From contig NZ_JAHLSY010000006.1 in NCBI RefSeq assembly GCF_019049855.1, positions 1-64,000 of the forward strand: a DNA stretch of 64,000 nucleotides, given 5' to 3'. The position numbers were made by a program, and so were the translations under genes. The DNA is from Hydrogenophilus thiooxidans. Lineage in GTDB: Bacteria; Pseudomonadota; Gammaproteobacteria; Burkholderiales; Rhodocyclaceae. The first letter of the stretch is position 1. The number at the start of each line of letters is the position of its first letter. Positions 1 to 64,000 of this stretch are shown here, in pieces. The notes under the pieces are model-generated. The model was not told the DNA's origin and did not search any database. It saw only the letters and a list, made by a program, of their open reading frames with translations.

Positions 1-427
1 GGCTTTCATGCCAAAGTACCACTGATTGCCCTTCTTGGTTTGATGCATTTCCGGATCGCGCTTGCCGCTTCGGTTCTTGGTCGAGGACGGCGCGGCGATA
101 ATCGTGGCATCAACGACCGTGCCTTCCTTGAGGATCAAACCCTTCTCCGCCAGCACGGCATTGATGGCAGCGAAGATGCGCTCGGTCAGATGGTGCGTTT
201 CCAGCAGGCGGCGAAACTTGAGCAGGGTGGTGGCATCTATACATGCGCAGCATGCGTTCCACGCCAATCGGCGGCCGGCCTCGTCCGGTTCCCTTCGGGT
301 AGAACGGCTCGATCTCGGCCACCAGCGCCGACCAAGGCGTTACCGCGTCGATTTCGGCAAGAAACCGGTCGCGCCGCGTCACTTTCTTCTTGGCCGCGTA
401 TTCAAGTTCGGAAAAGCTCGCTTGCAT
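1..427 (-). pseudogene. IS5-family transposase, internally deleted and frameshifted, partial
   Basis: The N-terminus is read from the ATG at 427 (MQASFSELEYAAKKK, then RRDRFL and [15 protein letters not shown]), which is typical of the IS5 transposase start. The frame runs to about position 240 (ERMLRMY) and then moves to another frame that reads [12 protein letters not shown], later [15 protein letters not shown] and WYFGMKA up to the window edge. The stretch that normally joins these (FLQQWFNLSDP-type, roughly 38 residues) is missing, so an internal deletion of about 110-115 bp that is not a multiple of three has shifted the frame. The D of VVDATI is probably the first catalytic Asp of the DDE triad. 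An upstream in-frame ATG at 460 is possible but not family-like. Confidence 0.8.
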
Positions 428-516
428 CGTCACGTGCCTATCAAATGTCAGTACTTCCATTCTCGCATGTCAGGGTCAAGTTCGGCCCATCGATTTGCGA
501 ATAAATCAGTGTGTCC
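1..516 (-). mobile_element. IS5-family insertion sequence, partial (cut by window start)
   Basis: The element holds a transposase remnant reading leftwards. Its outer end appears to lie at about 511-516 (reads GGACACACTG on the minus strand), followed by CTAA at 517-520, which fits the YTAR target preference of IS5-type elements. It sits only about 6 bp beyond the ychF stop codon. The other end and any target duplication lie outside the window, so the exact boundary is an inference. Confidence 0.6.
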
Positions 517-522
517 CTAAAG

Positions 523-1611
523 TTAGACGTTGAACAGGAAGTGGATCACGTCCCCGTCTTGGACCACGTACTCTTTTCCTTCGGAACGCATTTTGCCGGC
601 TTCGCGCGCGCCTGCCTCGCCGCGGTAACGGATGAAGTCGTCGAACGCGATCACCTGCGCGCGGATGAAACCGCGTTCGAAGTCGGAGTGGATAACGCCA
701 GCTGCTTGCGGCGCGGTGGCGCCGATTGGGATCGTCCAGGCGCGGACCTCCTTGACGCCGGCGGTGAAATAGGTGTGTAGGCCCAGCAACCGGTAGGCAG
801 CCCGAATCAAGCGGTTGAGCCCAGGCTCGCTCATCCCCATCGCTTCGAGGAAGATCGCTTTGTCTGCGTCGGGCAGGTCGATGATCTCCGCTTCGATCGC
901 GGCGCAGATCGCAACCACTTCCGCCCCTTCTTGTGCGGCGTGTTCACGGACGGCCCGCAAGTGGGGGTTGTCGTCACCGAAACCGTGCTCGTCAACGTTC
1001 GCGGCGTAGAGGACCGGTTTCGCAGTAAGCAGACAAAAGGGTTTGAGCAGCGCCCGCTCCTCGTCGCTCAAAGCGAGTGCGCGAATGGGGCGGCCCGCAT
1101 CGAGTTGCGCGTGGCACCGTTCCAAGACCGGTAGGAGTGCTTTCGCCGTTTTGTCCCCCGCTTGCGCCGGTTTGCGGGTGCGGTTGAGTGCTTTGTCGAC
1201 CGTGGCGAGGTCGGCAAGCGCCAGTTCCGTGTCGATCACTTCGATGTCACGCAGCGGATCGACGCTCCCTGAGACGTGGACGATGTTGCTGTCTTCGAAA
1301 CAACGAACGACATGGACGATCGCGTCGGTCTCGCGGATATTGGCCAAAAATTGGTTGCCAAGCCCTTCCCCTTGCGACGCCCCTTTGACCAAGCCCGCGA
1401 TATCGACGAATTCGACGATCGCCGGCACCACCCGTTGCGGTTGGACGATTTCGGCCAGTTGCTGCAGCCGGGGATCGGGGACCTCCACGACGCCGACGTT
1501 CGGTTCGATCGTGCAAAAGGGGTAATTGGCCGCTTCGATACCCGCTTTGGTGAGCGCGTTGAAGAGCGTCGATTTTCCAACGTTGGGCAGCCCGACGATG
1601 CCGCATTTCAT
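523..1611 (-). CDS. ychF: Redox-regulated ATPase YchF
   Basis: Obg-related P-loop protein of 362 residues, the usual length for YchF (E. coli 363). Ribosome-associated and hydrolyses ATP in preference to GTP. The start is fixed by [15 protein letters not shown]: the G1 loop lies at residues 7-14. The C-terminal TGS-like domain ends [16 protein letters not shown], the canonical YchF end. A longer in-frame reading back to 1713 lies entirely inside pth and is not family-like. The start overlaps the pth stop by 4 bp (ATGA), so the two are probably translationally coupled. The stop is 6 bp from the IS element end. Confidence 0.97.
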
Positions 1612-2225
1612 GACCGGTTCTCCTGGGTCGTCGTGAGCGAGGGGGTGGGTGGTGCGAGCGCGTGAATTCGTTGCTGCGCCCGCGACCAGTCGCCACGGGC
1701 GATCAAGGGCCAACAGGCCAGCGTTTCGGTGACTACCTGGTCGAGCAGCGGGCGCTCTTCGGCGCGGGGCGGATGGAGGACGTAGTTCGCCACTTGGTTG
1801 CGATCGCCCGGATGGCCGATCCCTAGGCGCAAGCGCCAGAAGCGGTCGCTGCCCAATTGGGCGCGAATGTCTTTCAAGCCGTTGTGGCCCGCGGTGCCGC
1901 CGCCGAACTTGAGGCGGGCGCGTCCGGGCGGAAGGTCGAGTTCGTCATGAACGACGAGGATCGCTTCCGGCGGAATGCGAAAAAAACGCGCCACTGCCGC
2001 GACCGCTTGCCCGGAGCGGTTCATAAAGGTGGTGGGTTTGAGTAGCCGCACCGTATCGGAGCGCGCAACTTCGCCGAAAAAGCGCGTTTCTGGGTGAAAA
2101 ATTGCGCCCAATGCGCGCGCCAACTGCTCCACCCACCAAAAACCGATGTTGTGGCGCGTCGCTTCATATTCTCGGCCGGGGTTCCCCAGCCCAACGACCA
2201 ATTGCAAAGGAGCTTGGCCACTCAT
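1608..2225 (-). CDS. pth: Peptidyl-tRNA hydrolase
   Basis: 205 residues. Recycles peptidyl-tRNA released from stalled ribosomes by cleaving the ester bond. The N-terminus [20 protein letters not shown] holds the family signature with the catalytic His at residue 25. [33 protein letters not shown] and HNGLKDI follow in the expected order. It lies between rplY and ychF, the standard betaproteobacterial neighbourhood, and overlaps ychF by 4 bp. Confidence 0.97.
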
Positions 2226-2264
2226 GCCGCGACGCGCGTTACGAAGGTTCCGTACGGGGGCCGA

Positions 2265-2876
2265 TTACGCTTCCCCGGCGGTTTCGCCTTCGCTGCTGGT
2301 TTCGTCACCACCCACCTTCACCGCAGTGGCAACAACCGGGTCTTCGTCCCCATGGCGCACCACCATGACGCCTGGCGGGAGGGTAAGTTGGGAAACGTGC
2401 ACCGAATGGCCCGGTTCGAGCTGCGAGAGGTTCACCTCGATGTACTCGGGGATGTCTTTCGGCAAGCAACGCACGTCGAGTTCGGTCATGACGTGGTTGA
2501 CGATGCAGTGGTGGAGCTTCACCGCAGGCGATTCCGCTTCGCCAACGAAGTGCAACGGCACCTTGATGTGGATCACTTCGTCAGCGGCCACACGCTGAAA
2601 GTCGACGTGGAGCACGAGCGGTTTGAACGGGTGGTACTGGACGTCACGCAACAGCGCTGAGGTTTGGGTGCCGTCGATCTCAAGCGTGATCACCGCGGTA
2701 TGGAACGCTTCGTTCGCCAAGAGGTGGTAGAGCTCGTTGTGGTTGAGCGCAATCGGTTGCGCCGGTTGGTTGCCCCCGTAGACGATTGCGGGAACGAGGC
2801 CCGTGCGACGCAGGCGGCGGCTCGCACGCGTACCCTGGTCGTCGCGACGCTGGGCTTTGAGGCTGAATTGCATCAT
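2265..2876 (-). CDS. rplY: Ribosomal protein bL25 (CTC/general stress form)
   Basis: 203 residues. Binds 5S rRNA in the large subunit. The N-terminal L25 domain (QFSLKAQRRDDQGTRASRRLRR, then VPAIVYGG) is followed by the C-terminal beta domain of the CTC form (VPLHFVGEAESPAVK), with an acidic tail. Start chosen at the ATG pair 2876/2873, which has TAAGGAGAG just upstream. The longer in-frame reading to 2942 adds unrelated residues. It lies between prs and pth with gaps of 70 and 39 bp, as in related genomes. Confidence 0.95.
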   Translation of the reverse strand: MMQFSLKAQRRDDQGTRASRRLRRTGLVPAIVYGGNQPAQPIALNHNELYHLLANEAFHTAVITLEIDGTQTSALLRDVQYHPFKPLVLHVDFQRVAADEVIHIKVPLHFVGEAESPAVKLHHCIVNHVMTELDVRCLPKDIPEYIEVNLSQLEPGHSVHVSQLTLPPGVMVVRHGDEDPVVATAVKVGGDETSSEGETAGEA

Positions 2877-2946
2877 ACTCTCCTTACATACAGTGACAAA
2901 CCCCACCTCGCTGCCGCGACCAGCAGACGAGGTGTTTCCCAAAAAA

Positions 2947-3897
2947 TCAATCGGTGAAGAGCGAACTCACGGACTCTTCGTTGCTGATGCGCAGGAGCGT
3001 GTCGGCAAGAAGCGGCGCGATCGTGATCTGGCGGATCTTGGCGCACGCTTGCGCGTCCTCTTTGAGTGGGATGGTATCGGTGACCACGACTTCGTCGAGT
3101 ACCGATTCGCTGATCCGGCTGGGTGCGGCGCCGGAAAGGACCGGGTGGGTGCAGTAGGCGATCACCCGTTCGGCACCGTGTTCCTTGAGCGCAGCAGCGG
3201 CTTTACAGAGGGTTCCGGCGGTATCGACGATGTCGTCGACGATCACGCAGGTGCGCCCTTTGACGTCGCCGATGATGTTCATCACTTCAGCCACATTCGC
3301 TTTCGGGCGCCGTTTGTCGATGATCGCCAGATCACAGTCGAGCCGCTTTGCAAAAGCACGCGCCCGCACCACGCCGCCGATGTCGGGTGAGACGACGATG
3401 AGATGGTCGTAGCGCTGCTTTTCGATGTCGTTGATCAGAACGGGTGTCGCGTAGATATTGTCGACGGGGATATCGAAAAAGCCCTGGATCTGGTCGGCAT
3501 GCAGATCCACCGTGAGCACCCGTTGGACGCCAACGGCTTGGAGCATGTTCGCGACCACTTTTGCGGTGATCGGAACGCGCGCCGAGCGCGGGCGACGGTC
3601 TTGCCGGGCGTAACCGAAGTAGGGGATCGCGGCGGTGATGCGCCAGGCGGAGGCGCGTTTCAGCGCATCGGCAAGCACCACCAGCTCCATCAAATTGTCG
3701 TTGGTGGGCGTGCACGTCGGTTGGAGTATGAAGACGTCTTGTCCGCGGACGTTTTCGAGGATCTCGACGTTGATCTCGCCGTCGGAAAAGCGACCGACAA
3801 CCGCCGAACCCAAAGGAATCCCCAAGCGCCGCACTACGTCTGAAGCCAGTTTCGGGTTGGCATTGCCGGTAAAGACCATCATGCTGCCGCGTGGCAT
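2947..3897 (-). CDS. prs: Ribose-phosphate pyrophosphokinase (PRPP synthetase)
   Basis: 316 residues, family length. Makes PRPP from ribose 5-phosphate and ATP for nucleotide, histidine and tryptophan synthesis. Start [18 protein letters not shown] aligns with betaproteobacterial Prs, and GAGGGTGAAA precedes the ATG. Visible motifs include GRFSDGE, the [15 protein letters not shown] flexible loop, [11 protein letters not shown], and the PRPP-binding [12 protein letters not shown]. An extended reading to 4146 runs across the tRNA gene and is rejected. It lies downstream of tRNA-Gln and ispE. Confidence 0.97.
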
Positions 3898-3914
3898 TTT
3901 CACCCTCATCAAGT

Positions 3915-3941
3915 AAAACGGGTAGGCGTTTAGCCTACCCG
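3915..3941 (-). terminator. Hairpin with T-run between tRNA-Gln and prs
   Basis: A perfect inverted repeat (CGGGTAGGC at 3919-3927 with GCCTACCCG at 3933-3941, 5-nt loop) is followed on the minus strand by TTTTAC. It could end transcription after the tRNA or act as a partial terminator or processing stem in the prs leader. The T-run is short, so read-through into prs is likely. Confidence 0.5.
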
Positions 3942-3950
3942 CAGGGAATG

Positions 3951-4027
3951 TGGCTGGGGAGGAAGGATTCGAACCCTCGAATGCCGGAATCAAAATCCGG
4001 TGCCTTAACCAGCTTGGCGACTCCCCA
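3951..4027 (-). tRNA. tRNA-Gln (anticodon TTG)
   Basis: 77 nt including an encoded CCA (3951-3953). The acceptor stem TGGGGAG pairs with CTCCCCA. The anticodon stem CCGGA/TCCGG encloses loop TTTTGAT, which gives anticodon TTG. The T arm carries GGTTCGAATCC. It is co-oriented with ispE and prs. The last codons of ispE run into its 5' part (stop at 4005-4007). Confidence 0.95.
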
Positions 4028-4931
4028 AAAAACTGGAATTCGGTTCCGCCCACTGCCACAATGGGTGACGCGCTAACGTCTGGCAACGCTTGAGTGTGCC
4101 GAAAGGCGGATCCGGCAAGCGGGCATTTGTTACCACAAAGCAACAACCGCCTGAACCGGACATCCGTGCGTCACCAAACTGAGCGAGCCACTGCAAGGCG
4201 CGATCGACTTCTGGGTGAAGCGCGCGCGCAACCGGCTCCAAATCGTTTCTCAGCGTGGCGTGCGCGAGAGCCGATATTGTGCAATACGGTGTGTCGCGTG
4301 TCAAGAGGGGAGAGGCAAAAATCGAAGCGGTAGCGACCGCAACCCCAGGGTCGAGGATCCAAACCGTCTCGGTCGAAAGCGGGTACGGAGTGAGCTTTTC
4401 CCCAATTCCTTCGCCGAACGCGCTTTCGCCGAAGAGAAAAAACGGGACGTCTGCACCCAGTTCGGCACCCAGCGCACAGAGCGCTTCGCGCGTGCGGTTG
4501 AGTCCCCAGAGTCGATTGAGCGCCAACAGTACGGTTGCTGCGTCGCTGCTTCCGCCCCCAAGGCCGCCGCCGAGCGGAAGGTGCTTTTCCAGACGGATCG
4601 TTGCGCCCCATTCAGGACGGCCGAACCGCGCGCGCAACAAGTGCGCGGCGCGTACCGTGAGGTCATGTTCGGGGGGGAGTTCGGCCAAAGCGGTGGGGCT
4701 ATTGGGCGGCAGTTCTCGGACGATCTGCCCGTCGTCACGGCGTGTGATCGTCAGCCAATCGCACCAGTCGACCAGCTGAAAGAGGGTTTGCAGCAGGTGG
4801 TACCCATCGTCCCGGCGCCCGACTACGTGCAGAAATCGGTTGATTTTGGCTGGCGCCGGGACGCAGACGGTGCGGGTGCCCTGGGGTGGTACCGGGATGA
4901 TGGGCTCTGGCTGCTGGGGGACGGAGGTCAT
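4005..4931 (-). CDS. ispE: 4-diphosphocytidyl-2-C-methyl-D-erythritol kinase
   Basis: 308 residues. GHMP-superfamily kinase of the MEP isoprenoid pathway that phosphorylates CDP-ME. The substrate motif [21 protein letters not shown] lies near residues 25-45 and the ATP loop [15 protein letters not shown] at 118-132; MSGSGGCCF is GHMP motif 3. Start [10 protein letters not shown] overlaps the lolB stop by 4 bp (ATGA). The N-terminus is about 20 residues longer than in short homologs. The last six codons and the stop lie inside the tRNA-Gln gene, which is odd, since homologs usually end near the HPLYQW-like stretch. Confidence 0.95.
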
Positions 4932-5533
4932 GATCCGTCTCCTTGCCGCGTCGCGACGACGAGAATCAGACGGGTATCGCCGCGGCTGATTTCGATGCGG
5001 CGTGGCCAGCCGTTGGCGTCGCGTTCCGACCACCGCCAGGTCCAGCCGAGCGCCTGTGCCGACTCGTGCGCAATCGGTTCGACGGCGGGGGGATTCGCAT
5101 CGACCGGGCACCAGCCCCAAACCGCGGCGCGCCATATCGCCCACGGCGGAAGGGCAAAACCAAGGAGCGGTGCGACGAGCGTTTCGGGGTTGGGTGCGCT
5201 GCGTGGCGGTTGCCCCGGGACGGTGAGTGTTGCGTCGTGGCCGGTCACGGTAAGCCGCGCGACTTCGTTTCCCGTGGGGGAGAGGAGTTGCCACGTCTCC
5301 TCTTCGTGGGCGGTTCGTTGCCAGACGAAACGCCCGGTCACGCCTTCTCCTTCGTGTTGCGCCGCAAACCGCCCTTCGACGACGAAGCGCGCCGGGATCG
5401 AAGCAACCGTCGCGGTGGACACGTTTTCCAACCCGGGGACATGAGGCGACGGGAGGGTGGCGCACCCTACGATCCAGGCCACAAGCAATCCGACGAACGA
5501 TGCGCGAGACGGCGCCCAAGTTCGACGGCTCAT
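4928..5533 (-). CDS. lolB: Outer-membrane lipoprotein receptor LolB
   Basis: 201 residues. Anchored to the outer membrane, where it receives lipoproteins from LolA. The signal peptide ends in a lipobox-like VAWIVGCATLP with the acylated Cys at about residue 24. The body has the LolB pattern: RFVVEGRFAAQHEGEGVTGRF, WQLLSPTGNEVARL, and a P-rich segment before LLGFALPPWAIW. Start at 5533, which overlaps the mrpG stop by 4 bp. It sits upstream of ispE as in most betaproteobacteria, but here the gene before it is the Mrp operon. Confidence 0.9.
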   Translation of the reverse strand: MSRRTWAPSRASFVGLLVAWIVGCATLPSPHVPGLENVSTATVASIPARFVVEGRFAAQHEGEGVTGRFVWQRTAHEEETWQLLSPTGNEVARLTVTGHDATLTVPGQPPRSAPNPETLVAPLLGFALPPWAIWRAAVWGWCPVDANPPAVEPIAHESAQALGWTWRWSERDANGWPRRIEISRGDTRLILVVATRQGDGS

Positions 5534-5883
5534 GGCGTGGATCCGTCGCGCTTTATGGGGGGTGGTGCAGGGGGTGGGGGCGGCCCCCCTTTGCAGCGCC
5601 GCCGAATCGCCGCTTGCGCAAGGAGACTTGCCGAGACCGGCGCCGTGAGGAAGACGAAGAGTGTGATGAGGAGTTCGGCAAAACCGGGACGCCCCTCTTG
5701 CCATGCAGCGATCATCGACGCGATCAGCAGCATCCCGATCCCCAGCGTCGATGCTTTGGTGGGCGCGTGCAGCCGTTGGAAGGCGTCCCGGAAGCGATTG
5801 AGGCCGATCGCGCCGACGAACGTGAAGAACGTACCGGCGAGCACGCATCCGGCGATCAGCCATTCCCACGCTTGCGAAACCAT
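5530..5883 (-). CDS. mrpG: Mrp-type Na+/H+ antiporter subunit G
   Basis: 117 residues with three predicted membrane helices (WEWLIAGCVLAGTFFTFVGAIGL; ASTLGIGMLLIASMIA; LLITLFVFLTAPVSASLLAQAA). The FRDAFQRLHAPTKASTLG motif is the MrpG/PhaG signature. The C-terminus is a Pro-rich tail. It is the last Mrp subunit gene and overlaps lolB by 4 bp. It starts 9 bp after mrpF. Confidence 0.93.
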   Translation of the reverse strand: MVSQAWEWLIAGCVLAGTFFTFVGAIGLNRFRDAFQRLHAPTKASTLGIGMLLIASMIAAWQEGRPGFAELLITLFVFLTAPVSASLLAQAAIRRRCKGGPPPPPAPPPIKRDGSTP

Positions 5884-5892
5884 TCGACGCTC

Positions 5893-6183
5893 CTATTCGA
5901 TCACGGCGTGGCGGGCCAGGTACCGCGCTGCAGCGGTGGTACCGACGAAGCCGAGCGCGGTGATCATCAACGCGGCTTCGAAAAGAAGCGGCATAGGGTG
6001 GCGCAAGTCCCAAACCAGAAGGAGGCTTGCGGCGTTGAGGTAGAGCGTATCCAACGCCAGGAGGCGATCGACCGCGTCCGGTCCGCGCCACAGCCGCCAG
6101 GCTACCAGGAGGAGGGAAAGCAGCATGACGAAGAGCGCGCCGTCAAGGAGCGTGTTGAGCCAGGGCGAGAAAGCGGGCGTCAT
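5893..6183 (-). CDS. mrpF: Mrp-type Na+/H+ antiporter subunit F
   Basis: 96 residues with three helices. The segment LWRGPDAVDRLLALDTLYLN is the conserved MrpF core with the charged GPDAVDR loop. Overlaps mrpE by 4 bp. A small membrane subunit needed for assembly of the antiporter complex. Confidence 0.93.
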   Translation of the reverse strand: MTPAFSPWLNTLLDGALFVMLLSLLLVAWRLWRGPDAVDRLLALDTLYLNAASLLLVWDLRHPMPLLFEAALMITALGFVGTTAAARYLARHAVIE

Positions 6184-6698
6184 CGGGTCGTCTCCTCAAT
6201 ATCGAGCGAAAAGATCGCGATGAGCGGCAGTTGGTAGCGGGTATCGATTTCGTGGAGCGCTGCCGCTGGGTCTGCGCAGTCGAGTACATGGATGAGGAGC
6301 GAGCGCTCGGCAAACGCCACGGAAACCGTTCCGGGCGTGTTGGTGACGATCGTTGCCAACAGGGCATTGGCGCGCGCGTGATCGGTGCGCAGCGGCAACA
6401 CCAGCCACGCCGATCGCGGTTTGGCGTTGGGGCTGAGCACCAGACGCGCCACGCGGATGTTCGCGACCACGATATCCCAAAGGACGATTGCGGCCAACCG
6501 CAGCGCAGGCAGCCAGCGGATGGTGACAGGGCTCTCCAAGAGCGGCCGAAGCGAAAACGGAATCCCCCACCCCAGAAGGCAAGCGGCAAGAAGATGCGCT
6601 GCGCTCAGGCTGTGGTTGAGCAGCAACCACGCACCAGCCAGGAGTAGCGAAAGGATCGGCGCCGGGAACCAGCGTGAAGCAGTCAGGGTGCGGTTCAT
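6180..6698 (-). CDS. mrpE: Mrp-type Na+/H+ antiporter subunit E
   Basis: 172 residues, with N-terminal membrane helices and a soluble C-terminal part. Family marks are VLWDIVVANIRVARLVLSP, the TNTPGTVSVAF stretch and IHVLDC. Overlaps mrpD and mrpF by 4 bp each. MrpE is thought to aid assembly and cytoplasmic-side stability of the complex. Confidence 0.93.
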   Translation of the reverse strand: MNRTLTASRWFPAPILSLLLAGAWLLLNHSLSAAHLLAACLLGWGIPFSLRPLLESPVTIRWLPALRLAAIVLWDIVVANIRVARLVLSPNAKPRSAWLVLPLRTDHARANALLATIVTNTPGTVSVAFAERSLLIHVLDCADPAAALHEIDTRYQLPLIAIFSLDIEETTR

Positions 6699-8332
6699 GG
6701 CGCCTCCCGCGGTTCGGTCTGGGGAAGGGTGCCGTCATAAGGCCGTGTCCATGGGGCATATCCGTGCGCTTGCTCCAAGACGACGCGGGCGTAGGCCGTC
6801 TGGTCGGCGGCCTGAACCGCTGCGGCGTAGGTGAAGCGGTAGAGCGGTTCGGCCCAGAGCGTCATCGCGGCGACGACAACCACCAGCGCTACGACCGGTT
6901 GCATGAGCACGCGACTGTCACCGGAGGGCCAGACCGTGATGCGCTTCGGGTGGGTATGCCAGAAGATGGTCACGCCCGCACGGGCAAGCGCGATGAGCGT
7001 GAGTGCCCCCACCGCGATGAGGGTGAGCCACACGGCGCTTTGCCCCGGGTGGTCTAGACTTGCTTCCAGCAGGTAGAGTTTGCCCAAAAAACCCGGAAGG
7101 GGCGGAATACCGATCGCGGAGGCGGCCGCAAGGAGCATGACGAGACCGAGCGCAACCGGGTCGCGCAACGCCGGCGCCGGCTGGATCGCGTCCCCGATTT
7201 CACCCCGTTGTGCGGCGATGAGCGCAACGACTAGGAAGAGGAGCGCGACGGTGACGGTGCTCTGGACGAGGTAAAAGAGCGCGGCGGCAATTCCCTTCGG
7301 GGTGGCCAACGCGACGCCGATGAGGCTTGTGCCCACCGACGCGACGGTCAAAAACGCGATCTGTCGCGACAGGGTGCGGGCCGCAAGCGCCCCGGCAACA
7401 CCCAGCAATCCCGTGACGATCGCAGTAGGAAGCAGCAACCCAAACGCCGCGCTACCCAGAACGCCCCACTCGCCGCCCCAGACCGCCCAATGGACGCGAA
7501 TGATCGCGTAGATGCCGACCTTGGTCATGACCGCAAAGAGTGCGGCAACGGGCGGAGACGCCGCACTGTACGCTGCGGGTAGCCACAGATAGAGTGGCGC
7601 AGCAGCGGCCTTGAGCGCAAAGACGACAAGAAGCAATGCCGCCGCCACGCGCGCCAAAAAGAGGGGTTGCGGTTCGAGTGCTGCGGTGCGGTGCGCCAGA
7701 TCGGCAAGGTTGAGGCTGCCGTAAGCGCCGTAGAGGAGCGCCAACCCCAAAAGAAAGAGCGCTGAGGCGGTGAGGTTCACGACCACATACCCAAATGCGA
7801 CCCGAAGGCGCGCCGCGCCAAGGCCGTGGGTGAGGAGCGCATATGAGGCAATGAGCAGCACTTCGAAAAAGACGAAGAGGTTGAAAATGTCGCCCGTGAG
7901 AAACGCGCCGTTGAGCCCCGCCCACTGGATATGGAATAGGGGGTGGAACGCCCGACCGCGGTGGTCCCAACTGCCGATCGCAAACACCAGCGCGCTACTG
8001 GCAACCAGCGCGGTAAGGAGGAGGAAAAGGGCGGATAAGCGGTCCGAGACCAACGCGATTCCAAACGGCGCGGGCCAGTCCCCTAACGTGTAGACGCGAA
8101 TCGCACCGTGTGCCGCATCCCAGGAAAGCAGCGACGCCCCCAACAGGGTGATCGCCGCACCGCTCAAACTGAGCCAGCGCTCGCGGCGTAACGACGTTTC
8201 GGGGTGGTCGCTCCCCGGCGGATGGTCGCTGCTGCGCGCAGCGCCGAGGAGCAACAGGACCCCCCACCCCAGCGGCCATACGATCAGCAGGATCGGTAAA
8301 TGGGTGAAGAGGGCGGTCGCAGCGTCGCTCAC
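6695..8332 (-). CDS. mrpD: Mrp-type Na+/H+ antiporter subunit D
   Basis: 545 residues, about 14 helices, homologous to the NuoN/M proton-pumping subunits of complex I. Key residues are visible: the Glu in FNLFVFFEVLLIASYALL and the Lys in LKAAAAPLYLWLPAAY, with MTKVGIYAIIRVH after it. ILGVAGALAARTLSRQIAFL is the expected later region. It overlaps mrpC and mrpE by 4 bp. Confidence 0.95.
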   Translation of the reverse strand: MSDAATALFTHLPILLIVWPLGWGVLLLLGAARSSDHPPGSDHPETSLRRERWLSLSGAAITLLGASLLSWDAAHGAIRVYTLGDWPAPFGIALVSDRLSALFLLLTALVASSALVFAIGSWDHRGRAFHPLFHIQWAGLNGAFLTGDIFNLFVFFEVLLIASYALLTHGLGAARLRVAFGYVVVNLTASALFLLGLALLYGAYGSLNLADLAHRTAALEPQPLFLARVAAALLLVVFALKAAAAPLYLWLPAAYSAASPPVAALFAVMTKVGIYAIIRVHWAVWGGEWGVLGSAAFGLLLPTAIVTGLLGVAGALAARTLSRQIAFLTVASVGTSLIGVALATPKGIAAALFYLVQSTVTVALLFLVVALIAAQRGEIGDAIQPAPALRDPVALGLVMLLAAASAIGIPPLPGFLGKLYLLEASLDHPGQSAVWLTLIAVGALTLIALARAGVTIFWHTHPKRITVWPSGDSRVLMQPVVALVVVVAAMTLWAEPLYRFTYAAAVQAADQTAYARVVLEQAHGYAPWTRPYDGTLPQTEPREAP

Positions 8333-8679
8333 CGCGCGTCCTCCGTGTGCTTCGGGGTAAGGTGCGTGCGCTCGTCACCCGTCACCGCAAAACGGCGAAC
8401 CGCCAACGCGAGTAGATAAGCAGTGGTGGCAAAGCCGATCACGATCGCGGTGAGGATCAGCGCTTGCGGTAGCGGATCGGTGCTGAGACGACGGCCCGCG
8501 TCGAGTACCGGGGGGGCGTCGATCCAGAGGCCGCCGGCGACGAAAATGAACAGATTGACTGCGTAACTCAGGAGCGTCAAGCCCAAAGCGGTGGCAAACG
8601 CGCGCGGTTGCAAGAGCAGGTAGACGGCTACGGTGGTGACGATCCCAATCGCCGAAGCAACCAACCCTTCCAGCGTCAT
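8329..8679 (-). CDS. mrpC: Mrp-type Na+/H+ antiporter subunit C
   Basis: 116 residues, three helices, homologous to NuoK. It ends the hydrophobic part with DPLPQALILTAIVIGFATTAYLLAL, the MrpC/NuoK signature. It overlaps mrpA/B and mrpD by 4 bp. Confidence 0.94.
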   Translation of the reverse strand: MTLEGLVASAIGIVTTVAVYLLLQPRAFATALGLTLLSYAVNLFIFVAGGLWIDAPPVLDAGRRLSTDPLPQALILTAIVIGFATTAYLLALAVRRFAVTGDERTHLTPKHTEDAR

Positions 8680-11486
8680 CGTCCATTCTCCTTGGTTTCG
8701 CGGTCATTGCGGCGCGCCGCAGCCAAAGGGGTGAGGAGTAACAGCGTTGCCCCGACCACCGTGACATAGACGCCAAGGTCGAAGAGTGCTGCCGAGGCAA
8801 GAGGGAGTTCGCCTAAGAGCGGCAGCTGTGGGTGACCGTGTGCGCTGGTGAGGAAGGGGCGTCCAAACGCCCACGCAGCGGCGCCCGTGGCGGCTGCGAT
8901 CGCGATTCCGGCGCCCACCGTACGCGCGAACCGCCACCCGTCTTGGGCGCGCACCCATTGGTTTGCTGCGGCAAACCCGTGCGCGAGAGAGACGAGCAGA
9001 AGCGCCGCAGCGGTGACCAACCCGGCGATGAACCCACCACCCGGTTGGTTATGGCCGCGCAAGAAGAGATAGACGCTCAAAAGAAGCGCCGCAGGCAGCA
9101 TCACGGTCGTTGCGACGCGCAGAAGGTGGGGATGGGGCTCGAGCCACTGCGATGTCTGTCGGGTGCAGTGCTGCGCTCGCGACGTGCCAAAGAAGAGCGC
9201 CCACGCCCCCAACGCGGCGACCCCAAGCACGGTGATCTCGCCAAAGGTATCGTAGCCGCGGAAATCGACGAGAATCACATTGACGACGTTGCGGCCGCCG
9301 CCTCCAGGAAGCGCCTCGGCCAAGAAATACCAACTGATCGATTCGCGCGGCGTCACAAGGAGCCACCAAGCCAACACGCCGACGGTGACACCAGCAGCGA
9401 CAGCGATCGCGGCGTGCACAAGCCGTCGCTGAAACGGGATCGCCGGGGTGCGTTTGGGTAGGAACGAAAGCGCCAGAAACAGCATCACGGTGCTCACCAC
9501 TTCGACGGCGATCTGCGTCATCGCCAGATCGGGTGCGGACAAGAGTGCAAACGCCACGGCGCTCACCAGCCCAATCACACCGGTCAGAAGCACTGCGACG
9601 GTGCGGTGCGCATGCCAGAAAAGGAGCGCACCCGCCGAAAACGCGACGAGCAACCAGAGCGGGAACGCGACGAGCAGCGTCGAGAACGTGGGTTGCGGTG
9701 CTGCTGGCGTGCTGGCCGTCTGCGGCCACGGTACGGTGAAATGAACGAGCGCAAGCGCGCTCACCCAGACGAGCGCAACGATCATGGTGAGCGAACCGGT
9801 CTCGGTACGGCGGGTGATCCAGGCCGCGGTGCGCACCATCCGAGCAACGAGCGCGGCAAAGAGCCAGCGGCCGGCGCGACGCCCGAAGAGACGGTCGATG
9901 TCGAGGCGATGGAGGAAGCGGTTGGTCATCAGAAGAGCGTACGCGATGCCGCCACCAGCCAGTGCCACTGCGCTCATCGCAACGTGAAGCCCGGGATGGT
10001 GCCACAACGCAAGGTGGAGTTCTGGCACGGGGGCCCCGGCTGCTGCTGCGGCAACCCGCGTGATCAGCGGTTCCGCAAGCCACGGCATCACCCCAAAGAG
10101 CAGGCAGAGGAACGCAAGAAGCGCCACAGGCGCCCGCATCCCCCACGCCGGTTCGTGCGGGTGGGGGTTGGGGAGCGGCCCCGGTTCGCCGTTGAAAAAG
10201 GTGTCGTGAATGAAACGGAACGAATAGGCGACGCTTGCCGCTGCGGCAACGGTTGCAAGGATCGGGACGAGCGGGTGGGGCGCGGTGAGCGTTGCGGTGA
10301 AGAAGAGCTCTTTGGACAGGAAACCGTTGAAAAAGGGGATCCCGGCCATCGCCGCTGCGGCGATGATCGCAAAGAGGCCGGACCACGGCAGATAGCGCAT
10401 CATGCCATTGACGTGGCGCAGATCGCGCGACCCCGTTTCGTGGTCGACGATCCCTGCGCTCATGAAGAGGGCCGCTTTGAACAACGCGTGGTTGAAGATG
10501 TGCAAGACCGCAACGACCACCCCTTCGACGGTACCCAGACCGATCATCGTCATGATCAACCCCAAGTGGCTGATCGTCGAATAGGCAAGGAGCCCTTTGA
10601 GGTCATGCTTGAAGATCGCGACCACGGCGCCGAGCGTCAAGGTCGCCAACCCCACAGGTAACGCGACCGTTTCGAAGAGAGCAGAACCGGCAAAGAGCGG
10701 GTGCAGACGCAGCAACAGGAAGAGGCCTGCTTTGACCATCGTCGCCGAATGGAGGTACGCCGAGACGGGGGTCGGAGCCGCCATTGCGTCGGGCAGCCAG
10801 AAGTGGAACGGAAACTGCGCGCTTTTGGTTAGGGCTCCGAACAGAACCATCACAAGCGCCCATGGAAAGAGCGGATGGTTTTGTATTGCCTTGCCGTGCG
10901 CCACGAGCGCGCTGATCTGGTGGGTGCCGCCGATTTCGCCTAGGAGCAGCGCACCGGCGGCAAGGACCACGCCGCCCACGCCGGTGACGATCAGCGCTTG
11001 TCGGGCGCCGCGCCGCGCTGGCGACTGTTCGCTCCAGTAACCGACCAACAGAAACGACGCAAGACTCGTAAGCTCCCAGAAGACGACGAGGAGCAGCAGG
11101 TTGTCCGCGAGCACGATCCCGAGCATCGCGGCCATGAAGAGCATCAACGTCGCGTAGAACTTCCCGGGCGGATCTGTGGGGCCGAGGTAGTAGCTGGCGT
11201 AGGTGATCACCAAAAGCCCGATTGCCAGGATCAACGTGGCAAAGAAGAGGCTCAACGCGTCGGCCCGCAGTTGCCAATTGAGCCCCAGTGAGGGGACCCA
11301 CTGCGCCGCTTCGGCCACGGCACCGCCCGCCCAGATGGGTGCCGCTTGGGTGAGCAGCGCGCCCAACGCCAGCGCGGCCACAGCCGCGGCAAGAGCGGCT
11401 GTTGCCCGTCTCCCTAGCCGAGCGCCCGCCCACGCGCACGCCGCAGTCCCTAAGAGCAGAGGCAGCACAATGACCAGCGTCAACAT
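8676..11486 (-). CDS. mrpA: Mrp-type Na+/H+ antiporter fused subunit A/B
   Basis: 936 residues. Residues 1 to about 770 are MrpA, a NuoL-like subunit: Glu138 in VVFWELTSLASFLLVGYW and Lys221 in GALTKSAQFPFHFWLPDAMAAPTPVSAYLHSATMVKAG are the conserved ion-path residues, given here in split form. A DUF4040-like segment (EVVSTVMLFLALSFLPKR) follows. The final 150 residues are MrpB (LFLRGHNQPGGGFIAGLVTAAALLL). The A-B fusion defines the six-gene (group 2) operon seen in many Gram-negatives. The gene starts 3 bp after the TPR gene stop and overlaps mrpC by 4 bp. It exchanges cytoplasmic Na+ for protons, supporting pH and Na+ homeostasis. Confidence 0.95.
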   Translation of the reverse strand: MLTLVIVLPLLLGTAACAWAGARLGRRATAALAAAVAALALGALLTQAAPIWAGGAVAEAAQWVPSLGLNWQLRADALSLFFATLILAIGLLVITYASYYLGPTDPPGKFYATLMLFMAAMLGIVLADNLLLLVVFWELTSLASFLLVGYWSEQSPARRGARQALIVTGVGGVVLAAGALLLGEIGGTHQISALVAHGKAIQNHPLFPWALVMVLFGALTKSAQFPFHFWLPDAMAAPTPVSAYLHSATMVKAGLFLLLRLHPLFAGSALFETVALPVGLATLTLGAVVAIFKHDLKGLLAYSTISHLGLIMTMIGLGTVEGVVVAVLHIFNHALFKAALFMSAGIVDHETGSRDLRHVNGMMRYLPWSGLFAIIAAAAMAGIPFFNGFLSKELFFTATLTAPHPLVPILATVAAAASVAYSFRFIHDTFFNGEPGPLPNPHPHEPAWGMRAPVALLAFLCLLFGVMPWLAEPLITRVAAAAAGAPVPELHLALWHHPGLHVAMSAVALAGGGIAYALLMTNRFLHRLDIDRLFGRRAGRWLFAALVARMVRTAAWITRRTETGSLTMIVALVWVSALALVHFTVPWPQTASTPAAPQPTFSTLLVAFPLWLLVAFSAGALLFWHAHRTVAVLLTGVIGLVSAVAFALLSAPDLAMTQIAVEVVSTVMLFLALSFLPKRTPAIPFQRRLVHAAIAVAAGVTVGVLAWWLLVTPRESISWYFLAEALPGGGGRNVVNVILVDFRGYDTFGEITVLGVAALGAWALFFGTSRAQHCTRQTSQWLEPHPHLLRVATTVMLPAALLLSVYLFLRGHNQPGGGFIAGLVTAAALLLVSLAHGFAAANQWVRAQDGWRFARTVGAGIAIAAATGAAAWAFGRPFLTSAHGHPQLPLLGELPLASAALFDLGVYVTVVGATLLLLTPLAAARRNDRETKENGR

Positions 11487-11489
11487 CGG

Positions 11490-13172
11490 TTATCGCACCG
11501 GAAATTGCCGCGCCAGGCGTTTGCGCCACGCAGCGGCGCGCGCTTCGTCGCCAAGCGCCTGGTACACGGCGACGAGGTGGTCACCGATTTCCGGGTCGGG
11601 CGCGCGCCGCCAGGCGGCTTCGATCAGCCGCCGCGCGGCTTCATAATCCCCTAGCTGGTAACGCAACCACCCTTCGCTGTCCATGATGAAGCCGTCGTTC
11701 GGCTTGAGGGCGCGCGCTGCGCGCAGCAACCGTTCGGCCTCGTCGAGCGACCGATTCGTGTCGGCAAGGAGGTAGCCGAGCGCGTTGATCGCATGAACGT
11801 CCAACGGCCGCATCGCCAAAAGCTTACGCAGATACCCTTCGGCGCTGTCGCGCGCGCCCAGGCGTTCGAGTAGGATCGCATAATCGTAGAGGAGCTGCGG
11901 CGCATCGCCAAACGTTGCAAGCGCGTCGATGAGGACCGCACGCGCCGCTTCCCACTCCTTTGCTTCTTGCCACAGCCGCGCTTCGCGTAGCGCCGCCTCG
12001 ACGCCCGAAAGGGGGGCATGGGCTTCCAAGCGCGACAGCGCCTCATCGACGCGCCCCAACCGGGCCAGCGCTTGCGCAGTGAGCGCAACCGCCGATTCGG
12101 CGAGTTCCCTCGGTAGCGCCCGTGGGTCGAGAAGAGCAAGGGCGCGCCGCGGTTGCCCGCGGGCAAGCCACAGTTGTGCCGCTTTGAGGCGCGCTTCGGG
12201 GTGCTCTTTGGCCAGGCGCAGCAGCCACCGCGCACTCTGTTCGGGTTCGATCCCTTGCGCGCCAAACGTCACGAGCGCGTCGATCAGCCGCGGATCAGTG
12301 GCGCCGCGCTCGACCCACGGCGCAAGTAGCGCAACCGCCCGCTGCGGGTGGTCGGTTTCGGCAAGCAACGCGGCAAGCGCCAACGTCACCGTAAGCGCTT
12401 CCGGTTGGCGCTCCTGCGCGCGCGCAAGGATCGGAATCGCCGATTCCGGGGCAAAACGGTCGAGCGCCACCTGCGCCAGTTGCGCGAGCGCCGGCGGCCA
12501 GTCGGGGCGCAGCGCAAGCGCGCGGTGCGCGGCAGCCCACGCGCGGTCGAGATCGCCCGCTTGCCGCGCGGCTTCGCTGACGATTAGGTGCGCCGCTGGC
12601 TCTTCGCGGTAGGGCGCGGCCGCTTGTTCGATCAAGCGCAGGATCTGCGCGGGGTTACCCAACTCGGCCAACGCAGCGGGGAGCCCCAGCAGATTGCGCT
12701 CGCGCTGTTCGGCGTCCTTTTGCAGGATTTCGGCGACCCGTTCGCTGATCTGCGCTTCGAAACGGGCGTTGAGCCGTTCACGGTGCGCGGTGAGTTGCCG
12801 AAGCCGCGCGTCGTCCGGCGCCAGCCATTGCCACAGCGTGAGAATGCGGTCGAACTGCGCCGCGTCGCCTGCAAGGAGCGCCGTTTGCGCCCAGCGGTCG
12901 AGCACGGCGGGGATCGGCTGCGCTTCGGCCGCGCGCCCGTACGCCTCGAGCGCTTGCCCCCACTGCCCGTTTCGGAGCGCCAATTCCCCGACGAGCCACG
13001 CAAAGATGAAATCGCCGTCAAGCGGGGCGTGCAACGGATCGACACGAATTTGCTCGGTGGCGTCGGACGAACCAGGGGGAGCTGCCGCGGTGTCGCTTTG
13101 CGCCGCGGCAAAGGGGGCGACCGCCAAGGGCAGAGCAGTCGATAACACGGTCAAAAGCGCGCGAAGCGTCAT
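11490..13172 (-). CDS. Exported tetratricopeptide-repeat protein
   Basis: 560 residues starting at MTLRALLTVLSTALPLAV, a signal peptide cut near FAAAQ. The rest is helical TPR repeats from about residue 60 to the end: GDFIFAWLVGELALRNGQW near the start and DVHAINALGYLLADTNRSLDEAE, ALKPNDGFIMDSEGWLRYQLGDYEAARRL near the end. Proteins of this kind stand upstream of lolB in betaproteobacteria and are thought to have an envelope role, but no specific function is established. An in-frame upstream start at 13235 has no signal-peptide shape. Here mrpA follows by 3 bp instead of lolB. Confidence 0.88.
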   Translation of the reverse strand: MTLRALLTVLSTALPLAVAPFAAAQSDTAAAPPGSSDATEQIRVDPLHAPLDGDFIFAWLVGELALRNGQWGQALEAYGRAAEAQPIPAVLDRWAQTALLAGDAAQFDRILTLWQWLAPDDARLRQLTAHRERLNARFEAQISERVAEILQKDAEQRERNLLGLPAALAELGNPAQILRLIEQAAAPYREEPAAHLIVSEAARQAGDLDRAWAAAHRALALRPDWPPALAQLAQVALDRFAPESAIPILARAQERQPEALTVTLALAALLAETDHPQRAVALLAPWVERGATDPRLIDALVTFGAQGIEPEQSARWLLRLAKEHPEARLKAAQLWLARGQPRRALALLDPRALPRELAESAVALTAQALARLGRVDEALSRLEAHAPLSGVEAALREARLWQEAKEWEAARAVLIDALATFGDAPQLLYDYAILLERLGARDSAEGYLRKLLAMRPLDVHAINALGYLLADTNRSLDEAERLLRAARALKPNDGFIMDSEGWLRYQLGDYEAARRLIEAAWRRAPDPEIGDHLVAVYQALGDEARAAAWRKRLARQFPVR

Positions 13173-13286
13173 CGGGTTTCTCGATCGAATCGGGTTGCCC
13201 GATAGGATAGCAAAAGATCGCCACGGTTCCCGCACCCCGGGCCCGGTTTGTCCGTACCTCGTGAAAGCGTGGGCGCTTGCTGCTGG

Positions 13287-14372
13287 CTACTGGGCGCGCA
13301 GCGCGGTGGCGATCGTGGTCAAGTTGTGGCGCATCAGGTCGAGATAGGTGGCGGGCCCCGGCGGAGGGGCAAAGGTCTCAGGGTAGAGGGGGCCGGCAAC
13401 GGTAAGTCCGAGGCGCTCGGCAAAGCTTTGCGCCACCCGGCTGGTGCGGTGGGCTTCGGTGAAGAGGACGCGGATCCCTTCGCGCGCCGCGCGCGCCTTG
13501 AGCGTCAGCAGGCGTTGCGGGGTGATCTCGCCGTGCGGCACTATGGTGTCGATTCCGATCAGTTCGATACCGAACGCGGCGTTGAGGTAGCGGTAGGCGT
13601 CGTGCATCACGAACGCCTTGCGGTGCGTGGCGGGCAGGTCGGTGAGACGGGCACGCCCCTCCGCAGCCAGCGCGCGCAGCGCCTCCAGGTAAGGGTGCGC
13701 GTGCGCAGTGATCGACGGCTGCGCGCTGGGGATAAGGACGATCAGGTTGGGGAGTGCCTGCGCAAGGGCCTCGGCGACCCGTTCGGGATCGAGCCAAAAG
13801 TGGGGATCGTACGGGGCTGAGTGAGCGTCGTGCCGGTGGTGTTCCAGCGCGGCGTCGTGATCGGGATCCGGTGTGTGGTCCGGCTCTTCGGCATGATCGT
13901 GATCGGGCGCGACGGCGGTGGGGCGGGGCAAGCGTTGTTCTGGCGCAAGGAGGTCGCCCAGCGCCAGGCGCGGCGTGTCGGGAACGAGCCGGGCGCAGTC
14001 GCGAACGAACGCGGCGTCGGTGCCCAGCCCCATCGCGACGATGGCCACCGCTTGCCGCAGAAGGGGAAGATGCGCGGGGTGCAGATTGATGCTGTGCAGA
14101 TCCTGCTGGGGTTGCGCGATCGCATGCACCACGGCGTGCGTGCCGATCAGATTGCGCACCCAGTCGGCAACGAGCGGGTGGCTCGCGACGATGAGGGGTT
14201 TTGGCGTGCGCTGGGCTTGTGCGCGCGATGGGTTCGCAAGCGGCAGGGTTGCCAGCGCGCCCAACCACTGCGCACAATAGGCGAGAAAATGGCGGCGCGT
14301 GGGGGCGCCGCGGTCGTGTTCGTTTCTATGCATTTTCAGCATTCCCGTTGAGTCGTGTGATTCGGACGTCAT
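13287..14372 (-). CDS. znuA: Zinc ABC transporter substrate-binding protein
   Basis: 361 residues of the cluster A-1 metal-binding family. PLIVASHPLVADWVRNLIG opens the mature protein. A His/Asp-rich loop at about 185-215 (DHDHAEEPDHTPDPDHD) is the ZnuA zinc-loading region, followed by DPHFWLDP. HGEITPQRL and FTEAHRTSRVAQSFAERLG hold later ligand positions. The signal is twin-arginine like (TRRHFLAYCAQWLGALATLP) rather than plain Sec. Start 14372 overlaps the znuB stop by ATGA; internal ATGs at 14342 and 14333 would still keep the signal. Last gene of zur-znuCBA. Confidence 0.92.
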   Translation of the reverse strand: MTSESHDSTGMLKMHRNEHDRGAPTRRHFLAYCAQWLGALATLPLANPSRAQAQRTPKPLIVASHPLVADWVRNLIGTHAVVHAIAQPQQDLHSINLHPAHLPLLRQAVAIVAMGLGTDAAFVRDCARLVPDTPRLALGDLLAPEQRLPRPTAVAPDHDHAEEPDHTPDPDHDAALEHHRHDAHSAPYDPHFWLDPERVAEALAQALPNLIVLIPSAQPSITAHAHPYLEALRALAAEGRARLTDLPATHRKAFVMHDAYRYLNAAFGIELIGIDTIVPHGEITPQRLLTLKARAAREGIRVLFTEAHRTSRVAQSFAERLGLTVAGPLYPETFAPPPGPATYLDLMRHNLTTIATALRAQ

Positions 14373-15250
14373 GCCACGCGGTGTTTGGGCGACGGGTGGC
14401 GGCGTCGCCACAGGCCGTACGGGGCAAAGAGGAGCGAAACGAGGTAACCCAGTGAAAGGGTCGCCGCAACGGCGGGTCCCGGCGGCCAATCGCCGACGAG
14501 CGCGGCGCACAGTCCCACGGTGCTGCCTGCGGTGCCAATCGAGGCGGCAGTGACGAAAGTCGGTAGTAAACGATTGGTCCACAAACGGGCGGTGAGCGCC
14601 GGCAGCATCAACAACGTAAGTCCCAAGAGCGCGCCGAGCGCTTGGAAGACCGCGACCATCATCGCGACGATCACCGCAAGCGTAAGATAGTAAGTGCGGG
14701 CCGACGCACGTGGGTCGAGGCGGCGAAAGGTCTCGGCGTCGAACCATTCGAACGCGATCATGCGCCGACCAACGAGCAGCGTGAGCAGAGTTAGCGCGGC
14801 GATTGCGACGATGAAGCCGAGCGTTGCGCGGTCGAGCGCCAGTACCGAACCAAAGAGAAGGTGCATCACGTCGGTGGGGTTGCCTTGTGCCGTGATCAAA
14901 AGGATTCCAAGCGCGAGCGCCGAGAGTTGAAACCCGGCAAGTGTCGCGTCTTCGAAGAGCGCCGTGTTGCGGCTCGCCCACCCGGCCGCCCACGCCACGG
15001 CAACGCCGGCGACGAGGCCGCCAGCGGTGATCGCGGGCAGCGAAAACCCAGCAAGCAGGTAACCGGTAGCGACACCGGGCAAGATCGCGTGGCTCATCGC
15101 GTCGCCCATCAGACTCATGCGGCGGGTGACCAGCAGCACCCCGCACGGCGCCGCCGCGAGCGCGGCAACGGCCAGCGCCAGCCACGCCTGGCGCAACCAC
15201 GGGTCGGTCAGCAACAGAGGGAGCGCTTCCCACGGTGCGGCGAAGGCCAT
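14369..15250 (-). CDS. znuB: Zinc ABC transporter permease
   Basis: 293 residues, about eight helices, ABC-3 permease family. SLMGDAMSHAILPGVATGYLLAG holds the conserved DAxSHxxLPG motif that contacts the ATPase. GALLGLTLLMLPALTARL follows. Start MAFAAPWEALPLLL overlaps the znuC stop by 1 bp (TGATG). A long in-frame upstream extension overlaps znuC and is rejected. Confidence 0.95.
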   Translation of the reverse strand: MAFAAPWEALPLLLTDPWLRQAWLALAVAALAAAPCGVLLVTRRMSLMGDAMSHAILPGVATGYLLAGFSLPAITAGGLVAGVAVAWAAGWASRNTALFEDATLAGFQLSALALGILLITAQGNPTDVMHLLFGSVLALDRATLGFIVAIAALTLLTLLVGRRMIAFEWFDAETFRRLDPRASARTYYLTLAVIVAMMVAVFQALGALLGLTLLMLPALTARLWTNRLLPTFVTAASIGTAGSTVGLCAALVGDWPPGPAVAATLSLGYLVSLLFAPYGLWRRRHPSPKHRVA

Positions 15251-16020
15251 CACGCTTCCTCCGCGGCAAGCGAATCGGCGCACCACGGCGCATCGTCGCG
15301 CGGTGCGATCGGCTGCGCGGCGCGGCGATGCCATGCGTCCCAGTCGATCGTCTGGGTGGGTGCAAACGCCACCAGCTCGCGCGCAAGCAGCATCGTCCAC
15401 GGAAAGTCGCTGCGCGCGATCGTTTCGTCGTGTAGAACCGCCAAGACCGTTACGCCGCGTTCCCGCCACTGGGCCAGGATTTGGCGCACCCAGGCGGTCG
15501 TCTGCGCGTCCATCGCGGTGAAGGGCTCGTCCAGGAGAATCAGTTTCGCGTCGCGCACGAGCAGCTGCGCAAAACGGACCCGTTGCTGCTGTCCGCCCGA
15601 GAGCGCCGCAACCGGGCGTTTCGCGAGTTCGGTCAGTCCCATTTCGGCAAGCGCGGCGTGGACGCGGTTGCGTTCGGCGCGCCCGAGCGGCCGCCAACAA
15701 CCGACCTCGGGCCAGAGCGCAAGCGCCACTGCATCGAAGACCGAAAGCGGAAAATCGACGCGCCACGTGGGGTGCTGCGGCAAGTAGGCGACGCGACCGC
15801 GCCACGTTTCCGGGAGGCGCACCGCGCCCGTGATCGGGGGCAACACCCCAGCGATCACCTTGAGGAGCGTCGATTTACCTGCGCCGTTCGGGCCAAGCAC
15901 CGCGACGTGGCTGCCCGCTGGTATCGTTGCGGTAAGGTGGTGGATCGCGGGGTGGCGGTCGTAGCCGGCGGTGAGATTGTCGAGGTGCAAGGCTTCGCGC
16001 GCGGTATCGGGCGGGTTCAT
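15250..16020 (-). CDS. znuC: Zinc ABC transporter ATPase
   Basis: 256 residues. Walker A GPNGAGKST (about 43-51), Q-loop YLPQHP, signature LSGGQQQRVRFAQLL, Walker B LILLDEPFTAMD, H-loop VLHDE. It powers ZnuB. It lies 13 bp after zur and overlaps znuB by 1 bp. Confidence 0.95.
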   Translation of the reverse strand: MNPPDTAREALHLDNLTAGYDRHPAIHHLTATIPAGSHVAVLGPNGAGKSTLLKVIAGVLPPITGAVRLPETWRGRVAYLPQHPTWRVDFPLSVFDAVALALWPEVGCWRPLGRAERNRVHAALAEMGLTELAKRPVAALSGGQQQRVRFAQLLVRDAKLILLDEPFTAMDAQTTAWVRQILAQWRERGVTVLAVLHDETIARSDFPWTMLLARELVAFAPTQTIDWDAWHRRAAQPIAPRDDAPWCADSLAAEEA

Positions 16021-16033
16021 CGCGGAAAACCGA

Positions 16034-16456
16034 TCAGTGACAGTGCGCGCATTGGCCGCGGACTACGAGTTCGGCTTCGTGGGCAACGAAACCGTCCGGA
16101 AGCGGCGGCCACTGCGTCGGGTGGGGCGGAAGACACCAAGTGCGTCCACACGTGGTGCAGAGAAAGTGGGCATGCGCCGGGTTGTTGCTCGCGACTTCGA
16201 AGCGGGCGGCGCGGTCGCTTGCGGCGATGCGCCGCACCAACCCTTTCGCGACGAGCCAGTCGAGCGCGCGATAGACGGTGACACGATCGGGCGCTTTGGG
16301 GGTTGCAGCAGCCGCTGCTGCAAAGAGTTCGTCAGGGGTGAGCGGTTGCTGGGCTTCGCGTAAGATAGCGAGTGCCCACCACCGGGCGGCGGTGACCCGG
16401 CCATAGCGGGCGAGTGTCTGCGTGATGGGGTCTGGTGGCATGCGGTGCGGAGTCAT
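16034..16456 (-). CDS. zur: Fur-family zinc-responsive repressor (Zur)
   Basis: 140 residues from the ATG at 16456 (MTPHRMPPDP). A winged-helix DNA-binding half (RWWALAILREAQQPLTPDELF, DRVTVYRALDWLVAKGLVRRI) is followed by a metal-binding half with CTTC (CxxC), HAHF and a C-terminal CAHCH. The first gene of zur-znuCBA, so zinc is the likely signal. The start is uncertain: ATG 16441 (MPPDPITQTL) is also possible, and neither has a strong ribosome-binding site. A palindrome 3 bp upstream of 16456 suggests self-regulation. Confidence 0.88.
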   Translation of the reverse strand: MTPHRMPPDPITQTLARYGRVTAARWWALAILREAQQPLTPDELFAAAAAATPKAPDRVTVYRALDWLVAKGLVRRIAASDRAARFEVASNNPAHAHFLCTTCGRTWCLPPHPTQWPPLPDGFVAHEAELVVRGQCAHCH

Positions 16457-16459
16457 TTT

Positions 16460-16474
16460 TGCAATTCTATTGCA
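16460..16474. promoter_or_regulatory. Operator-like palindrome between zur and the FAH-family gene
   Basis: TGCAAT-TCT-ATTGCA is a perfect 15-bp inverted repeat in an AT-rich island within otherwise GC-rich DNA. It is placed directly before zur and about 36 bp before the divergent hydrolase gene. Position and symmetry fit a Fur/Zur-family operator, but the exact motif for this lineage was not verified. Confidence 0.5.
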
Positions 16475-16509
16475 TTTGCATGATGTGTCAAGAGTCAAGG
16501 AGTCGATCG

Positions 16510-17226
16510 ATGACAAACGCTTGGGTCTTCGAACCGATGGTCGCGTCCGTTCCCGTGGCCGATGGGCGACTGTTCCCGGTTCGCCGAATCTTCTGTGTCG
16601 CCCGCAATTACGCGGAACATGCGCGCGAAATGGGCGCCGATCCGAACCGCGAAGCGCCGTTTTTCTTCCTCAAGCCCAACGATGCGGTCTTTCCGGTGAC
16701 GGATGCCGCTGCGCGTTGGCCCTATCCATCGATGACCGAGGAGGTCCATCACGAGGTGGAGCTGGTGGTGGCGTTGGGGCGTGGCGGACGCAACCTCAGT
16801 GCAGTGCAGGCGGAGCAGGCGATCTGGGGTTATACCGTCGGGCTCGATATGACCCGGCGAGATCTGCAAAGCGCGGCAAAAGCACAAGGGCGGCCGTGGG
16901 ATGTGGCGAAGGGGTTCGACGCCTCGCTGCCCCTTGCGCCGCTCGTTCCGCACCCGGGCGTTGTCTTGAGCCGCGGCGCCGTTCGGCTTTGGGTCAATGA
17001 GATGCTGCGTCAAGCGGGGGATATCGCGCAGATGATCTGGACGATTCCCGAGTTGATCGCCACCCTTTCCCGTTACTGGCGGTTGGCTGCCGGGGACCTC
17101 ATCCTCACCGGCTCACCGGCTGGGGTCGGAGCGGTGGTGGTGGGCGACCGCGTGACCGCTGAGGTCGAAGGGGTGGCACGCTTCACGATGACGGTGGTTG
17201 CCGAGAGTGACGCGCCCGCGCCATGA
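16510..17226 (+). CDS. Fumarylacetoacetate hydrolase-family protein
   Basis: 238 residues. The FAH fold cleaves or decarboxylates beta-diketo or oxalo acids (fumarylpyruvate, acylpyruvates, oxaloacetate). IFCVARNYAEHAREMG, then FFFLKPNDAVF, the metal-binding HHEVELVVALG and GYTVGLDMTRRDLQ, and ILTGSPAGVGAVVVGD at the end are all in the expected order. Start at ATG 16510, with CAAGGAG 9 bp before. The substrate cannot be told from sequence. Convergent with lgt, overlapping it by 44 bp. Confidence 0.9.
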   Translation: MTNAWVFEPMVASVPVADGRLFPVRRIFCVARNYAEHAREMGADPNREAPFFFLKPNDAVFPVTDAAARWPYPSMTEEVHHEVELVVALGRGGRNLSAVQAEQAIWGYTVGLDMTRRDLQSAAKAQGRPWDVAKGFDASLPLAPLVPHPGVVLSRGAVRLWVNEMLRQAGDIAQMIWTIPELIATLSRYWRLAAGDLILTGSPAGVGAVVVGDRVTAEVEGVARFTMTVVAESDAPAP

Positions 17227-17992
17227 GGACGCTTCCTGCGCCCACCATCGCCAGTGAGAGCCATTGCGCGGTGGTGAGAAGGCTGCCGAACGCGGAGAAG
17301 ATGCCGGGGTCGGGGTTGCGGAAAAATTCGCAGAAGAAACGGACGCTGCCGTAGCCGACGAGAAACGCGGCTGCAACCATCCCGGTGGGACGCGGTCGGC
17401 GTGCAAACCACCAAAGAAAGAGAAAGAGGACGATCCCCTCCCCGAAGGCTTGGTAGAGTTGCGAGGGGTGGCGGGGAATCGTATCGACGTGGGGGTAGAT
17501 CATCGCCCACGGTAACCCTTCGGGCGCGGGGCGTCCCCAGAGTTCGCCGTTGATGAAGTTGCCGATGCGACCCAACCCCAGCCCAGGCGGAATGAGGGGG
17601 GCGACGAAGTCGGCAACCTGCCAAAAACTTTGGCCGGTGCGGCGCGCGTACCAGAGCATCGCGACGATGGCGCCGAGTAGCCCGCCGTGAAAGCTCATCC
17701 CCCCTTTCCAGATCGCCGCGATCTCGAGGGGGTGGGCAAAGTAGTAGGCGGGTTGGTAGAAGAGCACTTCGCCCAGTCTGCCGCCGACGATGATGCCGAT
17801 GACGCCCGCGGTGAGGAGCTGTTCCAGTCGCGCGGGGGACCAGAGGTCGGTGACCCCGAGCCGTTTCGCATGGCGAAGCCCCAGCCCATAGAACGCCACA
17901 AAACCGGCCAGATACATGAGGCCGTACCAACGGACGGTAAGCGGGCCCAGGTGAATCGCAACCGGGTCGATTTCGGGATAGAGGAGTGCCAT
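17183..17992 (-). CDS. lgt: Prolipoprotein diacylglyceryl transferase
   Basis: 269 residues, polytopic inner-membrane enzyme that transfers diacylglycerol to the lipobox Cys of prolipoproteins. RWYGLMYLAGFVAFYGLG, MSFHGGLLGAI (with the conserved His), and the signature GLGLGRIGNFINGELWGRP are visible, along with GYGSVRFFCEFFRNPD near the end. Start MALLYPEIDP has GAGG-type spacing upstream; the longer reading to 18112 overlaps the ilvD start. The 3' end overlaps the FAH gene on the other strand. Confidence 0.96.
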   Translation of the reverse strand: MALLYPEIDPVAIHLGPLTVRWYGLMYLAGFVAFYGLGLRHAKRLGVTDLWSPARLEQLLTAGVIGIIVGGRLGEVLFYQPAYYFAHPLEIAAIWKGGMSFHGGLLGAIVAMLWYARRTGQSFWQVADFVAPLIPPGLGLGRIGNFINGELWGRPAPEGLPWAMIYPHVDTIPRHPSQLYQAFGEGIVLFLFLWWFARRPRPTGMVAAAFLVGYGSVRFFCEFFRNPDPGIFSAFGSLLTTAQWLSLAMVGAGSVLMARARHSRQPPSS

Positions 17993-18051
17993 CGCGTTTC
18001 CTAGCGCAAAAGCGTTAGAATACGTGAAAAGCCTTGAAGCAGGAGAGCACC

Positions 18052-19902
18052 ATGCCGCAGTACCGTTCGCGAACGACGACCCATGGGCGCAACATGGCAG
18101 GCGCCCGCGCATTGTGGCGCGCCACCGGCGTCAAAGAGAGCGATTTCGGCAAACCGATCATCGCGATCGCCAACAGCTTCACCGAATTCGTCCCGGGGCA
18201 CGTCCATCTGCGCGACCTGGGTCGGATCGTTGCCGAAGCGATCGTCAAAGCGGGCGGTATCGCGAAAGAGTTCCACACGATCGCAATCGATGACGGAATT
18301 GCGATGGGGCACGGCGGGATGCTCTATTCGCTGCCAAGCCGCGAGCTCATCGCCGATTCGGTCGAATACATGGTAAACGCCCACTGCGCCGATGCGCTGG
18401 TCTGCATCTCCAACTGCGACAAGATCACCCCGGGGATGTTGATGGCGGCGCTGCGTCTCAACATTCCGACGATCTTCGTCTCTGGCGGTCCGATGGAGGC
18501 GGGAAAAGTGACGATCGGGGGTAAGACGGTGGCGCTCGACCTGGTCGATGCGATGGTCAAAGCGGCCGAAGACCAGGTAAGCGACGAAGAGGTGGCCGCG
18601 ATCGAACGCAGCGCCTGTCCCACCTGCGGTTCGTGCTCGGGGATGTTTACCGCGAACTCGATGAACTGTTTGACCGAAGCGTTGGGGCTGGCGCTACCGG
18701 GTAACGGCACGCTCGTTGCGACGCACGCTGATCGCGAGCGGCTCTTCCGCGAGGCGGGGCGGCGGATCGTTGAATTGACCAAACGCTATTACGAAGCGGA
18801 CGACGACACCGTGCTTCCGCGCTCGATCGCCACCTTTGCCGCGTTCGAAAACGCGATGGCGCTCGATGTTGCGATGGGCGGCAGCACCAACACGGTGCTC
18901 CACCTCTTGGCGGCGGCGCGCGAAGCGGGTGTCCCGTTTACGATGGCCGATATCGACCGCATCAGCCGTAAAGTTCCGTGTCTGTGCAAGGTGGCGCCGG
19001 CGGTGCCCGATGTCCATATCGAAGACGTCCATCGTGCCGGCGGCGTGATGGGTATTTTGGGCGAACTGCAGCGTGCGGGGCTTTTGGACGATTCGGTGCC
19101 CACCGTGCACAGTCCCACGCTCCGAGCGGCGCTTGCGCACTGGGACGTCAAGCAGACGGACGACCCGGAGGTGTTGCGCTTTTACCGCGCCGCGCCAGGC
19201 GGAATTCCAACAACGAAAGCCTTTTCTCAGGCTAACCGCTATCCTGAGCTCGATCTCGACCGCGCGCGCGGCGTGATCCGCGATCGCGCCCATGCCTTCA
19301 CCCAAGACGGTGGGCTTGCGGTGCTCTACGGGAACCTCGCGCCGAACGGATGCATCGTCAAAACCGCGGGGGTCGACGAGTCGATCTGGGTCTTCACAGG
19401 GCGGGCACGGGTCTTCGAAAGCCAAGAGGCGACGGTCGAGGCGATCCTTTCCGACCAGATCGTGCCGGGCGACGTCGTAGTGGTCCGCTACGAAGGGCCG
19501 AAAGGGGGGCCGGGCATGCAGGAGATGCTCTATCCCACGAGTTACCTCAAATCGAAAGGGTTGGGCAAGGTTTGTGCGCTCATCACCGATGGCCGCTTTT
19601 CGGGCGGAACTTCGGGGCTTTCGATCGGCCACGTTTCGCCCGAAGCGGCGTGCGGCGGTCCGATCGCGCTCGTCGAGGAGGGGGATACGATCGAGATCGA
19701 TATCCCCAACCGGCGGATCCACCTTGCGGTGAGCGACGAGACGCTCGCCAAGCGCCGTGCCGCGATGGAAGCGCGCGGCGCAAACGCGTGGAAGCCGGTA
19801 GCACGCAATCGTCCGGTCTCGGCGGCGTTGCGTGCCTACGCCGCGCTCACGACCAGCGCCGATACGGGTGCGGTTCGGGACGTGACGCAACTGGAGCGGT
19901 GA
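18052..19902 (+). CDS. ilvD: Dihydroxy-acid dehydratase
   Basis: 616 residues, full length. Fe-S dehydratase of branched-chain amino acid synthesis. Cluster cysteines lie in [12 protein letters not shown] and [18 protein letters not shown], with the third in the N-terminal half as expected. [12 protein letters not shown] and [14 protein letters not shown] are family blocks. Start [12 protein letters not shown] has AGGAGAGC before it. The coiled-coil gene follows 1 bp after the stop. The 59-bp gap to lgt must hold both promoters. Confidence 0.97.
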
Positions 19903-19903
19903 G

Positions 19904-20146
19904 ATGGAGCCCTTGCTTGCCGGGCTCGAAGAGAAGATCGAGCTGTTGGCGCAACAACTGACCGCGTCGCGGCAGGAGAACGCCCAACTGCGGCTCCAGG
20001 TGGCCGCACTGCAACAAGAGAACCGCCGTCTTCAAGCGACTGTGGCCACGGCGCGCACCGAAGTGGCCAAACAGCACGAACGGGTTGCGGCGCTGCGCGC
20101 CGAGATTCTGGCGTGGCTTGCGCGTGAGGAGCGGGACGATGGCTGA
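19904..20146 (+). CDS. Small coiled-coil protein of the ZapB/TIGR02449 kind
   Basis: 80 residues, almost wholly heptad-patterned: LEEKIELLAQQLTASRQENAQ, then LRLQVAALQQENRRLQ and VATARTEVAKQHERVAALRAEI. Small coiled-coil proteins of this type precede zapA in betaproteobacteria and are presumed to work in Z-ring assembly; the role is inferred from place and shape. It starts 1 bp after ilvD and overlaps zapA by 8 bp. Confidence 0.8.
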   Translation: MEPLLAGLEEKIELLAQQLTASRQENAQLRLQVAALQQENRRLQATVATARTEVAKQHERVAALRAEILAWLAREERDDG

Positions 20147-20444
20147 AGTGCGGGTCGAGGTGGCGCTGCGCGGCAAGACCTACCGACTGACCTGTGACGA
20201 AGCCGACGCGCCGCTATTGCAGGATGCGGCGCGCTTGCTTGACGAGCGGCTCGCGCGGTTGAGTGGTGAGGGGTTGAGCGGGGAAAAGCTGCTTCTTTGG
20301 GCGGCGTTTGAGATCGCAACGGAGCTCATCCGCACCCAACGGCACGAAGGGTTTGACATCGCGGCGTTTCAGCGTAGAATCGAGCGTATGGGTGCGCGGC
20401 TCGATCGGCTCTTGGCGGAGTGCCAGCCGCCTTTGCCGCGCTGA
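20139..20444 (+). CDS. zapA: Cell division protein ZapA
   Basis: 101 residues. Binds and bundles FtsZ. N-terminal domain VRVEVALRGKTYRLTCDEADAP and the helix DAARLLDERLARL, then the coiled-coil tail RRIERMGARLDRLLAE. It overlaps the upstream coiled-coil gene, has GAGGAGCGG before its ATG, and is followed by 6S RNA, the standard zapA-ssrS arrangement. Confidence 0.93.
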   Translation: MAEVRVEVALRGKTYRLTCDEADAPLLQDAARLLDERLARLSGEGLSGEKLLLWAAFEIATELIRTQRHEGFDIAAFQRRIERMGARLDRLLAECQPPLPR

Positions 20445-20452
20445 ACCGAGTG

Positions 20453-20634
20453 CTCCCTGCGGCGTTCGAGAAGGCTGTACGATCCTTGAACCAATAACGT
20501 GACGATTGGTCGCCGACCCAGACGTCGCCGGTGTGCGTGTGCTTTGGGTAGGTACGCGCCTAATGGCGACGGGAACGCGACCCTCCTGAACCGCAGGTTC
20601 AGGTCACTCAGCCGGACCGGCGCTGCGGGGCTTT
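20453..20634 (+). ncRNA. ssrS: 6S RNA
   Basis: About 180 nt directly after zapA. A closing stem is formed by CCCTGCGGCG (20455-20464) pairing along its whole length (with G-T) to CGCTGCGGGG (20621-20630). Internal 6S features are TCCTTGAACC near the 5' side and the 3' hairpin CTGAACC-GCA-GGTTCAG (about 20585-20602). A T-run follows. 6S RNA mimics an open promoter to hold sigma70 RNA polymerase. The ends are approximate. Confidence 0.85.
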
Positions 20635-20640
20635 TTTTCT
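20629..20640 (+). terminator. T-run after 6S RNA
   Basis: GGGGCTTTTTTTCT follows the 6S closing stem, so the stem itself may serve as the terminator hairpin. Confidence 0.5.
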
Positions 20641-20647
20641 TGCGCAA

Positions 20648-21457
20648 ATGGACTTCTGGTGGCTTGCTTACCCGGTGCTTGGGGTATTCGTTGGGCTTTT
20701 CGCCGGTCTGTTGGGCGTGGGCGGCGGCGCGATCATGGTTCCGGTTTTGACCACGCTCTTTGCCTATCAGGGGTTTTCCCCTGAGGTCGTGGTCCATATG
20801 GCGCTTGGCTCGTCGATGGCCGGGATCGTCCTCACCTCGCTTGCAAGCGCCCGAACCCACTACCAACACCAGGCGGTACGCACCGACGCCCTCATCCCAA
20901 TGGCAAGCGGCGTGCTGTTCGGTACCTTCGCCGCCGCTTTCGTCGCGTCCCTGATTCCCAGTCGCTTCCTCGCGATTTTTTTTGCCTGCTTTATCGCCTA
21001 CGTCTCATTGCAAATGTTTCTCAATTTGAAACCGAAGCCGACGCGCCAACTTCCGGGCTGGCTGGGGCTCGGATCCGCCGGGTTCGTGATCGGCGCCGTT
21101 TCTGCGCTGGTCGCGATCGGCGGGGGGACGCTCACGGTGCCGTTCCTCACATGGTGCAACGTCCCGGTGGCGCACGCGATCGGCACTTCGGCCGCGCTGG
21201 GGATCCCCATTTCGCTCACCGGAACGATCGGCTACGCGATCAACGGGTGGCATGACCCCAACGTGCCGCCCCTTTCGTTGGGCTACGTCTATTTGCCTGC
21301 GGTGATTGGGGTGAGCGCAACGAGCATCGTGACCGCGCCAATCGGTGCGCGTTGGGCGCACCGCTTGCCCGTTCCGGTGCTGAAACGGATTTTCGCCGGG
21401 GTTCTGCTCTTGCTGTTGGCAAAGATGTTGTGGACCCTCTACGGGAGCGGGGGATGA
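20648..21457 (+). CDS. TSUP-family membrane transporter (TauE/SafE)
   Basis: 269 residues, about eight helices in two repeats. The repeat marks are GLFAGLLGVGGGAIMVPVL near residue 20 and GAVSALVAIGGGTLTVPFL near 155. The family moves sulfite, sulfonates or other organic anions out or in; the substrate here is unknown. It begins 8 bp after the 6S T-run, where 5-formyltetrahydrofolate cyclo-ligase often stands. Overlaps queF by 4 bp. Confidence 0.9.
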   Translation: MDFWWLAYPVLGVFVGLFAGLLGVGGGAIMVPVLTTLFAYQGFSPEVVVHMALGSSMAGIVLTSLASARTHYQHQAVRTDALIPMASGVLFGTFAAAFVASLIPSRFLAIFFACFIAYVSLQMFLNLKPKPTRQLPGWLGLGSAGFVIGAVSALVAIGGGTLTVPFLTWCNVPVAHAIGTSAALGIPISLTGTIGYAINGWHDPNVPPLSLGYVYLPAVIGVSATSIVTAPIGARWAHRLPVPVLKRIFAGVLLLLLAKMLWTLYGSGG

Positions 21458-22275
21458 GCGGGTTGTTGCTCGGGCAGACGGTCGCTGTACCCGAGGGATA
21501 CGCGCCTCAACTGCTGACACCGATCGCGCGGGCCATTGGGCGTGCGACGTTGGGTGATGCACTGCCGCAGTGGGTCGGTGAAGACCGCTGGTATGGGTAC
21601 GAATGCTCGTGGCTCGACGTGAACGGAAAACCGCAAGCAGCGGTGATTGAAATCGGGGTGCCTGCCGATTCCCCCTATTTGATCGAATCGAAGTCGCTCA
21701 AGCTCTACTTGAACGGTTTTAACCAGATACGCTGTGGCTCTGGGGATGCGCTTGCTGCGCGCATTGAGGCGGATCTTACCGCGGTAGCCAACGCGCCCGT
21801 TCGCGTTCTGCTCCACCCGCTTGCGCACTTTTCTCGCGCGGTCGCGTCCGATTTCGCCGACCCCGAAGCGCTCTGTTTGGATACGGTCCCTGCAACCGAT
21901 TTCTGCTACCACTACGATCCCACGCTGCTTGCCCTCAGCAGTTCCGTCCCTTCGGAGCAGCGCTTCGTGATGCAGACGTTCCGTTCGCTCTGTCCTGTCA
22001 CTGCTCAGCCCGATTGGGCGAGCCTCTACCTGCGCTGTTTTGGGCCGAGCGTCGATCCGGCGGCGCTTTTGCGTTACCTCGTTGCGTTTCGCTGTCACGC
22101 GGAATTCCATGAGCAGTGCATCGAGCGAATCTATACCGATCTGTGGCGTCTGGGCATGAGCGAGCTGTTGGTCTGGGGGCGCTTTTTGCGTCGCGGCGGA
22201 CTTGAGATCAACCCGCTGCGCGCAAGTAGCGAAGCGTGGCTGCCGCGTCACTGGGTGGCCGATTCGCGGCAGTGA
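21454..22275 (+). CDS. queF: NADPH-dependent 7-cyano-7-deazaguanine reductase (long QueF)
   Basis: 273 residues, the two-module E. coli type (282). It reduces preQ0 to preQ1 in queuosine synthesis. NADPH-side motif ESKSLKLYLNGFNQ at 78-91; catalytic Cys180 and Asp187 in SLCPVTAQPDW; FHEQCIERIYTDL holds the late conserved Glu. Start at ATG 21454 overlaps the TSUP stop (ATGA). Confidence 0.95.
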   Translation: MSGLLLGQTVAVPEGYAPQLLTPIARAIGRATLGDALPQWVGEDRWYGYECSWLDVNGKPQAAVIEIGVPADSPYLIESKSLKLYLNGFNQIRCGSGDALAARIEADLTAVANAPVRVLLHPLAHFSRAVASDFADPEALCLDTVPATDFCYHYDPTLLALSSSVPSEQRFVMQTFRSLCPVTAQPDWASLYLRCFGPSVDPAALLRYLVAFRCHAEFHEQCIERIYTDLWRLGMSELLVWGRFLRRGGLEINPLRASSEAWLPRHWVADSRQ

Positions 22276-22297
22276 GCTACTTGGGATGTAGCAAGGG

Positions 22298-22327
22298 TTG
22301 CTTTCCGCATCCTTTTGCGCGTACAAT
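22298..22327 (+). promoter_or_regulatory. Sigma70-like promoter of the cytochrome c-552 gene
   Basis: TTGCTT (22298-22303), 18-bp spacer, TACAAT (22322-22327). Start of transcription would fall near 22334, leaving a short leader with AAGGAAGGAG before the ATG. Confidence 0.55.
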
Positions 22328-22365
22328 GTCTTGAAATTTTTTTCATTGACCGAAAGGAAGGAGCC

Positions 22366-22677
22366 ATGATGAAAAAAATCGCGCAACTGTTGGCGGTAGC
22401 GGGTGTGCTTGCCGTTTCTGCGGCACCGGCGATCGCGGATCAAGCTCTGGCGCAAGCGAAAGGGTGCATGGCGTGCCATGCGCTCGACAAGAAAATGGTC
22501 GGTCCGGCCTATAAGGATGTCGCGAATAAATACAGCGAAGCCGATGTGCCCAAGCTCGTTGAGAAAGTGAAGAAGGGCGGCTCTGGCGTCTGGGGACCGG
22601 TGCCGATGCCGCCGCACCCTCAAGTGGCCGAAGCGGATATCGAAAAGATCGTCCGCTGGGTGCTCACCCTCAAGTGA
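22366..22677 (+). CDS. Cytochrome c-552 (cytochrome c8 / c551 class)
   Basis: 103 residues. Signal peptide MMKKIAQLLAVAGVLAVSAA cut after AIA, leaving a 79-residue mature protein from Asp25. Heme site C34-M-A-C37-H38; axial Met81 in GPVPMPPHP, with GGSGVWG before it. A periplasmic electron carrier. The sequence is very like the thermostable cytochrome c-552 of Hydrogenophilus thermoluteolus as I recall it. ATG 22366 or 22369, both in good range of AAGGAAGGAG. Monocistronic: own promoter before and terminator after. Confidence 0.95.
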   Translation: MMKKIAQLLAVAGVLAVSAAPAIADQALAQAKGCMACHALDKKMVGPAYKDVANKYSEADVPKLVEKVKKGGSGVWGPVPMPPHPQVAEADIEKIVRWVLTLK

Positions 22678-22726
22678 TCGCGGTGCGCGCGTTTCGGCAC
22701 CGCACCGAAACGCCCGTGGCGCGCCC

Positions 22727-22764
22727 AAAACCCGCCATCGCGATACCCGCGAGGGCGGGTTTTT
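22727..22764. terminator. Bidirectional terminator after the cytochrome gene
   Basis: AAAACCCGCC (22727-22736) pairs with GGCGGGTTTTT (22754-22764). The A-run and T-run on either side let it serve both the cytochrome gene and the convergent EAL-HDOD gene. Confidence 0.8.
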
Positions 22765-23903
22765 CATTGGTTGATCTGGTCGGCAAATTCCAGCGCTTGA
22801 AGGAGCGCCTGGTTGTGCACGGCGCTGGCGACCCCTAAGCTTTCGGCCTGGGCGATCAAGCGGGCGGGTGAGGCGCTTTCGCTCGCTTCGGCAAGCGCCA
22901 AGAGCGGCGCATAGGGCCCATCTCGCTGAATGAGCGCCGCTTTGACCGCTTCCGGTAAGGTGAGCGGCTCCAGCGACGCTTCTGGGGGTTCCCCCGTCAA
23001 TTGCGGCAGGATCGAGAAAAGCCCGCAGAGAAAAAGCGCTTCGGCCTCGTCGGCAGCGAAAAACTCTGCGGCGAGCCGTTCCAGATAGCGCGCGCGCGTC
23101 AATGCCGTCTGCGCAAGCGCTGGCATTTCGGGGTGTTCGTGGCTATGGACCAAGAGCACCGAGAGCCAGCGCAGCAGCGGTCGGTAGCCGAGAATGCTCA
23201 CCGCATGGCGAAACGAGGTGATCTCCATCCTTAGGCCCATCGCGGGCGAATTGAGGTAGCGCAGCAGCCGGTAGCCGAGCGCGACATCCCGCTTGAGCAC
23301 GGTCTCTAACGCTGCGATCTCGGCGTCTTGTTGCAGGAGCGCGATGAGCTGCAGCACCGTGGTGCGCGCCGGAGCCGGTTCGCGCTGGGTATTGGGGAGC
23401 GCCTCTTTGAGGAAGAACCACCCGCACACGCCGGCAAAACGGTCTAACGCCGTTTGCGCCGCAGCACGCGACGGCACCCCCCACGCCAACGCAACACCGG
23501 GCGCAGCCTCAGGGCTTTGGCATTTGCGCCAGTCGACGAGTGAAAAGCGCCACGGCCCGTCGGGGTAGGCGCTCACCCCATCGTACCAGGCAAGACAAAG
23601 CGGTGTCTCTTGCTGGACACAGTGGTCGATCAGCTGTTGCGTGGCCGGAATGGTGAGCGCCTGTTGGGGGATTTCGAGGAAGGTGTTCTCTGGCCATGCC
23701 CACGACAAAAGTTTGACGCTGGGTGGTAGCCGCATCAGCGACAACAGCACGGCGTGCGACTGGGGCCAGGACGGCGCAAGCGCCGCAAGCGTCTGGAGCG
23801 CCTGCTCCGTGGTGCTCGCGTGCAGGCAGAGGCGGTTCGCGGTGATCTGAAAGCGGCGATTGAGCGCCGGTTCGCGGGTGAGGTAAGCAAGAGCTGGGGT
23901 CAT
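22764..23903 (-). CDS. Degenerate EAL plus HDOD domain protein
   Basis: 379 residues. Residues 1 to about 180 resemble an EAL-type phosphodiesterase fold that has lost the catalytic EAL and metal motifs. Residues 185-375 are an HDOD domain (TTVLQLIALLQQDAEIAALETVLKRD, GYRLLRYLNSPAMGL, SFRHAVSILGYRPLLRWLSVLL). This YuxH/CdgJ-like layout is linked to motility and surface-behaviour signalling, without c-di-GMP cleavage. Start 23903 overlaps the reductase stop by ATGA. The stop lies in the shared terminator. Confidence 0.85.
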   Translation of the reverse strand: MTPALAYLTREPALNRRFQITANRLCLHASTTEQALQTLAALAPSWPQSHAVLLSLMRLPPSVKLLSWAWPENTFLEIPQQALTIPATQQLIDHCVQQETPLCLAWYDGVSAYPDGPWRFSLVDWRKCQSPEAAPGVALAWGVPSRAAAQTALDRFAGVCGWFFLKEALPNTQREPAPARTTVLQLIALLQQDAEIAALETVLKRDVALGYRLLRYLNSPAMGLRMEITSFRHAVSILGYRPLLRWLSVLLVHSHEHPEMPALAQTALTRARYLERLAAEFFAADEAEALFLCGLFSILPQLTGEPPEASLEPLTLPEAVKAALIQRDGPYAPLLALAEASESASPARLIAQAESLGVASAVHNQALLQALEFADQINQ

Positions 23904-24919
23904 GGCGCTGGGGATTGAAAGGTGAACGCGTCGGCGAAAAAGGCGTCTTCCGGCAGGTTCGCGGCTCGGAAGCGGGCGCGTGCGGCTTCAACCATGGCGG
24001 GGGAGCCGCAGACGTAGGCGTCGTACGCCGTGAGGTCGCTGAGCTCAGCAACGACTGTGTCCGGTACCAATCCGGTTCGCCCCGTCCAGTCGGGGGCCCG
24101 CTCCGGCTCCGAGATCACCGGGCGATAATCGAGCCACGGATAGGATTCGGCAAACGCCCGCAACCAGGCATCGCGGTAGAGCCCAGCGGGGGTACGCGCA
24201 CCGAAATAGCAGCGCACCGGTTCCTGAGGGGGAGCACCGGCAGCCAGTTCCTGCAGAAGCGATTGGATCGGCGCAAAACCGGTCCCTCCTGCGACGAAAA
24301 GAAGCGGCCGCGCGCGCGATTTCAGGGTAAAACTTCCGAACGGCCCTTCCAGGCGCCACACCGTTTTGGGGGCGGTTTCGGTGAAGACTTTCGGCGTGAA
24401 ACGGCCGCCAGGCACCAACCGGATGTGGAGTTCGAGAAAACCGCCGTGGTCGGGTGCCGACGCGATCGAAAAGCTGCGGCGCGCGCCGTCAGGGAGGAGC
24501 ACATCGACGTACTGGCCGGCGCGAAAGCGAAAATCGAGGCTTGCCGGCAGTTTGAGCGTGACGATCGCAACGTCGTCGATCTTTTCGATCGTTTCGACGC
24601 GCGCTGGGAATTTGTGAATGGGCAGATCGTCGGCGCGGCGCAGCCCCCGCACTTCGATCGTCAAATCGGATCTGGGGTAGGCCTTGCAAAGCAGGGCCCA
24701 GCCGGCTGTGCGTTCGTCGTCGGTCAAAACGCCCGGTGCGATCCCCTTCAATTCCACGGTGCCGTTCACAACGCGCGCGCGGCAGGCGCCACACGCCCCG
24801 TCACGGCAGCCGTACGGCACAGTGAGGCCTGCGCGCAGCGCAGCGTCGAGCACCGTTTCGTCGGGCGCAGCGGTAAAGGTGGCGTCGGGATGGTTGGCGA
24901 TCTGGATCGTATGCGTCAT
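23900..24919 (-). CDS. Ferredoxin-domain NAD(P)H reductase (CDP-6-deoxy-glucoseen reductase-like)
   Basis: 339 residues. An N-terminal plant-type 2Fe-2S ferredoxin domain with cysteines in YGCRDGACGACRARV (about 37-48) and a fourth in LLCKAYP. Then an FAD domain (RAGQYVDVLLPDGARRSFSIAS) and an NAD domain (LLFVAGGTGFAPIQSLL, CGSPAMVEAA). An electron-transfer module to an unknown oxygenase or other acceptor; the CDP-sugar name is only by similarity. Start at 24919; longer readings overlap the divergent SDR gene. Clusters with SDR and hemJ genes as in other betaproteobacteria. Confidence 0.9.
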   Translation of the reverse strand: MTHTIQIANHPDATFTAAPDETVLDAALRAGLTVPYGCRDGACGACRARVVNGTVELKGIAPGVLTDDERTAGWALLCKAYPRSDLTIEVRGLRRADDLPIHKFPARVETIEKIDDVAIVTLKLPASLDFRFRAGQYVDVLLPDGARRSFSIASAPDHGGFLELHIRLVPGGRFTPKVFTETAPKTVWRLEGPFGSFTLKSRARPLLFVAGGTGFAPIQSLLQELAAGAPPQEPVRCYFGARTPAGLYRDAWLRAFAESYPWLDYRPVISEPERAPDWTGRTGLVPDTVVAELSDLTAYDAYVCGSPAMVEAARARFRAANLPEDAFFADAFTFQSPAP

Positions 24920-24975
24920 AAAACGTCGCGTGCGATAATCGGAATGCTTTATTGTACGGGAAGAGGGACGCGAAC

Positions 24976-25920
24976 GTGACGGTCCGGGTGTTGATCGTGG
25001 GCGGGGGGGATGTGGCGTTGCGCGCAGCGCGCGCGTTGGCGCCGCGCGTCCAGTTTTGGGTGGTGGTGCGGGATCCCGCAAAAAGCGCCGCGTGGCGGGC
25101 GCTGGGTGCGCGCGTGCAGGTGGCCGATCTCGACTGCTGGCGGTCGTTGGCGCGAATCGGTGCGGCAGTGGATCAGGTCTGGGTCTCGGCACCGCCTGCG
25201 GGGGATGCGCGGGGTGACCCCCGCACCCGTCATCTGCAGGCAGCGCTGCGGCGAAGCACCGCCCGAAGCAAGCCACGCGGCCCGGCGCGGCGTTACCATC
25301 TCGCTTCCCGTCCGCGTGTGGTCTATCTCAGCACGAGCGGGGTCTATGGGGACCGAAAGGGGGCGTGGGTGCGCGAAAGCGACCCGGTCGCCCCCCAAAC
25401 GGCGCGCGCAGCGCGGCGGGTCGCGGCGGAGCGGTTGTGGCGCGATTGGGCGAAACGGGGGGGTTGGGCGGTGCGGCTGCGCGTACCCGGGATTTATGCC
25501 GCCGAACGCTTGCCGGTGGAGCGGTTGCGGCGCGGCGATCCGGCGATTTGCGCCGAATCGGATAGCGTCAGCAACCACATCCATGCCGACGATCTGGCGC
25601 GGTTTCTTTGGATCGCTGGGTGGCGCGGCAAGAACGGGCGGGTCTATCACGCCTCGGACGATCAACCGCTACCGATGGGGGCGTGGTTCGATGCGGTGGC
25701 CGATGCGGTTGGACTCCCCCGCCCACCACGTCTTCCCAGGGAAGCGGTATTGGCACGCGTCGGCCCGATGATGGCGTCGTTTCTGGCCGAAAGCCGACGG
25801 CTGCGTAACGACCGCCTCAAACGGGAACTCCGGCTGCGTTTGCGCTATCCCACGGTTTTTGCTTGGCTTACGAAAGCGATCTGGAAAGAAAGGGGGGAAT
25901 CGTGCTCTACGGCGTCGTGA
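24976..25920 (+). CDS. NAD(P)-binding epimerase/SDR protein (YeeZ-like)
   Basis: 314 residues. An N-terminal nucleotide-binding motif VLIVGGGDVALRAARALAP and the YLSTSGVYGDRKGAWVRE region mark an atypical SDR, with RVPGIYAAERLP and HIHADDLARFLWIA. The true substrate is unknown. The start is GTG 24976 with AGAGGGA before it; a TTG at 24952 is less likely. Unusually Arg-rich. It overlaps the hemJ-like gene by 19 bp. Confidence 0.82.
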   Translation: MTVRVLIVGGGDVALRAARALAPRVQFWVVVRDPAKSAAWRALGARVQVADLDCWRSLARIGAAVDQVWVSAPPAGDARGDPRTRHLQAALRRSTARSKPRGPARRYHLASRPRVVYLSTSGVYGDRKGAWVRESDPVAPQTARAARRVAAERLWRDWAKRGGWAVRLRVPGIYAAERLPVERLRRGDPAICAESDSVSNHIHADDLARFLWIAGWRGKNGRVYHASDDQPLPMGAWFDAVADAVGLPRPPRLPREAVLARVGPMMASFLAESRRLRNDRLKRELRLRLRYPTVFAWLTKAIWKERGESCSTAS

Positions 25921-26318
25921 AGTCGCTTCATATCATCTTGATGACTTCGTGGTTCGCGGGGCTCTTTTATTTGCCGCGAATCTTTGTCAATCTGGCGATG
26001 GAGGAGCACGCCGTGGCACGCGACCGGCTGCTCCTCATGGCGCGCAAACTTTTTCGCTTCATGACGCCGCTTGGGGTTTTGGCGGTGCTCTTTGGTCTCT
26101 GGCTCTGGTTCGGCTTCGGTTTTTCCGGAGGTTGGTTGCACACGAAGACGACGCTGGTGGGATTGTTGATCGCCTACCACGCCTATTGTGGCGTGCTGCT
26201 CAACCGTTTCGAGGCAGGCGCCAATACCCGCTCCCACCTCTGGTATCGGTTTTACAACGAGATCCCGGTGGTGATCCTGACCTTCGTGGTCTTTCTCGTC
26301 GTGTTGAAGCCGTTCTAA
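25902..26318 (+). CDS. hemJ: HemJ-like protoporphyrinogen oxidase (CopD/UPF0093 family)
   Basis: 138 residues, four helices. MLYGVVKSLHIILMTSWFAGLFYLPRIFV, read in two parts, is the HemJ N-terminus with the conserved His, and FRFMTPLGVLAVLFGLWLW, LHTKTTLVGLLIAYH follow. HemJ oxidises protoporphyrinogen IX in the inner membrane in bacteria without HemG/HemY. Start GTG 25902 with AAAGGGGGG before it, inside the SDR gene end. Confidence 0.8.
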   Translation: MLYGVVKSLHIILMTSWFAGLFYLPRIFVNLAMEEHAVARDRLLLMARKLFRFMTPLGVLAVLFGLWLWFGFGFSGGWLHTKTTLVGLLIAYHAYCGVLLNRFEAGANTRSHLWYRFYNEIPVVILTFVVFLVVLKPF

Positions 26319-26334
26319 GGCCGGGAAGGGCGTC

Positions 26335-27570
26335 GTGTCGAATCGGTTGCGCGCCTTTGCGCCGTGCCCGCGCGGGATGGAGCCGTTTCTGAGTGACGAA
26401 TTGACCGCGGCGGGGGCTATCGAGATCGCAATGCGCCCGGGCGGTGTCGCTTTTACCGGGGATTGGCCGGTTCTCATGCGGGTAAGCCTCACCAGCCGGA
26501 TCGCAACGCGGGTGTTGGTCGCGTTGGGGGGCGGTGCGTTGCCGCACGGCAGGCGGCGTGGCGAAGAGGGGGCGGCGCTCTACCGCTTGGCGCGAACCAT
26601 TGCGTGGTCGAAATGGATATCGCCCGATGCGCGGCTGCGTGTCGATCTCACCGTGACGCGAGCGGCATGCACCGACGCGGTTCCTTTTCTCACGCTGCGG
26701 GTGAAAGACGCGATCTGCGACGCACTCCGCGCCCAGTGCGGTCGCCGCCCCAGCGTCGACAAACACGATCCGACGTTCCGGGTCGTGGTCTTTCTCGACG
26801 AACGGGGGGCGACCTTCTATTGGGATACGAGCGGCGCGCCGCTTACGCAGCGCGGGTTCAAGTCAGCAAAGACCCTGGCACCGCTCAAAGAGAACCTGGC
26901 TGCCGGGATTTTGCAGGTGATCGGGTGGACACCCACGTTGCCGCTGATCGACCCGATGTGTGGCAGCGGGACGTTCTTATTGGAAGCGGCGATGCGCGCC
27001 TATGCGATTCCCCCGGGGCTTTTTCGCGCGTTTGCGTTCGAACAGTGGCACGGGCTCGACCGTCAGGCCTGGGCGCAGCTTCGCAACACCTTACGGATCG
27101 AGACCGCCCGGCACATCGCGACGCTGCGGGCAAACCGCACGGAGCCGCGCCTCTTTGCTGCCGACGCCGATCCGCGGCAGATTGCCGCAGCGCAGCACAA
27201 TTGGCAGAGGCTCGAAGCCGCAGTGGAAACGCCGCTACCGATCGAGTGGGAGGTTGCCGCAGCAGAGGCGCTCGAGCCGCCGTCCGAAGTACCGCCGGGC
27301 TATTGGGTGTCCAATCCCCCTTATGGCGTCCGTTTGGCCGAAACCGAAGCGCTCGCGGCGTGGTACCCGCTCTTGGGCAACGCTCTCAAACGGCGCTGGG
27401 CGGGTTGGACGGCCCACTTCTTGACTGCCGACCCACGATTCGCCAAGCGCATCGGCTTACGGCCAGCGGCGAAGTGGCACCTCGACAACGGGCAATTGCG
27501 CTGCGTGCTGCTGCGCTATCCGATCGTTGCCGGTTCGCTCAAAGAGGGCGCTCGTTGCCCCGTTGCATGA
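26335..27570 (+). CDS. THUMP-domain 23S rRNA methyltransferase (RlmL-type)
   Basis: 411 residues. An N-terminal ferredoxin-like/THUMP part (residues 1-160, with HKHDPTFRVVVFLDE) and a Rossmann methyltransferase: LIDPMCGSGTFLLEAAMRA at about 203-221 and the catalytic NPPYG near 323. FYWDTSGAPLTQRGFK is the family linker. This is the shorter form equal to the N-terminal half of E. coli RlmKL, which makes m2G2445. Start GTG 26335 with GGAAGGG upstream. Confidence 0.88.
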   Translation: MSNRLRAFAPCPRGMEPFLSDELTAAGAIEIAMRPGGVAFTGDWPVLMRVSLTSRIATRVLVALGGGALPHGRRRGEEGAALYRLARTIAWSKWISPDARLRVDLTVTRAACTDAVPFLTLRVKDAICDALRAQCGRRPSVDKHDPTFRVVVFLDERGATFYWDTSGAPLTQRGFKSAKTLAPLKENLAAGILQVIGWTPTLPLIDPMCGSGTFLLEAAMRAYAIPPGLFRAFAFEQWHGLDRQAWAQLRNTLRIETARHIATLRANRTEPRLFAADADPRQIAAAQHNWQRLEAAVETPLPIEWEVAAAEALEPPSEVPPGYWVSNPPYGVRLAETEALAAWYPLLGNALKRRWAGWTAHFLTADPRFAKRIGLRPAAKWHLDNGQLRCVLLRYPIVAGSLKEGARCPVA

Positions 27571-27607
27571 GCAGCGGGTGGGTGCTGAGCGTGGCAGAGG
27601 CCCCCTT

Positions 27608-28741
27608 TTACACGATATCGAGCCCTTCTGGGACTTCCACTTCCGGTTTGTCGGGGCGTTTGCTGTGGAGTTTGATCTGGATGCGCAGGTCATTGACCGA
27701 ATCGGCGTAACGCAGTGCGTCTTCGTACCGGATCAGCCCCGCTTCGTAAAGGTCGAAAAGGGCCTGGTCGAAGGTCTGCATCCCCAGCTCACGCGATCGC
27801 TTCATCACCTCTTTGATTTCAGGGACGTTCCCTTTGAAGATCAGTTCGGCAATGAGCGGTGTGTTGAGGAGGATCTCAACCGCAGCGACGCGCCCAGAGC
27901 CAGTTGCGCGCGGCAGGAGCCGCTGCGAGACGATCGCTTTGAGGTTGAGCGACAGGTCCATCAGCAGCTGTTGTCGCCGGTCTTCGGGGAAAAAGTTGAT
28001 GATGCGATCGAGCGCCTGGTTGGTGCTGTTTGCGTGCAGCGTCGCCAAGCAGAGGTGCCCCGTTTCGGCAAAGGCGATCGCAAACTCCATCGTTTCACGG
28101 TCGCGGATCTCGCCCATCATGATCACGTCGGGCGCTTGCCGCAGCGTATTTTTGAGCGCCACTTCCCAACTGTCGGTGTCGATTCCAATCTCGCGCTGCG
28201 ACACCAGGCATTTCTTATGGGAGTGGACGAATTCGATCGGATCTTCGATGGTGATGATGTGGCCGCGGCTGTGCTCGTTGCGCCAATCGATGAGCGCCGC
28301 AAGCGAAGTCGATTTCCCCGTACCGGTGCCGCCGACGAAGATCACGAGCCCGCGTTTGACCATCGCTACCTCTTTGAGGACAGCGGGCAGGCGCAGTTCA
28401 TCTAGGGTTGGGATGGTGTCGGGGATCGTGCGAAAGACGAGCGACACCCCCCCTTTGGCGCGGTAGGCGTTTACCCGGAAGCGGCCGATGTTGGCGGGGG
28501 ATATCGCGAAATTGCACTCTTTCGTGGCTTCGAATTCGGCGGCTTGGCGGTCGTTCATCACCGCGCGGGCGATCGCCTGCGTATGGGCGGCAGTAAGCGG
28601 CTGGCTCGATTGCGGCTGAAGCGCCCCGTCGATCTTGATCGCGGGGGGGAAATCGGGGGCGATGAAGAGGTCGGAGCCGTTGCGCTCTTTGACCCGCCGG
28701 AGAAGATCGATGGTGAAGGTCAACGCTTGGTCGCGCTGCAT
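27608..28741 (-). CDS. pilU: Type IV pilus retraction ATPase PilU
   Basis: 377 residues. Walker A GGTGTGKSTSL at about 137-147, Asp box TIEDPIEFVHSHKK, Walker B PDVIMMGEIRD, His box GHLCLATLHANST. The longer C-terminal tail (KLHSKRPDKPEVEVPEG) marks PilU. Works with PilT in pilus retraction and twitching. 19 bp after pilT, same strand; AAGGAG upstream of the ATG. Confidence 0.95.
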   Translation of the reverse strand: MQRDQALTFTIDLLRRVKERNGSDLFIAPDFPPAIKIDGALQPQSSQPLTAAHTQAIARAVMNDRQAAEFEATKECNFAISPANIGRFRVNAYRAKGGVSLVFRTIPDTIPTLDELRLPAVLKEVAMVKRGLVIFVGGTGTGKSTSLAALIDWRNEHSRGHIITIEDPIEFVHSHKKCLVSQREIGIDTDSWEVALKNTLRQAPDVIMMGEIRDRETMEFAIAFAETGHLCLATLHANSTNQALDRIINFFPEDRRQQLLMDLSLNLKAIVSQRLLPRATGSGRVAAVEILLNTPLIAELIFKGNVPEIKEVMKRSRELGMQTFDQALFDLYEAGLIRYEDALRYADSVNDLRIQIKLHSKRPDKPEVEVPEGLDIV

Positions 28742-28760
28742 CGAGGGGCTCCTTGGGGGA

Positions 28761-29801
28761 TCAACGGAATGCGTCTTTGTTCACGGCATAGGCGCGCGCT
28801 TCGTCGGGCGCAACGAGATGGCGCGCGACCAATTGTTGCAGCGACTGGTCGAGCGTCTGCATTCCCAACGCTTGGCTCGTCTGGATGATCGAGTACATCT
28901 GCGCGATCTTGTTTTCGCGGATGAGGTTGCGAATCGCAGGCGTGCCGATCATGATTTCGTGCGCGGCGACGCGCCCGCTGCCGTCACGCCGCTTCAAAAG
29001 CACTTGCGCAATCACCGCGCGCAGCGATTCGGAGAGCATCGCGCGCACCATCTCTTTTTCGGCAGCGGGGAAGACGTCGACGATTCGGTCGATCGTCTTT
29101 GCCGCTGACGAGGTGTGTAGCGTCCCGAAGACCAGGTGGCCGGTTTCGGCGGCAGTCAGTGCGAGCCGAATCGTTTCGAGGTCCCGCATCTCCCCCACCA
29201 GGATCACATCCGGGTCTTCGCGCAGCGCCGAACGGAGCGCGTTCTCGAACGAGAGGGTGTCGCGATGGACCTCACGCTGGTTGATGAGCGATTTTTTCGC
29301 TTCGTGCACGAACTCGATCGGATCTTCGATGGTGAGGATATGAAGCGGCTGCGTGGTGTTGAGGTAGTCGATCATCGCCGCCAGCGTCGTTGATTTCCCA
29401 GAACCGGTGGGGCCGGTGACGAGCACGATGCCGCGCGGCTGGTCGCAGATCGTCTTGAAGACCGCCGGGGCGTCGAGCTCTTCGAGGGTGAGCACTTTGC
29501 TGGGAATGGTGCGAAAGACTGCGCCCATGCCGCGGCTTTGCATGAAGGCGTTGACCCGAAAGCGCGCCAGTTTCGGAATCTCAAACGAGAAGTCGGCTTC
29601 GAAATGGGCTTCGAACGCTTTGCGTTGCGCGTCGGTCATGATGTCATAGACGAGCGCCTTGACGTCGGCGTCGGTAAGCGCCGGCAGATTGACGCGCCGG
29701 ATGTCGCCGTGGATGCGCAGCAACGGCGGTAACCCCGCCGAAAGGTGAAGGTCTGATGCTTTGTTCTTGACCGCAAATGCAAGCAGTTCGGCGATGTCCA
29801 T
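28761..29801 (-). CDS. pilT: Type IV pilus retraction ATPase PilT
   Basis: 346 residues, family length. MDIAELLAFAVKNKASDLHLSAG start, Walker A GPTGSGKSTTL, Asp box ILTIEDPIEFVHEAKK, Walker B PDVILVGEMRD, His box GHLVFGTLHTSSA, and the conserved AIRNLIRE helix. The hexameric retraction motor. Divergent from yggS across 93 bp, as is typical. Confidence 0.97.
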   Translation of the reverse strand: MDIAELLAFAVKNKASDLHLSAGLPPLLRIHGDIRRVNLPALTDADVKALVYDIMTDAQRKAFEAHFEADFSFEIPKLARFRVNAFMQSRGMGAVFRTIPSKVLTLEELDAPAVFKTICDQPRGIVLVTGPTGSGKSTTLAAMIDYLNTTQPLHILTIEDPIEFVHEAKKSLINQREVHRDTLSFENALRSALREDPDVILVGEMRDLETIRLALTAAETGHLVFGTLHTSSAAKTIDRIVDVFPAAEKEMVRAMLSESLRAVIAQVLLKRRDGSGRVAAHEIMIGTPAIRNLIRENKIAQMYSIIQTSQALGMQTLDQSLQQLVARHLVAPDEARAYAVNKDAFR

Positions 29802-29894
29802 CGAGCAGTCTCCCGCATCTGGTCCCGCTATGGTAGCGCAATTTGTCGGTGCTATACTCGTTGCGGTCGCAAACGATCGACGAAACGGAGCAGT

Positions 29895-30665
29895 ATGCAC
29901 GGTATGAGTGAGGACGCCGCAGCCGCGATCGCCGCACGGGTCGCCGCGGTGCGGGCGCAAATCGCCGAAGCGGCAGCGCGCCTGGGGCGGGATCCGGCAA
30001 CGGTGACGCTGGTGGCGGTGAGTAAAACGCAGCCAGCTGCCGCGATCCGTGCCGCGTTTGCCGCAGGGTTGCGCGTCTTCGGCGAAAACTACGTGCAGGA
30101 GGCGGTCGCCAAACAGGCGGAACTTGCCGATCTGCCGATCGAATGGCATTTCATCGGACCGATTCAACGCAACAAAACGCGGGCGATCGCCGCGGCGTTC
30201 GACTGGGTCCATTCGCTCGACCGCCTGGAAGTGGCGCAGCGCTTTGCCGAGCAGCGGGATCCCGCGCGCGGCCCGCTCAACGTGATGGTGCAGGTGAATG
30301 TGAGTGGGGAGGCGAGCAAAGCCGGTGTCGCGCCAGAAGCGGTGGTGGCGCTTGCGAAAGCGATCGCGCACCTGCCGCAGCTCAACCTGGTGGGATTGAT
30401 GACGATCCCCGAGCCGAGCGCCGATCCCGAACTGCTTGCGCGCCGCTTTCGAACGGTGCGGGAACTGCGCGACACGTTGCAGCGCGAAGGCTTGCCCGTA
30501 TGGGCGCTGTCGATGGGGATGAGTAGCGACTGGTCAGTGGCGCTTGCCGAAGGGGCGACCCATCTGCGCATCGGTAGCGCCCTTTTTGGACCCAGGCCGC
30601 GCAAAACACCACGGCCGAAGGGGGGTGGAGACGCGTCAGGAGAAGGAGCAAAAACATGCGGTTGA
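29895..30665 (+). CDS. yggS: YggS-family pyridoxal-phosphate homeostasis protein
   Basis: 256 residues. Single-domain PLP-binding TIM barrel with no catalysis of its own; it buffers PLP and affects amino-acid pools. PLP Lys in [13 protein letters not shown], then [20 protein letters not shown], and [27 protein letters not shown]. The C-terminal tail past GPR is about 20 residues of low complexity. ATG 29895 with GGAG 4 nt before it, or ATG 29904. Overlaps proC by 10 bp. Confidence 0.94.
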
Positions 30666-31462
30666 GTTTTTTGGGGGGCGGCAATATGGCCGAAGCGATC
30701 CTGGGTGGGCTGGTTGATCGACGCGTGACCGACGCGAAACGGATCCACGTCGTCGATCCCAACCCCGATCGCCGCGCGGCGCTCGCGAGTCGCTACGGTG
30801 TGCAGGCGCTTGCGGTGGTGGATGACCCCTTTTTCGAAACCGATCTGATCGTGCTTGCCGTCAAACCCCAGGTGGTTGCCGCTGCGCTCGCGCCGCTTGC
30901 GGGGCGGGTCGGGCGCACGCCCGTCTTGTCGATCATGGCGGGGGTGCCGATCGCGCGGATCGCCGACTTGCTCAGGGAAGCAGCGCCGATCATCCGCGCG
31001 ATGCCCAACACCCCGGCGTTGGTGGGGGCAGGAATGAGCGGGCTCTATGCCCCGCCGACGGTAAGCGCGACCGCACGGCAGTCGGCGCAGAAGGTGATGG
31101 AAGCGGTGGGTGAGGTGGTCTGGGTGGAGAGCGAAGCGGTAATCGACGCGGTGACCGCGGTCTCCGGCAGCGGTCCAGCGTACGGGTTCCTCTTCATGGA
31201 AGCGCTCGCCCGCGCGGGTGTCGAGCTGGGGTTACCCGCCGACGTGGCGCGCCGTTTGGCGGTCGGGACCCTACTGGGCGCTGCGAAACTTGCCGACGCG
31301 AGTGCGGACCCCTTGGACGTGTTGCGTGCCCGTGTCACTTCACCGGGCGGAACTACTGCCGCGGCGCTGGAGGTGTTGCGCGCGCGCGAGTGGGACCGCA
31401 TTCTCGAGACTGCGGTTGCAGCGGCGTACCAGCGCGCGCAAGCGCTCGCGAAAGGAGCGTAA
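30656..31462 (+). CDS. proC: Pyrroline-5-carboxylate reductase
   Basis: 268 residues. Last step of proline synthesis. Rossmann start [42 protein letters not shown] and the signature ARVTSPGGTTAAALEVL. Overlaps yggS; AAGGAG lies just before the ATG. yggT starts right at the stop. Confidence 0.97.
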   Translation: MRLSFLGGGNMAEAILGGLVDRRVTDAKRIHVVDPNPDRRAALASRYGVQALAVVDDPFFETDLIVLAVKPQVVAAALAPLAGRVGRTPVLSIMAGVPIARIADLLREAAPIIRAMPNTPALVGAGMSGLYAPPTVSATARQSAQKVMEAVGEVVWVESEAVIDAVTAVSGSGPAYGFLFMEALARAGVELGLPADVARRLAVGTLLGAAKLADASADPLDVLRARVTSPGGTTAAALEVLRAREWDRILETAVAAAYQRAQALAKGA

Positions 31463-32056
31463 ATGGCGTTCGGGCAACTCTTCGACCTCATTTTCGGAAC
31501 GGTTTTCAACGGGCTTTCGGCCCTCTTTTGGATTGCGTTCTTGATGCGCTGGCGGCGAATTTCGTTCTTTCTGCCGGGTGGCGCGTTCGTGCTCACCCTC
31601 ACCGAATGGGCGGCGCGGCCGGTGCGACGCCTGTTGCCGCGGGCGCGGCTTGACTGGAGCTGCGTGCTCTTGGCGTGGGTGAGCCAAATGGTGTTGATTG
31701 GCCTCAAGTTCGCGGTGTTGGGCCATCTGCCCAGCCTGCCGCTTTTTGGCGCTCTGGGGGTGATGGTGGTGGGCGGGGCGCTCGAGACCCTCTATGTCCT
31801 GGGGTACCTGGTTTTTTGGGTCGTGCTGGTTTCGGCGTTGCTCACCTGGTTACAGCCCAATGCTCCGCTTGCGCCGGTGCTCCACGCGCTTGCCGATCCC
31901 TTCCTCGATCCGATCCGCCGTTTCGTGCCGACGATCGGCGGGGTCGACCTCAGTCCGGTGATCCTCTTCCTTGCGCTCAACCTGCTCGCGATCGTTGGCG
32001 GTGAGCTCCGATTCATGGTCGTGCGCGGCTTGTTGGCGGCATCCGTGGGGGGATGA
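31463..32056 (+). CDS. yggT: YggT-family membrane protein
   Basis: 197 residues with two YggT repeats, each a helix pair followed by a short motif: WAARPVRRLLPRARLDWSCVL in the first half and LADPFLDPIRRFVPTIGGVDLSPVIL in the second. Function is unknown; linked in other bacteria to osmotic tolerance and envelope. It abuts proC and precedes yggU. Confidence 0.93.
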   Translation: MAFGQLFDLIFGTVFNGLSALFWIAFLMRWRRISFFLPGGAFVLTLTEWAARPVRRLLPRARLDWSCVLLAWVSQMVLIGLKFAVLGHLPSLPLFGALGVMVVGGALETLYVLGYLVFWVVLVSALLTWLQPNAPLAPVLHALADPFLDPIRRFVPTIGGVDLSPVILFLALNLLAIVGGELRFMVVRGLLAASVGG

Positions 32057-32057
32057 C

Positions 32058-32363
32058 GTGCCGGGTTGGCAGATGCATCCAGAAGGGGTGTTGTTGTTCC
32101 TACATGTGCAGCCCGGCGCAAAGCGCAGCGCTTGGGCCGGGCGCCACGGCGATGCGCTCAAAGTGCGGATCGCGGCGCCCCCTGTGGAGGGGAAGGCGAA
32201 TGCAGCGCTCAGCGCTTTTTTGGCCGAAACCTTTGCCCTGCGTCCGAGCGCAGTGACTTTGGTCGGTGGCGACACGTCTCGAACCAAGCGGGTGTTGTTG
32301 CGTTGTGACGCGAACGAGCGTGCCGCGATTCTGACCCGTTTGGGTGAGCTGTTCCCGCATTGA
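32058..32363 (+). CDS. yggU: YggU/DUF167-family protein
   Basis: 101 residues. LFLHVQPGAKRSAWAGRHGDALKVRIAAPPVEGKAN, here in pieces, is the DUF167 core (QPxAxR, KVxIxAPPVxGxAN). No biochemical role is established. The start is GTG 32058, 1 bp after the yggT stop, or ATG 32073. Confidence 0.9.
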   Translation: MPGWQMHPEGVLLFLHVQPGAKRSAWAGRHGDALKVRIAAPPVEGKANAALSAFLAETFALRPSAVTLVGGDTSRTKRVLLRCDANERAAILTRLGELFPH

Positions 32364-32386
32364 CCGTGGTGGTGGGACACACGGCA

Positions 32387-32779
32387 ATGCGGCACGCGAC
32401 GTGGCGCGGGTGGCAGCACCTGTTGCGTCCCGGGGACTGGGGGGCTCTCGCGATTGGCGTCGCGGCGGTGGTCGCGTCGCTGACGTGGCTATTGCAGGCG
32501 GGGGCACCCACCCACGCGGTGGTGCGTGTGGCGGGCCGTGTCGTCGGAACGTATCCCCTCGACCACCCCCAAACCATTGAGGTAGTCGGCGCGTTGGGTG
32601 TCACGGTGATCGCAATCGCGCCGGGGCGTGCGCGGGTGGTGCGCGACCCGGGACCACGGCAGATCTGCGTCCAGCAAGGGTGGCTGACGCGCGCTGGGAG
32701 CGCTGCGATCTGCGCGCCCAATGAGGTGACCGTGGAGCTCACCGGACGCACGCGCCTTTACGATTCGCTCAATTTCTGA
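32387..32779 (+). CDS. NusG_II-domain small membrane-anchored protein
   Basis: 130 residues from ATG 32387 (MRHATWRGWQ). LLRPGDWGALAIGVAAVVASLTWL is an N-terminal anchor helix; the rest fits the NusG_II beta domain (VVRVAGRVVGTYPLDHPQTIEVVG, ICVQQGWLTRAGSAAICAPNEVTVEL), a fold seen in secreted proteins of unknown role. A TTG at 32360 that overlaps the yggU stop by 4 bp is an alternative start. The 3' end overlaps the converging pyrX by 11 bp. Confidence 0.75.
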   Translation: MRHATWRGWQHLLRPGDWGALAIGVAAVVASLTWLLQAGAPTHAVVRVAGRVVGTYPLDHPQTIEVVGALGVTVIAIAPGRARVVRDPGPRQICVQQGWLTRAGSAAICAPNEVTVELTGRTRLYDSLNF

Positions 32780-34094
32780 ACGGTTCGGCTGCGCGTTCGA
32801 AGACGAAGACGCCGCGCCGCATCAGGTGGGTGACGCGACCCGTGAGCGGCAGACCCCACCACGGCGTGTTGTGCGCAGGCCCAACGAGCGACTGGGCGTC
32901 GACGATCCACGGTTCGTCGGGATCGAAAAGCATAAGGTCTGCCGGGGCGCCGACTGCAAGCCGCCCCCATTCGTCGTTATCGACGAGCGCGGCGGCGCGA
33001 CTGCTCACTGGGGCAAGCGTCTGGGCAAGCGAAAGCCCCTGCGATTCGCCCCAGCGCAGTACGAGCGGCAGGAGCGTTTCGAAGCCTGCGGCCCCGGGGG
33101 CGCTCTCCGAAAAGGGGTAGGCTTTCGCGTCACGACCCACGGTCGTGTGGTTTGAGGTGATGACGTCGATCGTACCGTCGGCAACTGCAGCGGCGAGCGC
33201 TTCCCGGTCGCGGCTGCTGCGCAGCGGCGGAATCACATGGGCGTTGGTATCGAACGCTCCGATGTCGCGTTCGGTCATCGTCAAATGGAGCGCCGAGACG
33301 CTTGCCGAGATGGGTAACCCTTCCTCTTTCGCGCGGCGGAGCAGCGCGACGCTGCGTTCGCTCGAGAGATTGACCACGTGGAGCCGAACCCCTGCTTCGG
33401 CCGCGAGTTCGATAAGCCGCGTGAGCGCGACCGTCTCCGCCGCGACGGGAATCGGCGGTAGCCCCAGGCGGGCGGCAACGACGCCGTCGTGGGCGCCACC
33501 CGGTAGGCTGAGGTCGGGGTCGGTGGCGGTGAGCCAGACGGGCAGGTCGAAGCTGGCGGCGTACTGCATCGCCCGCAGCAATGCCAGCGTGTCGCGCATC
33601 GGGCGATCGCCTTGCGAGAACGCGATGCAACCAGCGGCAGTAAGGCGCGCCATCTCCGCGAGTTGCTCGCCTTTGAGGCCGACGGTGAGTGCCCCCAGCG
33701 GCAGAGTGTCGGTGATCGCGGCGCGACGCGCGCGCTCGAGCAGCATTTCGACCAACCCCGGTTCGTCAAGCGGCGGGGCGGTATCGGGCGCCACCACCAG
33801 GTGGCCGATCCCGCCGGCGGCAGCACCGCGCAATTCCCGCTCCAAGCGGGTTTGTTGCTCGAGCACCGGACCGGTGAGGTGCGCGTAGGTGTCGACCAAA
33901 GCCGGGGCCAGCACGCGCCGCTCTGCGTCCCAGATCCGATCCGGGGTAAAACCGGGGATTGTCGGAGCGGTAGGAGAATCGGCTGGGTGTTCTTGAATCG
34001 CCACGATGCGGCCGTCGGCGATCGCAACCGCTCCGTACCCTTCCCGCCCCGACGCGGGGTCGACGAGGTAGGCGTTGGTGATCATCCACTTCAT
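32769..34094 (-). CDS. pyrX: Dihydroorotase-like protein, catalytic residues lost (PyrX type)
   Basis: 441 residues of the amidohydrolase family, in the pyrR-pyrB-pyrX operon. The metal-binding DxHxH motif reads DTYAHLTGP (first His is Tyr), HVS is VNLSS, the usual PHH is SALHL, and the TDHAPH motif reads SNHTTV. So several zinc ligands and the catalytic Asp are missing. Such proteins, known from Pseudomonas, lack activity but hold the aspartate transcarbamoylase dodecamer together. An active dihydroorotase must be elsewhere. Overlaps pyrB by ATGA; long upstream extension rejected. Confidence 0.92.
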
Positions 34095-35068
34095 GTAAGA
34101 CCTCCCGGGGCAACGCCCGCCAATAGGGTGAAGACGGCCATGCGAATCGCAATCCCAAACGTGACTTGTGGCAGGATCACCGCTTGGGGGCCGTCGGCGA
34201 CGCTCGAGGCGATCTCCACGCCACGGTTCATCGGGCCTGGGTGCATCACGATCGCGTCGGGTTTCGCCCGTTTGAGCCGCTCGGGAGTGAGCCCCCAGCA
34301 TTCGTGGTATTCGGCAGTGGTGGCGATGAAGGAGCCGTGCATGCGCTCATTTTGCAGCCGCAGCATCATGATCACGTCGACGCCGTCGAGCGCCTCGTCG
34401 AGGTCGTGGGTGACCCGTACGCCCAGTTCGCCGAGCGCTTTCGGCAGCAGCGTTTTCGGGCCGGCGACGCGCACTTCGGGAACGCCCAAGGTGGTGAGCG
34501 CCGCGATCTCCGAGCGCGCGACGCGGGAGTGGAGGACGTCACCGACCACCGCGACAGTGAGGCGGGTGAAGTCTTTCTTGTAGTGGCGGATGGTGTACAT
34601 GTCGAGTAGCCCCTGGGTGGGGTGGGCATGGCGGCCGTCGCCGGCGTTGAGCACGCTCACGTGATCGAGCCCCCGTTCAGCGAGGTGTTGCGCGATGCGC
34701 ACCGGGGCGCCGCTTGCGGCGTGACGGATCACGAACATGTCGGCCATCATCGCGCAGAGGTTGTCGATGGTGTCCAGGAGCGACTCCCCCTTCGCCGTGC
34801 TGCTCGTGGCGATATTGAGGTTGATGACGTCGGCAGAAAGACGCGTGGCAGCGATCTCGAAGGTGGTGCGGGTGCGGGTCGAATTTTCGAAGAAAATGTT
34901 GAAGACGCTCTTGCCGCGCAAAAGCGGCACTTTTTTCACCGCGCGTTCGGAGACCTCCAAGAACGAGTCGGCCAACGAAAAGATCTGCTGTAGGATCGGT
35001 TCGGGTAGCCCATCGAGCGTCAAGAGGTGACGCAGGCGCCCGTCGGGGGTGAGTTGGAGTGACGTCAT
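34091..35068 (-). CDS. pyrB: Aspartate carbamoyltransferase catalytic chain
   Basis: 325 residues. Joins carbamoyl phosphate and aspartate in pyrimidine synthesis. Carbamoyl-phosphate loop S63-TRTRT68 in [25 protein letters not shown], the 80s-type loop SSTAKGES, and [12 protein letters not shown] at the end. Somewhat long N-terminus (about 15 residues before LLTLDGL), fitting the class that pairs with PyrX. Overlaps pyrR and pyrX by 4 bp each. Confidence 0.97.
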
Positions 35069-35589
35069 GCAACGAGCTCCCAACGAAAGGTCTCTTGGTG
35101 GGTAACGATGAGTTCGAGCCGCACGTGGGCGGCAAGGGGGGTTGGACTGCGCCAGGGGCAAAAGTCGGCGCAGATCGGTAGTTCCCTACCGCCGCGATCG
35201 GCGAGTGCCGCAAGCCGTACGCACGCCGGGCGGCCGTAGTCGAAGAGCTCGTTGATCGCCGCGCGCACCGTCCGTCCGGTGTAGAGCACGTCGTCGATCA
35301 GCAGAATCCGTGCCCCTTCGACTGGGAACGGGAGTTCGCTGGGGCGAACGTCACGCCGCCCCAGACCCCGTTGCGCCAGATCGTCGCGGTAGAACGACAC
35401 GTCGATCACCCCAAGGGGGAGCGTTGGCGCGAGCGCAGCGCGCAGCCGTTTGGCGATCCAGCTGCCGCCCGCGTGGATGCCGACGAACGCGTCGAAGGCA
35501 TCGCGGTACGGCGCAACCGCGCGCTCGAGTTCGCGGTAGAGCGTCTCCGCGTCAGGGGGTGGCGGTATCGTAAGGCGTTCCGTATGCAT
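35065..35589 (-). CDS. pyrR: PyrR (pyrimidine operon regulator / uracil phosphoribosyltransferase)
   Basis: 174 residues, phosphoribosyltransferase fold. PRPP loop [45 protein letters not shown]. In other bacteria it binds pyr mRNA or makes UMP. No pyr attenuator structure was seen here, since it overlaps ruvX by 38 bp and pyrB by 4 bp. Its role in this operon is inferred. Confidence 0.93.
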
Positions 35590-36061
35590 GAGCGAGTGCT
35601 CCCGAAGGGTGGACGGTGGCGTGACCGTCGCAGAAGGTTTGCAGGATGAGCGCGGCGGCTACGGCGTCGAGGCGCGCTTTGCGCGCTTGCCAGCGGCGTT
35701 TGCCCGTTTCGCGCAGGAGCTGTTCGGCGTGTGCCGAAGTGAGTGACTCATCGACCCAGTAGATGGGTTTGGCGTAACGCGCGGTGAGGGTGTTCGCAAA
35801 CGCAGTGATCGCGGGATGCATCGGGTGGGGGTCCCCAGTTGCGGGTGCGGGCGGCCACCCCACCACGAACCCCTTGGGCTGCCATTCGGCGACGAAAGCG
35901 TCGAATGCGTCCCAGAAACGGCCTTCGGGCTGCGCGGCCAGTGTGGTCAAGGGGGTCGCGATCGCAACGGGCAGTGTGGCAACCGCAACCCCAATCCGCG
36001 CGTTGCCGTAGTCGATCCCGAGCCAGACGCCAACGCTAGGGGCGCGCGCGCGCTCAGCCAT
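35552..36061 (-). CDS. ruvX: RuvX/YqgF-family Holliday-junction resolvase-like nuclease
   Basis: 169 residues, RNase H-like fold. Catalytic Asp in LGIDYGNARIGVAVA, then VVGWPP, YWVDESLTSAHAE (second acid), and DAVAAALILQTF (third). Thought to process pre-16S rRNA 5' ends. Overlaps pyrR and yqgE by 38 and 8 bp. The C-terminal tail is about 15 residues longer than the core. Confidence 0.92.
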   Translation of the reverse strand: MAERARAPSVGVWLGIDYGNARIGVAVATLPVAIATPLTTLAAQPEGRFWDAFDAFVAEWQPKGFVVGWPPAPATGDPHPMHPAITAFANTLTARYAKPIYWVDESLTSAHAEQLLRETGKRRWQARKARLDAVAAALILQTFCDGHATVHPSGALAHAYGTPYDTATP

Positions 36062-36620
36062 GCCCGGCGCCTCCGACCAAGAAGCCCGGGCGCACGCCGA
36101 GCAGCGCGAGCGCTGCCTGATAGCGCGCTTCGGGTGGCGTGGAAAAGATGATCTCAGGGTTGGCGGGGACGGTCAACCAGTCGTTTCGGGCGATTTCGCT
36201 TTCCAGCTGACCTTCCCCCCAGCCGGCGTGTCCCAGTAAGACCAGGAAGTCGCGGACCGCGTTCGTGTCGCCCAAGCTCGGCAAGATGTCCCGCGACGAG
36301 GTGAGCGCCATTTCGTCGGGTAGCGTCATCGAGCCCGCCCATTCGCCACTGGGGCGATGCAGGACGAATCCGCGTTCGGTCGCGACCGGCCCACCGTAGA
36401 ACACCGGTGCGTCGGCAACGAGGGGGTTCACCGCGCCCGCTTCGACCCGCTCGAAGAGCTGCCCCAGGGTGATTTCGGTGGGACGGTTGATGATCAACCC
36501 CATCGCGCCTTGAGGGTGGTGTTCGACCAGATAGACCACCGTCTGGCGAAAATTGGGGTCGTTGAGCTCAGGCATCGCGACCAGGAAATGGTGTTTATAG
36601 CTGACGAAACGTTGTCCCAT
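36054..36620 (-). CDS. yqgE: YqgE/AlgH-family protein
   Basis: 188 residues. HHFLVAMPELNDPNFRQTVVYLVEHH, GAMGLIINRPTEITLGQLF and VFYGGPVATERGFVLH are the family blocks, with LLGHAGWGEGQLESEIARNDWL. Function not settled (AlgH is a pleiotropic regulator in Pseudomonas). yqgE-ruvX-pyrR-pyrB-pyrC order is conserved. It lies 18 bp downstream of the PBP1A stop. Confidence 0.93.
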   Translation of the reverse strand: MGQRFVSYKHHFLVAMPELNDPNFRQTVVYLVEHHPQGAMGLIINRPTEITLGQLFERVEAGAVNPLVADAPVFYGGPVATERGFVLHRPSGEWAGSMTLPDEMALTSSRDILPSLGDTNAVRDFLVLLGHAGWGEGQLESEIARNDWLTVPANPEIIFSTPPEARYQAALALLGVRPGFLVGGAGHG

Positions 36621-36638
36621 GGCGGTACTGGATCCTTC

Positions 36639-39002
36639 TTAGTTGAGGAAAGAGCGCTCCAAGATCGGCGCATAGGGCGTGCGCTCACTGGGGGGCGTTT
36701 CGGGAGTGGTGGGTAGCAGCCCCGGGTTCCCCCCCTCGCCGCCTTCCCCGTTGGGCGTAGGAGGATAGGGATCGGGCGGCGACAGTTCGGTGTAATAGTA
36801 CTCGGGTCGGCCGTCGAGGATCGTGGTCGTGATTCCCGATGGCATCGGCAAATAGGTTTCCGGAACGCCCGCAAGCGCCGTCTGCATGAAGTCGATCCAG
36901 ATCGGCAGTGCCGCCCGGCCACCGGTCTCCCGTTTGCCGAGCGGTTTGGGCTGGGGGTAGCCCACCCAGGTGACCGCAACGAGGCTCGGGTGGTAGCCGG
37001 CGAACCAGGCGTCGACCGCGTCGTTGGTGGTGCCCGTTTTGCCCGCGAGGTCGTTGCGTTTGAGGGCACGTCGCGCTGCGGCGCCCGTGCCCCGTTCGAC
37101 CACGGTGTGGAGCATCGAATCGATCAACCAGGCATTGCGTGCTGGAATCGCCCGCAGGCGCTCATCCCCGGCCAATGGGGGCTGCGCTTTCCAAAGCAGC
37201 GTTCCTTGTCCGTCGCGAATCTCCTCGATCAGGTAGGGCTCGATCAGATACCCCCCGTTTGCGAAGACCGCGTAGGCACGCGCCAACGTCCACGGGCTGG
37301 TCTCCCCGGCGCCAAGGACCATGGTGAGATACGGGGGGTGCCGTTTCGGATCGAACCCGAAGCGGGTAATCCACTGTTGCGCGTATTGCGGGGTGATGTC
37401 GTGGAGGATCCGCACCGCCGGTAGGTTCTTCGAGTGGGCAAGCGCATCGCGCACCCGCATCCACCCTTCGTATTTGTCGTCGTAATTTTTCGGCGCCCAC
37501 TCCTTGCTACCCGTGATCTCGGGGCCGAAGACGATCGGGGCGTCCTCGATCCAGCTGCCCGGCATCCACCCCTTTTCGAGCGCAGCCGAGTAGATGAAAG
37601 GTTTGAACGCCGATCCCGGTTGCCGAAAACCCTGCGTGGCGTAATTGAATTTGGCGAGTTCGAAATCGTAGCTTCCGGCAAGCGCTCGGACCGCACCGGT
37701 GGTGGGGTCGAGCGCCACGAGCGCCGCTTGCGCATCGGGCAGTTGCGTCGCTTCCCATTCCCCTTGCTCGTTTTGCCGAATACGGATCACGGCGCCGGGA
37801 CGAATCTGGAGCGTCGCGGGCGCACGCGGCGCGAGCGCGCGCTCGAGGAACGCGATCCCTTTGCCGGTCAAAGAGAGAGTTTTGCCGTTGCGCCAGACCG
37901 TGATCGCTTTCGGTGCGACGGTGAGGACGACCGCGGCGAGCGCTTCGGGCGCGTCTGGGTAGGCTTCGAGCGCTTCCGCAAGCGCCCCAGGGTCCCGCGA
38001 CTGTAAGAGATGAAGAGGAACTTCACCTTCCGGCCCGCGAAAGCCTTGGCGCTGGTCGTAGGCGATCAACCCACGGCGCACGGCGGCTTCGGCTTCCCGC
38101 TGCCATTTCGGGTCGACCGTCGTGTACACTTGCAGCCCCGCGGTCATCGCGGTTTCGACGCCGTAGCGATCGACGATCATTTGTCGGACCAGTTCGGCGA
38201 CGTGGCCGCCCCACGGGATCGGGCTCGTGACCGTATCGAACTTGGCGCCGCCCGCAAGCGCGAGCGGTTCTGCCTTCGCGCGTTCGTACTGGGTCGCGTC
38301 GATATACCCAGCCTCGCGCATGCGCCGCAGCACATATTCGCGCCGCGCCAATGCGCCATCCGGGTTGCGGTAGGGGTTGAGTTGCGACGGTGCTTTGGGA
38401 AGACCCGCTAGGAGTGCGCTTTCGGCGAGCGTGAGCGCTTGGATCGGCTTGCCGAAATAGACCTGTGCTGCGGCCGCGAACCCATAAGCGCGGTGGCCCA
38501 GGTAGATTTGGTTCATGTAGAGCGTCAAGATCTGGTCTTTGGTGAGCTCTCGTTCCAATTTGATCGCCAGTAGGATTTCGTAGAATTTGCGCCAATAGCT
38601 CTTTTCGCGCGTCAGGTAGAAATTGCGCGCCACTTGCATCGTGATCGTCGAGCCCCCTTGCGCTTTGGCCCCGGTGATGAAGTTTGCGAGCGCGGCGCGG
38701 ACGATGCCTTGCGGATCGACGCCAGGGTGTTCGTAGAAGTGCTCGTCCTCTGCTGCCAGAATCGCGGCTTTCAAATGATCCGGGACAGCGGTAATCTCGA
38801 CGACCACCCGCCGTTCTTCCCCGAATTCCGCGATTTTTTCGCCGTTTTTTGCGTAGATGCGTAACGGCATTTTGGGGCGATAATCGACGAGTTGCGTGAC
38901 GTCAGGTAGCTCCTGCCACGCAAAGAGGATGGTGGTGGCGATCACGGCAAGCGGCGTCATGAGGAGCGCAAACGCGATGGCCGTCCATTTGAGCAAACGC
39001 AT
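36639..39002 (-). CDS. mrcA: Penicillin-binding protein 1A
   Basis: 787 residues. Bifunctional peptidoglycan synthase: an N-terminal anchor (WTAIAFALLMTPLAVIATTI), a GT51 glycosyltransferase with the catalytic Glu in AAILAAEDEHFYEHPGVD and GGSTITMQVARNF, then an inserted OB-like domain near 310-420, and a transpeptidase with SxxK in PGSAFKP, SKN (AHSKNLPAV) and AGKTGTTND. The C-terminus is Pro-rich. Start MRLLKWTAIA; a longer frame to 39266 runs into the pilM region. Divergent from pilM, as in related genomes. Confidence 0.96.
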   Translation of the reverse strand: MRLLKWTAIAFALLMTPLAVIATTILFAWQELPDVTQLVDYRPKMPLRIYAKNGEKIAEFGEERRVVVEITAVPDHLKAAILAAEDEHFYEHPGVDPQGIVRAALANFITGAKAQGGSTITMQVARNFYLTREKSYWRKFYEILLAIKLERELTKDQILTLYMNQIYLGHRAYGFAAAAQVYFGKPIQALTLAESALLAGLPKAPSQLNPYRNPDGALARREYVLRRMREAGYIDATQYERAKAEPLALAGGAKFDTVTSPIPWGGHVAELVRQMIVDRYGVETAMTAGLQVYTTVDPKWQREAEAAVRRGLIAYDQRQGFRGPEGEVPLHLLQSRDPGALAEALEAYPDAPEALAAVVLTVAPKAITVWRNGKTLSLTGKGIAFLERALAPRAPATLQIRPGAVIRIRQNEQGEWEATQLPDAQAALVALDPTTGAVRALAGSYDFELAKFNYATQGFRQPGSAFKPFIYSAALEKGWMPGSWIEDAPIVFGPEITGSKEWAPKNYDDKYEGWMRVRDALAHSKNLPAVRILHDITPQYAQQWITRFGFDPKRHPPYLTMVLGAGETSPWTLARAYAVFANGGYLIEPYLIEEIRDGQGTLLWKAQPPLAGDERLRAIPARNAWLIDSMLHTVVERGTGAAARRALKRNDLAGKTGTTNDAVDAWFAGYHPSLVAVTWVGYPQPKPLGKRETGGRAALPIWIDFMQTALAGVPETYLPMPSGITTTILDGRPEYYYTELSPPDPYPPTPNGEGGEGGNPGLLPTTPETPPSERTPYAPILERSFLN

Positions 39003-39011
39003 ACTATTGTC

Positions 39012-39040
39012 TTGACAGCGGGCGGAGATTCGCCGATTAT
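39012..39040 (+). promoter_or_regulatory. Sigma70-like promoter of pilMNOPQ
   Basis: TTGACA (39012-39017), 17-bp spacer, GATTAT (39035-39040). It starts the pilus assembly operon from the 94-bp gap with the divergent PBP1A gene. Confidence 0.6.
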
Positions 39041-39096
39041 AGCTTTGCTGCCGCAAAAGCGCGTTTTTTATCGATCGAGGGGAGGCGTTGCGTTCG

Positions 39097-40134
39097 ATGC
39101 TGCGGTTGGGACGACACCAAAAAACGGGGGAGGGCGTTGGCATCGATTTGGGGCCGTCGGCCGTCAAAGCAGTCAAGCTCGAGCGGCGGCGAGAGGCAGT
39201 GGCGCTTGCGAGCGTTGCCACCGTGCCGTGTGAAAGTGGGTGGTATTCAGCCGCTGGCGTAGGCAATCAAAAGGCGGTGGTGCGCGCGCTCATGCAGGTG
39301 GGCCAAATGCTGGGGGGCGTCCGAGCGGCAGTGATGGCGCTTCCCGATAGCGCGGTGATGCAGCGCAGCGTCGTCTTTCCCGCCGGTCTGTCCGAACGGG
39401 AAGAGGAAGAGCAGGTGCTTGCCGAATTGGCCCGAATGTCCCCTTTCCCAGTCGAGGAGTTGCGTGCTGACTGGCAGGTGGTCGGGCCTGGCGCCGAACC
39501 GGAGACCGAACGGGTGGTGATCGTCGCCACCCGCCAAGAACGGGTCGAAGCGATGCAGCTCCTTGCCGAAGAGGCGGGGTTTGCCCTCGCCCACCTGGAC
39601 GTGGAAGGTCTGGCATTGCGTCGGGCGGCGCTGCGCGCGGAACTGCTCTCTGGCGTCACGGCGCTCATCGATGCCGGTGAAGAGACGATCGAGCTCGTCG
39701 TCTGGGTCAATGGCGAGCGGCGCTTCGACCGCAGCCAGTCGTTCGAAGCCGGTCGGGTTCGCCGTGACTTGGCGCGGTTTCTGCGTTCGAACGAGGCGGC
39801 TACTCAGATGCTCTCGTCGAATCGATGGAGTGAAGCGGCAAACGCGGAAGTGCTGCAACCCTTTTTGGCGAAATTCGCGTTTGAAGTTGCCAATCTGCTG
39901 AAATTTTTTCTCACCGCGTCCGAAGGGGTGGCGCAGATCAATCGGGTCCTGATTGCTGGTGGCGTTGCGGCACTACCCGGTGTGGTCGATGCGGTGCAAA
40001 GCATGGTTTCGCCGCCGGTGGCGCTGCTCAACCCCTGGGTGAAGCTCTCTGTCGCAGCGCGTTGGCAGGAGTGGTTGCCGGTTGCGCCGCGATTTGCGTT
40101 GGCAACCGGCTTGGCGTGGCGGGGGGTAGCGTGA
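39097..40134 (+). CDS. pilM: Type IV pilus assembly protein PilM
   Basis: 345 residues, actin-like fold. VGIDLGPSAVKAVKLERR is the nucleotide loop, ALIDAGEETIELVVW the second, and VLIAGGVAALPGVVDAV the third. It binds the PilN tail on the inner face of the membrane. Start ATG 39097 or TTG 39088, both near GAGGGGAGG. pilN overlaps the end by 4 bp (GTGA). Confidence 0.94.
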   Translation: MLRLGRHQKTGEGVGIDLGPSAVKAVKLERRREAVALASVATVPCESGWYSAAGVGNQKAVVRALMQVGQMLGGVRAAVMALPDSAVMQRSVVFPAGLSEREEEEQVLAELARMSPFPVEELRADWQVVGPGAEPETERVVIVATRQERVEAMQLLAEEAGFALAHLDVEGLALRRAALRAELLSGVTALIDAGEETIELVVWVNGERRFDRSQSFEAGRVRRDLARFLRSNEAATQMLSSNRWSEAANAEVLQPFLAKFAFEVANLLKFFLTASEGVAQINRVLIAGGVAALPGVVDAVQSMVSPPVALLNPWVKLSVAARWQEWLPVAPRFALATGLAWRGVA

Positions 40135-40721
40135 ATTCGATCGACATCGACCTTTTGCCGTGGCGGGAAGCGCTGCGCGAGCAGCGGCGACAGCGCTTCT
40201 ATCTCGGTTTGGGTGGGGTGGCCCTGTGCGCCGCGCTCGTCGTCGCCGTCGGGTGGTGGTGGCTCGATTCCCTTTTGGCGCGCCAAACGGCGCGCAACCA
40301 TTTCTTGGAACGAGAGAGTGCTGAGCTCGATCGGCAAATCGCCGAGATTCAGTCGTTGGAATCTCTGATTGCAGGGATTTTGGCCCGGAAAGAGGTGATC
40401 GAGTCGCTGCAATTGCGGCGCGTCGAACCGATCGCTGTCGTCGACGCGCTGCCGCGGTTGTTACCCGAGGGTGTGGCGCTCACCCAACTCGAGCGTCATG
40501 ACGCCGAGGTCACCTTGCGCGGTCTCGCGCGCTCCAACGGCACGGTCTCAGAATTGATGCGCGCGCTGGAGTCTTCTCCCGATTTCCATCGCGTCCGCTT
40601 GATCGAAACGCAGGCAACCGAGGTCGACCGGCAAAGTGGCGTTCGATTCGCGCTGGTGGTCGCGATCGACCGAGACGCGATCGAGCAGCGCACAAGCCAC
40701 ACGGAAGGAACGGAACGATGA
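40131..40721 (+). CDS. pilN: Type IV pilus assembly protein PilN
   Basis: 196 residues. The N-terminal IDIDLLPWREALREQRRQRF is the PilM-binding motif (NLLPWR-type), followed by one helix (LGGVALCAALVVAVGWWWL) and a periplasmic ferredoxin-like domain. Start GTG 40131 inside the pilM stop; upstream longer frames are not family-like. Overlaps pilO by 4 bp. Confidence 0.94.
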   Translation: MNSIDIDLLPWREALREQRRQRFYLGLGGVALCAALVVAVGWWWLDSLLARQTARNHFLERESAELDRQIAEIQSLESLIAGILARKEVIESLQLRRVEPIAVVDALPRLLPEGVALTQLERHDAEVTLRGLARSNGTVSELMRALESSPDFHRVRLIETQATEVDRQSGVRFALVVAIDRDAIEQRTSHTEGTER

Positions 40722-41380
40722 AGGCGCAATTTGCCCGGTTCGCTGCCCAGTTTCGCGATCTCGACCCGAACGATCCGGGATTGTGGCCGCTTGCGCCGCA
40801 GGTCACCGTTTGGGTCGTGGCTTTCGTTTTGGCCCTCTTTTTGGGATGGTACCTGTTGTGGAGCGACCAGATCGCGGCGATCGAAGCGGCGGTCGCCAAA
40901 GAGCCGGAGCTCAAAGAGCGGTGGTTGGCGAAGAAGCGGCTTGCAGTGAATTTGCCCCTGCTGCGCAACCAAGTGCAAGCAGCGGAAAAACAATTCGGTG
41001 ACCTCTTGCAGCGTCTTCCCAGTCGCGCCGAAGTCGACGGTTTGCTGAAAGAGGCCCACCGTTACGGGTTGCAGCGCGGTTTGCGGTTCGAGCTCTTTCG
41101 GCCGGGGAATGAAAGTGTGAAAGAGTTCTATGCCGAATTGCCGGTGACGATCCGGTTGACGGGGGATTACCACCGCATCGCCGGGTTCCTCAGCGACGTC
41201 TCGTCGATGCCGCGCGTCGTCTCGTTCGCCGACGTGAAATTGACCGTTGCGAATCAACCCGCCGAAAATCCAACCCTGCAGATGGACGCCACGCTTTTTG
41301 CGTATCGTTATCTGGATGAGGAGGAGCGTGCAGCGCAGGCCTCGCAGAAGGGTGCCCAGACGGGAGGGAAGCGGCGATGA
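40718..41380 (+). CDS. pilO: Type IV pilus assembly protein PilO
   Basis: 220 residues. One N-terminal helix (VTVWVVAFVLALFLGWYLL), then coiled coil (EPELKERWLAKKRLAVNLPLL), and a periplasmic domain with ELPVTIRLTGDYHRIAGFLSDVS. It pairs with PilN. Overlaps pilN and pilP by 4 bp. Confidence 0.94.
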   Translation: MKAQFARFAAQFRDLDPNDPGLWPLAPQVTVWVVAFVLALFLGWYLLWSDQIAAIEAAVAKEPELKERWLAKKRLAVNLPLLRNQVQAAEKQFGDLLQRLPSRAEVDGLLKEAHRYGLQRGLRFELFRPGNESVKEFYAELPVTIRLTGDYHRIAGFLSDVSSMPRVVSFADVKLTVANQPAENPTLQMDATLFAYRYLDEEERAAQASQKGAQTGGKRR

Positions 41381-41964
41381 GCAGGCGTTTTTTGGCCCTC
41401 TGCGGTCGGTTCGCGGTGATGGGGGGGATGGCGCTTGCAGCCGGCTGTGGCCTCGTGGTCCCGCCCGACGGAAATGACGACCTGGTGCAGTGGATGGAGC
41501 AGTCGGCTGCGCCGCTCAAAGGGCGGGTCAAACCGTTACCGCAGGTGCGCACCGTGGTTCCCCTCACCTACGCGGCCTATGATTTGCCCGATCCCTTTGC
41601 CTTGTCGCGCTTCTTGCCGCCACCCCCCAAAGTCGAGGCGGCAGCGGTCGATCCCGGATTGCCCGCACCCGATTGGACGCGCGCACGCGAACCGCTCGAA
41701 GCGTTTGCGGTGGAGGATTTGGCGTTGCGCGGGGTTTTGGAGCAGAAGGGGGCGCGGTGGGGGTTGATCGCTGCACCAGACGGTAAATTGTATCGAGTGA
41801 CGGTCGGCAATTATCTGGGCAAAGACTTTGGCCAAATCGTTGCGATCGAACCCGAAACAACCGATGCGGGGCGGCGGTGGCGGATCGTGCTGCGCGAATT
41901 GGTCCGTGACGACGAGGGACGTTGGCGGGAACGGGAACGCGAATTGGTAAGCCAAGGGGGGTAA
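41377..41964 (+). CDS. pilP: Type IV pilus lipoprotein PilP
   Basis: 195 residues. Lipobox MALAAGC with acylated Cys24. After a disordered Pro-rich linker (LPPPPKVEAAAVDPG) comes the C-terminal beta domain (LEAFAVEDLALRGVLEQKG, VTVGNYLGKDFGQIVAIEPE) that meets PilQ. Ends 1-28 bp before the PilQ start, depending on the choice of start. Confidence 0.94.
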   Translation: MSRRFLALCGRFAVMGGMALAAGCGLVVPPDGNDDLVQWMEQSAAPLKGRVKPLPQVRTVVPLTYAAYDLPDPFALSRFLPPPPKVEAAAVDPGLPAPDWTRAREPLEAFAVEDLALRGVLEQKGARWGLIAAPDGKLYRVTVGNYLGKDFGQIVAIEPETTDAGRRWRIVLRELVRDDEGRWRERERELVSQGG

Positions 41965-41992
41965 GGTGCGAAGGGAATGGCGAGGTGTGGCA

Positions 41993-44086
41993 ATGCGGTG
42001 GGTTGCCGGCTTCTGTGGACTGTGGCTAGCGCTCTCGGTCTGGGCGGCCCAGCTCACGGGCGTGGAACTGGTCGAGGGGGGGGATGGGCAGGCGAGTCTC
42101 CTCCTGCGGTTCGATGGGGCTACCCCTCAACCCGCCCACTTTCAGATGAGCGGACCGGCGCGCGCGATCTTCGACTTCGTCGGGGCCAAGAACGGGTTGG
42201 GGCGTTCCGAACAGCGTTTGGCGCGTGCCGGGGTCGAGCGGGTCTATCTGGTGGAGTCGGGACAACGGCTTCGCGTCGTTTTGGTGCTCGACGAGCCGGT
42301 GCCCTACGCGCTAACGGCGACCCCCGAAGGGTGGCGCATCGACTGGCGCCGTGCAGCGCTGCCCACGTCGGAACCGGTTGCCGACGCCATTGCAACTGTT
42401 GCGCCCGCACGAAGCGCGACCCCTGCAGCACCCGAGTTGGCGTTGGGGACCGCTGAAATTCGCGACGTCGATTTTCGTCGCGGCGAACGCGGTGAGGGGC
42501 GTATTGTCGTAACGTTCTCGTCGGCGAAGGTCTCGCCCGATTTGGTTCGCGCAGGTGACCACCTGGAAGTGCGTTTTCCCGACGTCCAGTTACCCGATCC
42601 GTTGCGCCGACGTTCGGACGTTCGCGATTTCGGCACACCAGTGGCCGAATTGCGCTTTGCGCAAAAGGGGCGCGATGCGGTGCTCTCGGTTTGGGCAAAG
42701 GGAGATTGGCAACCCACCGCGTACCAGGCGGATACGACCTTCGTCCTGGAGATCGCTGAACCGCCCAAAGAAGAGAACGATGCTGTTGCGGCGCTGCTCA
42801 AGCCGAAATACCAGGGTGAGCGCTTGACGCTTGACTTTCAAAACGTGGAAGTGCGGGCGCTGCTGCAGGTGCTCGCCGATTTCAGCGGCTTCAATATCAT
42901 TGCGTCCGACACGGTTCAAGGGACGATCACCTTGCGGCTCAAAGACGTCCCCTGGGATCAGGCGCTCGATATCATCTTGCAGGCAAAAGGGCTCGACAAG
43001 CGGCAAAACGGCGCCATCATCTGGGTGGCTCCCACCCAAGAGATCGCGCAGCGCGAACAGGAGCGCTTGGCGGCGATCAACCAGCAGGTGGAAAAAGGGG
43101 TATTGCGCACCGAGTCGTTCCAGATCAACTACCACTCGGCGGCTGAGGTGCATCAGATGATCCTAAGTGGTCGCAGCAGCCGTGGCGGGGGGGGAGCGAC
43201 CGGAAACGCCGCAGCGGGTCAGGGGTTTCTCTCCGCACGAGGTTCGGCAACGTTCGATGCGCGCTCCAACAAGCTCTTTGTGACCGACGTGGAAGAGCGT
43301 CTCGCTGCGGTGCGCGCGCTTTTGAAAGAGATCGACGTGCCGCCGAAGCAGGTGGTGATCGAAGCGCGCATCGTCGAAGCGACCACCAATTTCGGCCGGG
43401 AAATTGGTGCGCGGCTTGGGTTGGATGATGCGCGCATCCGCAGCCTGGGCGGTGGGGCGCTCTACACCATCGGGCCGTTCAACTGGCCCAATCGGGCGGG
43501 GCCCACCGTGTCCAATACCAATTACGGGTCGTTTGCGGTTTCGATCTTCAACCGATCGCTCACCCGCTACCTCAACCTCGAGCTCAACCTTGCCGAAGTC
43601 TCGGGGAACGGACGCATCATCTCGAGCCCCAAGATCATGACCGCGAACAACGTCAAAGCGCGGATCAGCGTCGGGGACGAGATCCCCTATGTGACCCCGG
43701 GAACCGCTACCCAAACGGCGACGGTCTCGTTCAAAGAGGCGGCGCTCGTGCTCGAAGTGACCCCGCAGCTTACCCCGGACGGGCGGGTGCGCATGGCGGT
43801 GGTCGTGGAGAAGAACCGCGCCGATTACACCCGTTCGGTGCAGGGCAACCCCCCCATTCTCAAGAAACAGATCACTACCGACGTGATCGTCGAAAATGGC
43901 GGGACGGTGGTGTTGGGGGGGCTTTTCGAAGAGAGCGATCAGCAAAATGAAAACAAAGTGCCGTTTTTGGGAGACCTTCCGCTCATGGGCAACCTCTTCA
44001 AGAACACCAACCGGACCGCGCAGCGAACCGAACTGATGATCTTTTTGACCCCACGCATCGTCAGCGACGATCTGCGCTTGCGCTAA
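41993..44086 (+). CDS. pilQ: Type IV pilus secretin PilQ
   Basis: 697 residues. Signal peptide WVAGFCGLWLALSVWAAQ; AMIN domains (about 25-260), then STN/N0 (LTLDFQNVEVRALLQVLADFSGFNIIAS) and N1 domains, and a secretin pore with KQVVIEARIVEATTNFGREIGARLG and GGTVVLGGLFEESDQQNENKVPFLGDLP. Outer-membrane channel for the pilus. Start ATG 41993 has GAGGTGTGGCA before it; GTG 41966 right after pilP is a second choice. Confidence 0.95.
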   Translation: MRWVAGFCGLWLALSVWAAQLTGVELVEGGDGQASLLLRFDGATPQPAHFQMSGPARAIFDFVGAKNGLGRSEQRLARAGVERVYLVESGQRLRVVLVLDEPVPYALTATPEGWRIDWRRAALPTSEPVADAIATVAPARSATPAAPELALGTAEIRDVDFRRGERGEGRIVVTFSSAKVSPDLVRAGDHLEVRFPDVQLPDPLRRRSDVRDFGTPVAELRFAQKGRDAVLSVWAKGDWQPTAYQADTTFVLEIAEPPKEENDAVAALLKPKYQGERLTLDFQNVEVRALLQVLADFSGFNIIASDTVQGTITLRLKDVPWDQALDIILQAKGLDKRQNGAIIWVAPTQEIAQREQERLAAINQQVEKGVLRTESFQINYHSAAEVHQMILSGRSSRGGGGATGNAAAGQGFLSARGSATFDARSNKLFVTDVEERLAAVRALLKEIDVPPKQVVIEARIVEATTNFGREIGARLGLDDARIRSLGGGALYTIGPFNWPNRAGPTVSNTNYGSFAVSIFNRSLTRYLNLELNLAEVSGNGRIISSPKIMTANNVKARISVGDEIPYVTPGTATQTATVSFKEAALVLEVTPQLTPDGRVRMAVVVEKNRADYTRSVQGNPPILKKQITTDVIVENGGTVVLGGLFEESDQQNENKVPFLGDLPLMGNLFKNTNRTAQRTELMIFLTPRIVSDDLRLR

Positions 44087-44125
44087 GGTACACTACGGCC
44101 ATGTTCCCAAAAAACCGAGGAAGGT

Positions 44126-44662
44126 GTGGAACCAATCGTATTGGTGGGGATGATGGGTGCCGGAAAGACCACGGTCGGCAAGGCGTTGGCGGCGCGCCAC
44201 GGGTTGGCGTTCGTCGATGCCGACGAAGCGTTGGAAGCGCGCACCGGTGTTCCGATCCCGCTCATTTTCGAAATGGAGGGGGAAGCAGGGTTTCGCGACC
44301 GCGAAGCGCGGCTGTTGGATGAGTTGCTGGCTCGAGAGAATCTGGTGATCGCAACCGGGGGCGGTGCGGTGACCCGCGCGGAGAACCGACAACGTTTCAA
44401 GCGCCGCGGCGTGGTTGTCTATCTGGAAGCACCGCTCGAGGTGTTGTGGGAACGGTTGCAACACGACCGCACGCGCCCGCTCCTGCAGGTGCCCGATCCG
44501 AAAGCGCGCCTTGCTGCGCTCCTTACCGAGCGGGACCCCTGGTACCGAGAAGTGGCCGACTTGATCGTTACGACCCGTCATGGTCGCTTGTCTGCGGTGG
44601 TGCAGGCGCTTGAAGAAGCGCTGATTGCCTATGGGGTGCCGTTGCCCGCACCGTCGGCGTGA
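44126..44662 (+). CDS. aroK: Shikimate kinase
   Basis: 178 residues. P-loop VGMMGAGKTTVG (7-18), DADEALEARTG shikimate site, FRDREARLLDELL, ATGGGAVTR, and the lid HDRTRPLLQ. Start GTG 44126 with GAGGAAG just upstream. pilQ-aroK-aroB order is standard. Confidence 0.96.
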   Translation: MEPIVLVGMMGAGKTTVGKALAARHGLAFVDADEALEARTGVPIPLIFEMEGEAGFRDREARLLDELLARENLVIATGGGAVTRAENRQRFKRRGVVVYLEAPLEVLWERLQHDRTRPLLQVPDPKARLAALLTERDPWYREVADLIVTTRHGRLSAVVQALEEALIAYGVPLPAPSA

Positions 44663-44698
44663 GGGGCTGTGACCCAAACCGAAAAAAGGAGTTGAGCC

Positions 44699-45781
44699 GT
44701 GCGCATCGTCAGCGTCGATTTGGGGGCGCGATCCTATCCCATCTGGATCGATGAGGGGATTTTGTCGCATGGGGAGCTCATGCTCCCCTACCTGCCGCAA
44801 CCCAAAGGTGTGATCGTCACCAACACCACAGTGGCGCCGCTCTATCTGGCGGGCCTACGCGCGGCGCTCGAACGGCATGGTGTCGCGGTCTCCGCGGTGG
44901 TGTTGCCCGATGGTGAGCGCTACAAAAACTGGGAGACGCTCCAGACGATCTTCGATGCGCTCGTCGATGCGCGCGCCGAGCGCGAAACGGCCGTAATCGC
45001 GTTGGGGGGGGGCGTGATCGGGGACATGGCCGGTTTTGCTGCGGCATGCTGGCAACGCGGTGCGCCGTTCCTTCAGGTGCCGACGACGCTCTTGGCGCAA
45101 GTCGACTCCTCCGTCGGTGGCAAAACCGCGATCAACCACCCCCGCGGCAAAAACCTGATCGGTGCGTTCTACCAGCCGCGTGCGGTGTTGATCGATACGG
45201 CGACCTTGCGCACGCTTCCGGCGCGCGAATTGCGTGCGGGGCTTGCCGAGGTGATCAAATACGGACTGATTCGCGACGCCGCGTTCTTCGAATGGCTGGA
45301 ACACCGCATCGAGTCGCTCTTGGCGCTCGATGCCGAAAGCATCGCGATCGCGGTCGAGCGCAGCTGCCGGAACAAAGCAGAGGTGGTTGCAGCGGACGAA
45401 ACGGAACGGGGCGTTCGCGCCACCCTCAACTTGGGTCACACCTTCGGGCACGCGATCGAGACCGCAACCGGTTACACGCAATGGTTGCACGGCGAGGCGG
45501 TTGCCGCAGGGATGATGATCGCCGCCGAAGTGTCGCTTCGCTTGGGGTGGCTCACGGAAAACGACTGCGCCCGGATCGAAGGGCTACTCATCCGTGCTGG
45601 CCTTCCGGTACGGGGGCCGGCACTCGATACCGACCAGGTCTGGCAACTGATGACGGGTGACAAGAAGGTTGTCGGCGGCAAAATCCGCTTCGTCCTGCTC
45701 AAGGGAATCGGGGAAGCGGTGGTGACCGCCGACGTCCCCAAAACCGTCGTCGATGCGGCTTTGGCCGCGCGGTTGGGCTGA
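44699..45781 (+). CDS. aroB: 3-dehydroquinate synthase
   Basis: 360 residues. Second step of the shikimate pathway, NAD and zinc dependent. [67 protein letters not shown], and the zinc His in [12 protein letters not shown] and HGEAVAAGM. Start GTG 44699 with AAAAAGGAG 8 nt before it. Confidence 0.97.
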
Positions 45782-45903
45782 GCGCATCCCGGCTAGAGGG
45801 TGCGTCAGACCATATCCCGTTGCTCGGTATTGCACACGGTGTCTTGCTGAGGCAAGGTAGTTCGTTTTGTCAAACACTGAGGCACGGCGCCCCGGGCGAA
45901 TGC

Positions 45904-45932
45904 TTGTCGCTCGTGGCGCTTTCTTGTAGAAT
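45904..45932 (+). promoter_or_regulatory. Sigma70-like promoter of acnB
   Basis: TTGTCG (45904-45909), 17-bp spacer, TAGAAT (45927-45932), about 80 bp before the acnB start. Initiation would fall near 45939. The 45782-45900 stretch before it shows nothing else I can name. Confidence 0.5.
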
Positions 45933-45951
45933 CTTTCTGTCAAGTCCTCTA

Positions 45952-45972
45952 GTCTTATAAAAGACATAAGAC
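45952..45972. promoter_or_regulatory. Operator-like palindrome before acnB
   Basis: GTCTTAT (45952-45958), 7-nt spacer, ATAAGAC (45966-45972): a perfect inverted repeat in an AT-rich leader. A second, nested repeat GTCTT/AAGAC lies within (45952-45965). It sits just after the predicted acnB start point, a place where a bound repressor would block the polymerase. The regulator is not known from sequence. Confidence 0.55.
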
Positions 45973-46010
45973 ATATTTTGTTTGTGCGAGACCATAGCGA
46001 GGTGATCGTC

Positions 46011-48608
46011 ATGTTGGAAGCCTACCGTGCCCATGTGGCCGAGCGTGCTGCGCTCGGCATTCCCCCGTTGCCGCTTTCCAAGGAACAGACCGAAGCGCTC
46101 GTGGCGCTCCTGCGTAACCCGCCCGCAGGCGAAGAGGCGTTTCTGCTCGAACTGCTCACCTACCGGGTGCCGCCCGGGGTGGACGACGCCGCGAAGGTGA
46201 AAGCCGAATTCTTGACCCGCATCGCGCGGGGTGACGAGATCAATCCCCTCATCAACCGTGAGCGTGCCACCGAACTGCTTGGCACGATGCTGGGTGGCTA
46301 CAACGTGGCGCCGCTCATCGAACTGTTGAAGGATCCGGTGGTGGGGCAAATCGCTGCGCATGGGCTCAAGCACACCTTATTGATGTTCGATTACTTCAAC
46401 GACGTCAAAGCGCTTGCCGACGCGGGGAACGCGAACGCCAAAGCGGTATTGCAGTCGTGGGCAGAGGGAGAATGGTTCACCAGCCGCGAGCCGGTGCCCG
46501 AGCGCATGACGATCACCGTCTTCAAAGTTCCCGGCGAAACCAACACCGACGACCTCTCGCCGGCGCCGGATGCCTGGTCGCGGCCCGACATTCCGTTGCA
46601 CGCGTTGGCGATGCTCAAAAACCCACGCCCTGGGATCGAACCCGATGAGCCGGGTGTCCGCGGCCCGATCAAACTGATCGAATCGCTCAAAGCGAAAGGG
46701 CATCCGGTTGCCTATGTCGGCGACGTGGTCGGTACCGGCTCGTCGCGCAAATCGGCCACCAACTCGGTGATCTGGTGGACCGGTAAAGACATTCCGTTCG
46801 TCCCTAACAAACGCTACGGCGGGGTGTGCTTGGGCGGAAAGATCGCCCCGATCTTCTTCAACACGCAAGAAGACGCTGGCGCGTTGCCGATCGAGATCGA
46901 CGTCACGCAGATGGAGATGGGGGACGAAATCGAGCTTGCGATCAACCACGAAACGGCCGAAGTCAAAGCCTACAAAAACGGGCAACTGATTGCGGAATCG
47001 AAACTCAAGAGCCCCGTCTTGCTCGACGAAGTGCGTGCCGGTGGCCGGATCAACCTGATCATCGGTCGGAACCTCACCGCAAAAGCGCGCGAAGCGTTGG
47101 GGTTGCCCTCTTCGACCCTCTTCCGGCTGCCGCAGCAACCCAAAGAGAGCGGCAAGGGGTATACGCTGGCGCAGAAGATCGTCGGCCGCGCTTGTGGTCT
47201 GCCAGAAGGGAAAGGGGTGCGCCCCGGGACCTACTGCGAACCCCGGATGACCACGGTTGGTTCGCAGGACACCACCGGCCCGATGACCCGCGACGAACTG
47301 AAAGACCTGGCTTGCTTGGGCTTTTCGGCCGACTTGGTGATGCAGTCTTTCTGCCATACCGCGGCCTACCCGAAGCCGGTCGACGTCAAGATGCACAAAG
47401 AGCTGCCCAAATTCATCACCGAACGGGGCGGGGTCAGTTTGCGTCCCGGTGACGGCGTGATCCACTCGTGGCTCAACCGGATGTTGTTGCCCGATACCGT
47501 CGGGACAGGCGGTGACTCGCACACCCGCTTCCCGATCGGGATCTCGTTCCCGGCTGGGTCGGGTCTTGTCGCGTTCGCTGCGGCAACGGGGTCGATGCCG
47601 CTCGATATGCCTGAATCGGTGCTGGTGAAATTCAAGGGCGAAATGCAGCCGGGCATCACGCTGCGTGACCTGGTCAATGCAATCCCCTACCACGCGATCC
47701 AGCAGGGGCTCCTCACAGTCGAGAAGAAAGGGAAGAAAAACATCTTCAACGGTCGGATCCTGGAGATCGAAGGGCTGCCGCACCTCAAGGTCGAGCAGGC
47801 GTTTGAGCTCACCGACGCCTCAGCCGAGCGTTCGGCCGCGGCCTGTACCGTCAAGCTCGACAAAGAGCCGATCATCGAATACCTCAAGAGCAACATCACG
47901 CTCTTGAAGTGGATGATCGCCAACGGCTATGAAGACAAGCGAACCTTGGCGCGGCGCATCGAAAAGATGGAAGCGTGGCTCGAAAATCCGGTGTTGTTGG
48001 AGCGCGACGAAGATGCGGAATACGCTGCGGTGATCGAGATCGACCTCAACGAAATCACCGAACCGATCGTCGCATGCCCGAACGACCCGGACGACGTCAA
48101 GCTCCTCTCCGAAGTAGCTGGCGACAAGATCGACGAGGTCTTCATCGGCTCGTGCATGACCAACATCGGCCATTTCCGTGCCGCGGCGAAAGTGCTCGAG
48201 GGGAAAAACGACATCCCCACGCGCCTCTGGATCGCGCCGCCCACGAAGATGGACGAGATGATCCTGCGCGAAGAGGGGGTCTATGGGGTGCTTGGGCGCG
48301 TCGGCGCCCGGCTCGAAATGCCCGGCTGCTCGCTCTGCATGGGCAACCAGGCGCAGATCAAGCGCGGCAGCACCGCGATGTCCACGTCCACCCGCAACTT
48401 CCCGAACCGTCTGGGGCTCGATACTCGGGTCTATCTCGGGTCTGCGGAGCTCGCGGCGGCATGCGCGCTCTTGGGGCGTATCCCGACGGTCGAAGAGTAT
48501 ATGGCGCTGATGCAACCGGTAAGCGCGCAAGCGCCCAACATCTACCGCTACATGAACTTCGATCAGATTCCGGAATTTGCCGAAGTCGCCAAGCAAGTCG
48601 CGGCGTAA
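46011..48608 (+). CDS. acnB: Bifunctional aconitate hydratase 2 / 2-methylisocitrate dehydratase
   Basis: 865 residues, full AcnB length. N-terminal HEAT-like domain ([19 protein letters not shown]), then swivel domain 4 and catalytic domains 1-3. 4Fe-4S cysteines in [18 protein letters not shown] and [29 protein letters not shown] binds substrate. Interconverts citrate and isocitrate. Start at 46011 with GAGGTGATC before it. Own promoter and operator upstream, own terminator after. Confidence 0.97.
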
Positions 48609-48638
48609 GGTTCGGTTCTTCGGGTTCTGTTCCTTAAG

Positions 48639-48662
48639 AAGGGGGCTTTGGCCCCCTTTTTT
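48639..48662 (+). terminator. Rho-independent terminator of acnB
   Basis: GGGGGC (48641-48646), TTTG loop, GCCCCC (48651-48656), flanked by AA and a run of six T. Confidence 0.88.
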
Positions 48663-48717
48663 GTGGAGTCGGCGTCAAGCATCGCATCTGTGCACGATAC
48701 CGGGTGTTTCGCCTACA

Positions 48718-50325
48718 ATGGACCCGATGGAACAGAGTTCTGAATCTTCCGCGCAATCGGTCCTTGCGTCGCTCTGGGAGCGGATGAACGCGCAGGGCGA
48801 ATTTCCTGCGCTGGCGCGCAGCGTCGGGTTGGTGGTGCAATTGGCCGAATCGAACGACGCGCGTGTCGATCATTTGGCAAGCGTGATCCTGCGCGACGTT
48901 TCGCTGGCGTCGCGGATCTTACGCTTGGCAAACAGCGCTACCTACCGCCGTAGCGGCATGCCGGAGGTCACGACGGTGTCGCGGGCGCTCGTACTCCTGG
49001 GATTGGAGACGGTGCGCAACCTGGCGCTCACCTCAGTGGTCCTGCAGCGGCTAGGCGAGGCGCGGGGGACGATCGCAGCCGAATGGGCGCGCGCGTTGGT
49101 GAGCGCGCTTTTTGCCGAACAGCTTGCGCCCAGTTTTCGAATCAAAGGGGAACGTGCCTTTTTGACGACGCTCTTTCGCCACTTGGGCCGCTTGCTCGTC
49201 CACCACTATTTTCCCGAGGAGGCGGCGCAGATCCGGGCGCTCGTTGCCGCCGGGATGGCGGAAGCGAAAGCAGAGCATCAGGTGCTGGGGGTGCATTGCG
49301 CGACCTTTGGTCAGTTCGTCGCCAAAGCGTGGGGGCTGCCCCTTGCGGTGCAGGAGGCGATCGCGCCTACGGTTGGTGCGCCGCCCGTTACCTTGACCCA
49401 GGAACAGGATGCCGTGCGCTGGCTCACCGCCGCAGCCGAGGCGGCTGGCGCGCAACTGGCGCAAGGAAAGACGCTCGCGGCGCTTTATGGTGAGCTGACG
49501 CACCGCTATCCGTTTCTCAAGTCGATCGATGCGTCACAGTGGCAGGCGAGCACCAAACGGTGCGAAGAGGCGGCCGCCCAATGGTGGCGTGCTCTCGTAG
49601 GAGCGGGGGATCCCTTTACGGTATTTGCCGATCCCGGGACGCAGCCGGACCACGGGCGCAAGGCGCCACACCGTGCACACTCGCCAGAGGCGCCCGCGGA
49701 TGCATCCGCCGGACCGACAGCGAAAACCGACCACGACAACGATGATTACGCACCCGACCCGCAAACGCCCGTCGATGAAGCACAGGCGATGCGGCGGATC
49801 CTGGTCGGAATCGAGGAGTATTCACAATCGCTGCTCGAAGGGCAGCCGTGGGCCTCGGTTGCGGTAATGGCGTGCGAAATCGCTTGGCGGGCGCTGCGCT
49901 GTGAACGGATTCTTCTCTTTCTCTGCGAAGGCGATCGGCTCGTGCCCGCATTCGGGATCGCACCCGAATGGCGCGACCTGCGTGCGGCGCTTTGGCACAT
50001 CCCGCTGTCCGGCCCCGGGCACGTGTTTCAGTTGGCGGTGGCGCGGGGGCTCGACATCGAAATCGAGATGCGCAGCGACCCCGCGATTGCCGCGAAGTTT
50101 CCCGACGCGATGCGCCGCCTGCCGCGCGGCGAAAGTGTCTTGCTGCTTCCCTTGCGCACGCGCGACGAGACGTTCGGGCTTGCCTATCTCGACAAGCCGC
50201 TGCCCCGGCAATTCCAGCTCTCACCCGAACTCAAACGGGTGATTCGACTGTGGCGCAACCAGGTGGCGCTGGGCTGGGCGCAAGCGCGGACGAAAGCGCG
50301 GACGAAAGCGCAAGAAGCGGTTTAG
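48718..50325 (+). CDS. HDOD plus GAF domain regulatory protein
   Basis: About 535 residues. HDOD domain at about 25-270 (LARSVGLVVQLAESNDARVDHLASVI, SLASRILRLANSATYR, VSRALVLLGLETVRNLALTS), then a low-complexity linker (about 300-350, PEAPADASAGPTAKTDHDND) and a C-terminal GAF-like domain (about 360-525, WASVAVMACEIAWRALRCERILLFLCEGD, GESVLLLPLRTRDETFGLAYLDK). HDOD proteins without catalytic HD residues act in signalling; the input and target are unknown. ATG 48718 overlaps a TACAAT that may be the -10 box, so ATG 48727 may be the true start. Its stop shares bases with the converging OmpA-like gene. Confidence 0.85.
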   Translation: MDPMEQSSESSAQSVLASLWERMNAQGEFPALARSVGLVVQLAESNDARVDHLASVILRDVSLASRILRLANSATYRRSGMPEVTTVSRALVLLGLETVRNLALTSVVLQRLGEARGTIAAEWARALVSALFAEQLAPSFRIKGERAFLTTLFRHLGRLLVHHYFPEEAAQIRALVAAGMAEAKAEHQVLGVHCATFGQFVAKAWGLPLAVQEAIAPTVGAPPVTLTQEQDAVRWLTAAAEAAGAQLAQGKTLAALYGELTHRYPFLKSIDASQWQASTKRCEEAAAQWWRALVGAGDPFTVFADPGTQPDHGRKAPHRAHSPEAPADASAGPTAKTDHDNDDYAPDPQTPVDEAQAMRRILVGIEEYSQSLLEGQPWASVAVMACEIAWRALRCERILLFLCEGDRLVPAFGIAPEWRDLRAALWHIPLSGPGHVFQLAVARGLDIEIEMRSDPAIAAKFPDAMRRLPRGESVLLLPLRTRDETFGLAYLDKPLPRQFQLSPELKRVIRLWRNQVALGWAQARTKARTKAQEAV

Positions 50326-51002
50326 CCGTCGGTTGCCGGGATCAGCAAAATTTCCACCCGCCGGTTCTGCGCCCGCCCTTCCGGCGTGGCGTTCGAGGCG
50401 ATCGGGCGCGAACTACCGAACCCAACCGCGACGATGCGTCGCGGATCGACACCGCGTTGCATCAGGTAGCTCGCGACTGCCTGCGCGCGGTTTTCCGAGA
50501 GCGTCTGGTTGAACGCCGCGCTGCCGGTGGCGTCGGCGTGCCCCTCGATGCGGATGAGGGTGTTGGGGTATTGCTGCACGCTCTGCGCGAGTTGGTCGAG
50601 TACCGTGAGGAAACGCGGTTGTAATTGCGCGCTCCCGGTGGCGAAGGTGATCGCCTCCGGCGCTTGCAGCCGGATGGTGTCCCCTTGCCGTTGGATTTCG
50701 ACGCCGGTATTGGCAAGCTGCTGCCGCAGTTGCGCCTCTTGCTGGTCCATTTGATGGCCGATCGCGCCGCCGACTACGGCACCCACCGCGGCACCGATCA
50801 ACGCCCCTTTGGTCCGGTCTCCTTTCCCTGCGACGACGTTCCCGAGAACCGCACCGGCAACGGCGCCGGCGGTTGCTCCTTTCGCGGTATTCGCTCGTTC
50901 CCCGGTATAGGGGTTGGTCGTGACGCAACCGGCAAGCAACGCTACCGACGCGAGCACGGCTGCTCCAGCACGCGCGGTACGGGTGGTCAAAAATCGGGTC
51001 AT
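50322..51002 (-). CDS. OmpA-family outer-membrane lipoprotein (YiaD-like)
   Basis: 226 residues. Lipobox SVALLAGC with acylated Cys26, then a glycine-zipper segment (GATAGAVAGAVLGNVVAGKG, GALIGAAVGAVVGGAIGHQMD) and an OmpA peptidoglycan-binding domain (IRIEGHADATGSAAFNQTLSENRAQAV, GFGSSRPIASNATPEGRAQNRRVEI). It ties the outer membrane to peptidoglycan. Very strong AAGGAGGTG site before the ATG. 22 bp after aceK on the same strand, so possibly co-transcribed. Confidence 0.92.
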   Translation of the reverse strand: MTRFLTTRTARAGAAVLASVALLAGCVTTNPYTGERANTAKGATAGAVAGAVLGNVVAGKGDRTKGALIGAAVGAVVGGAIGHQMDQQEAQLRQQLANTGVEIQRQGDTIRLQAPEAITFATGSAQLQPRFLTVLDQLAQSVQQYPNTLIRIEGHADATGSAAFNQTLSENRAQAVASYLMQRGVDPRRIVAVGFGSSRPIASNATPEGRAQNRRVEILLIPATDG

Positions 51003-51024
51003 CGGTGCACCTCCTTCGGTCCTT

Positions 51025-52800
51025 TCAGTTATGGGTAGGGGTTGAATCACGGTAGCGGTGACAAAAACGCATCTCTTCCCCGTACGGGAAAAAATCTTCG
51101 ACAATGCCTGCCCGAATCCGTTCTTGCGCATTTTGCCAGAATTGCGGGGTCAAGAGGTCGCGGTGGTGTTTGAGGAAGATCTGCCGGATCTTCGGATCGC
51201 CCAGCAAGAAGGTCGCGAACTCTTCGGGAAAGACGTCACGCGGCCCTGCGGAATACCACGGCTCGTCGCTCATCTCCATTTCAGGATAAGGCGCAGGCGG
51301 AATCGCGCGGAAGTTCATCTCGGTCATATATTCGATCTCGTCGTAGTCGTAGAAAACGACCCGACCGTAGCGCGTCACGCCGAAGTTCTTCCACAGCATG
51401 TCACCGGGGAAGATGTTCGCGATCGCGAGCTCGCGAATCGCATTGCCGTATTCGATGATCGCCGCTTCGGCTTCCTCTGGGGTGGCGGTTTCCAGGTAGA
51501 GGTTGAGCGGCGTCATGCGGCGTTCGATGTAGAGGTGTTTGATCACCAATTGGTCGTCGATCACTTCGATCAGACTGGGCGCCTCTTGCCGCAATTCGAC
51601 GAGCAATTCGGGAGAGAAACGCGCAAGCGGCAACGCCACTTGGGAAAATTCCAGCGTATCGGCCATTCGGCCGACGCGGTCGACTTGCTTCACCATGTGG
51701 TATTTGCGGCGCACGGTGGCGTGGTCGATGTTTTTCGAACTGCCGAAGCGGTCTTTGATCACTTTGAAGACGTACGGGAAAGAGGGTAGGGTGAAGACGA
51801 GCATCACCATCCCTTTGATCCCCGGCGCGATGATGAACTGGTCGTTGGAGTGGCGCAGGTGGGCGATGAGATCGCGGAAGAACATCGTTTTGCCCTGCTT
51901 GCCCAACCCAAGCATCGTATAGAGTTCGGAGCGCGGTTTGTTGGGCATGATCGAGCGTAGGAATTGCACGTAGCCCGACGGGACTTCCATATCGACCAGG
52001 AAGTAGGCACGCGACAGCGAAAAGAGCACGGAGATGCGCCACGCTTCGAAGAGCGCGGTGTCGATGATCAATTTGCCGCTGTCGCCGTGGCGAATCGCCA
52101 GACAGAAGGGGATTTCGTCGTGGCCGTTGATCCCTTTGCCGATCACGTACGCCGTTTTGTTGCGGTAAAACGGGGAATAGAGCACCTGAATCTGGGCGTT
52201 CACTTCCATTTTCGGCCACCGGCCACCCAGGTGCGTCTCCAGCGCGCGTAGGACAAAGCCGATGTCGCGGTCAAGGTCCTCGAAGGGGCGCTCCCAGTCG
52301 AAATCTTCGACGATGCGACGGATCGTTGCCCGTAGCCCCCCCTCTTTCGGGTAATAGCTCGTGTAGACGGGCGGGAACGACTCGATGTATTCGGTCGAGA
52401 TCGCAGGGCGCGCGAAGATGTATTGGTTGTTGAAGTAGCTTCGGTCCAGGATTTTGGTGGTCACCGAATTGAAAAAGGTCTCTGCGAGCTCAGGCTGTTT
52501 GTGGTCGATCAGGTGGTCGATGTAGAAGAGTTTGACCGCACGCCAGGTGGCGTCGTCGAGCGTAGCGATGGGAAACTGCGTTTTGAGCCGTTCGACCGTT
52601 TCGGCAACGCGCTGATCGTAGAATTCGACGCGATCGCGCACCAATTCGAGCTGCTTTTGCCAGTCACCCGCTTCAAAGAGCTCTTTGGCCCGGGCGCTTA
52701 CCGCGCGAAAGATACGGTAGTGCTTGTCGAACCCTTCGATCATCGTTCGTGCCATGCCTTGGGCGATGAGTTCGAGTTCATCGGGCATCGGCCGATCCAT
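51025..52800 (-). CDS. aceK: Isocitrate dehydrogenase kinase/phosphatase
   Basis: 591 residues, full length. Switches isocitrate dehydrogenase off by phosphorylating its active-site Ser, thus opening the glyoxylate bypass. Regulatory N-terminal half and kinase half with IAPGIKGMVMLVFTLPSFPYVFKVIKD (ATP loop and Lys), HLYIERRMTPLNLYL and KNFGVTRYGRVVFYDYDEI (DYDE metal site). Start at 52800 with GGGAGACGA upstream; a huge in-frame extension across icd is a shadow. Divergent from its substrate gene icd. Confidence 0.96.
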   Translation of the reverse strand: MDRPMPDELELIAQGMARTMIEGFDKHYRIFRAVSARAKELFEAGDWQKQLELVRDRVEFYDQRVAETVERLKTQFPIATLDDATWRAVKLFYIDHLIDHKQPELAETFFNSVTTKILDRSYFNNQYIFARPAISTEYIESFPPVYTSYYPKEGGLRATIRRIVEDFDWERPFEDLDRDIGFVLRALETHLGGRWPKMEVNAQIQVLYSPFYRNKTAYVIGKGINGHDEIPFCLAIRHGDSGKLIIDTALFEAWRISVLFSLSRAYFLVDMEVPSGYVQFLRSIMPNKPRSELYTMLGLGKQGKTMFFRDLIAHLRHSNDQFIIAPGIKGMVMLVFTLPSFPYVFKVIKDRFGSSKNIDHATVRRKYHMVKQVDRVGRMADTLEFSQVALPLARFSPELLVELRQEAPSLIEVIDDQLVIKHLYIERRMTPLNLYLETATPEEAEAAIIEYGNAIRELAIANIFPGDMLWKNFGVTRYGRVVFYDYDEIEYMTEMNFRAIPPAPYPEMEMSDEPWYSAGPRDVFPEEFATFLLGDPKIRQIFLKHHRDLLTPQFWQNAQERIRAGIVEDFFPYGEEMRFCHRYRDSTPTHN

Positions 52801-52899
52801 CTTCGTCTCCCTTGTCTGGTTGGAGTTTTCGCGAAGTATAGCGCGGCAAAGGCGTTTTGACGGATAATAAGGGTTCCTAACACAGGGAGTGAAAGCACC

Positions 52900-54144
<1,245 letters not shown>

Positions 54145-54211
54145 GCAACCGACGACTGACGGAAATTCGCTTGCTGTAAGTTTCGCGTAAGCATTCATCC
54201 GTACGCTTTAT

Positions 54212-54247
54212 GCCATCGTCGAGGTCACCCTGGGCGATGGCTTTTTT
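54212..54247 (+). terminator. Rho-independent terminator of icd
   Basis: GCCATCG (54212-54218) pairs with CGATGGC (54235-54241), followed by six T. Confidence 0.82.
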
Positions 54248-54270
54248 CGTTAACCACAAAGGAGGTTGAG

Positions 54271-54525
<255 letters not shown>

Positions 54526-54539
54526 GGGGAGGAAACAGC

Positions 54540-56351
54540 ATGTCACTGAATGCCTGGATTTGGCTGATCGTCGGGCTTTCGTTCGCGCTCTATATCGGGA
54601 TCGCGATCTGGGCCCGCGCTGGTAGCACTTCGGAGTTTTACGCAGCAGGGGGTGGGGTTCCGCCGGTGATGAACGGGATGGCGACCGCTGCCGACTGGAT
54701 GAGTGCCGCGTCGTTCATCTCGATGGCTGGCCTCATTTCGAACTTGGGTTACGGCGGTGGCGTCTTCCTGATGGGATGGACGGGGGGTTACGTCCTTCTG
54801 GCGATGACACTTGCACCGTACCTGCGCAAATTCGGTAAATTCACCGTGCCGCAGTTCATCGGGGATCGGTATTACTCCAAAACCGCTGCGGTCGTCGCGG
54901 TGCTTTGCCTCTTGATCGCGTCGATCACCTACATCATCGGGCAGATGACCGGTGTTGGCGTGGCGTTCTCCCGCTTTCTCGGGGTCCCCAAAGAGATGGG
55001 GATCTACATCGGGATGGCGATCGTCTTCATGTACGCAGTTTTCGGCGGCATGAAGGGGATCACCTACACGCAGGTGGCGCAATACATCGTGTTGATCGTG
55101 GCCTATACGATCCCGGCGATCTTCATCTCCGCAATGCTCACCGGCAACCCGCTTCCGCAGTTGGCGTTGGGCTCCACCTTGAAGGGCTCAGACGTCTACC
55201 TGCTGGAGCGCCTGGATCAGATCGTCACCGAGCTGGGTTTCGGGAAATATACGACGACCACGGTGGGGAGCACCCTCAACATGTTCGTCTATACCCTGAG
55301 CCTGATGATCGGCACCGCCGGCTTGCCGCACGTGATCATGCGCTTCTTCACCGTGCCGCGCGTGAAAGACGCGCGCGCTTCAGCAGGCTGGGCGCTCGTC
55401 TTCATCGCGATCCTCTACACCACGGCGCCGGCGGTCGGGGCGATGGCGCGCTACAACCTTTTGGCCACGGTTTATCCCGCTGCGCTCGAGAACAAGCCGA
55501 TGGTGACCGCTGACCAAGGGATCCGCTACGAAGAGCGCCCCGATTGGATGAAGCGTTGGGAAGTGACGGGTCTGCTCATATTCTCCGACAAGAACGGAGA
55601 CGGCCGCATCCAGTACTACAACGACAAGACCAAAGACGAAGCCGCGAAGCAGAAGTTCGAACAAGCCGGCTGGAAAGGCAACGAATTGACGGTGGACGCC
55701 GATATCATCGTGTTGGCGAACCCGGAGATCGCGATGCTTCCGAACTGGGTGATCGGCTTGATCGCAGCAGGGGGTCTGGCGGCTGCGCTCTCGACCGCTG
55801 CGGGGCTTTTGATGGCGATTGCGGCAGCGATTTCGCATGACCTGGTGAAAGGGGTGTTTGCGCCGAACATCAGTGAGAAAGGTGAGCTGATGGCGGGCCG
55901 AATTGCGATGGCGATCTCGATCCTCGTTGCCGGCTACCTGGGGCTCAACCCGCCGGGCTTCGCAGCAGGGACCGTCGCACTGGCGTTCGGTTTGGCCGCC
56001 TCTTCGCTCTTCCCGGCGATCATGATGGGGATCTTCTCGAAGAAGATGAACAAAGAGGGGGTGATTGCCGGGATGATCGCCGGTATTGTCGTGACCCTCT
56101 TCTACGTCTTCGCACACAAGGGGATCTTCTTCATCAAGGGCACCGAGTATCTCGACCTGATCGGCGGGCCGAACAGCTTCTTCGGGATCACGCCTGAGGC
56201 GTTCGGTGCGGTGGGGGCAGCGGTGAACTTCATCGTTGCGTTCCTCGTCGATAAGTTCACACCGGAACCCCCGGCGCACATCCAGGCGTTGGTGGAAAGC
56301 GTCCGCGTGCCGCGCGGTGCCAAAGCGGTGGATGGCGCACACGTCCACTGA
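54540..56351 (+). CDS. Sodium:solute symporter large subunit (VC_2705 subfamily, ActP-like)
   Basis: 603 residues, about 13 helices. SSS-family marks: EFYAAGGGVPPVMNGMATAADWMSAASFISMAGL split over helix 1-2, GGMKGITYTQVAQYIVL, and GLAAALSTAAGLLMAIAAAISHDL with the sodium-site serines. A periplasmic or cytoplasmic insert at about 330-390 holds an EF-hand-like SDKNGDGRIQYY loop. The subfamily carries acetate or other monocarboxylates in several bacteria; the substrate here is inferred. GAGGGGAGG before the ATG. Confidence 0.93.
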   Translation: MSLNAWIWLIVGLSFALYIGIAIWARAGSTSEFYAAGGGVPPVMNGMATAADWMSAASFISMAGLISNLGYGGGVFLMGWTGGYVLLAMTLAPYLRKFGKFTVPQFIGDRYYSKTAAVVAVLCLLIASITYIIGQMTGVGVAFSRFLGVPKEMGIYIGMAIVFMYAVFGGMKGITYTQVAQYIVLIVAYTIPAIFISAMLTGNPLPQLALGSTLKGSDVYLLERLDQIVTELGFGKYTTTTVGSTLNMFVYTLSLMIGTAGLPHVIMRFFTVPRVKDARASAGWALVFIAILYTTAPAVGAMARYNLLATVYPAALENKPMVTADQGIRYEERPDWMKRWEVTGLLIFSDKNGDGRIQYYNDKTKDEAAKQKFEQAGWKGNELTVDADIIVLANPEIAMLPNWVIGLIAAGGLAAALSTAAGLLMAIAAAISHDLVKGVFAPNISEKGELMAGRIAMAISILVAGYLGLNPPGFAAGTVALAFGLAASSLFPAIMMGIFSKKMNKEGVIAGMIAGIVVTLFYVFAHKGIFFIKGTEYLDLIGGPNSFFGITPEAFGAVGAAVNFIVAFLVDKFTPEPPAHIQALVESVRVPRGAKAVDGAHVH

Positions 56352-56419
56352 TCGTCCGGTTTGGTCCCTGCCTCAGTTGGCCCGAGGCAGACAGGCCAGA
56401 CCACTTGCCGGAACTCCGG

Positions 56420-56425
56420 TATAAT
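56420..56425 (+). promoter_or_regulatory. Possible -10 box (TATAAT)
   Basis: A perfect TATAAT in GC-rich DNA, 51 bp before the next gene and 7 bp before a stable hairpin. No good -35 element was found at the right distance. Confidence 0.35.
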
Positions 56426-56431
56426 GCGCAG

Positions 56432-56460
56432 GCCGCCAACTTCGGTTGGCGGCTTGTTTT
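56432..56460 (+). terminator. UUCG-capped hairpin with T-run after the symporter gene
   Basis: GCCGCCAAC (56432-56440), TTCG tetraloop, GTTGGCGGC (56445-56453), then TTGTTTT. It probably ends the symporter operon, but it also lies between a TATAAT and the next gene. Confidence 0.72.
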
Positions 56461-56475
56461 CTGAGGATACGACCT

Positions 56476-56868
56476 ATGGAAAGCATCCATTTGACCGTCT
56501 CGCTTGCGATCAATTGGATCCTCTTTTTGGCACTTTTTCCAGTAACCTTCGTCTGGTTACGCCGCGCGTTTCGTATCATCGTCCAGCGCGACTACTCCGA
56601 AGTGGCATTGAAAGGGGGAGAGCCGCCGCCCGATCCGGAACGGTGGGCGCCGTACACCGCGGCAATCAATCTCGTTGCCGGTGCGGTCACCGCGTATGTG
56701 ATCTATGGTGTGATCGTCTTGGCACTATCGTTCGATACCTGGACCGCGATTGCGGGAACGACGATCTGGTTGAAATTGATCCTGGATTTTGCGCTCAGTC
56801 GACACGCCCATTGGCGGGCGAAGCAGGCGCTGAAAGCTGAGCGCGCGCAGAACGCGCCCAACGATTGA
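56476..56868 (+). CDS. Unknown small membrane protein
   Basis: 130 residues, not recognised. Three predicted helices: SLAINWILFLALFPVTFVWL, INLVAGAVTAYVIYGVIVLAL and a weaker TAIAGTTIWLKLILDFAL. Between the first two is a charged loop with DYSEVALKGGEPPPDPERW. Basic C-terminal tail. Start at ATG 56476, after GAGGATACGACC. It follows the symporter hairpin and converges with the next gene, overlapping by 74 bp. Confidence 0.7.
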   Translation: MESIHLTVSLAINWILFLALFPVTFVWLRRAFRIIVQRDYSEVALKGGEPPPDPERWAPYTAAINLVAGAVTAYVIYGVIVLALSFDTWTAIAGTTIWLKLILDFALSRHAHWRAKQALKAERAQNAPND

Positions 56869-57115
56869 CCAGCACGGCGTAGCCGGTTGCCAATACGGTA
56901 AAGAGTACGAGTGAAAAAAACGAGAGATTGAGGAAGCTGAGTGGAATGCCCCAGAGGGTGATCCGGCTCATCGGCTCGGCCCACCAGACGATCGCGAAGT
57001 TGTAGAGGAGCCAGACAACGAGTTCTGCCCATGTCAAGCAACGCGTGCGTTGCCAAAACGCTTTGCGGATCGTTTCCGCCCGCGCGTTGCGTTCGTCGTG
57101 GGTCAGCATTGGCAT
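56795..57115 (-). CDS. Small two-helix membrane protein, weakly DUF4212-like
   Basis: 106 residues. Two helices, CLTWAELVVWLLYNFAIVWW and LSFLNLSFFSLVLFTVLATGYAV, joined by ITLWGIPLSFLN, which loosely echoes the G-x-PLGFW of DUF4212. The N-terminus is charged (THDERNARAETIRKAFWQR). Start ATG 57115 or 57109. The 3' end is antisense to the last 74 bp of the preceding gene. Not firmly recognised. Confidence 0.6.
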   Translation of the reverse strand: MPMLTHDERNARAETIRKAFWQRTRCLTWAELVVWLLYNFAIVWWAEPMSRITLWGIPLSFLNLSFFSLVLFTVLATGYAVLVNRWARSARAQLSAPASPANGRVD

Positions 57116-57148
57116 CGTGACCGCGCCTCAGCCCGAGAGAAAGCAGCC

Positions 57149-57178
57149 AAAAGAAAAGGGCGCTTGGTTGCGCCCCTT
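57149..57178 (-). terminator. Rho-independent terminator of aceB
   Basis: On the minus strand GGGCGC, AACCAA loop, GCGCCC (57158-57175), followed by TTTTCTTTT. Confidence 0.82.
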
Positions 57179-57184
57179 TCGCGG

Positions 57185-58783
57185 CTACGGCATGGCTTCG
57201 TAGAGCGGCAACGTCAGGAATTCGGGGAATTCCGGATCCAATGCGATCTTCTCGAAGATTTGCGCCGCTTGTTCATACGTTTCCAGCGGTTCGCCTTGGG
57301 CGGCGACCACCGCTTTCACCTTGTCGAGCTCTTCCGGGATCAGGGAGCGGACGAGCTCTGCGGTGACCTTGCGTCCGTCGGTCAAGATCCCTTTTGGGCT
57401 ATAGACCCATTGCCACACTTGCGAGCGCGCGATCTCTGCGGTTGCGGCATCTTCCATCAGGTTGTGGATCGCGACGGCGCCGTTGCCGTTGAGCCATGCG
57501 CCCAGGTAGTGGATCGCCACGTTGATGTTGTTGCGCAGCCCCGCTTCGGTGATCGGCTGTTCCGGACGGAAATCGAGTAGCTCCTTCGCCGTGAAGGTTT
57601 CCGTACGCTGTTTTTCCCACTGGTTGGGTTTGTCGCCGAGCACCGCGACGAACTCTTCCATCGCGATCGGCACCAAACCGGGGTGGGCGACCCAGCCGCC
57701 GTCGAAGCCGTCGTTCGCGTCGCGCCGCTTGTCTTTGCGCACACCTTCGAGCGCACGCGCGTTCGCTTCCGGGTCGTTTTTGATCGGGATCAGCGCGCTC
57801 ATGCCGCCGATCGCCGGGGCGCCGCGCTTATGGCACGCTTTGACGACCGAAAGGGCGTAGGCACGCATGAAGGGAACTTCCATGGTGATCAAATTGCGGT
57901 CGGCCAGGCAGAAGTCTTTGTTTTTCTTGAACTTTTTGATGCAGGAGAAGATGTAGTCCCAGCGCCCTGCGTTGAGACCTGCCGAGTGGTCACGCAGTTC
58001 ATAGAGGATTTCTTCCATCTCGAACGCGGCCAGGATCGTTTCGATCAGAACAGTCGCTTTGATCGTGCCCCGCGGCAGTCCCAATTCGTCTTCGGCGAAA
58101 TGGAAGACGTCGTTCCACAACCGCGCTTCGAGATGGTTTTCGAGCTTCGGCAGGTAGTAGAAGGGGCCGGCGCCGCGCGCGATCTGCTCTTTGGCGTTGT
58201 GGAAAAAGGCCAAGCCGAAATCGAAAAGCCCACCAGAGACGCGTTGCCCGTCGACAAGAACGTGTTTTTCGTCCAGGTGCCAGCCGCGCGGACGGATTTG
58301 CAGCACCGCGATTTTCTCATTCAGTTTGTATTCCTTGCCGTTTTCGGCAACGAAATCGATCTGACGGCGAATCGCGTCATAGACGTTGATCTGCCCTTGG
58401 ATCTGGTTGAACCAGTTGGGACTGTTCGCGTCTTCGAAATCGGTCATGTAGCTGTCCGCGCCGGAGTTGAACGCGTTGATCACCATCTTGCGATCCGACG
58501 CAGGGCCTGTGATTTCGACGCGGCGGCATTCCAACGCTTTGGGCACCGGTGCGATCTTCCAGTCGCCTTCGCGAATGTGCGCCGTTTCGGGAAGGAAATT
58601 GGGCATTTCCCCTGCGTCGATGCGCGCTTGCCGTTCGACGCGCGCGCGCAGGAGTTCTTGCCGCCGTGGTTCGAATTTCCGGTGCAGTTTGGCTACGAAT
58701 GACAGCGCCTCTGGTGTCAGAATCTCGTCGAAGCGTGGGTGCATCGGGGCGTTGATCGTCACGCCGTCAGGTAGTGCAGACAT
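57185..58783 (-). CDS. aceB: Malate synthase A
   Basis: 532 residues, family length. Joins acetyl-CoA and glyoxylate to make malate. [20 protein letters not shown] at the N-terminus, [30 protein letters not shown] (here LQIRPRGW), [24 protein letters not shown] with the metal Glu, and the catalytic Asp in [19 protein letters not shown]. aceA is not in the window. A small palindrome lies about 40 bp upstream. Confidence 0.96.
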
Positions 58784-58835
58784 CGTTTTTGTCTCCCTAA
58801 GTCACAATGAACGGATTTTTCCGCAACGAGTTGCG

Positions 58836-59687
58836 TTACGCGGCTCCATAGACGGAAACGAAATAATAGCAGGTGAGCGCGGTTCCGACGAAGAGGACGA
58901 AGGTGCGAAGCCACTTCGCGGGTAAGCGTCGCGCGACGCGACCAGCGAGATATCCCCCGACGCTGGCGCTCATCGCGGTGACCACGAGGTGGGGCCAGCT
59001 CACCGCACCGCCGATAACGAAGGTCGCCGCTGCTACCGTATAGATCGCCGCTGAGAGCAGGTTTTTGAGGGCTTGGATTTCATGGATGTCTTCGATGCGT
59101 TGCAGCGCAATCGCCGCGATCATTACGATCCCCATCCCTGCGCCAAAGAAGCCGCCGTAGATCGCGACGAAGAACTGGAACAGACGCGCACCCGGGTGGG
59201 CAATGCTGCTGCCGGGGGGCGCTATGACGGTATCGTTTCGTTTTGCGGCGCGCAAATGGGGCGAGAGGGCAGCCGCAGCGATCTCCCGCTCTGTCGCAAG
59301 CCAGCGGTTGATACGTGGTGCTGCGGCAAAAAGGAGCGTTGCAATGAGCAAAAGCCAAGGAATGAGTGTTGCGAAAGTTCGGTTGGGGGTGAAAAGCAAA
59401 AGCACAGCACCCAGCGCGCCTCCGATCAACGCAATCACGACCATTACGACAAGGTGGTGGGCATAGCGGCGCAATTCGTGCCGGTACGCCCAAGCGGTGA
59501 AGAGGCTCGCTGGCCAGAGCGCCACCGAATTGGTGGCATTGGCGACAACCGGGGGCAAACCGGCTGCGAGCAGTGCCGGAAAGGAGAAGAAGGTGCCGCC
59601 GCCAGCGAGCGCATTCATCGCCCCCGCGGCGGCACCGCCCAGAATCACACCGAACCACGCGGTGAATGGGGTGTCGAGAAATTCCAT
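58836..59687 (-). CDS. TSUP-family membrane transporter (second copy)
   Basis: 283 residues, about eight helices. GGAAAGAMNALAGGGTFFSFPAL and YGGFFGAGMGIVMIAAIAL are the repeat motifs; the first carries the AGGGTFFSFPAL form unlike the other TSUP protein in the window, so the two are not recent duplicates. Substrate unknown. 16 bp after the hemerythrin gene's side on the same strand, hemerythrin being downstream in transcription order of none here. Confidence 0.88.
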   Translation of the reverse strand: MEFLDTPFTAWFGVILGGAAAGAMNALAGGGTFFSFPALLAAGLPPVVANATNSVALWPASLFTAWAYRHELRRYAHHLVVMVVIALIGGALGAVLLLFTPNRTFATLIPWLLLIATLLFAAAPRINRWLATEREIAAAALSPHLRAAKRNDTVIAPPGSSIAHPGARLFQFFVAIYGGFFGAGMGIVMIAAIALQRIEDIHEIQALKNLLSAAIYTVAAATFVIGGAVSWPHLVVTAMSASVGGYLAGRVARRLPAKWLRTFVLFVGTALTCYYFVSVYGAA

Positions 59688-59703
59688 GAGGCGCGTACGA
59701 GCG

Positions 59704-60159
59704 TCAGACCGCTGCGCCCAGGAGGTAGTCCCTCATTTTGAGATCTTCCTGGATCACATGGTGGATCAACCAGTCGCGCAACAGTTGTAACAGCGCTTCT
59801 TTATTTTCCTTGGGTAGACTATCGGCTGAGGTTTGTTGGGAGTGGGCCAGCAGGATCTTTTCGGTCAGGTCGTTGAGGCGCCGGACGAGCGTTTCGTGGG
59901 CTTGCGCGTGCTTGTGAAAGTGGGGGTAGTCAATTTTTCGCATGACCGACTCTTCACGCGCAAAGTGATCACGCGTGTAGTCGTGAAGCGCGTCGAGTGC
60001 AAGCGTAAGCACCCCCATCGAGGCATGCGTGACAAAGAGGGATTGCACCTCGTTGATGAGTTCGATCAACCGCTTGTGGTCTTCGTCGATCTTTTCATGA
60101 CCCACCGCGAGTTGCGGACGCCACTCTAAGGGCGTAAAACCGGATTTGTCGTTGGCCAT
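59704..60159 (-). CDS. Bacteriohemerythrin
   Basis: 151 residues, four-helix bundle with a di-iron oxygen-binding site. Ligands visible: His28 (KIDEDHKRL), His65 and Glu69 (YTRDHFAREESVM), His84 and His88 (HKHAQAHE), His134 and Asp139 (HHVIQEDLKMRDYL). It stores or senses oxygen. It lies 16 bp upstream of the TSUP gene, so the two may be co-transcribed. The N-terminus TPLEWRPQLAVGHEKID is typical. Confidence 0.93.
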   Translation of the reverse strand: MANDKSGFTPLEWRPQLAVGHEKIDEDHKRLIELINEVQSLFVTHASMGVLTLALDALHDYTRDHFAREESVMRKIDYPHFHKHAQAHETLVRRLNDLTEKILLAHSQQTSADSLPKENKEALLQLLRDWLIHHVIQEDLKMRDYLLGAAV

Positions 60160-60234
60160 GGAACGCGCACGGTAGCAAAGATGGATATACAGAGATTATA
60201 CTGATCGCTGCGCGTTGTCAGCAGGTCGTTTGCG

Positions 60235-60672
60235 ATGCCTCCACCTTGTCCCTTGTGTGCGTCAGAAGTGTTGCCCATCGTTTGGCAAAACCGAATGTGT
60301 CGTGTCGTTTGGGTGCAAGACCCTGAGTATCCGGGATATCTCCGTGTGATCTGGCAGCGGCACGTCGAGGAGATGACCGATCTTTCCTGGGCTGAGGCGA
60401 ACCATCTGTGGCGGATTTTATGGGGCGTCGAGCGTGCCCTCCGCGCGGAGGCGCAACCCGACAAGGTCAATCTGGCTGCGTTCGGGAACGTGGTGCCGCA
60501 CCTGCATTGGCATGTGATCCCTCGTTACCGAGACGATCCCCATTTTCCTGAGCCCTACTGGGGGCGACGCGTCCGCAATCGCCCGTCCGTTCGGGCCGTT
60601 GCGACATGCGAAACGATGCGTGCCGCGCTGACTGCCGAATTGGGGCGCGGCGAAGATGTCGCGTTGGTGTGA
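60235..60672 (+). CDS. HIT-family nucleotide hydrolase/transferase
   Basis: 145 residues. Active-site histidine triad H89-L-H91-W-H93 in NVVPHLHWHVIPRY. An N-terminal CPLC pair may hold zinc. Typically acts on nucleoside phosphoramidates or dinucleoside polyphosphates; exact substrate unknown. It is followed by tRNA-Ser. Confidence 0.9.
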   Translation: MPPPCPLCASEVLPIVWQNRMCRVVWVQDPEYPGYLRVIWQRHVEEMTDLSWAEANHLWRILWGVERALRAEAQPDKVNLAAFGNVVPHLHWHVIPRYRDDPHFPEPYWGRRVRNRPSVRAVATCETMRAALTAELGRGEDVALV

Positions 60673-60699
60673 GGTTTTACGGTACAATTGCGCCCGATC

Positions 60700-60789
60700 G
60701 GAGGCGTGGCCGAGTGGTTTAAGGCAGCGGTCTTGAAAACCGCCAGGGGTTTGCGCCCCTCGTGAGTTCGAATCTCACCGCCTCCGCCA
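60700..60789 (+). tRNA. tRNA-Ser (anticodon TGA)
   Basis: 90 nt with a long variable arm (AGGGGTTTGCGCCCCT region) and encoded CCA (60787-60789). Acceptor GGAGGCG pairs with CGCCTCC; anticodon stem GCGGT/ACCGC encloses CTTGAAA, anticodon TGA. A TACAAT at 60683-60688 may be its -10 box. Confidence 0.96.
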
Positions 60790-60839
60790 TCCCTTGCATA
60801 CCGACGATCTGTTTTCGTGCCAAGGAACGCTGAAGGGGT

Positions 60840-61145
60840 TCAAAACTTCTCCGGTCGTAACACGCCCACTTCGAACGTATAAGCCACCACGGCGTAATGG
60901 CGGAAGTAGTGGGTCAGAACGTGATCGAGAATCGCGTCGGCAACTTCCGGCGAACAGAGTACCTCGATGCGGACCGTTTTCGCGGCTTCCCATTCGCCGC
61001 TGCGGGAACCGCGGGAGCCCTGACCGCGGACTTCACAGACGCTGTAACCATGGGCACCCAGGCGCATCACGTCGGTAGTGAGCAGCCCTTCGATCGCTTC
61101 TTCGGCAATGATCACGACGAGTTGTCGGGTAGCGCGCGTTTTCAT
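60840..61145 (-). CDS. sbtB: PII-like signalling protein SbtB
   Basis: 101 residues, PII-like fold. The T-loop region GQGSRGSRSGEWE matches the GxGSRxxRSG of cyanobacterial SbtB, and HYAVVAYTFEVGVLRPEKF matches its last strand. The C-terminal R-loop with its redox cysteine pair, present in cyanobacterial SbtB, is missing. SbtB binds cAMP, AMP and ADP and gates SbtA. Start ATG 61145, 4 bp after sbtA, so the genes are coupled. Confidence 0.88.
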   Translation of the reverse strand: MKTRATRQLVVIIAEEAIEGLLTTDVMRLGAHGYSVCEVRGQGSRGSRSGEWEAAKTVRIEVLCSPEVADAILDHVLTHYFRHYAVVAYTFEVGVLRPEKF

Positions 61146-61149
61146 CTCG

Positions 61150-62088
61150 TTATCCAATGATCTGTTGGGATACGAAATAATACAGCGGGATGCCAACCAG
61201 AATGTTGAAGGGGAAGGTGACCACGAGCGATGCGCCGATCGAGAGCGCCGGGTTGGCTTCGGGCACGGCGATACGCATCGCGGCCGGGGCGGCGATGTAC
61301 GAGGCGCTTGCGGCGAGCGTCGCCAAGAGCATCGCGCCGCCTGCGGAAAGGCCGGCGATTGCCGCGGCGATGAATCCTAGGGTAGCAGAGATGAGCGGCA
61401 TCACGACACCGAAAACCGTCAGAAATACCCCGGCACGCTTCAGCGCGTCGATCTGCCCGGCCGCGACGAGCCCCATTTCCAAGAGAAAGAGCGATAGCGC
61501 TCCTTTGAAGCCGACGAAATAGAACGGTTCGAGCGGGGCGATCTTTTCGGGGCCGGCGAGCCAACCCACGACGAGTCCCCCTGCCAAGAGCACGATACTT
61601 TTCCCTAAAAGGACCTCGTGCGCGAGTGGTCCCCAGCGGACGGTTTGGAGGTTACCCATCCGCGCCAGAAGAATCCCGACGATGATCCCGGGGATCTCAA
61701 GAAGGACGAGGAAAAGCGGCGCGTACGCTTCGAATGGGACGTTTTTGGCGCGGAGAAAGTCGAGCGCGACCGCAAACGTCACCGCGCTCACCGAACCGTA
61801 ATGACCGGCGATCGACGCGGCGTCGGGCCGCGGCAGTCGACCCAAACGGGTGAGGATGGGAAACGCAACGAGCGGGATGAGCACGCCCAAGAGGAACGTT
61901 ACCCCTGCTTTGGGTGCGACTTCGAAGAAAGGCTCTTTGGCAAGTTCCACACCGCCTTTGAGACCGATCGCCAGGAGCAGATAGATCGAAAGGGCTTCGT
62001 AGAGTTGTCCGGGGATTTTGAGGTCAGAACGCGCGAGTCGCGCCAGAAAACCCAGTACGAAGAAGAGCGGAACCGGATCGAATGCCAT
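61150..62088 (-). CDS. sbtA: Sodium-dependent bicarbonate transporter SbtA
   Basis: 312 residues, about ten helices, DUF897 family. LPRPDAASIAGHYGSVSAVTFAVAL holds the conserved HYGSVSAVTF bicarbonate/sodium site, ALYEALSIYLLLAIGLKGGVEL (here QLYEALSIYL...) the first signature, and ASASYIAAPAAMRIAVPEANP the second half-site. Brings in bicarbonate with Na+ to feed carbon fixation. In other bacteria the pair sits under CO2 control; none of that is visible here. Confidence 0.9.
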   Translation of the reverse strand: MAFDPVPLFFVLGFLARLARSDLKIPGQLYEALSIYLLLAIGLKGGVELAKEPFFEVAPKAGVTFLLGVLIPLVAFPILTRLGRLPRPDAASIAGHYGSVSAVTFAVALDFLRAKNVPFEAYAPLFLVLLEIPGIIVGILLARMGNLQTVRWGPLAHEVLLGKSIVLLAGGLVVGWLAGPEKIAPLEPFYFVGFKGALSLFLLEMGLVAAGQIDALKRAGVFLTVFGVVMPLISATLGFIAAAIAGLSAGGAMLLATLAASASYIAAPAAMRIAVPEANPALSIGASLVVTFPFNILVGIPLYYFVSQQIIG

Positions 62089-62121
62089 GATTGCTTCCGA
62101 CGAAATGATTGTAATTCATAA

Positions 62122-62502
62122 TTATAACGCCGTGCGCGCCGCATAGCTGTCACGCGAGTGCGCAATGCGCACCCCTACGGCGCGGGCGTTTGGGTAAAAA
62201 TCTGGTTTGGCAAGCGTCACCTCGACCCAATCGATTTTCGGATCGTGGCGAAAGAGGTGGTCGATGAGTTCGGTGGCGAGCGATTCCAGGAGATCGACGT
62301 GGGGCTCCGTGTGCCAAGCGGTGATGCGGTCGACGGCGAGCGAATAGTCGATGCACGCGCTGAGGTCATGCGGACGGATCGGCAGCGCGCCGCGTGCGCG
62401 AACGGAGACGAGTAAGCGTTGCGGGGCCAGCCGTTCGTGCGGGCAGAGCCCCACCGGGACGACCACTTCCATCTCGTCGATGAACACTTCGTACATAGGC
62501 AT
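62122..62502 (-). CDS. folB: Dihydroneopterin aldolase
   Basis: 126 residues. Folate pathway. VVPVGLCPHERLAPQRLLVSV, DYSLAVDRITAW, LLESLATELIDHLF and VEVTLAKPDF are the family blocks in order. Start ATG 62502 or 62496. Same strand as sbtA, 33 bp upstream of it. Confidence 0.92.
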   Translation of the reverse strand: MPMYEVFIDEMEVVVPVGLCPHERLAPQRLLVSVRARGALPIRPHDLSACIDYSLAVDRITAWHTEPHVDLLESLATELIDHLFRHDPKIDWVEVTLAKPDFYPNARAVGVRIAHSRDSYAARTAL

Positions 62503-62660
62503 TCGTCTTCAGGCGTATCGGCGCGATTGTAGCGGCATTGTTTGAGAAGGCAAAAAACGGGGCGGCGCAAATCGAGCGAGCCGCGGTCGGCAGAAATCGA
62601 AGCGGTCGATATGGGCTTTGTTGTGCGAAAATCCTAGGGTCACGGTGAGAGCGAGGGAAG

Positions 62661-64000
62661 ATGTCACCGCACACAGTCGATATCGTCGTTCTGGCTGCGG
62701 GAAAAGGGACGCGGATGCGTTCGGCGCGGCCGAAGGTGTTGCAGCCGCTTGCGGGGCGGCCACTTCTTTTTCACGTGCTCGATACCGCAGAAGCGCTCGC
62801 TCCCGCGCAAGGCGTGGTGGTGGTCGGTCATGAAGCGGCGCAGGTAACCGCTGCGCTCGCGGCGTGGTATTCGCGCCAGAGGGTGTCTGCAAGCAATGGG
62901 AACGGGCCGACTGCGCCACAGAAGGCGCCCGAGCAAACCGGTTCAGACATCTGGCGCACGGTGGCGCAGACGCCGCAGCTTGGCACCGGCCATGCGTTAC
63001 AGGTAGCGCTACCGGCGCTCGCCGATTCGCCAGCACGATGGGTTCTGGTCCTCTACGGTGACGTTCCGCTCATTCGGCCGTCGACGCTCGTGCGGCTCGT
63101 CGCCGCGGCAACCGCGTGCGACGGGGTCGCGCTGCTTACGGTGACCCTCGAAAATCCGAGCGGGTACGGGCGAATCGTGCGCGATGGCGCAGGTGGTGTT
63201 GCCGCAATCGTCGAAGAGAAAGATGCAGACGCAGCCACACGTGCGGTTCGCGAAGTCAATACCGGTGTGATGGTCTTGCCGAAAGCGCGTTTGGCTGCGT
63301 GGCTCGCCGCGCTTACCCCCAACAACGTGCAAGGGGAGTATTACCTCACCGACGTGGTGGCGCGTGCGGTGGCCGAGGGGGTGCCGGTGGTTGCGGTGCA
63401 ACCGGAGACGGTGGAAGAGACGCTCGGGGTCAATGACAAGCGGCAGCTTGCGGAATTGGAACGGATTTTCCAACGGCAGACGGCGGAACAGCTTCTGGCG
63501 GCGGGGGTGACCCTGCTCGACCCAGCGCGGTTCGACGTGCGCGGGGAGCTTACCTGCGGGCGTGACGTGACGATCGACGTCGGTTGCCTCTTCCTGGGCG
63601 AGGTGGTGTTGCACGACGATGTGGTGGTGGGCGCGCACTGTGTGCTGCAGGACTGTGTCGTTGGGCCGGGGACGCGCATCGAGCCCTTTTCTCATATCGT
63701 TGGTGCGCGGATTGGCGCAAACGCAGTGATCGGCCCCTATGCCCGCATTCGGCCCACGACGGTGCTCGCCGATGGTGTGCATATCGGCAACTTCGTTGAG
63801 GTCAAGAATTGCGAAATCGGGGAAGGGAGCAAAGCCAACCACCTGAGTTACCTGGGGGACGCAACGGTGGGGGCGCGGGTCAATATCGGAGCGGGAACGA
63901 TCACCTGCAACTACGATGGGGCGAACAAACACCGGACGGTGATCGAGGACGATGCGTTCATCGGTAGCGACACGCAACTGGTTGCGCCGGTGCGGGTCGG
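62661..64000 (+). CDS. glmU: Bifunctional GlmU (GlcNAc-1-P uridyltransferase / GlcN-1-P acetyltransferase), partial
   Basis: The gene runs off the window end; 446 codons are present, all but a few of the usual 455. It makes UDP-GlcNAc. ATG 62661 after GAGGGAAG. Uridyltransferase domain: [56 protein letters not shown]. Then a left-handed beta helix of hexapeptide repeats with [49 protein letters not shown] stretch of about 27 extra residues lies before QLGTGH. Divergent from folB across 158 bp, in which I see no other feature. Confidence 0.95.

Follow-up and report, generated by a model that had tools for sequence, protein, structure and literature searches.

Does a bicarbonate gate that lacks its redox loop tell us something about life in the dark? 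The question is raised by two genes in a 64,000-nucleotide stretch of Hydrogenophilus thiooxidans DNA (the window; contig NZ_JAHLSY010000006.1, positions 1 to 64,000). An earlier, sequence-only reading had seen in them a bicarbonate permease, SbtA, and its PII-like gate, SbtB, lying 4 bp apart in a betaproteobacterium, and had noted that SbtB lacks the redox-responsive cysteine loop of the C-terminus (the R-loop). It had proposed that nucleotide sensing may persist without light/redox control, as would suit a dark chemolithoautotroph. Read as an account of origins, SbtB would have shed the loop for want of a light/redox cycle in such a cell. The identity and spacing of the pair are confirmed by ORF coordinates as well as Pfam and PDB matches. 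In the window, the locus and its bounds are:

61150 to 62088, minus strand: sbtA, a Na+/HCO3- symporter-like permease of 312 amino acids with a short TM5-6 loop
60840 to 61145, minus strand: sbtB, a PII-like gate of 101 amino acids with an ATG start, without R-loop
62122 to 62502, minus strand: a folB-like gene (Pfam), 33 bp upstream of sbtA and on the same strand
60700 to 60789, plus strand: tRNA-Ser(UGA), convergent, bounding the operon downstream, ~50 bp past sbtB

SbtA matches the Pfam family Sbt_1 over residues 5-306, i.e. the whole protein (1.5e-115, 386 bits), and Synechocystis SbtA in the PDB (7cye, 2.1e-30); it is 46-70% identical to 17 homologues of related genomes. SbtB matches the Pfam family P-II (8e-20, 70.8-71.5 bits), and an NCBIfam search with it gave no match. 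A canonical PII protein (GlnB/GlnK) was rejected for this gene, the genome's other two PII genes scoring 123 and 119 bits. By sequence, the closest PDB entries to SbtB are TTHA0516 of Thermus thermophilus (2cz4, 7.5e-22) and then Cyanobium SbtB (2e-10), and Foldseek returned the same first two, 2cz4 and SbtB, for its AlphaFold2 model (mean pLDDT 87; T-loop residues 50-52 below 50). A longer ORF in the sbtB frame starts with a TTG at 61196 and extends back into sbtA. The folB-like gene is possibly co-transcribed with sbtA. A conserved folB-sbtAB unit was rejected: among 110 loci, 30 of them with only ~1.5 kb of flank, folB was found to adjoin sbtA only in the host genome and in one congener. 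Elsewhere in the window, a long ORF at 51025-54198 (minus strand), whose C-terminal part we take to be isocitrate dehydrogenase kinase/phosphatase-like, lies opposite a presumably isocitrate dehydrogenase-like ORF at 52900-54144 (plus strand); together with a presumed malate synthase-like ORF at 57185-58783 (minus strand), we take these to form a glyoxylate-bypass neighbourhood.

The C-terminus of SbtB is as had been described:

60843 to 60857, minus strand: RPEKF, an end common to most of the family

No cysteine loop follows, and neither of the two cysteines present, C37 and C64, is C-terminal. A truncation of sbtB or a frameshift concealing the loop, against which the earlier reading had cautioned, was rejected: none of the three frames past the stop codon holds a CGPxGC-like peptide or another cysteine hairpin. 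A sequencing frameshift is unlikely because a second genome of the genus carries an identical SbtB adjoining the same SbtA.

That the loop was lost in the dark would agree with its absence here and with the genome of the host, which is that of a chemolithoautotroph; the distribution of the loop nevertheless makes this explanation very improbable. In the accessible part of a study of 460 cyanobacterial SbtBs, the R-loop is present in only ~50% of them and is described as an addition to a basal SbtB; SbtB of Cyanobium 7001 naturally lacks it, and SbtBs without it are stated to respond mainly to the energy state of the cell (PMC10991534). Outside cyanobacteria, we sampled 80 named SbtA loci, the best of 577 found. 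SbtB adjoins SbtA in 77 of these 80 loci and is lacking in three, and not one of the 77 SbtBs, whatever the lifestyle of the host, has a C-terminal cysteine pair or, in the alignment, any extension past F101 that contains a cysteine. Two shorter SbtBs in this sample (L068 and L071) each carry one cysteine close to the C-terminus. Our direct comparison with cyanobacteria covers two plasmid-borne pairs only, the ~50% figure being that of the study above: SbtB of Acaryochloris reads ...YKF and then directly CGPDGC, while that of the phototroph Pseudanabaena ends in ...HEF, also without R-loop. These ends show the R-loop to be an extension appended after a shared ...KF end in some cyanobacteria. 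As about half of the cyanobacterial SbtBs, going by the accessible text of that study, and all 77 non-cyanobacterial ones do without it, an absent R-loop is no mark of darkness. Contrary to the proposed link with a dark lifestyle, R-loop-free SbtB is the usual basal state outside cyanobacteria and not a loss tied to darkness. To judge from its sequence, the Hydrogenophilus protein plausibly combines nucleotide sensing with a lack of redox control.

Characterized relatives fit into this picture to different degrees. SbtB of Cyanobium sp. PCC 7001 (PDB 6mm2, 6mmc, 6mmo, 6mmq, 6ntb), a regulator of SbtA, shares the PII-like fold, the GxGSRxxRS motif and a KF end without R-loop with the Hydrogenophilus protein (29-37% identity among the fold matches listed), but has a longer T-loop and a phototrophic host. 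TTHA0516, the best match in both sequence and fold, likewise has no R-loop and carries a Trp in a short T-loop; its own end is GEKY. An SbtA-SbtB pair is present in Meiothermus (L125), a relative of Thermus. The Synechocystis PCC 6803 system (7cye, 7cyf, 7egk) has in common with ours the Sbt_1 permease, the PII-like gate and the SbtA residues S114, S322 and S324, yet differs in the R-loop of its SbtB (C105-C110) and in the longer TM5-6 loop and residues Y140, D325 and S327 of its SbtA. For the PII-like protein CPII of Thiomonas intermedia (5d4n and others), the PDB titles give structures in complex with ADP, AMP and bicarbonate; it matches Hydrogenophilus SbtB only at E 0.18 by sequence and at 23-24% identity in the fold matches. 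Finally, the Hydrogenophilus pair might be the SbtA2-SbtB2 system of marine Synechococcus. It resembles that system by description, the accessible part of the source presenting SbtA2 as a second SbtA family with a PII-like partner of its own (PMC13249358), and we consider the equation doubtful.

Which features, then, set the Hydrogenophilus pair apart, if not the missing loop? The relevant positions in the window are:

60963 to 61019, minus strand: SbtB T-loop region G43-E61, with GSRGSR...W52, placed by alignments
61786 to 61788, minus strand: SbtA S101, equivalent to Synechocystis S114, kept
61708 to 61710, minus strand: SbtA L127, equivalent to Synechocystis Y140, replaced
61291 to 61302, minus strand: SbtA S263-A266, in which S324 is kept (S263), D325 is changed to Y264 and S327 to A266

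The T-loop motif GxGSRxxRSG was rightly said to be kept; it reads GQGSRGSRSG in Hydrogenophilus and includes both arginines of RxxR, R45 and R48. As stated in the accessible part of PMC10117731, the corresponding R43 and R46 of SbtB hold the nucleotide phosphates. Among the 77 SbtBs (best 80 of 577 loci), the first arginine is found in 50 and the second, equivalent to R48, in 75. The T-loop region comprises 19 residues in 70 of these SbtBs, 18 in six and 23 in one, and a Trp occupies position 52 in 72. It is 23 residues long in both cyanobacterial SbtBs that we read, so the Hydrogenophilus loop is four residues shorter and may not plug SbtA as in the solved complexes.

In SbtA, two of the four published HCO3- residues (S114, Y140, S324, S327) are kept, as S101 and S263. 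Alanine mutants of these four retain ~10-40% transport in Synechocystis SbtA, where the HCO3- site is a docking model supported by the mutants (PMC8352866). All 80 named homologues (best 80 of 577) keep S114, S322, S324 and G111, and all 80 carry the changes of D325 to Y and of S327 to A; the Y140 position is L in 51 and V in 29. Since the pocket changes are clade-wide, we read them as the marker of a variant and not as grounds for exclusion from the SbtA family. The alignments point to the clade as what is distinctive, with a T-loop that is usually four residues shorter and has a conserved Trp, and with an altered SbtA pocket. The Hydrogenophilus pair carries this signature.

So uniform a replacement of Y140, D325 and S327 could also mean that SbtA of this clade transports another anion or a carboxylate. 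We regard this as unlikely: S114, S322, S324 and G111 are invariant, the published site from which the clade departs is a docking model, and non-cyanobacterial Sbt proteins accumulate dissolved inorganic carbon (DIC) in E. coli. The latter evidence, from the accessible part of PMC12628692, concerns two Sbt proteins of the chemolithoautotroph Thiomicrospira pelophila, which rescued E. coli devoid of carbonic anhydrase and increased its internal DIC; they may or may not belong to the SbtA clade of Hydrogenophilus.

If the pair is widespread, is it at least a trait of autotrophs? The host is an autotroph, although not an exclusive one. In its genome, the large subunit of the hydrogenase aligns over its whole length (987 bits) with the NAD-reducing enzyme of PDB entry 5xf9, which we take to be from Hydrogenophilus thermoluteolus. 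The cbbL gene encodes a form I RuBisCO whose nearest PDB entries are 7smk and 1svd, and the ORFs after it read by eye as cbbS- and cbbQ-like. The genome paper of strain TH-1 names hoxFUYH, citing a 2017 structure of an NAD-reducing hydrogenase for them, and describes a facultative chemolithoautotroph capable of heterotrophic growth as well (PMC6256470). A chemolithoautotrophic host thus holds in terms of RuBisCO and hydrogenase but must be qualified as facultative. Carboxysome shell proteins (PF00936) were not found in the Hydrogenophilus genome by a search that was positive in two control genomes, nor were DabA or a beta-carbonic anhydrase; an alpha-carbonic anhydrase was found. No beta-carbonic anhydrase turned up in the three Hydrogenophilus genomes (G000-G002, one of which is only 76% complete), against matches in 126 of the 150 genomes searched. 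The idea that SbtA replaces the missing carbonic anhydrase was rejected, as SbtA occurs in 5 of 24 genomes without the beta enzyme and in 40 of 126 with it (p 0.34); the alpha-carbonic anhydrase of Hydrogenophilus also counters it.

Across these 150 genomes, Hydrogenophilus included, SbtA is present in 45 and SbtB in 26, all of which also have SbtA, and each of the 29 SbtB matches adjoins an SbtA. Pairing is thus frequent without being universal: at E 0.001, no SbtB was matched in 19 of the 45 SbtA genomes. In one relative, sbtA is broken by an in-frame TGA while the adjoining sbtB is open (L030/L050). True RuBisCO was counted above 370 bits (61 of 150 genomes) or with three further matches of ~210 bits (64 genomes), and five weak ones were left out of the count as RuBisCO-like. 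SbtB showed no association with RuBisCO in the 150 genomes (Fisher p 0.52 or 1.0), and neither did SbtA, all comparisons of the two proteins giving Fisher p 0.15-1; true RuBisCO is missing in 15 of the 26 SbtB genomes on the wider count and in 17 on the stricter one. Among 33 named SbtA genomes, RuBisCO exceeds 400 bits in nine, only weaker matches occur in four and there is no match in 20, which include Pseudomonas, Stutzerimonas, Arthrobacter and Cryobacterium. The SbtA-SbtB pair is not tied to autotrophy.

The gene neighbourhoods of the homologues may say more about what the pair is for. At the 80 sampled loci (best 80 of 577), Pfam scans covered 66 of 79 nearest neighbours on the upstream side and 67 of 78 on the downstream side, and all ORFs were clustered. 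By Pfam or NCBIfam, the neighbours include PurE, PurK, biotin carboxylase, pyruvate carboxylase subunit B, beta-carbonic anhydrase, TsaC/Sua5 and CbbQ, and a further cluster is presumably CbbO. Bicarbonate serves PurK, pyruvate carboxylase and TsaC as a substrate. As to the names, NCBIfam does not separate the subunits of pyruvate carboxylase cleanly from acetyl-CoA carboxylase and oxaloacetate decarboxylase, whose models overlap with their labels, and the representatives of beta-carbonic anhydrase, CbbQ and LysR had no NCBIfam model at the cut-off, the first two being named by Pfam. With ORFs overlapping sbtAB excluded, 31 of the 80 loci have at least one HCO3-/CO2-handling gene nearby, or 23 when Cbb genes are left out; CbbQ and/or CbbO occur at nine. 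The same eight families were absent from all 52 control windows, which were up to 20 kb each (1.035 Mb in total, compared per base) and came from eight complete relatives and 12 named genomes. The enrichment (p = 6e-15) overstates independence because the loci are related, and the eight families were chosen from the test loci before the controls were searched, which weakens the p value but leaves the operons themselves unaffected. Merging loci that share at least 1.5 kb by megablast reduced the 80 loci to 58 groups, 17 of which retain an HCO3-/CO2-handling neighbour, with purE/purK loci in seven groups and pyruvate carboxylase loci in one.

The tightest arrangements involve purine synthesis. 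In Ca. Tectomicrobia (L086), the order is sbtA, sbtB, purE, purK with 4-bp overlaps from sbtB on; in an Opitutae locus (L135), purK starts 2 bp past sbtB; and in the gammaproteobacterium LSUCC0057 (L090), purE-purK lies ~100 bp ahead of sbtA-sbtB. The genes of these three operons were checked by their domains, apart from sbtAB of L090, which the locus searches had identified, and no RuBisCO match was found in the genomes of L090 and L135. At L080 and L113, purE-purK likewise lies a short way from sbtAB with the same orientation, so that the five loci combine these genes in differing orders and phyla. Several loci in the sample are on MAG contigs, where misassembly is possible. Upstream of sbtAB and on its strand, Pseudomonas, Stutzerimonas and relatives encode biotin carboxylase together with subunit B of pyruvate carboxylase (L097, L106, L111, L112, L115, L116, L127 and L131, the one group of related loci mentioned above). 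Genes that handle HCO3-/CO2 count against another substrate for SbtA; together with the sbtAB-purEK operons, they support HCO3- despite the changed pocket.

Some loci stand apart. Over 8.2 kb around sbtAB, the contigs L099 (Luteimonas terricola) and L100 (Azoarcus taiwanensis) share 99.9% identity, which may reflect a mislabelled or contaminated record or a very recent transfer. Five SbtA-like genes (L149-L153), 36-42% identical, lie on IMG/VR contigs listed as viral (121, 519, 13, 35 and 21 kb), with no SbtB match within ~3 kb on either side; an alternative oxidase adjoins the gene in L150 and a TerC gene that in L151, whereas the gene of L153 is split over two frames next to a terminase-like gene. 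These are possibly phage-carried bicarbonate transporters without a gate, and a limited literature search retrieved no paper combining all the topics sought.

Taken at face value, the neighbourhoods raise the alternative that SbtAB is a general bicarbonate feed for PurK, pyruvate carboxylase and acetyl-CoA carboxylase rather than a CO2-concentrating device, its link to RuBisCO being incidental in Hydrogenophilus. The missing association with RuBisCO, the 20 named SbtA genomes without any RuBisCO match and the pur, pyc and carbonic anhydrase neighbours all favour this alternative. It is weakened by relatives in which SbtA lies near RuBisCO (~4 kb in G060, ~13 kb in G001), by the Cbb neighbours, by the confinement of the pyc neighbours to a single group and by the Hydrogenophilus operon itself, where none of the four window neighbours scanned with Pfam is an HCO3- enzyme. 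We see it as a serious contender but would lean somewhat against it.

Our preferred reading, which we hold to be probable, is that sbtAB of Hydrogenophilus is a two-gene operon of a widespread non-cyanobacterial clade, serving as an adenylate-gated bicarbonate feed in its basal, R-loop-free state. Gene identity, pairing, the lack of an R-loop, the intact RxxR, the differences across the clade and the neighbourhoods of the homologues are observed; transport by SbtA, its gating by SbtB and nucleotide sensing by SbtB are what we infer. SbtA would import HCO3- together with Na+, and an SbtB trimer would dock on its cytoplasmic face so that the T-loop blocks the exit. Docking would follow the energy charge through the adenine nucleotides that occupy the clefts of SbtB (ATP versus ADP/AMP, perhaps cAMP). 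A protein that has no R-loop would lack the thiol switch and probably also an apyrase activity driven by redox. In Hydrogenophilus, the imported HCO3- would reach carboxylases and, via conversion to CO2, RuBisCO. The wide distribution of SbtAB has probably been noticed already, given the title of a preprint (Haffner et al. 2023), in which PII proteins plug a valve for both bicarbonate and ammonia 'among different bacterial phyla'.

The tempting story of a loop lost in the dark is thereby set aside in favour of an alternative that can be tested, and the more interesting lead lies in the neighbourhoods of the clade in bacteria in which no RuBisCO was found. A gate familiar from carbon concentration in cyanobacteria is also encoded next to genes of purine synthesis and pyruvate carboxylase, several times in genomes without a RuBisCO match. 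Tentatively, and with a little less than even confidence, we propose that anabolic carboxylation (purine synthesis via PurK, anaplerosis via pyruvate carboxylase) is what the pair supplies with bicarbonate outside cyanobacteria, under PII gating, with a substrate pocket of its own and with a short T-loop that bears a Trp; the cyanobacterial pair and its R-loop would then be a specialised branch. If so, control of the bicarbonate supply by PII-type proteins would be a device of general metabolism, and the short SbtB without the loop would serve well as a model of the basal gate that senses energy.
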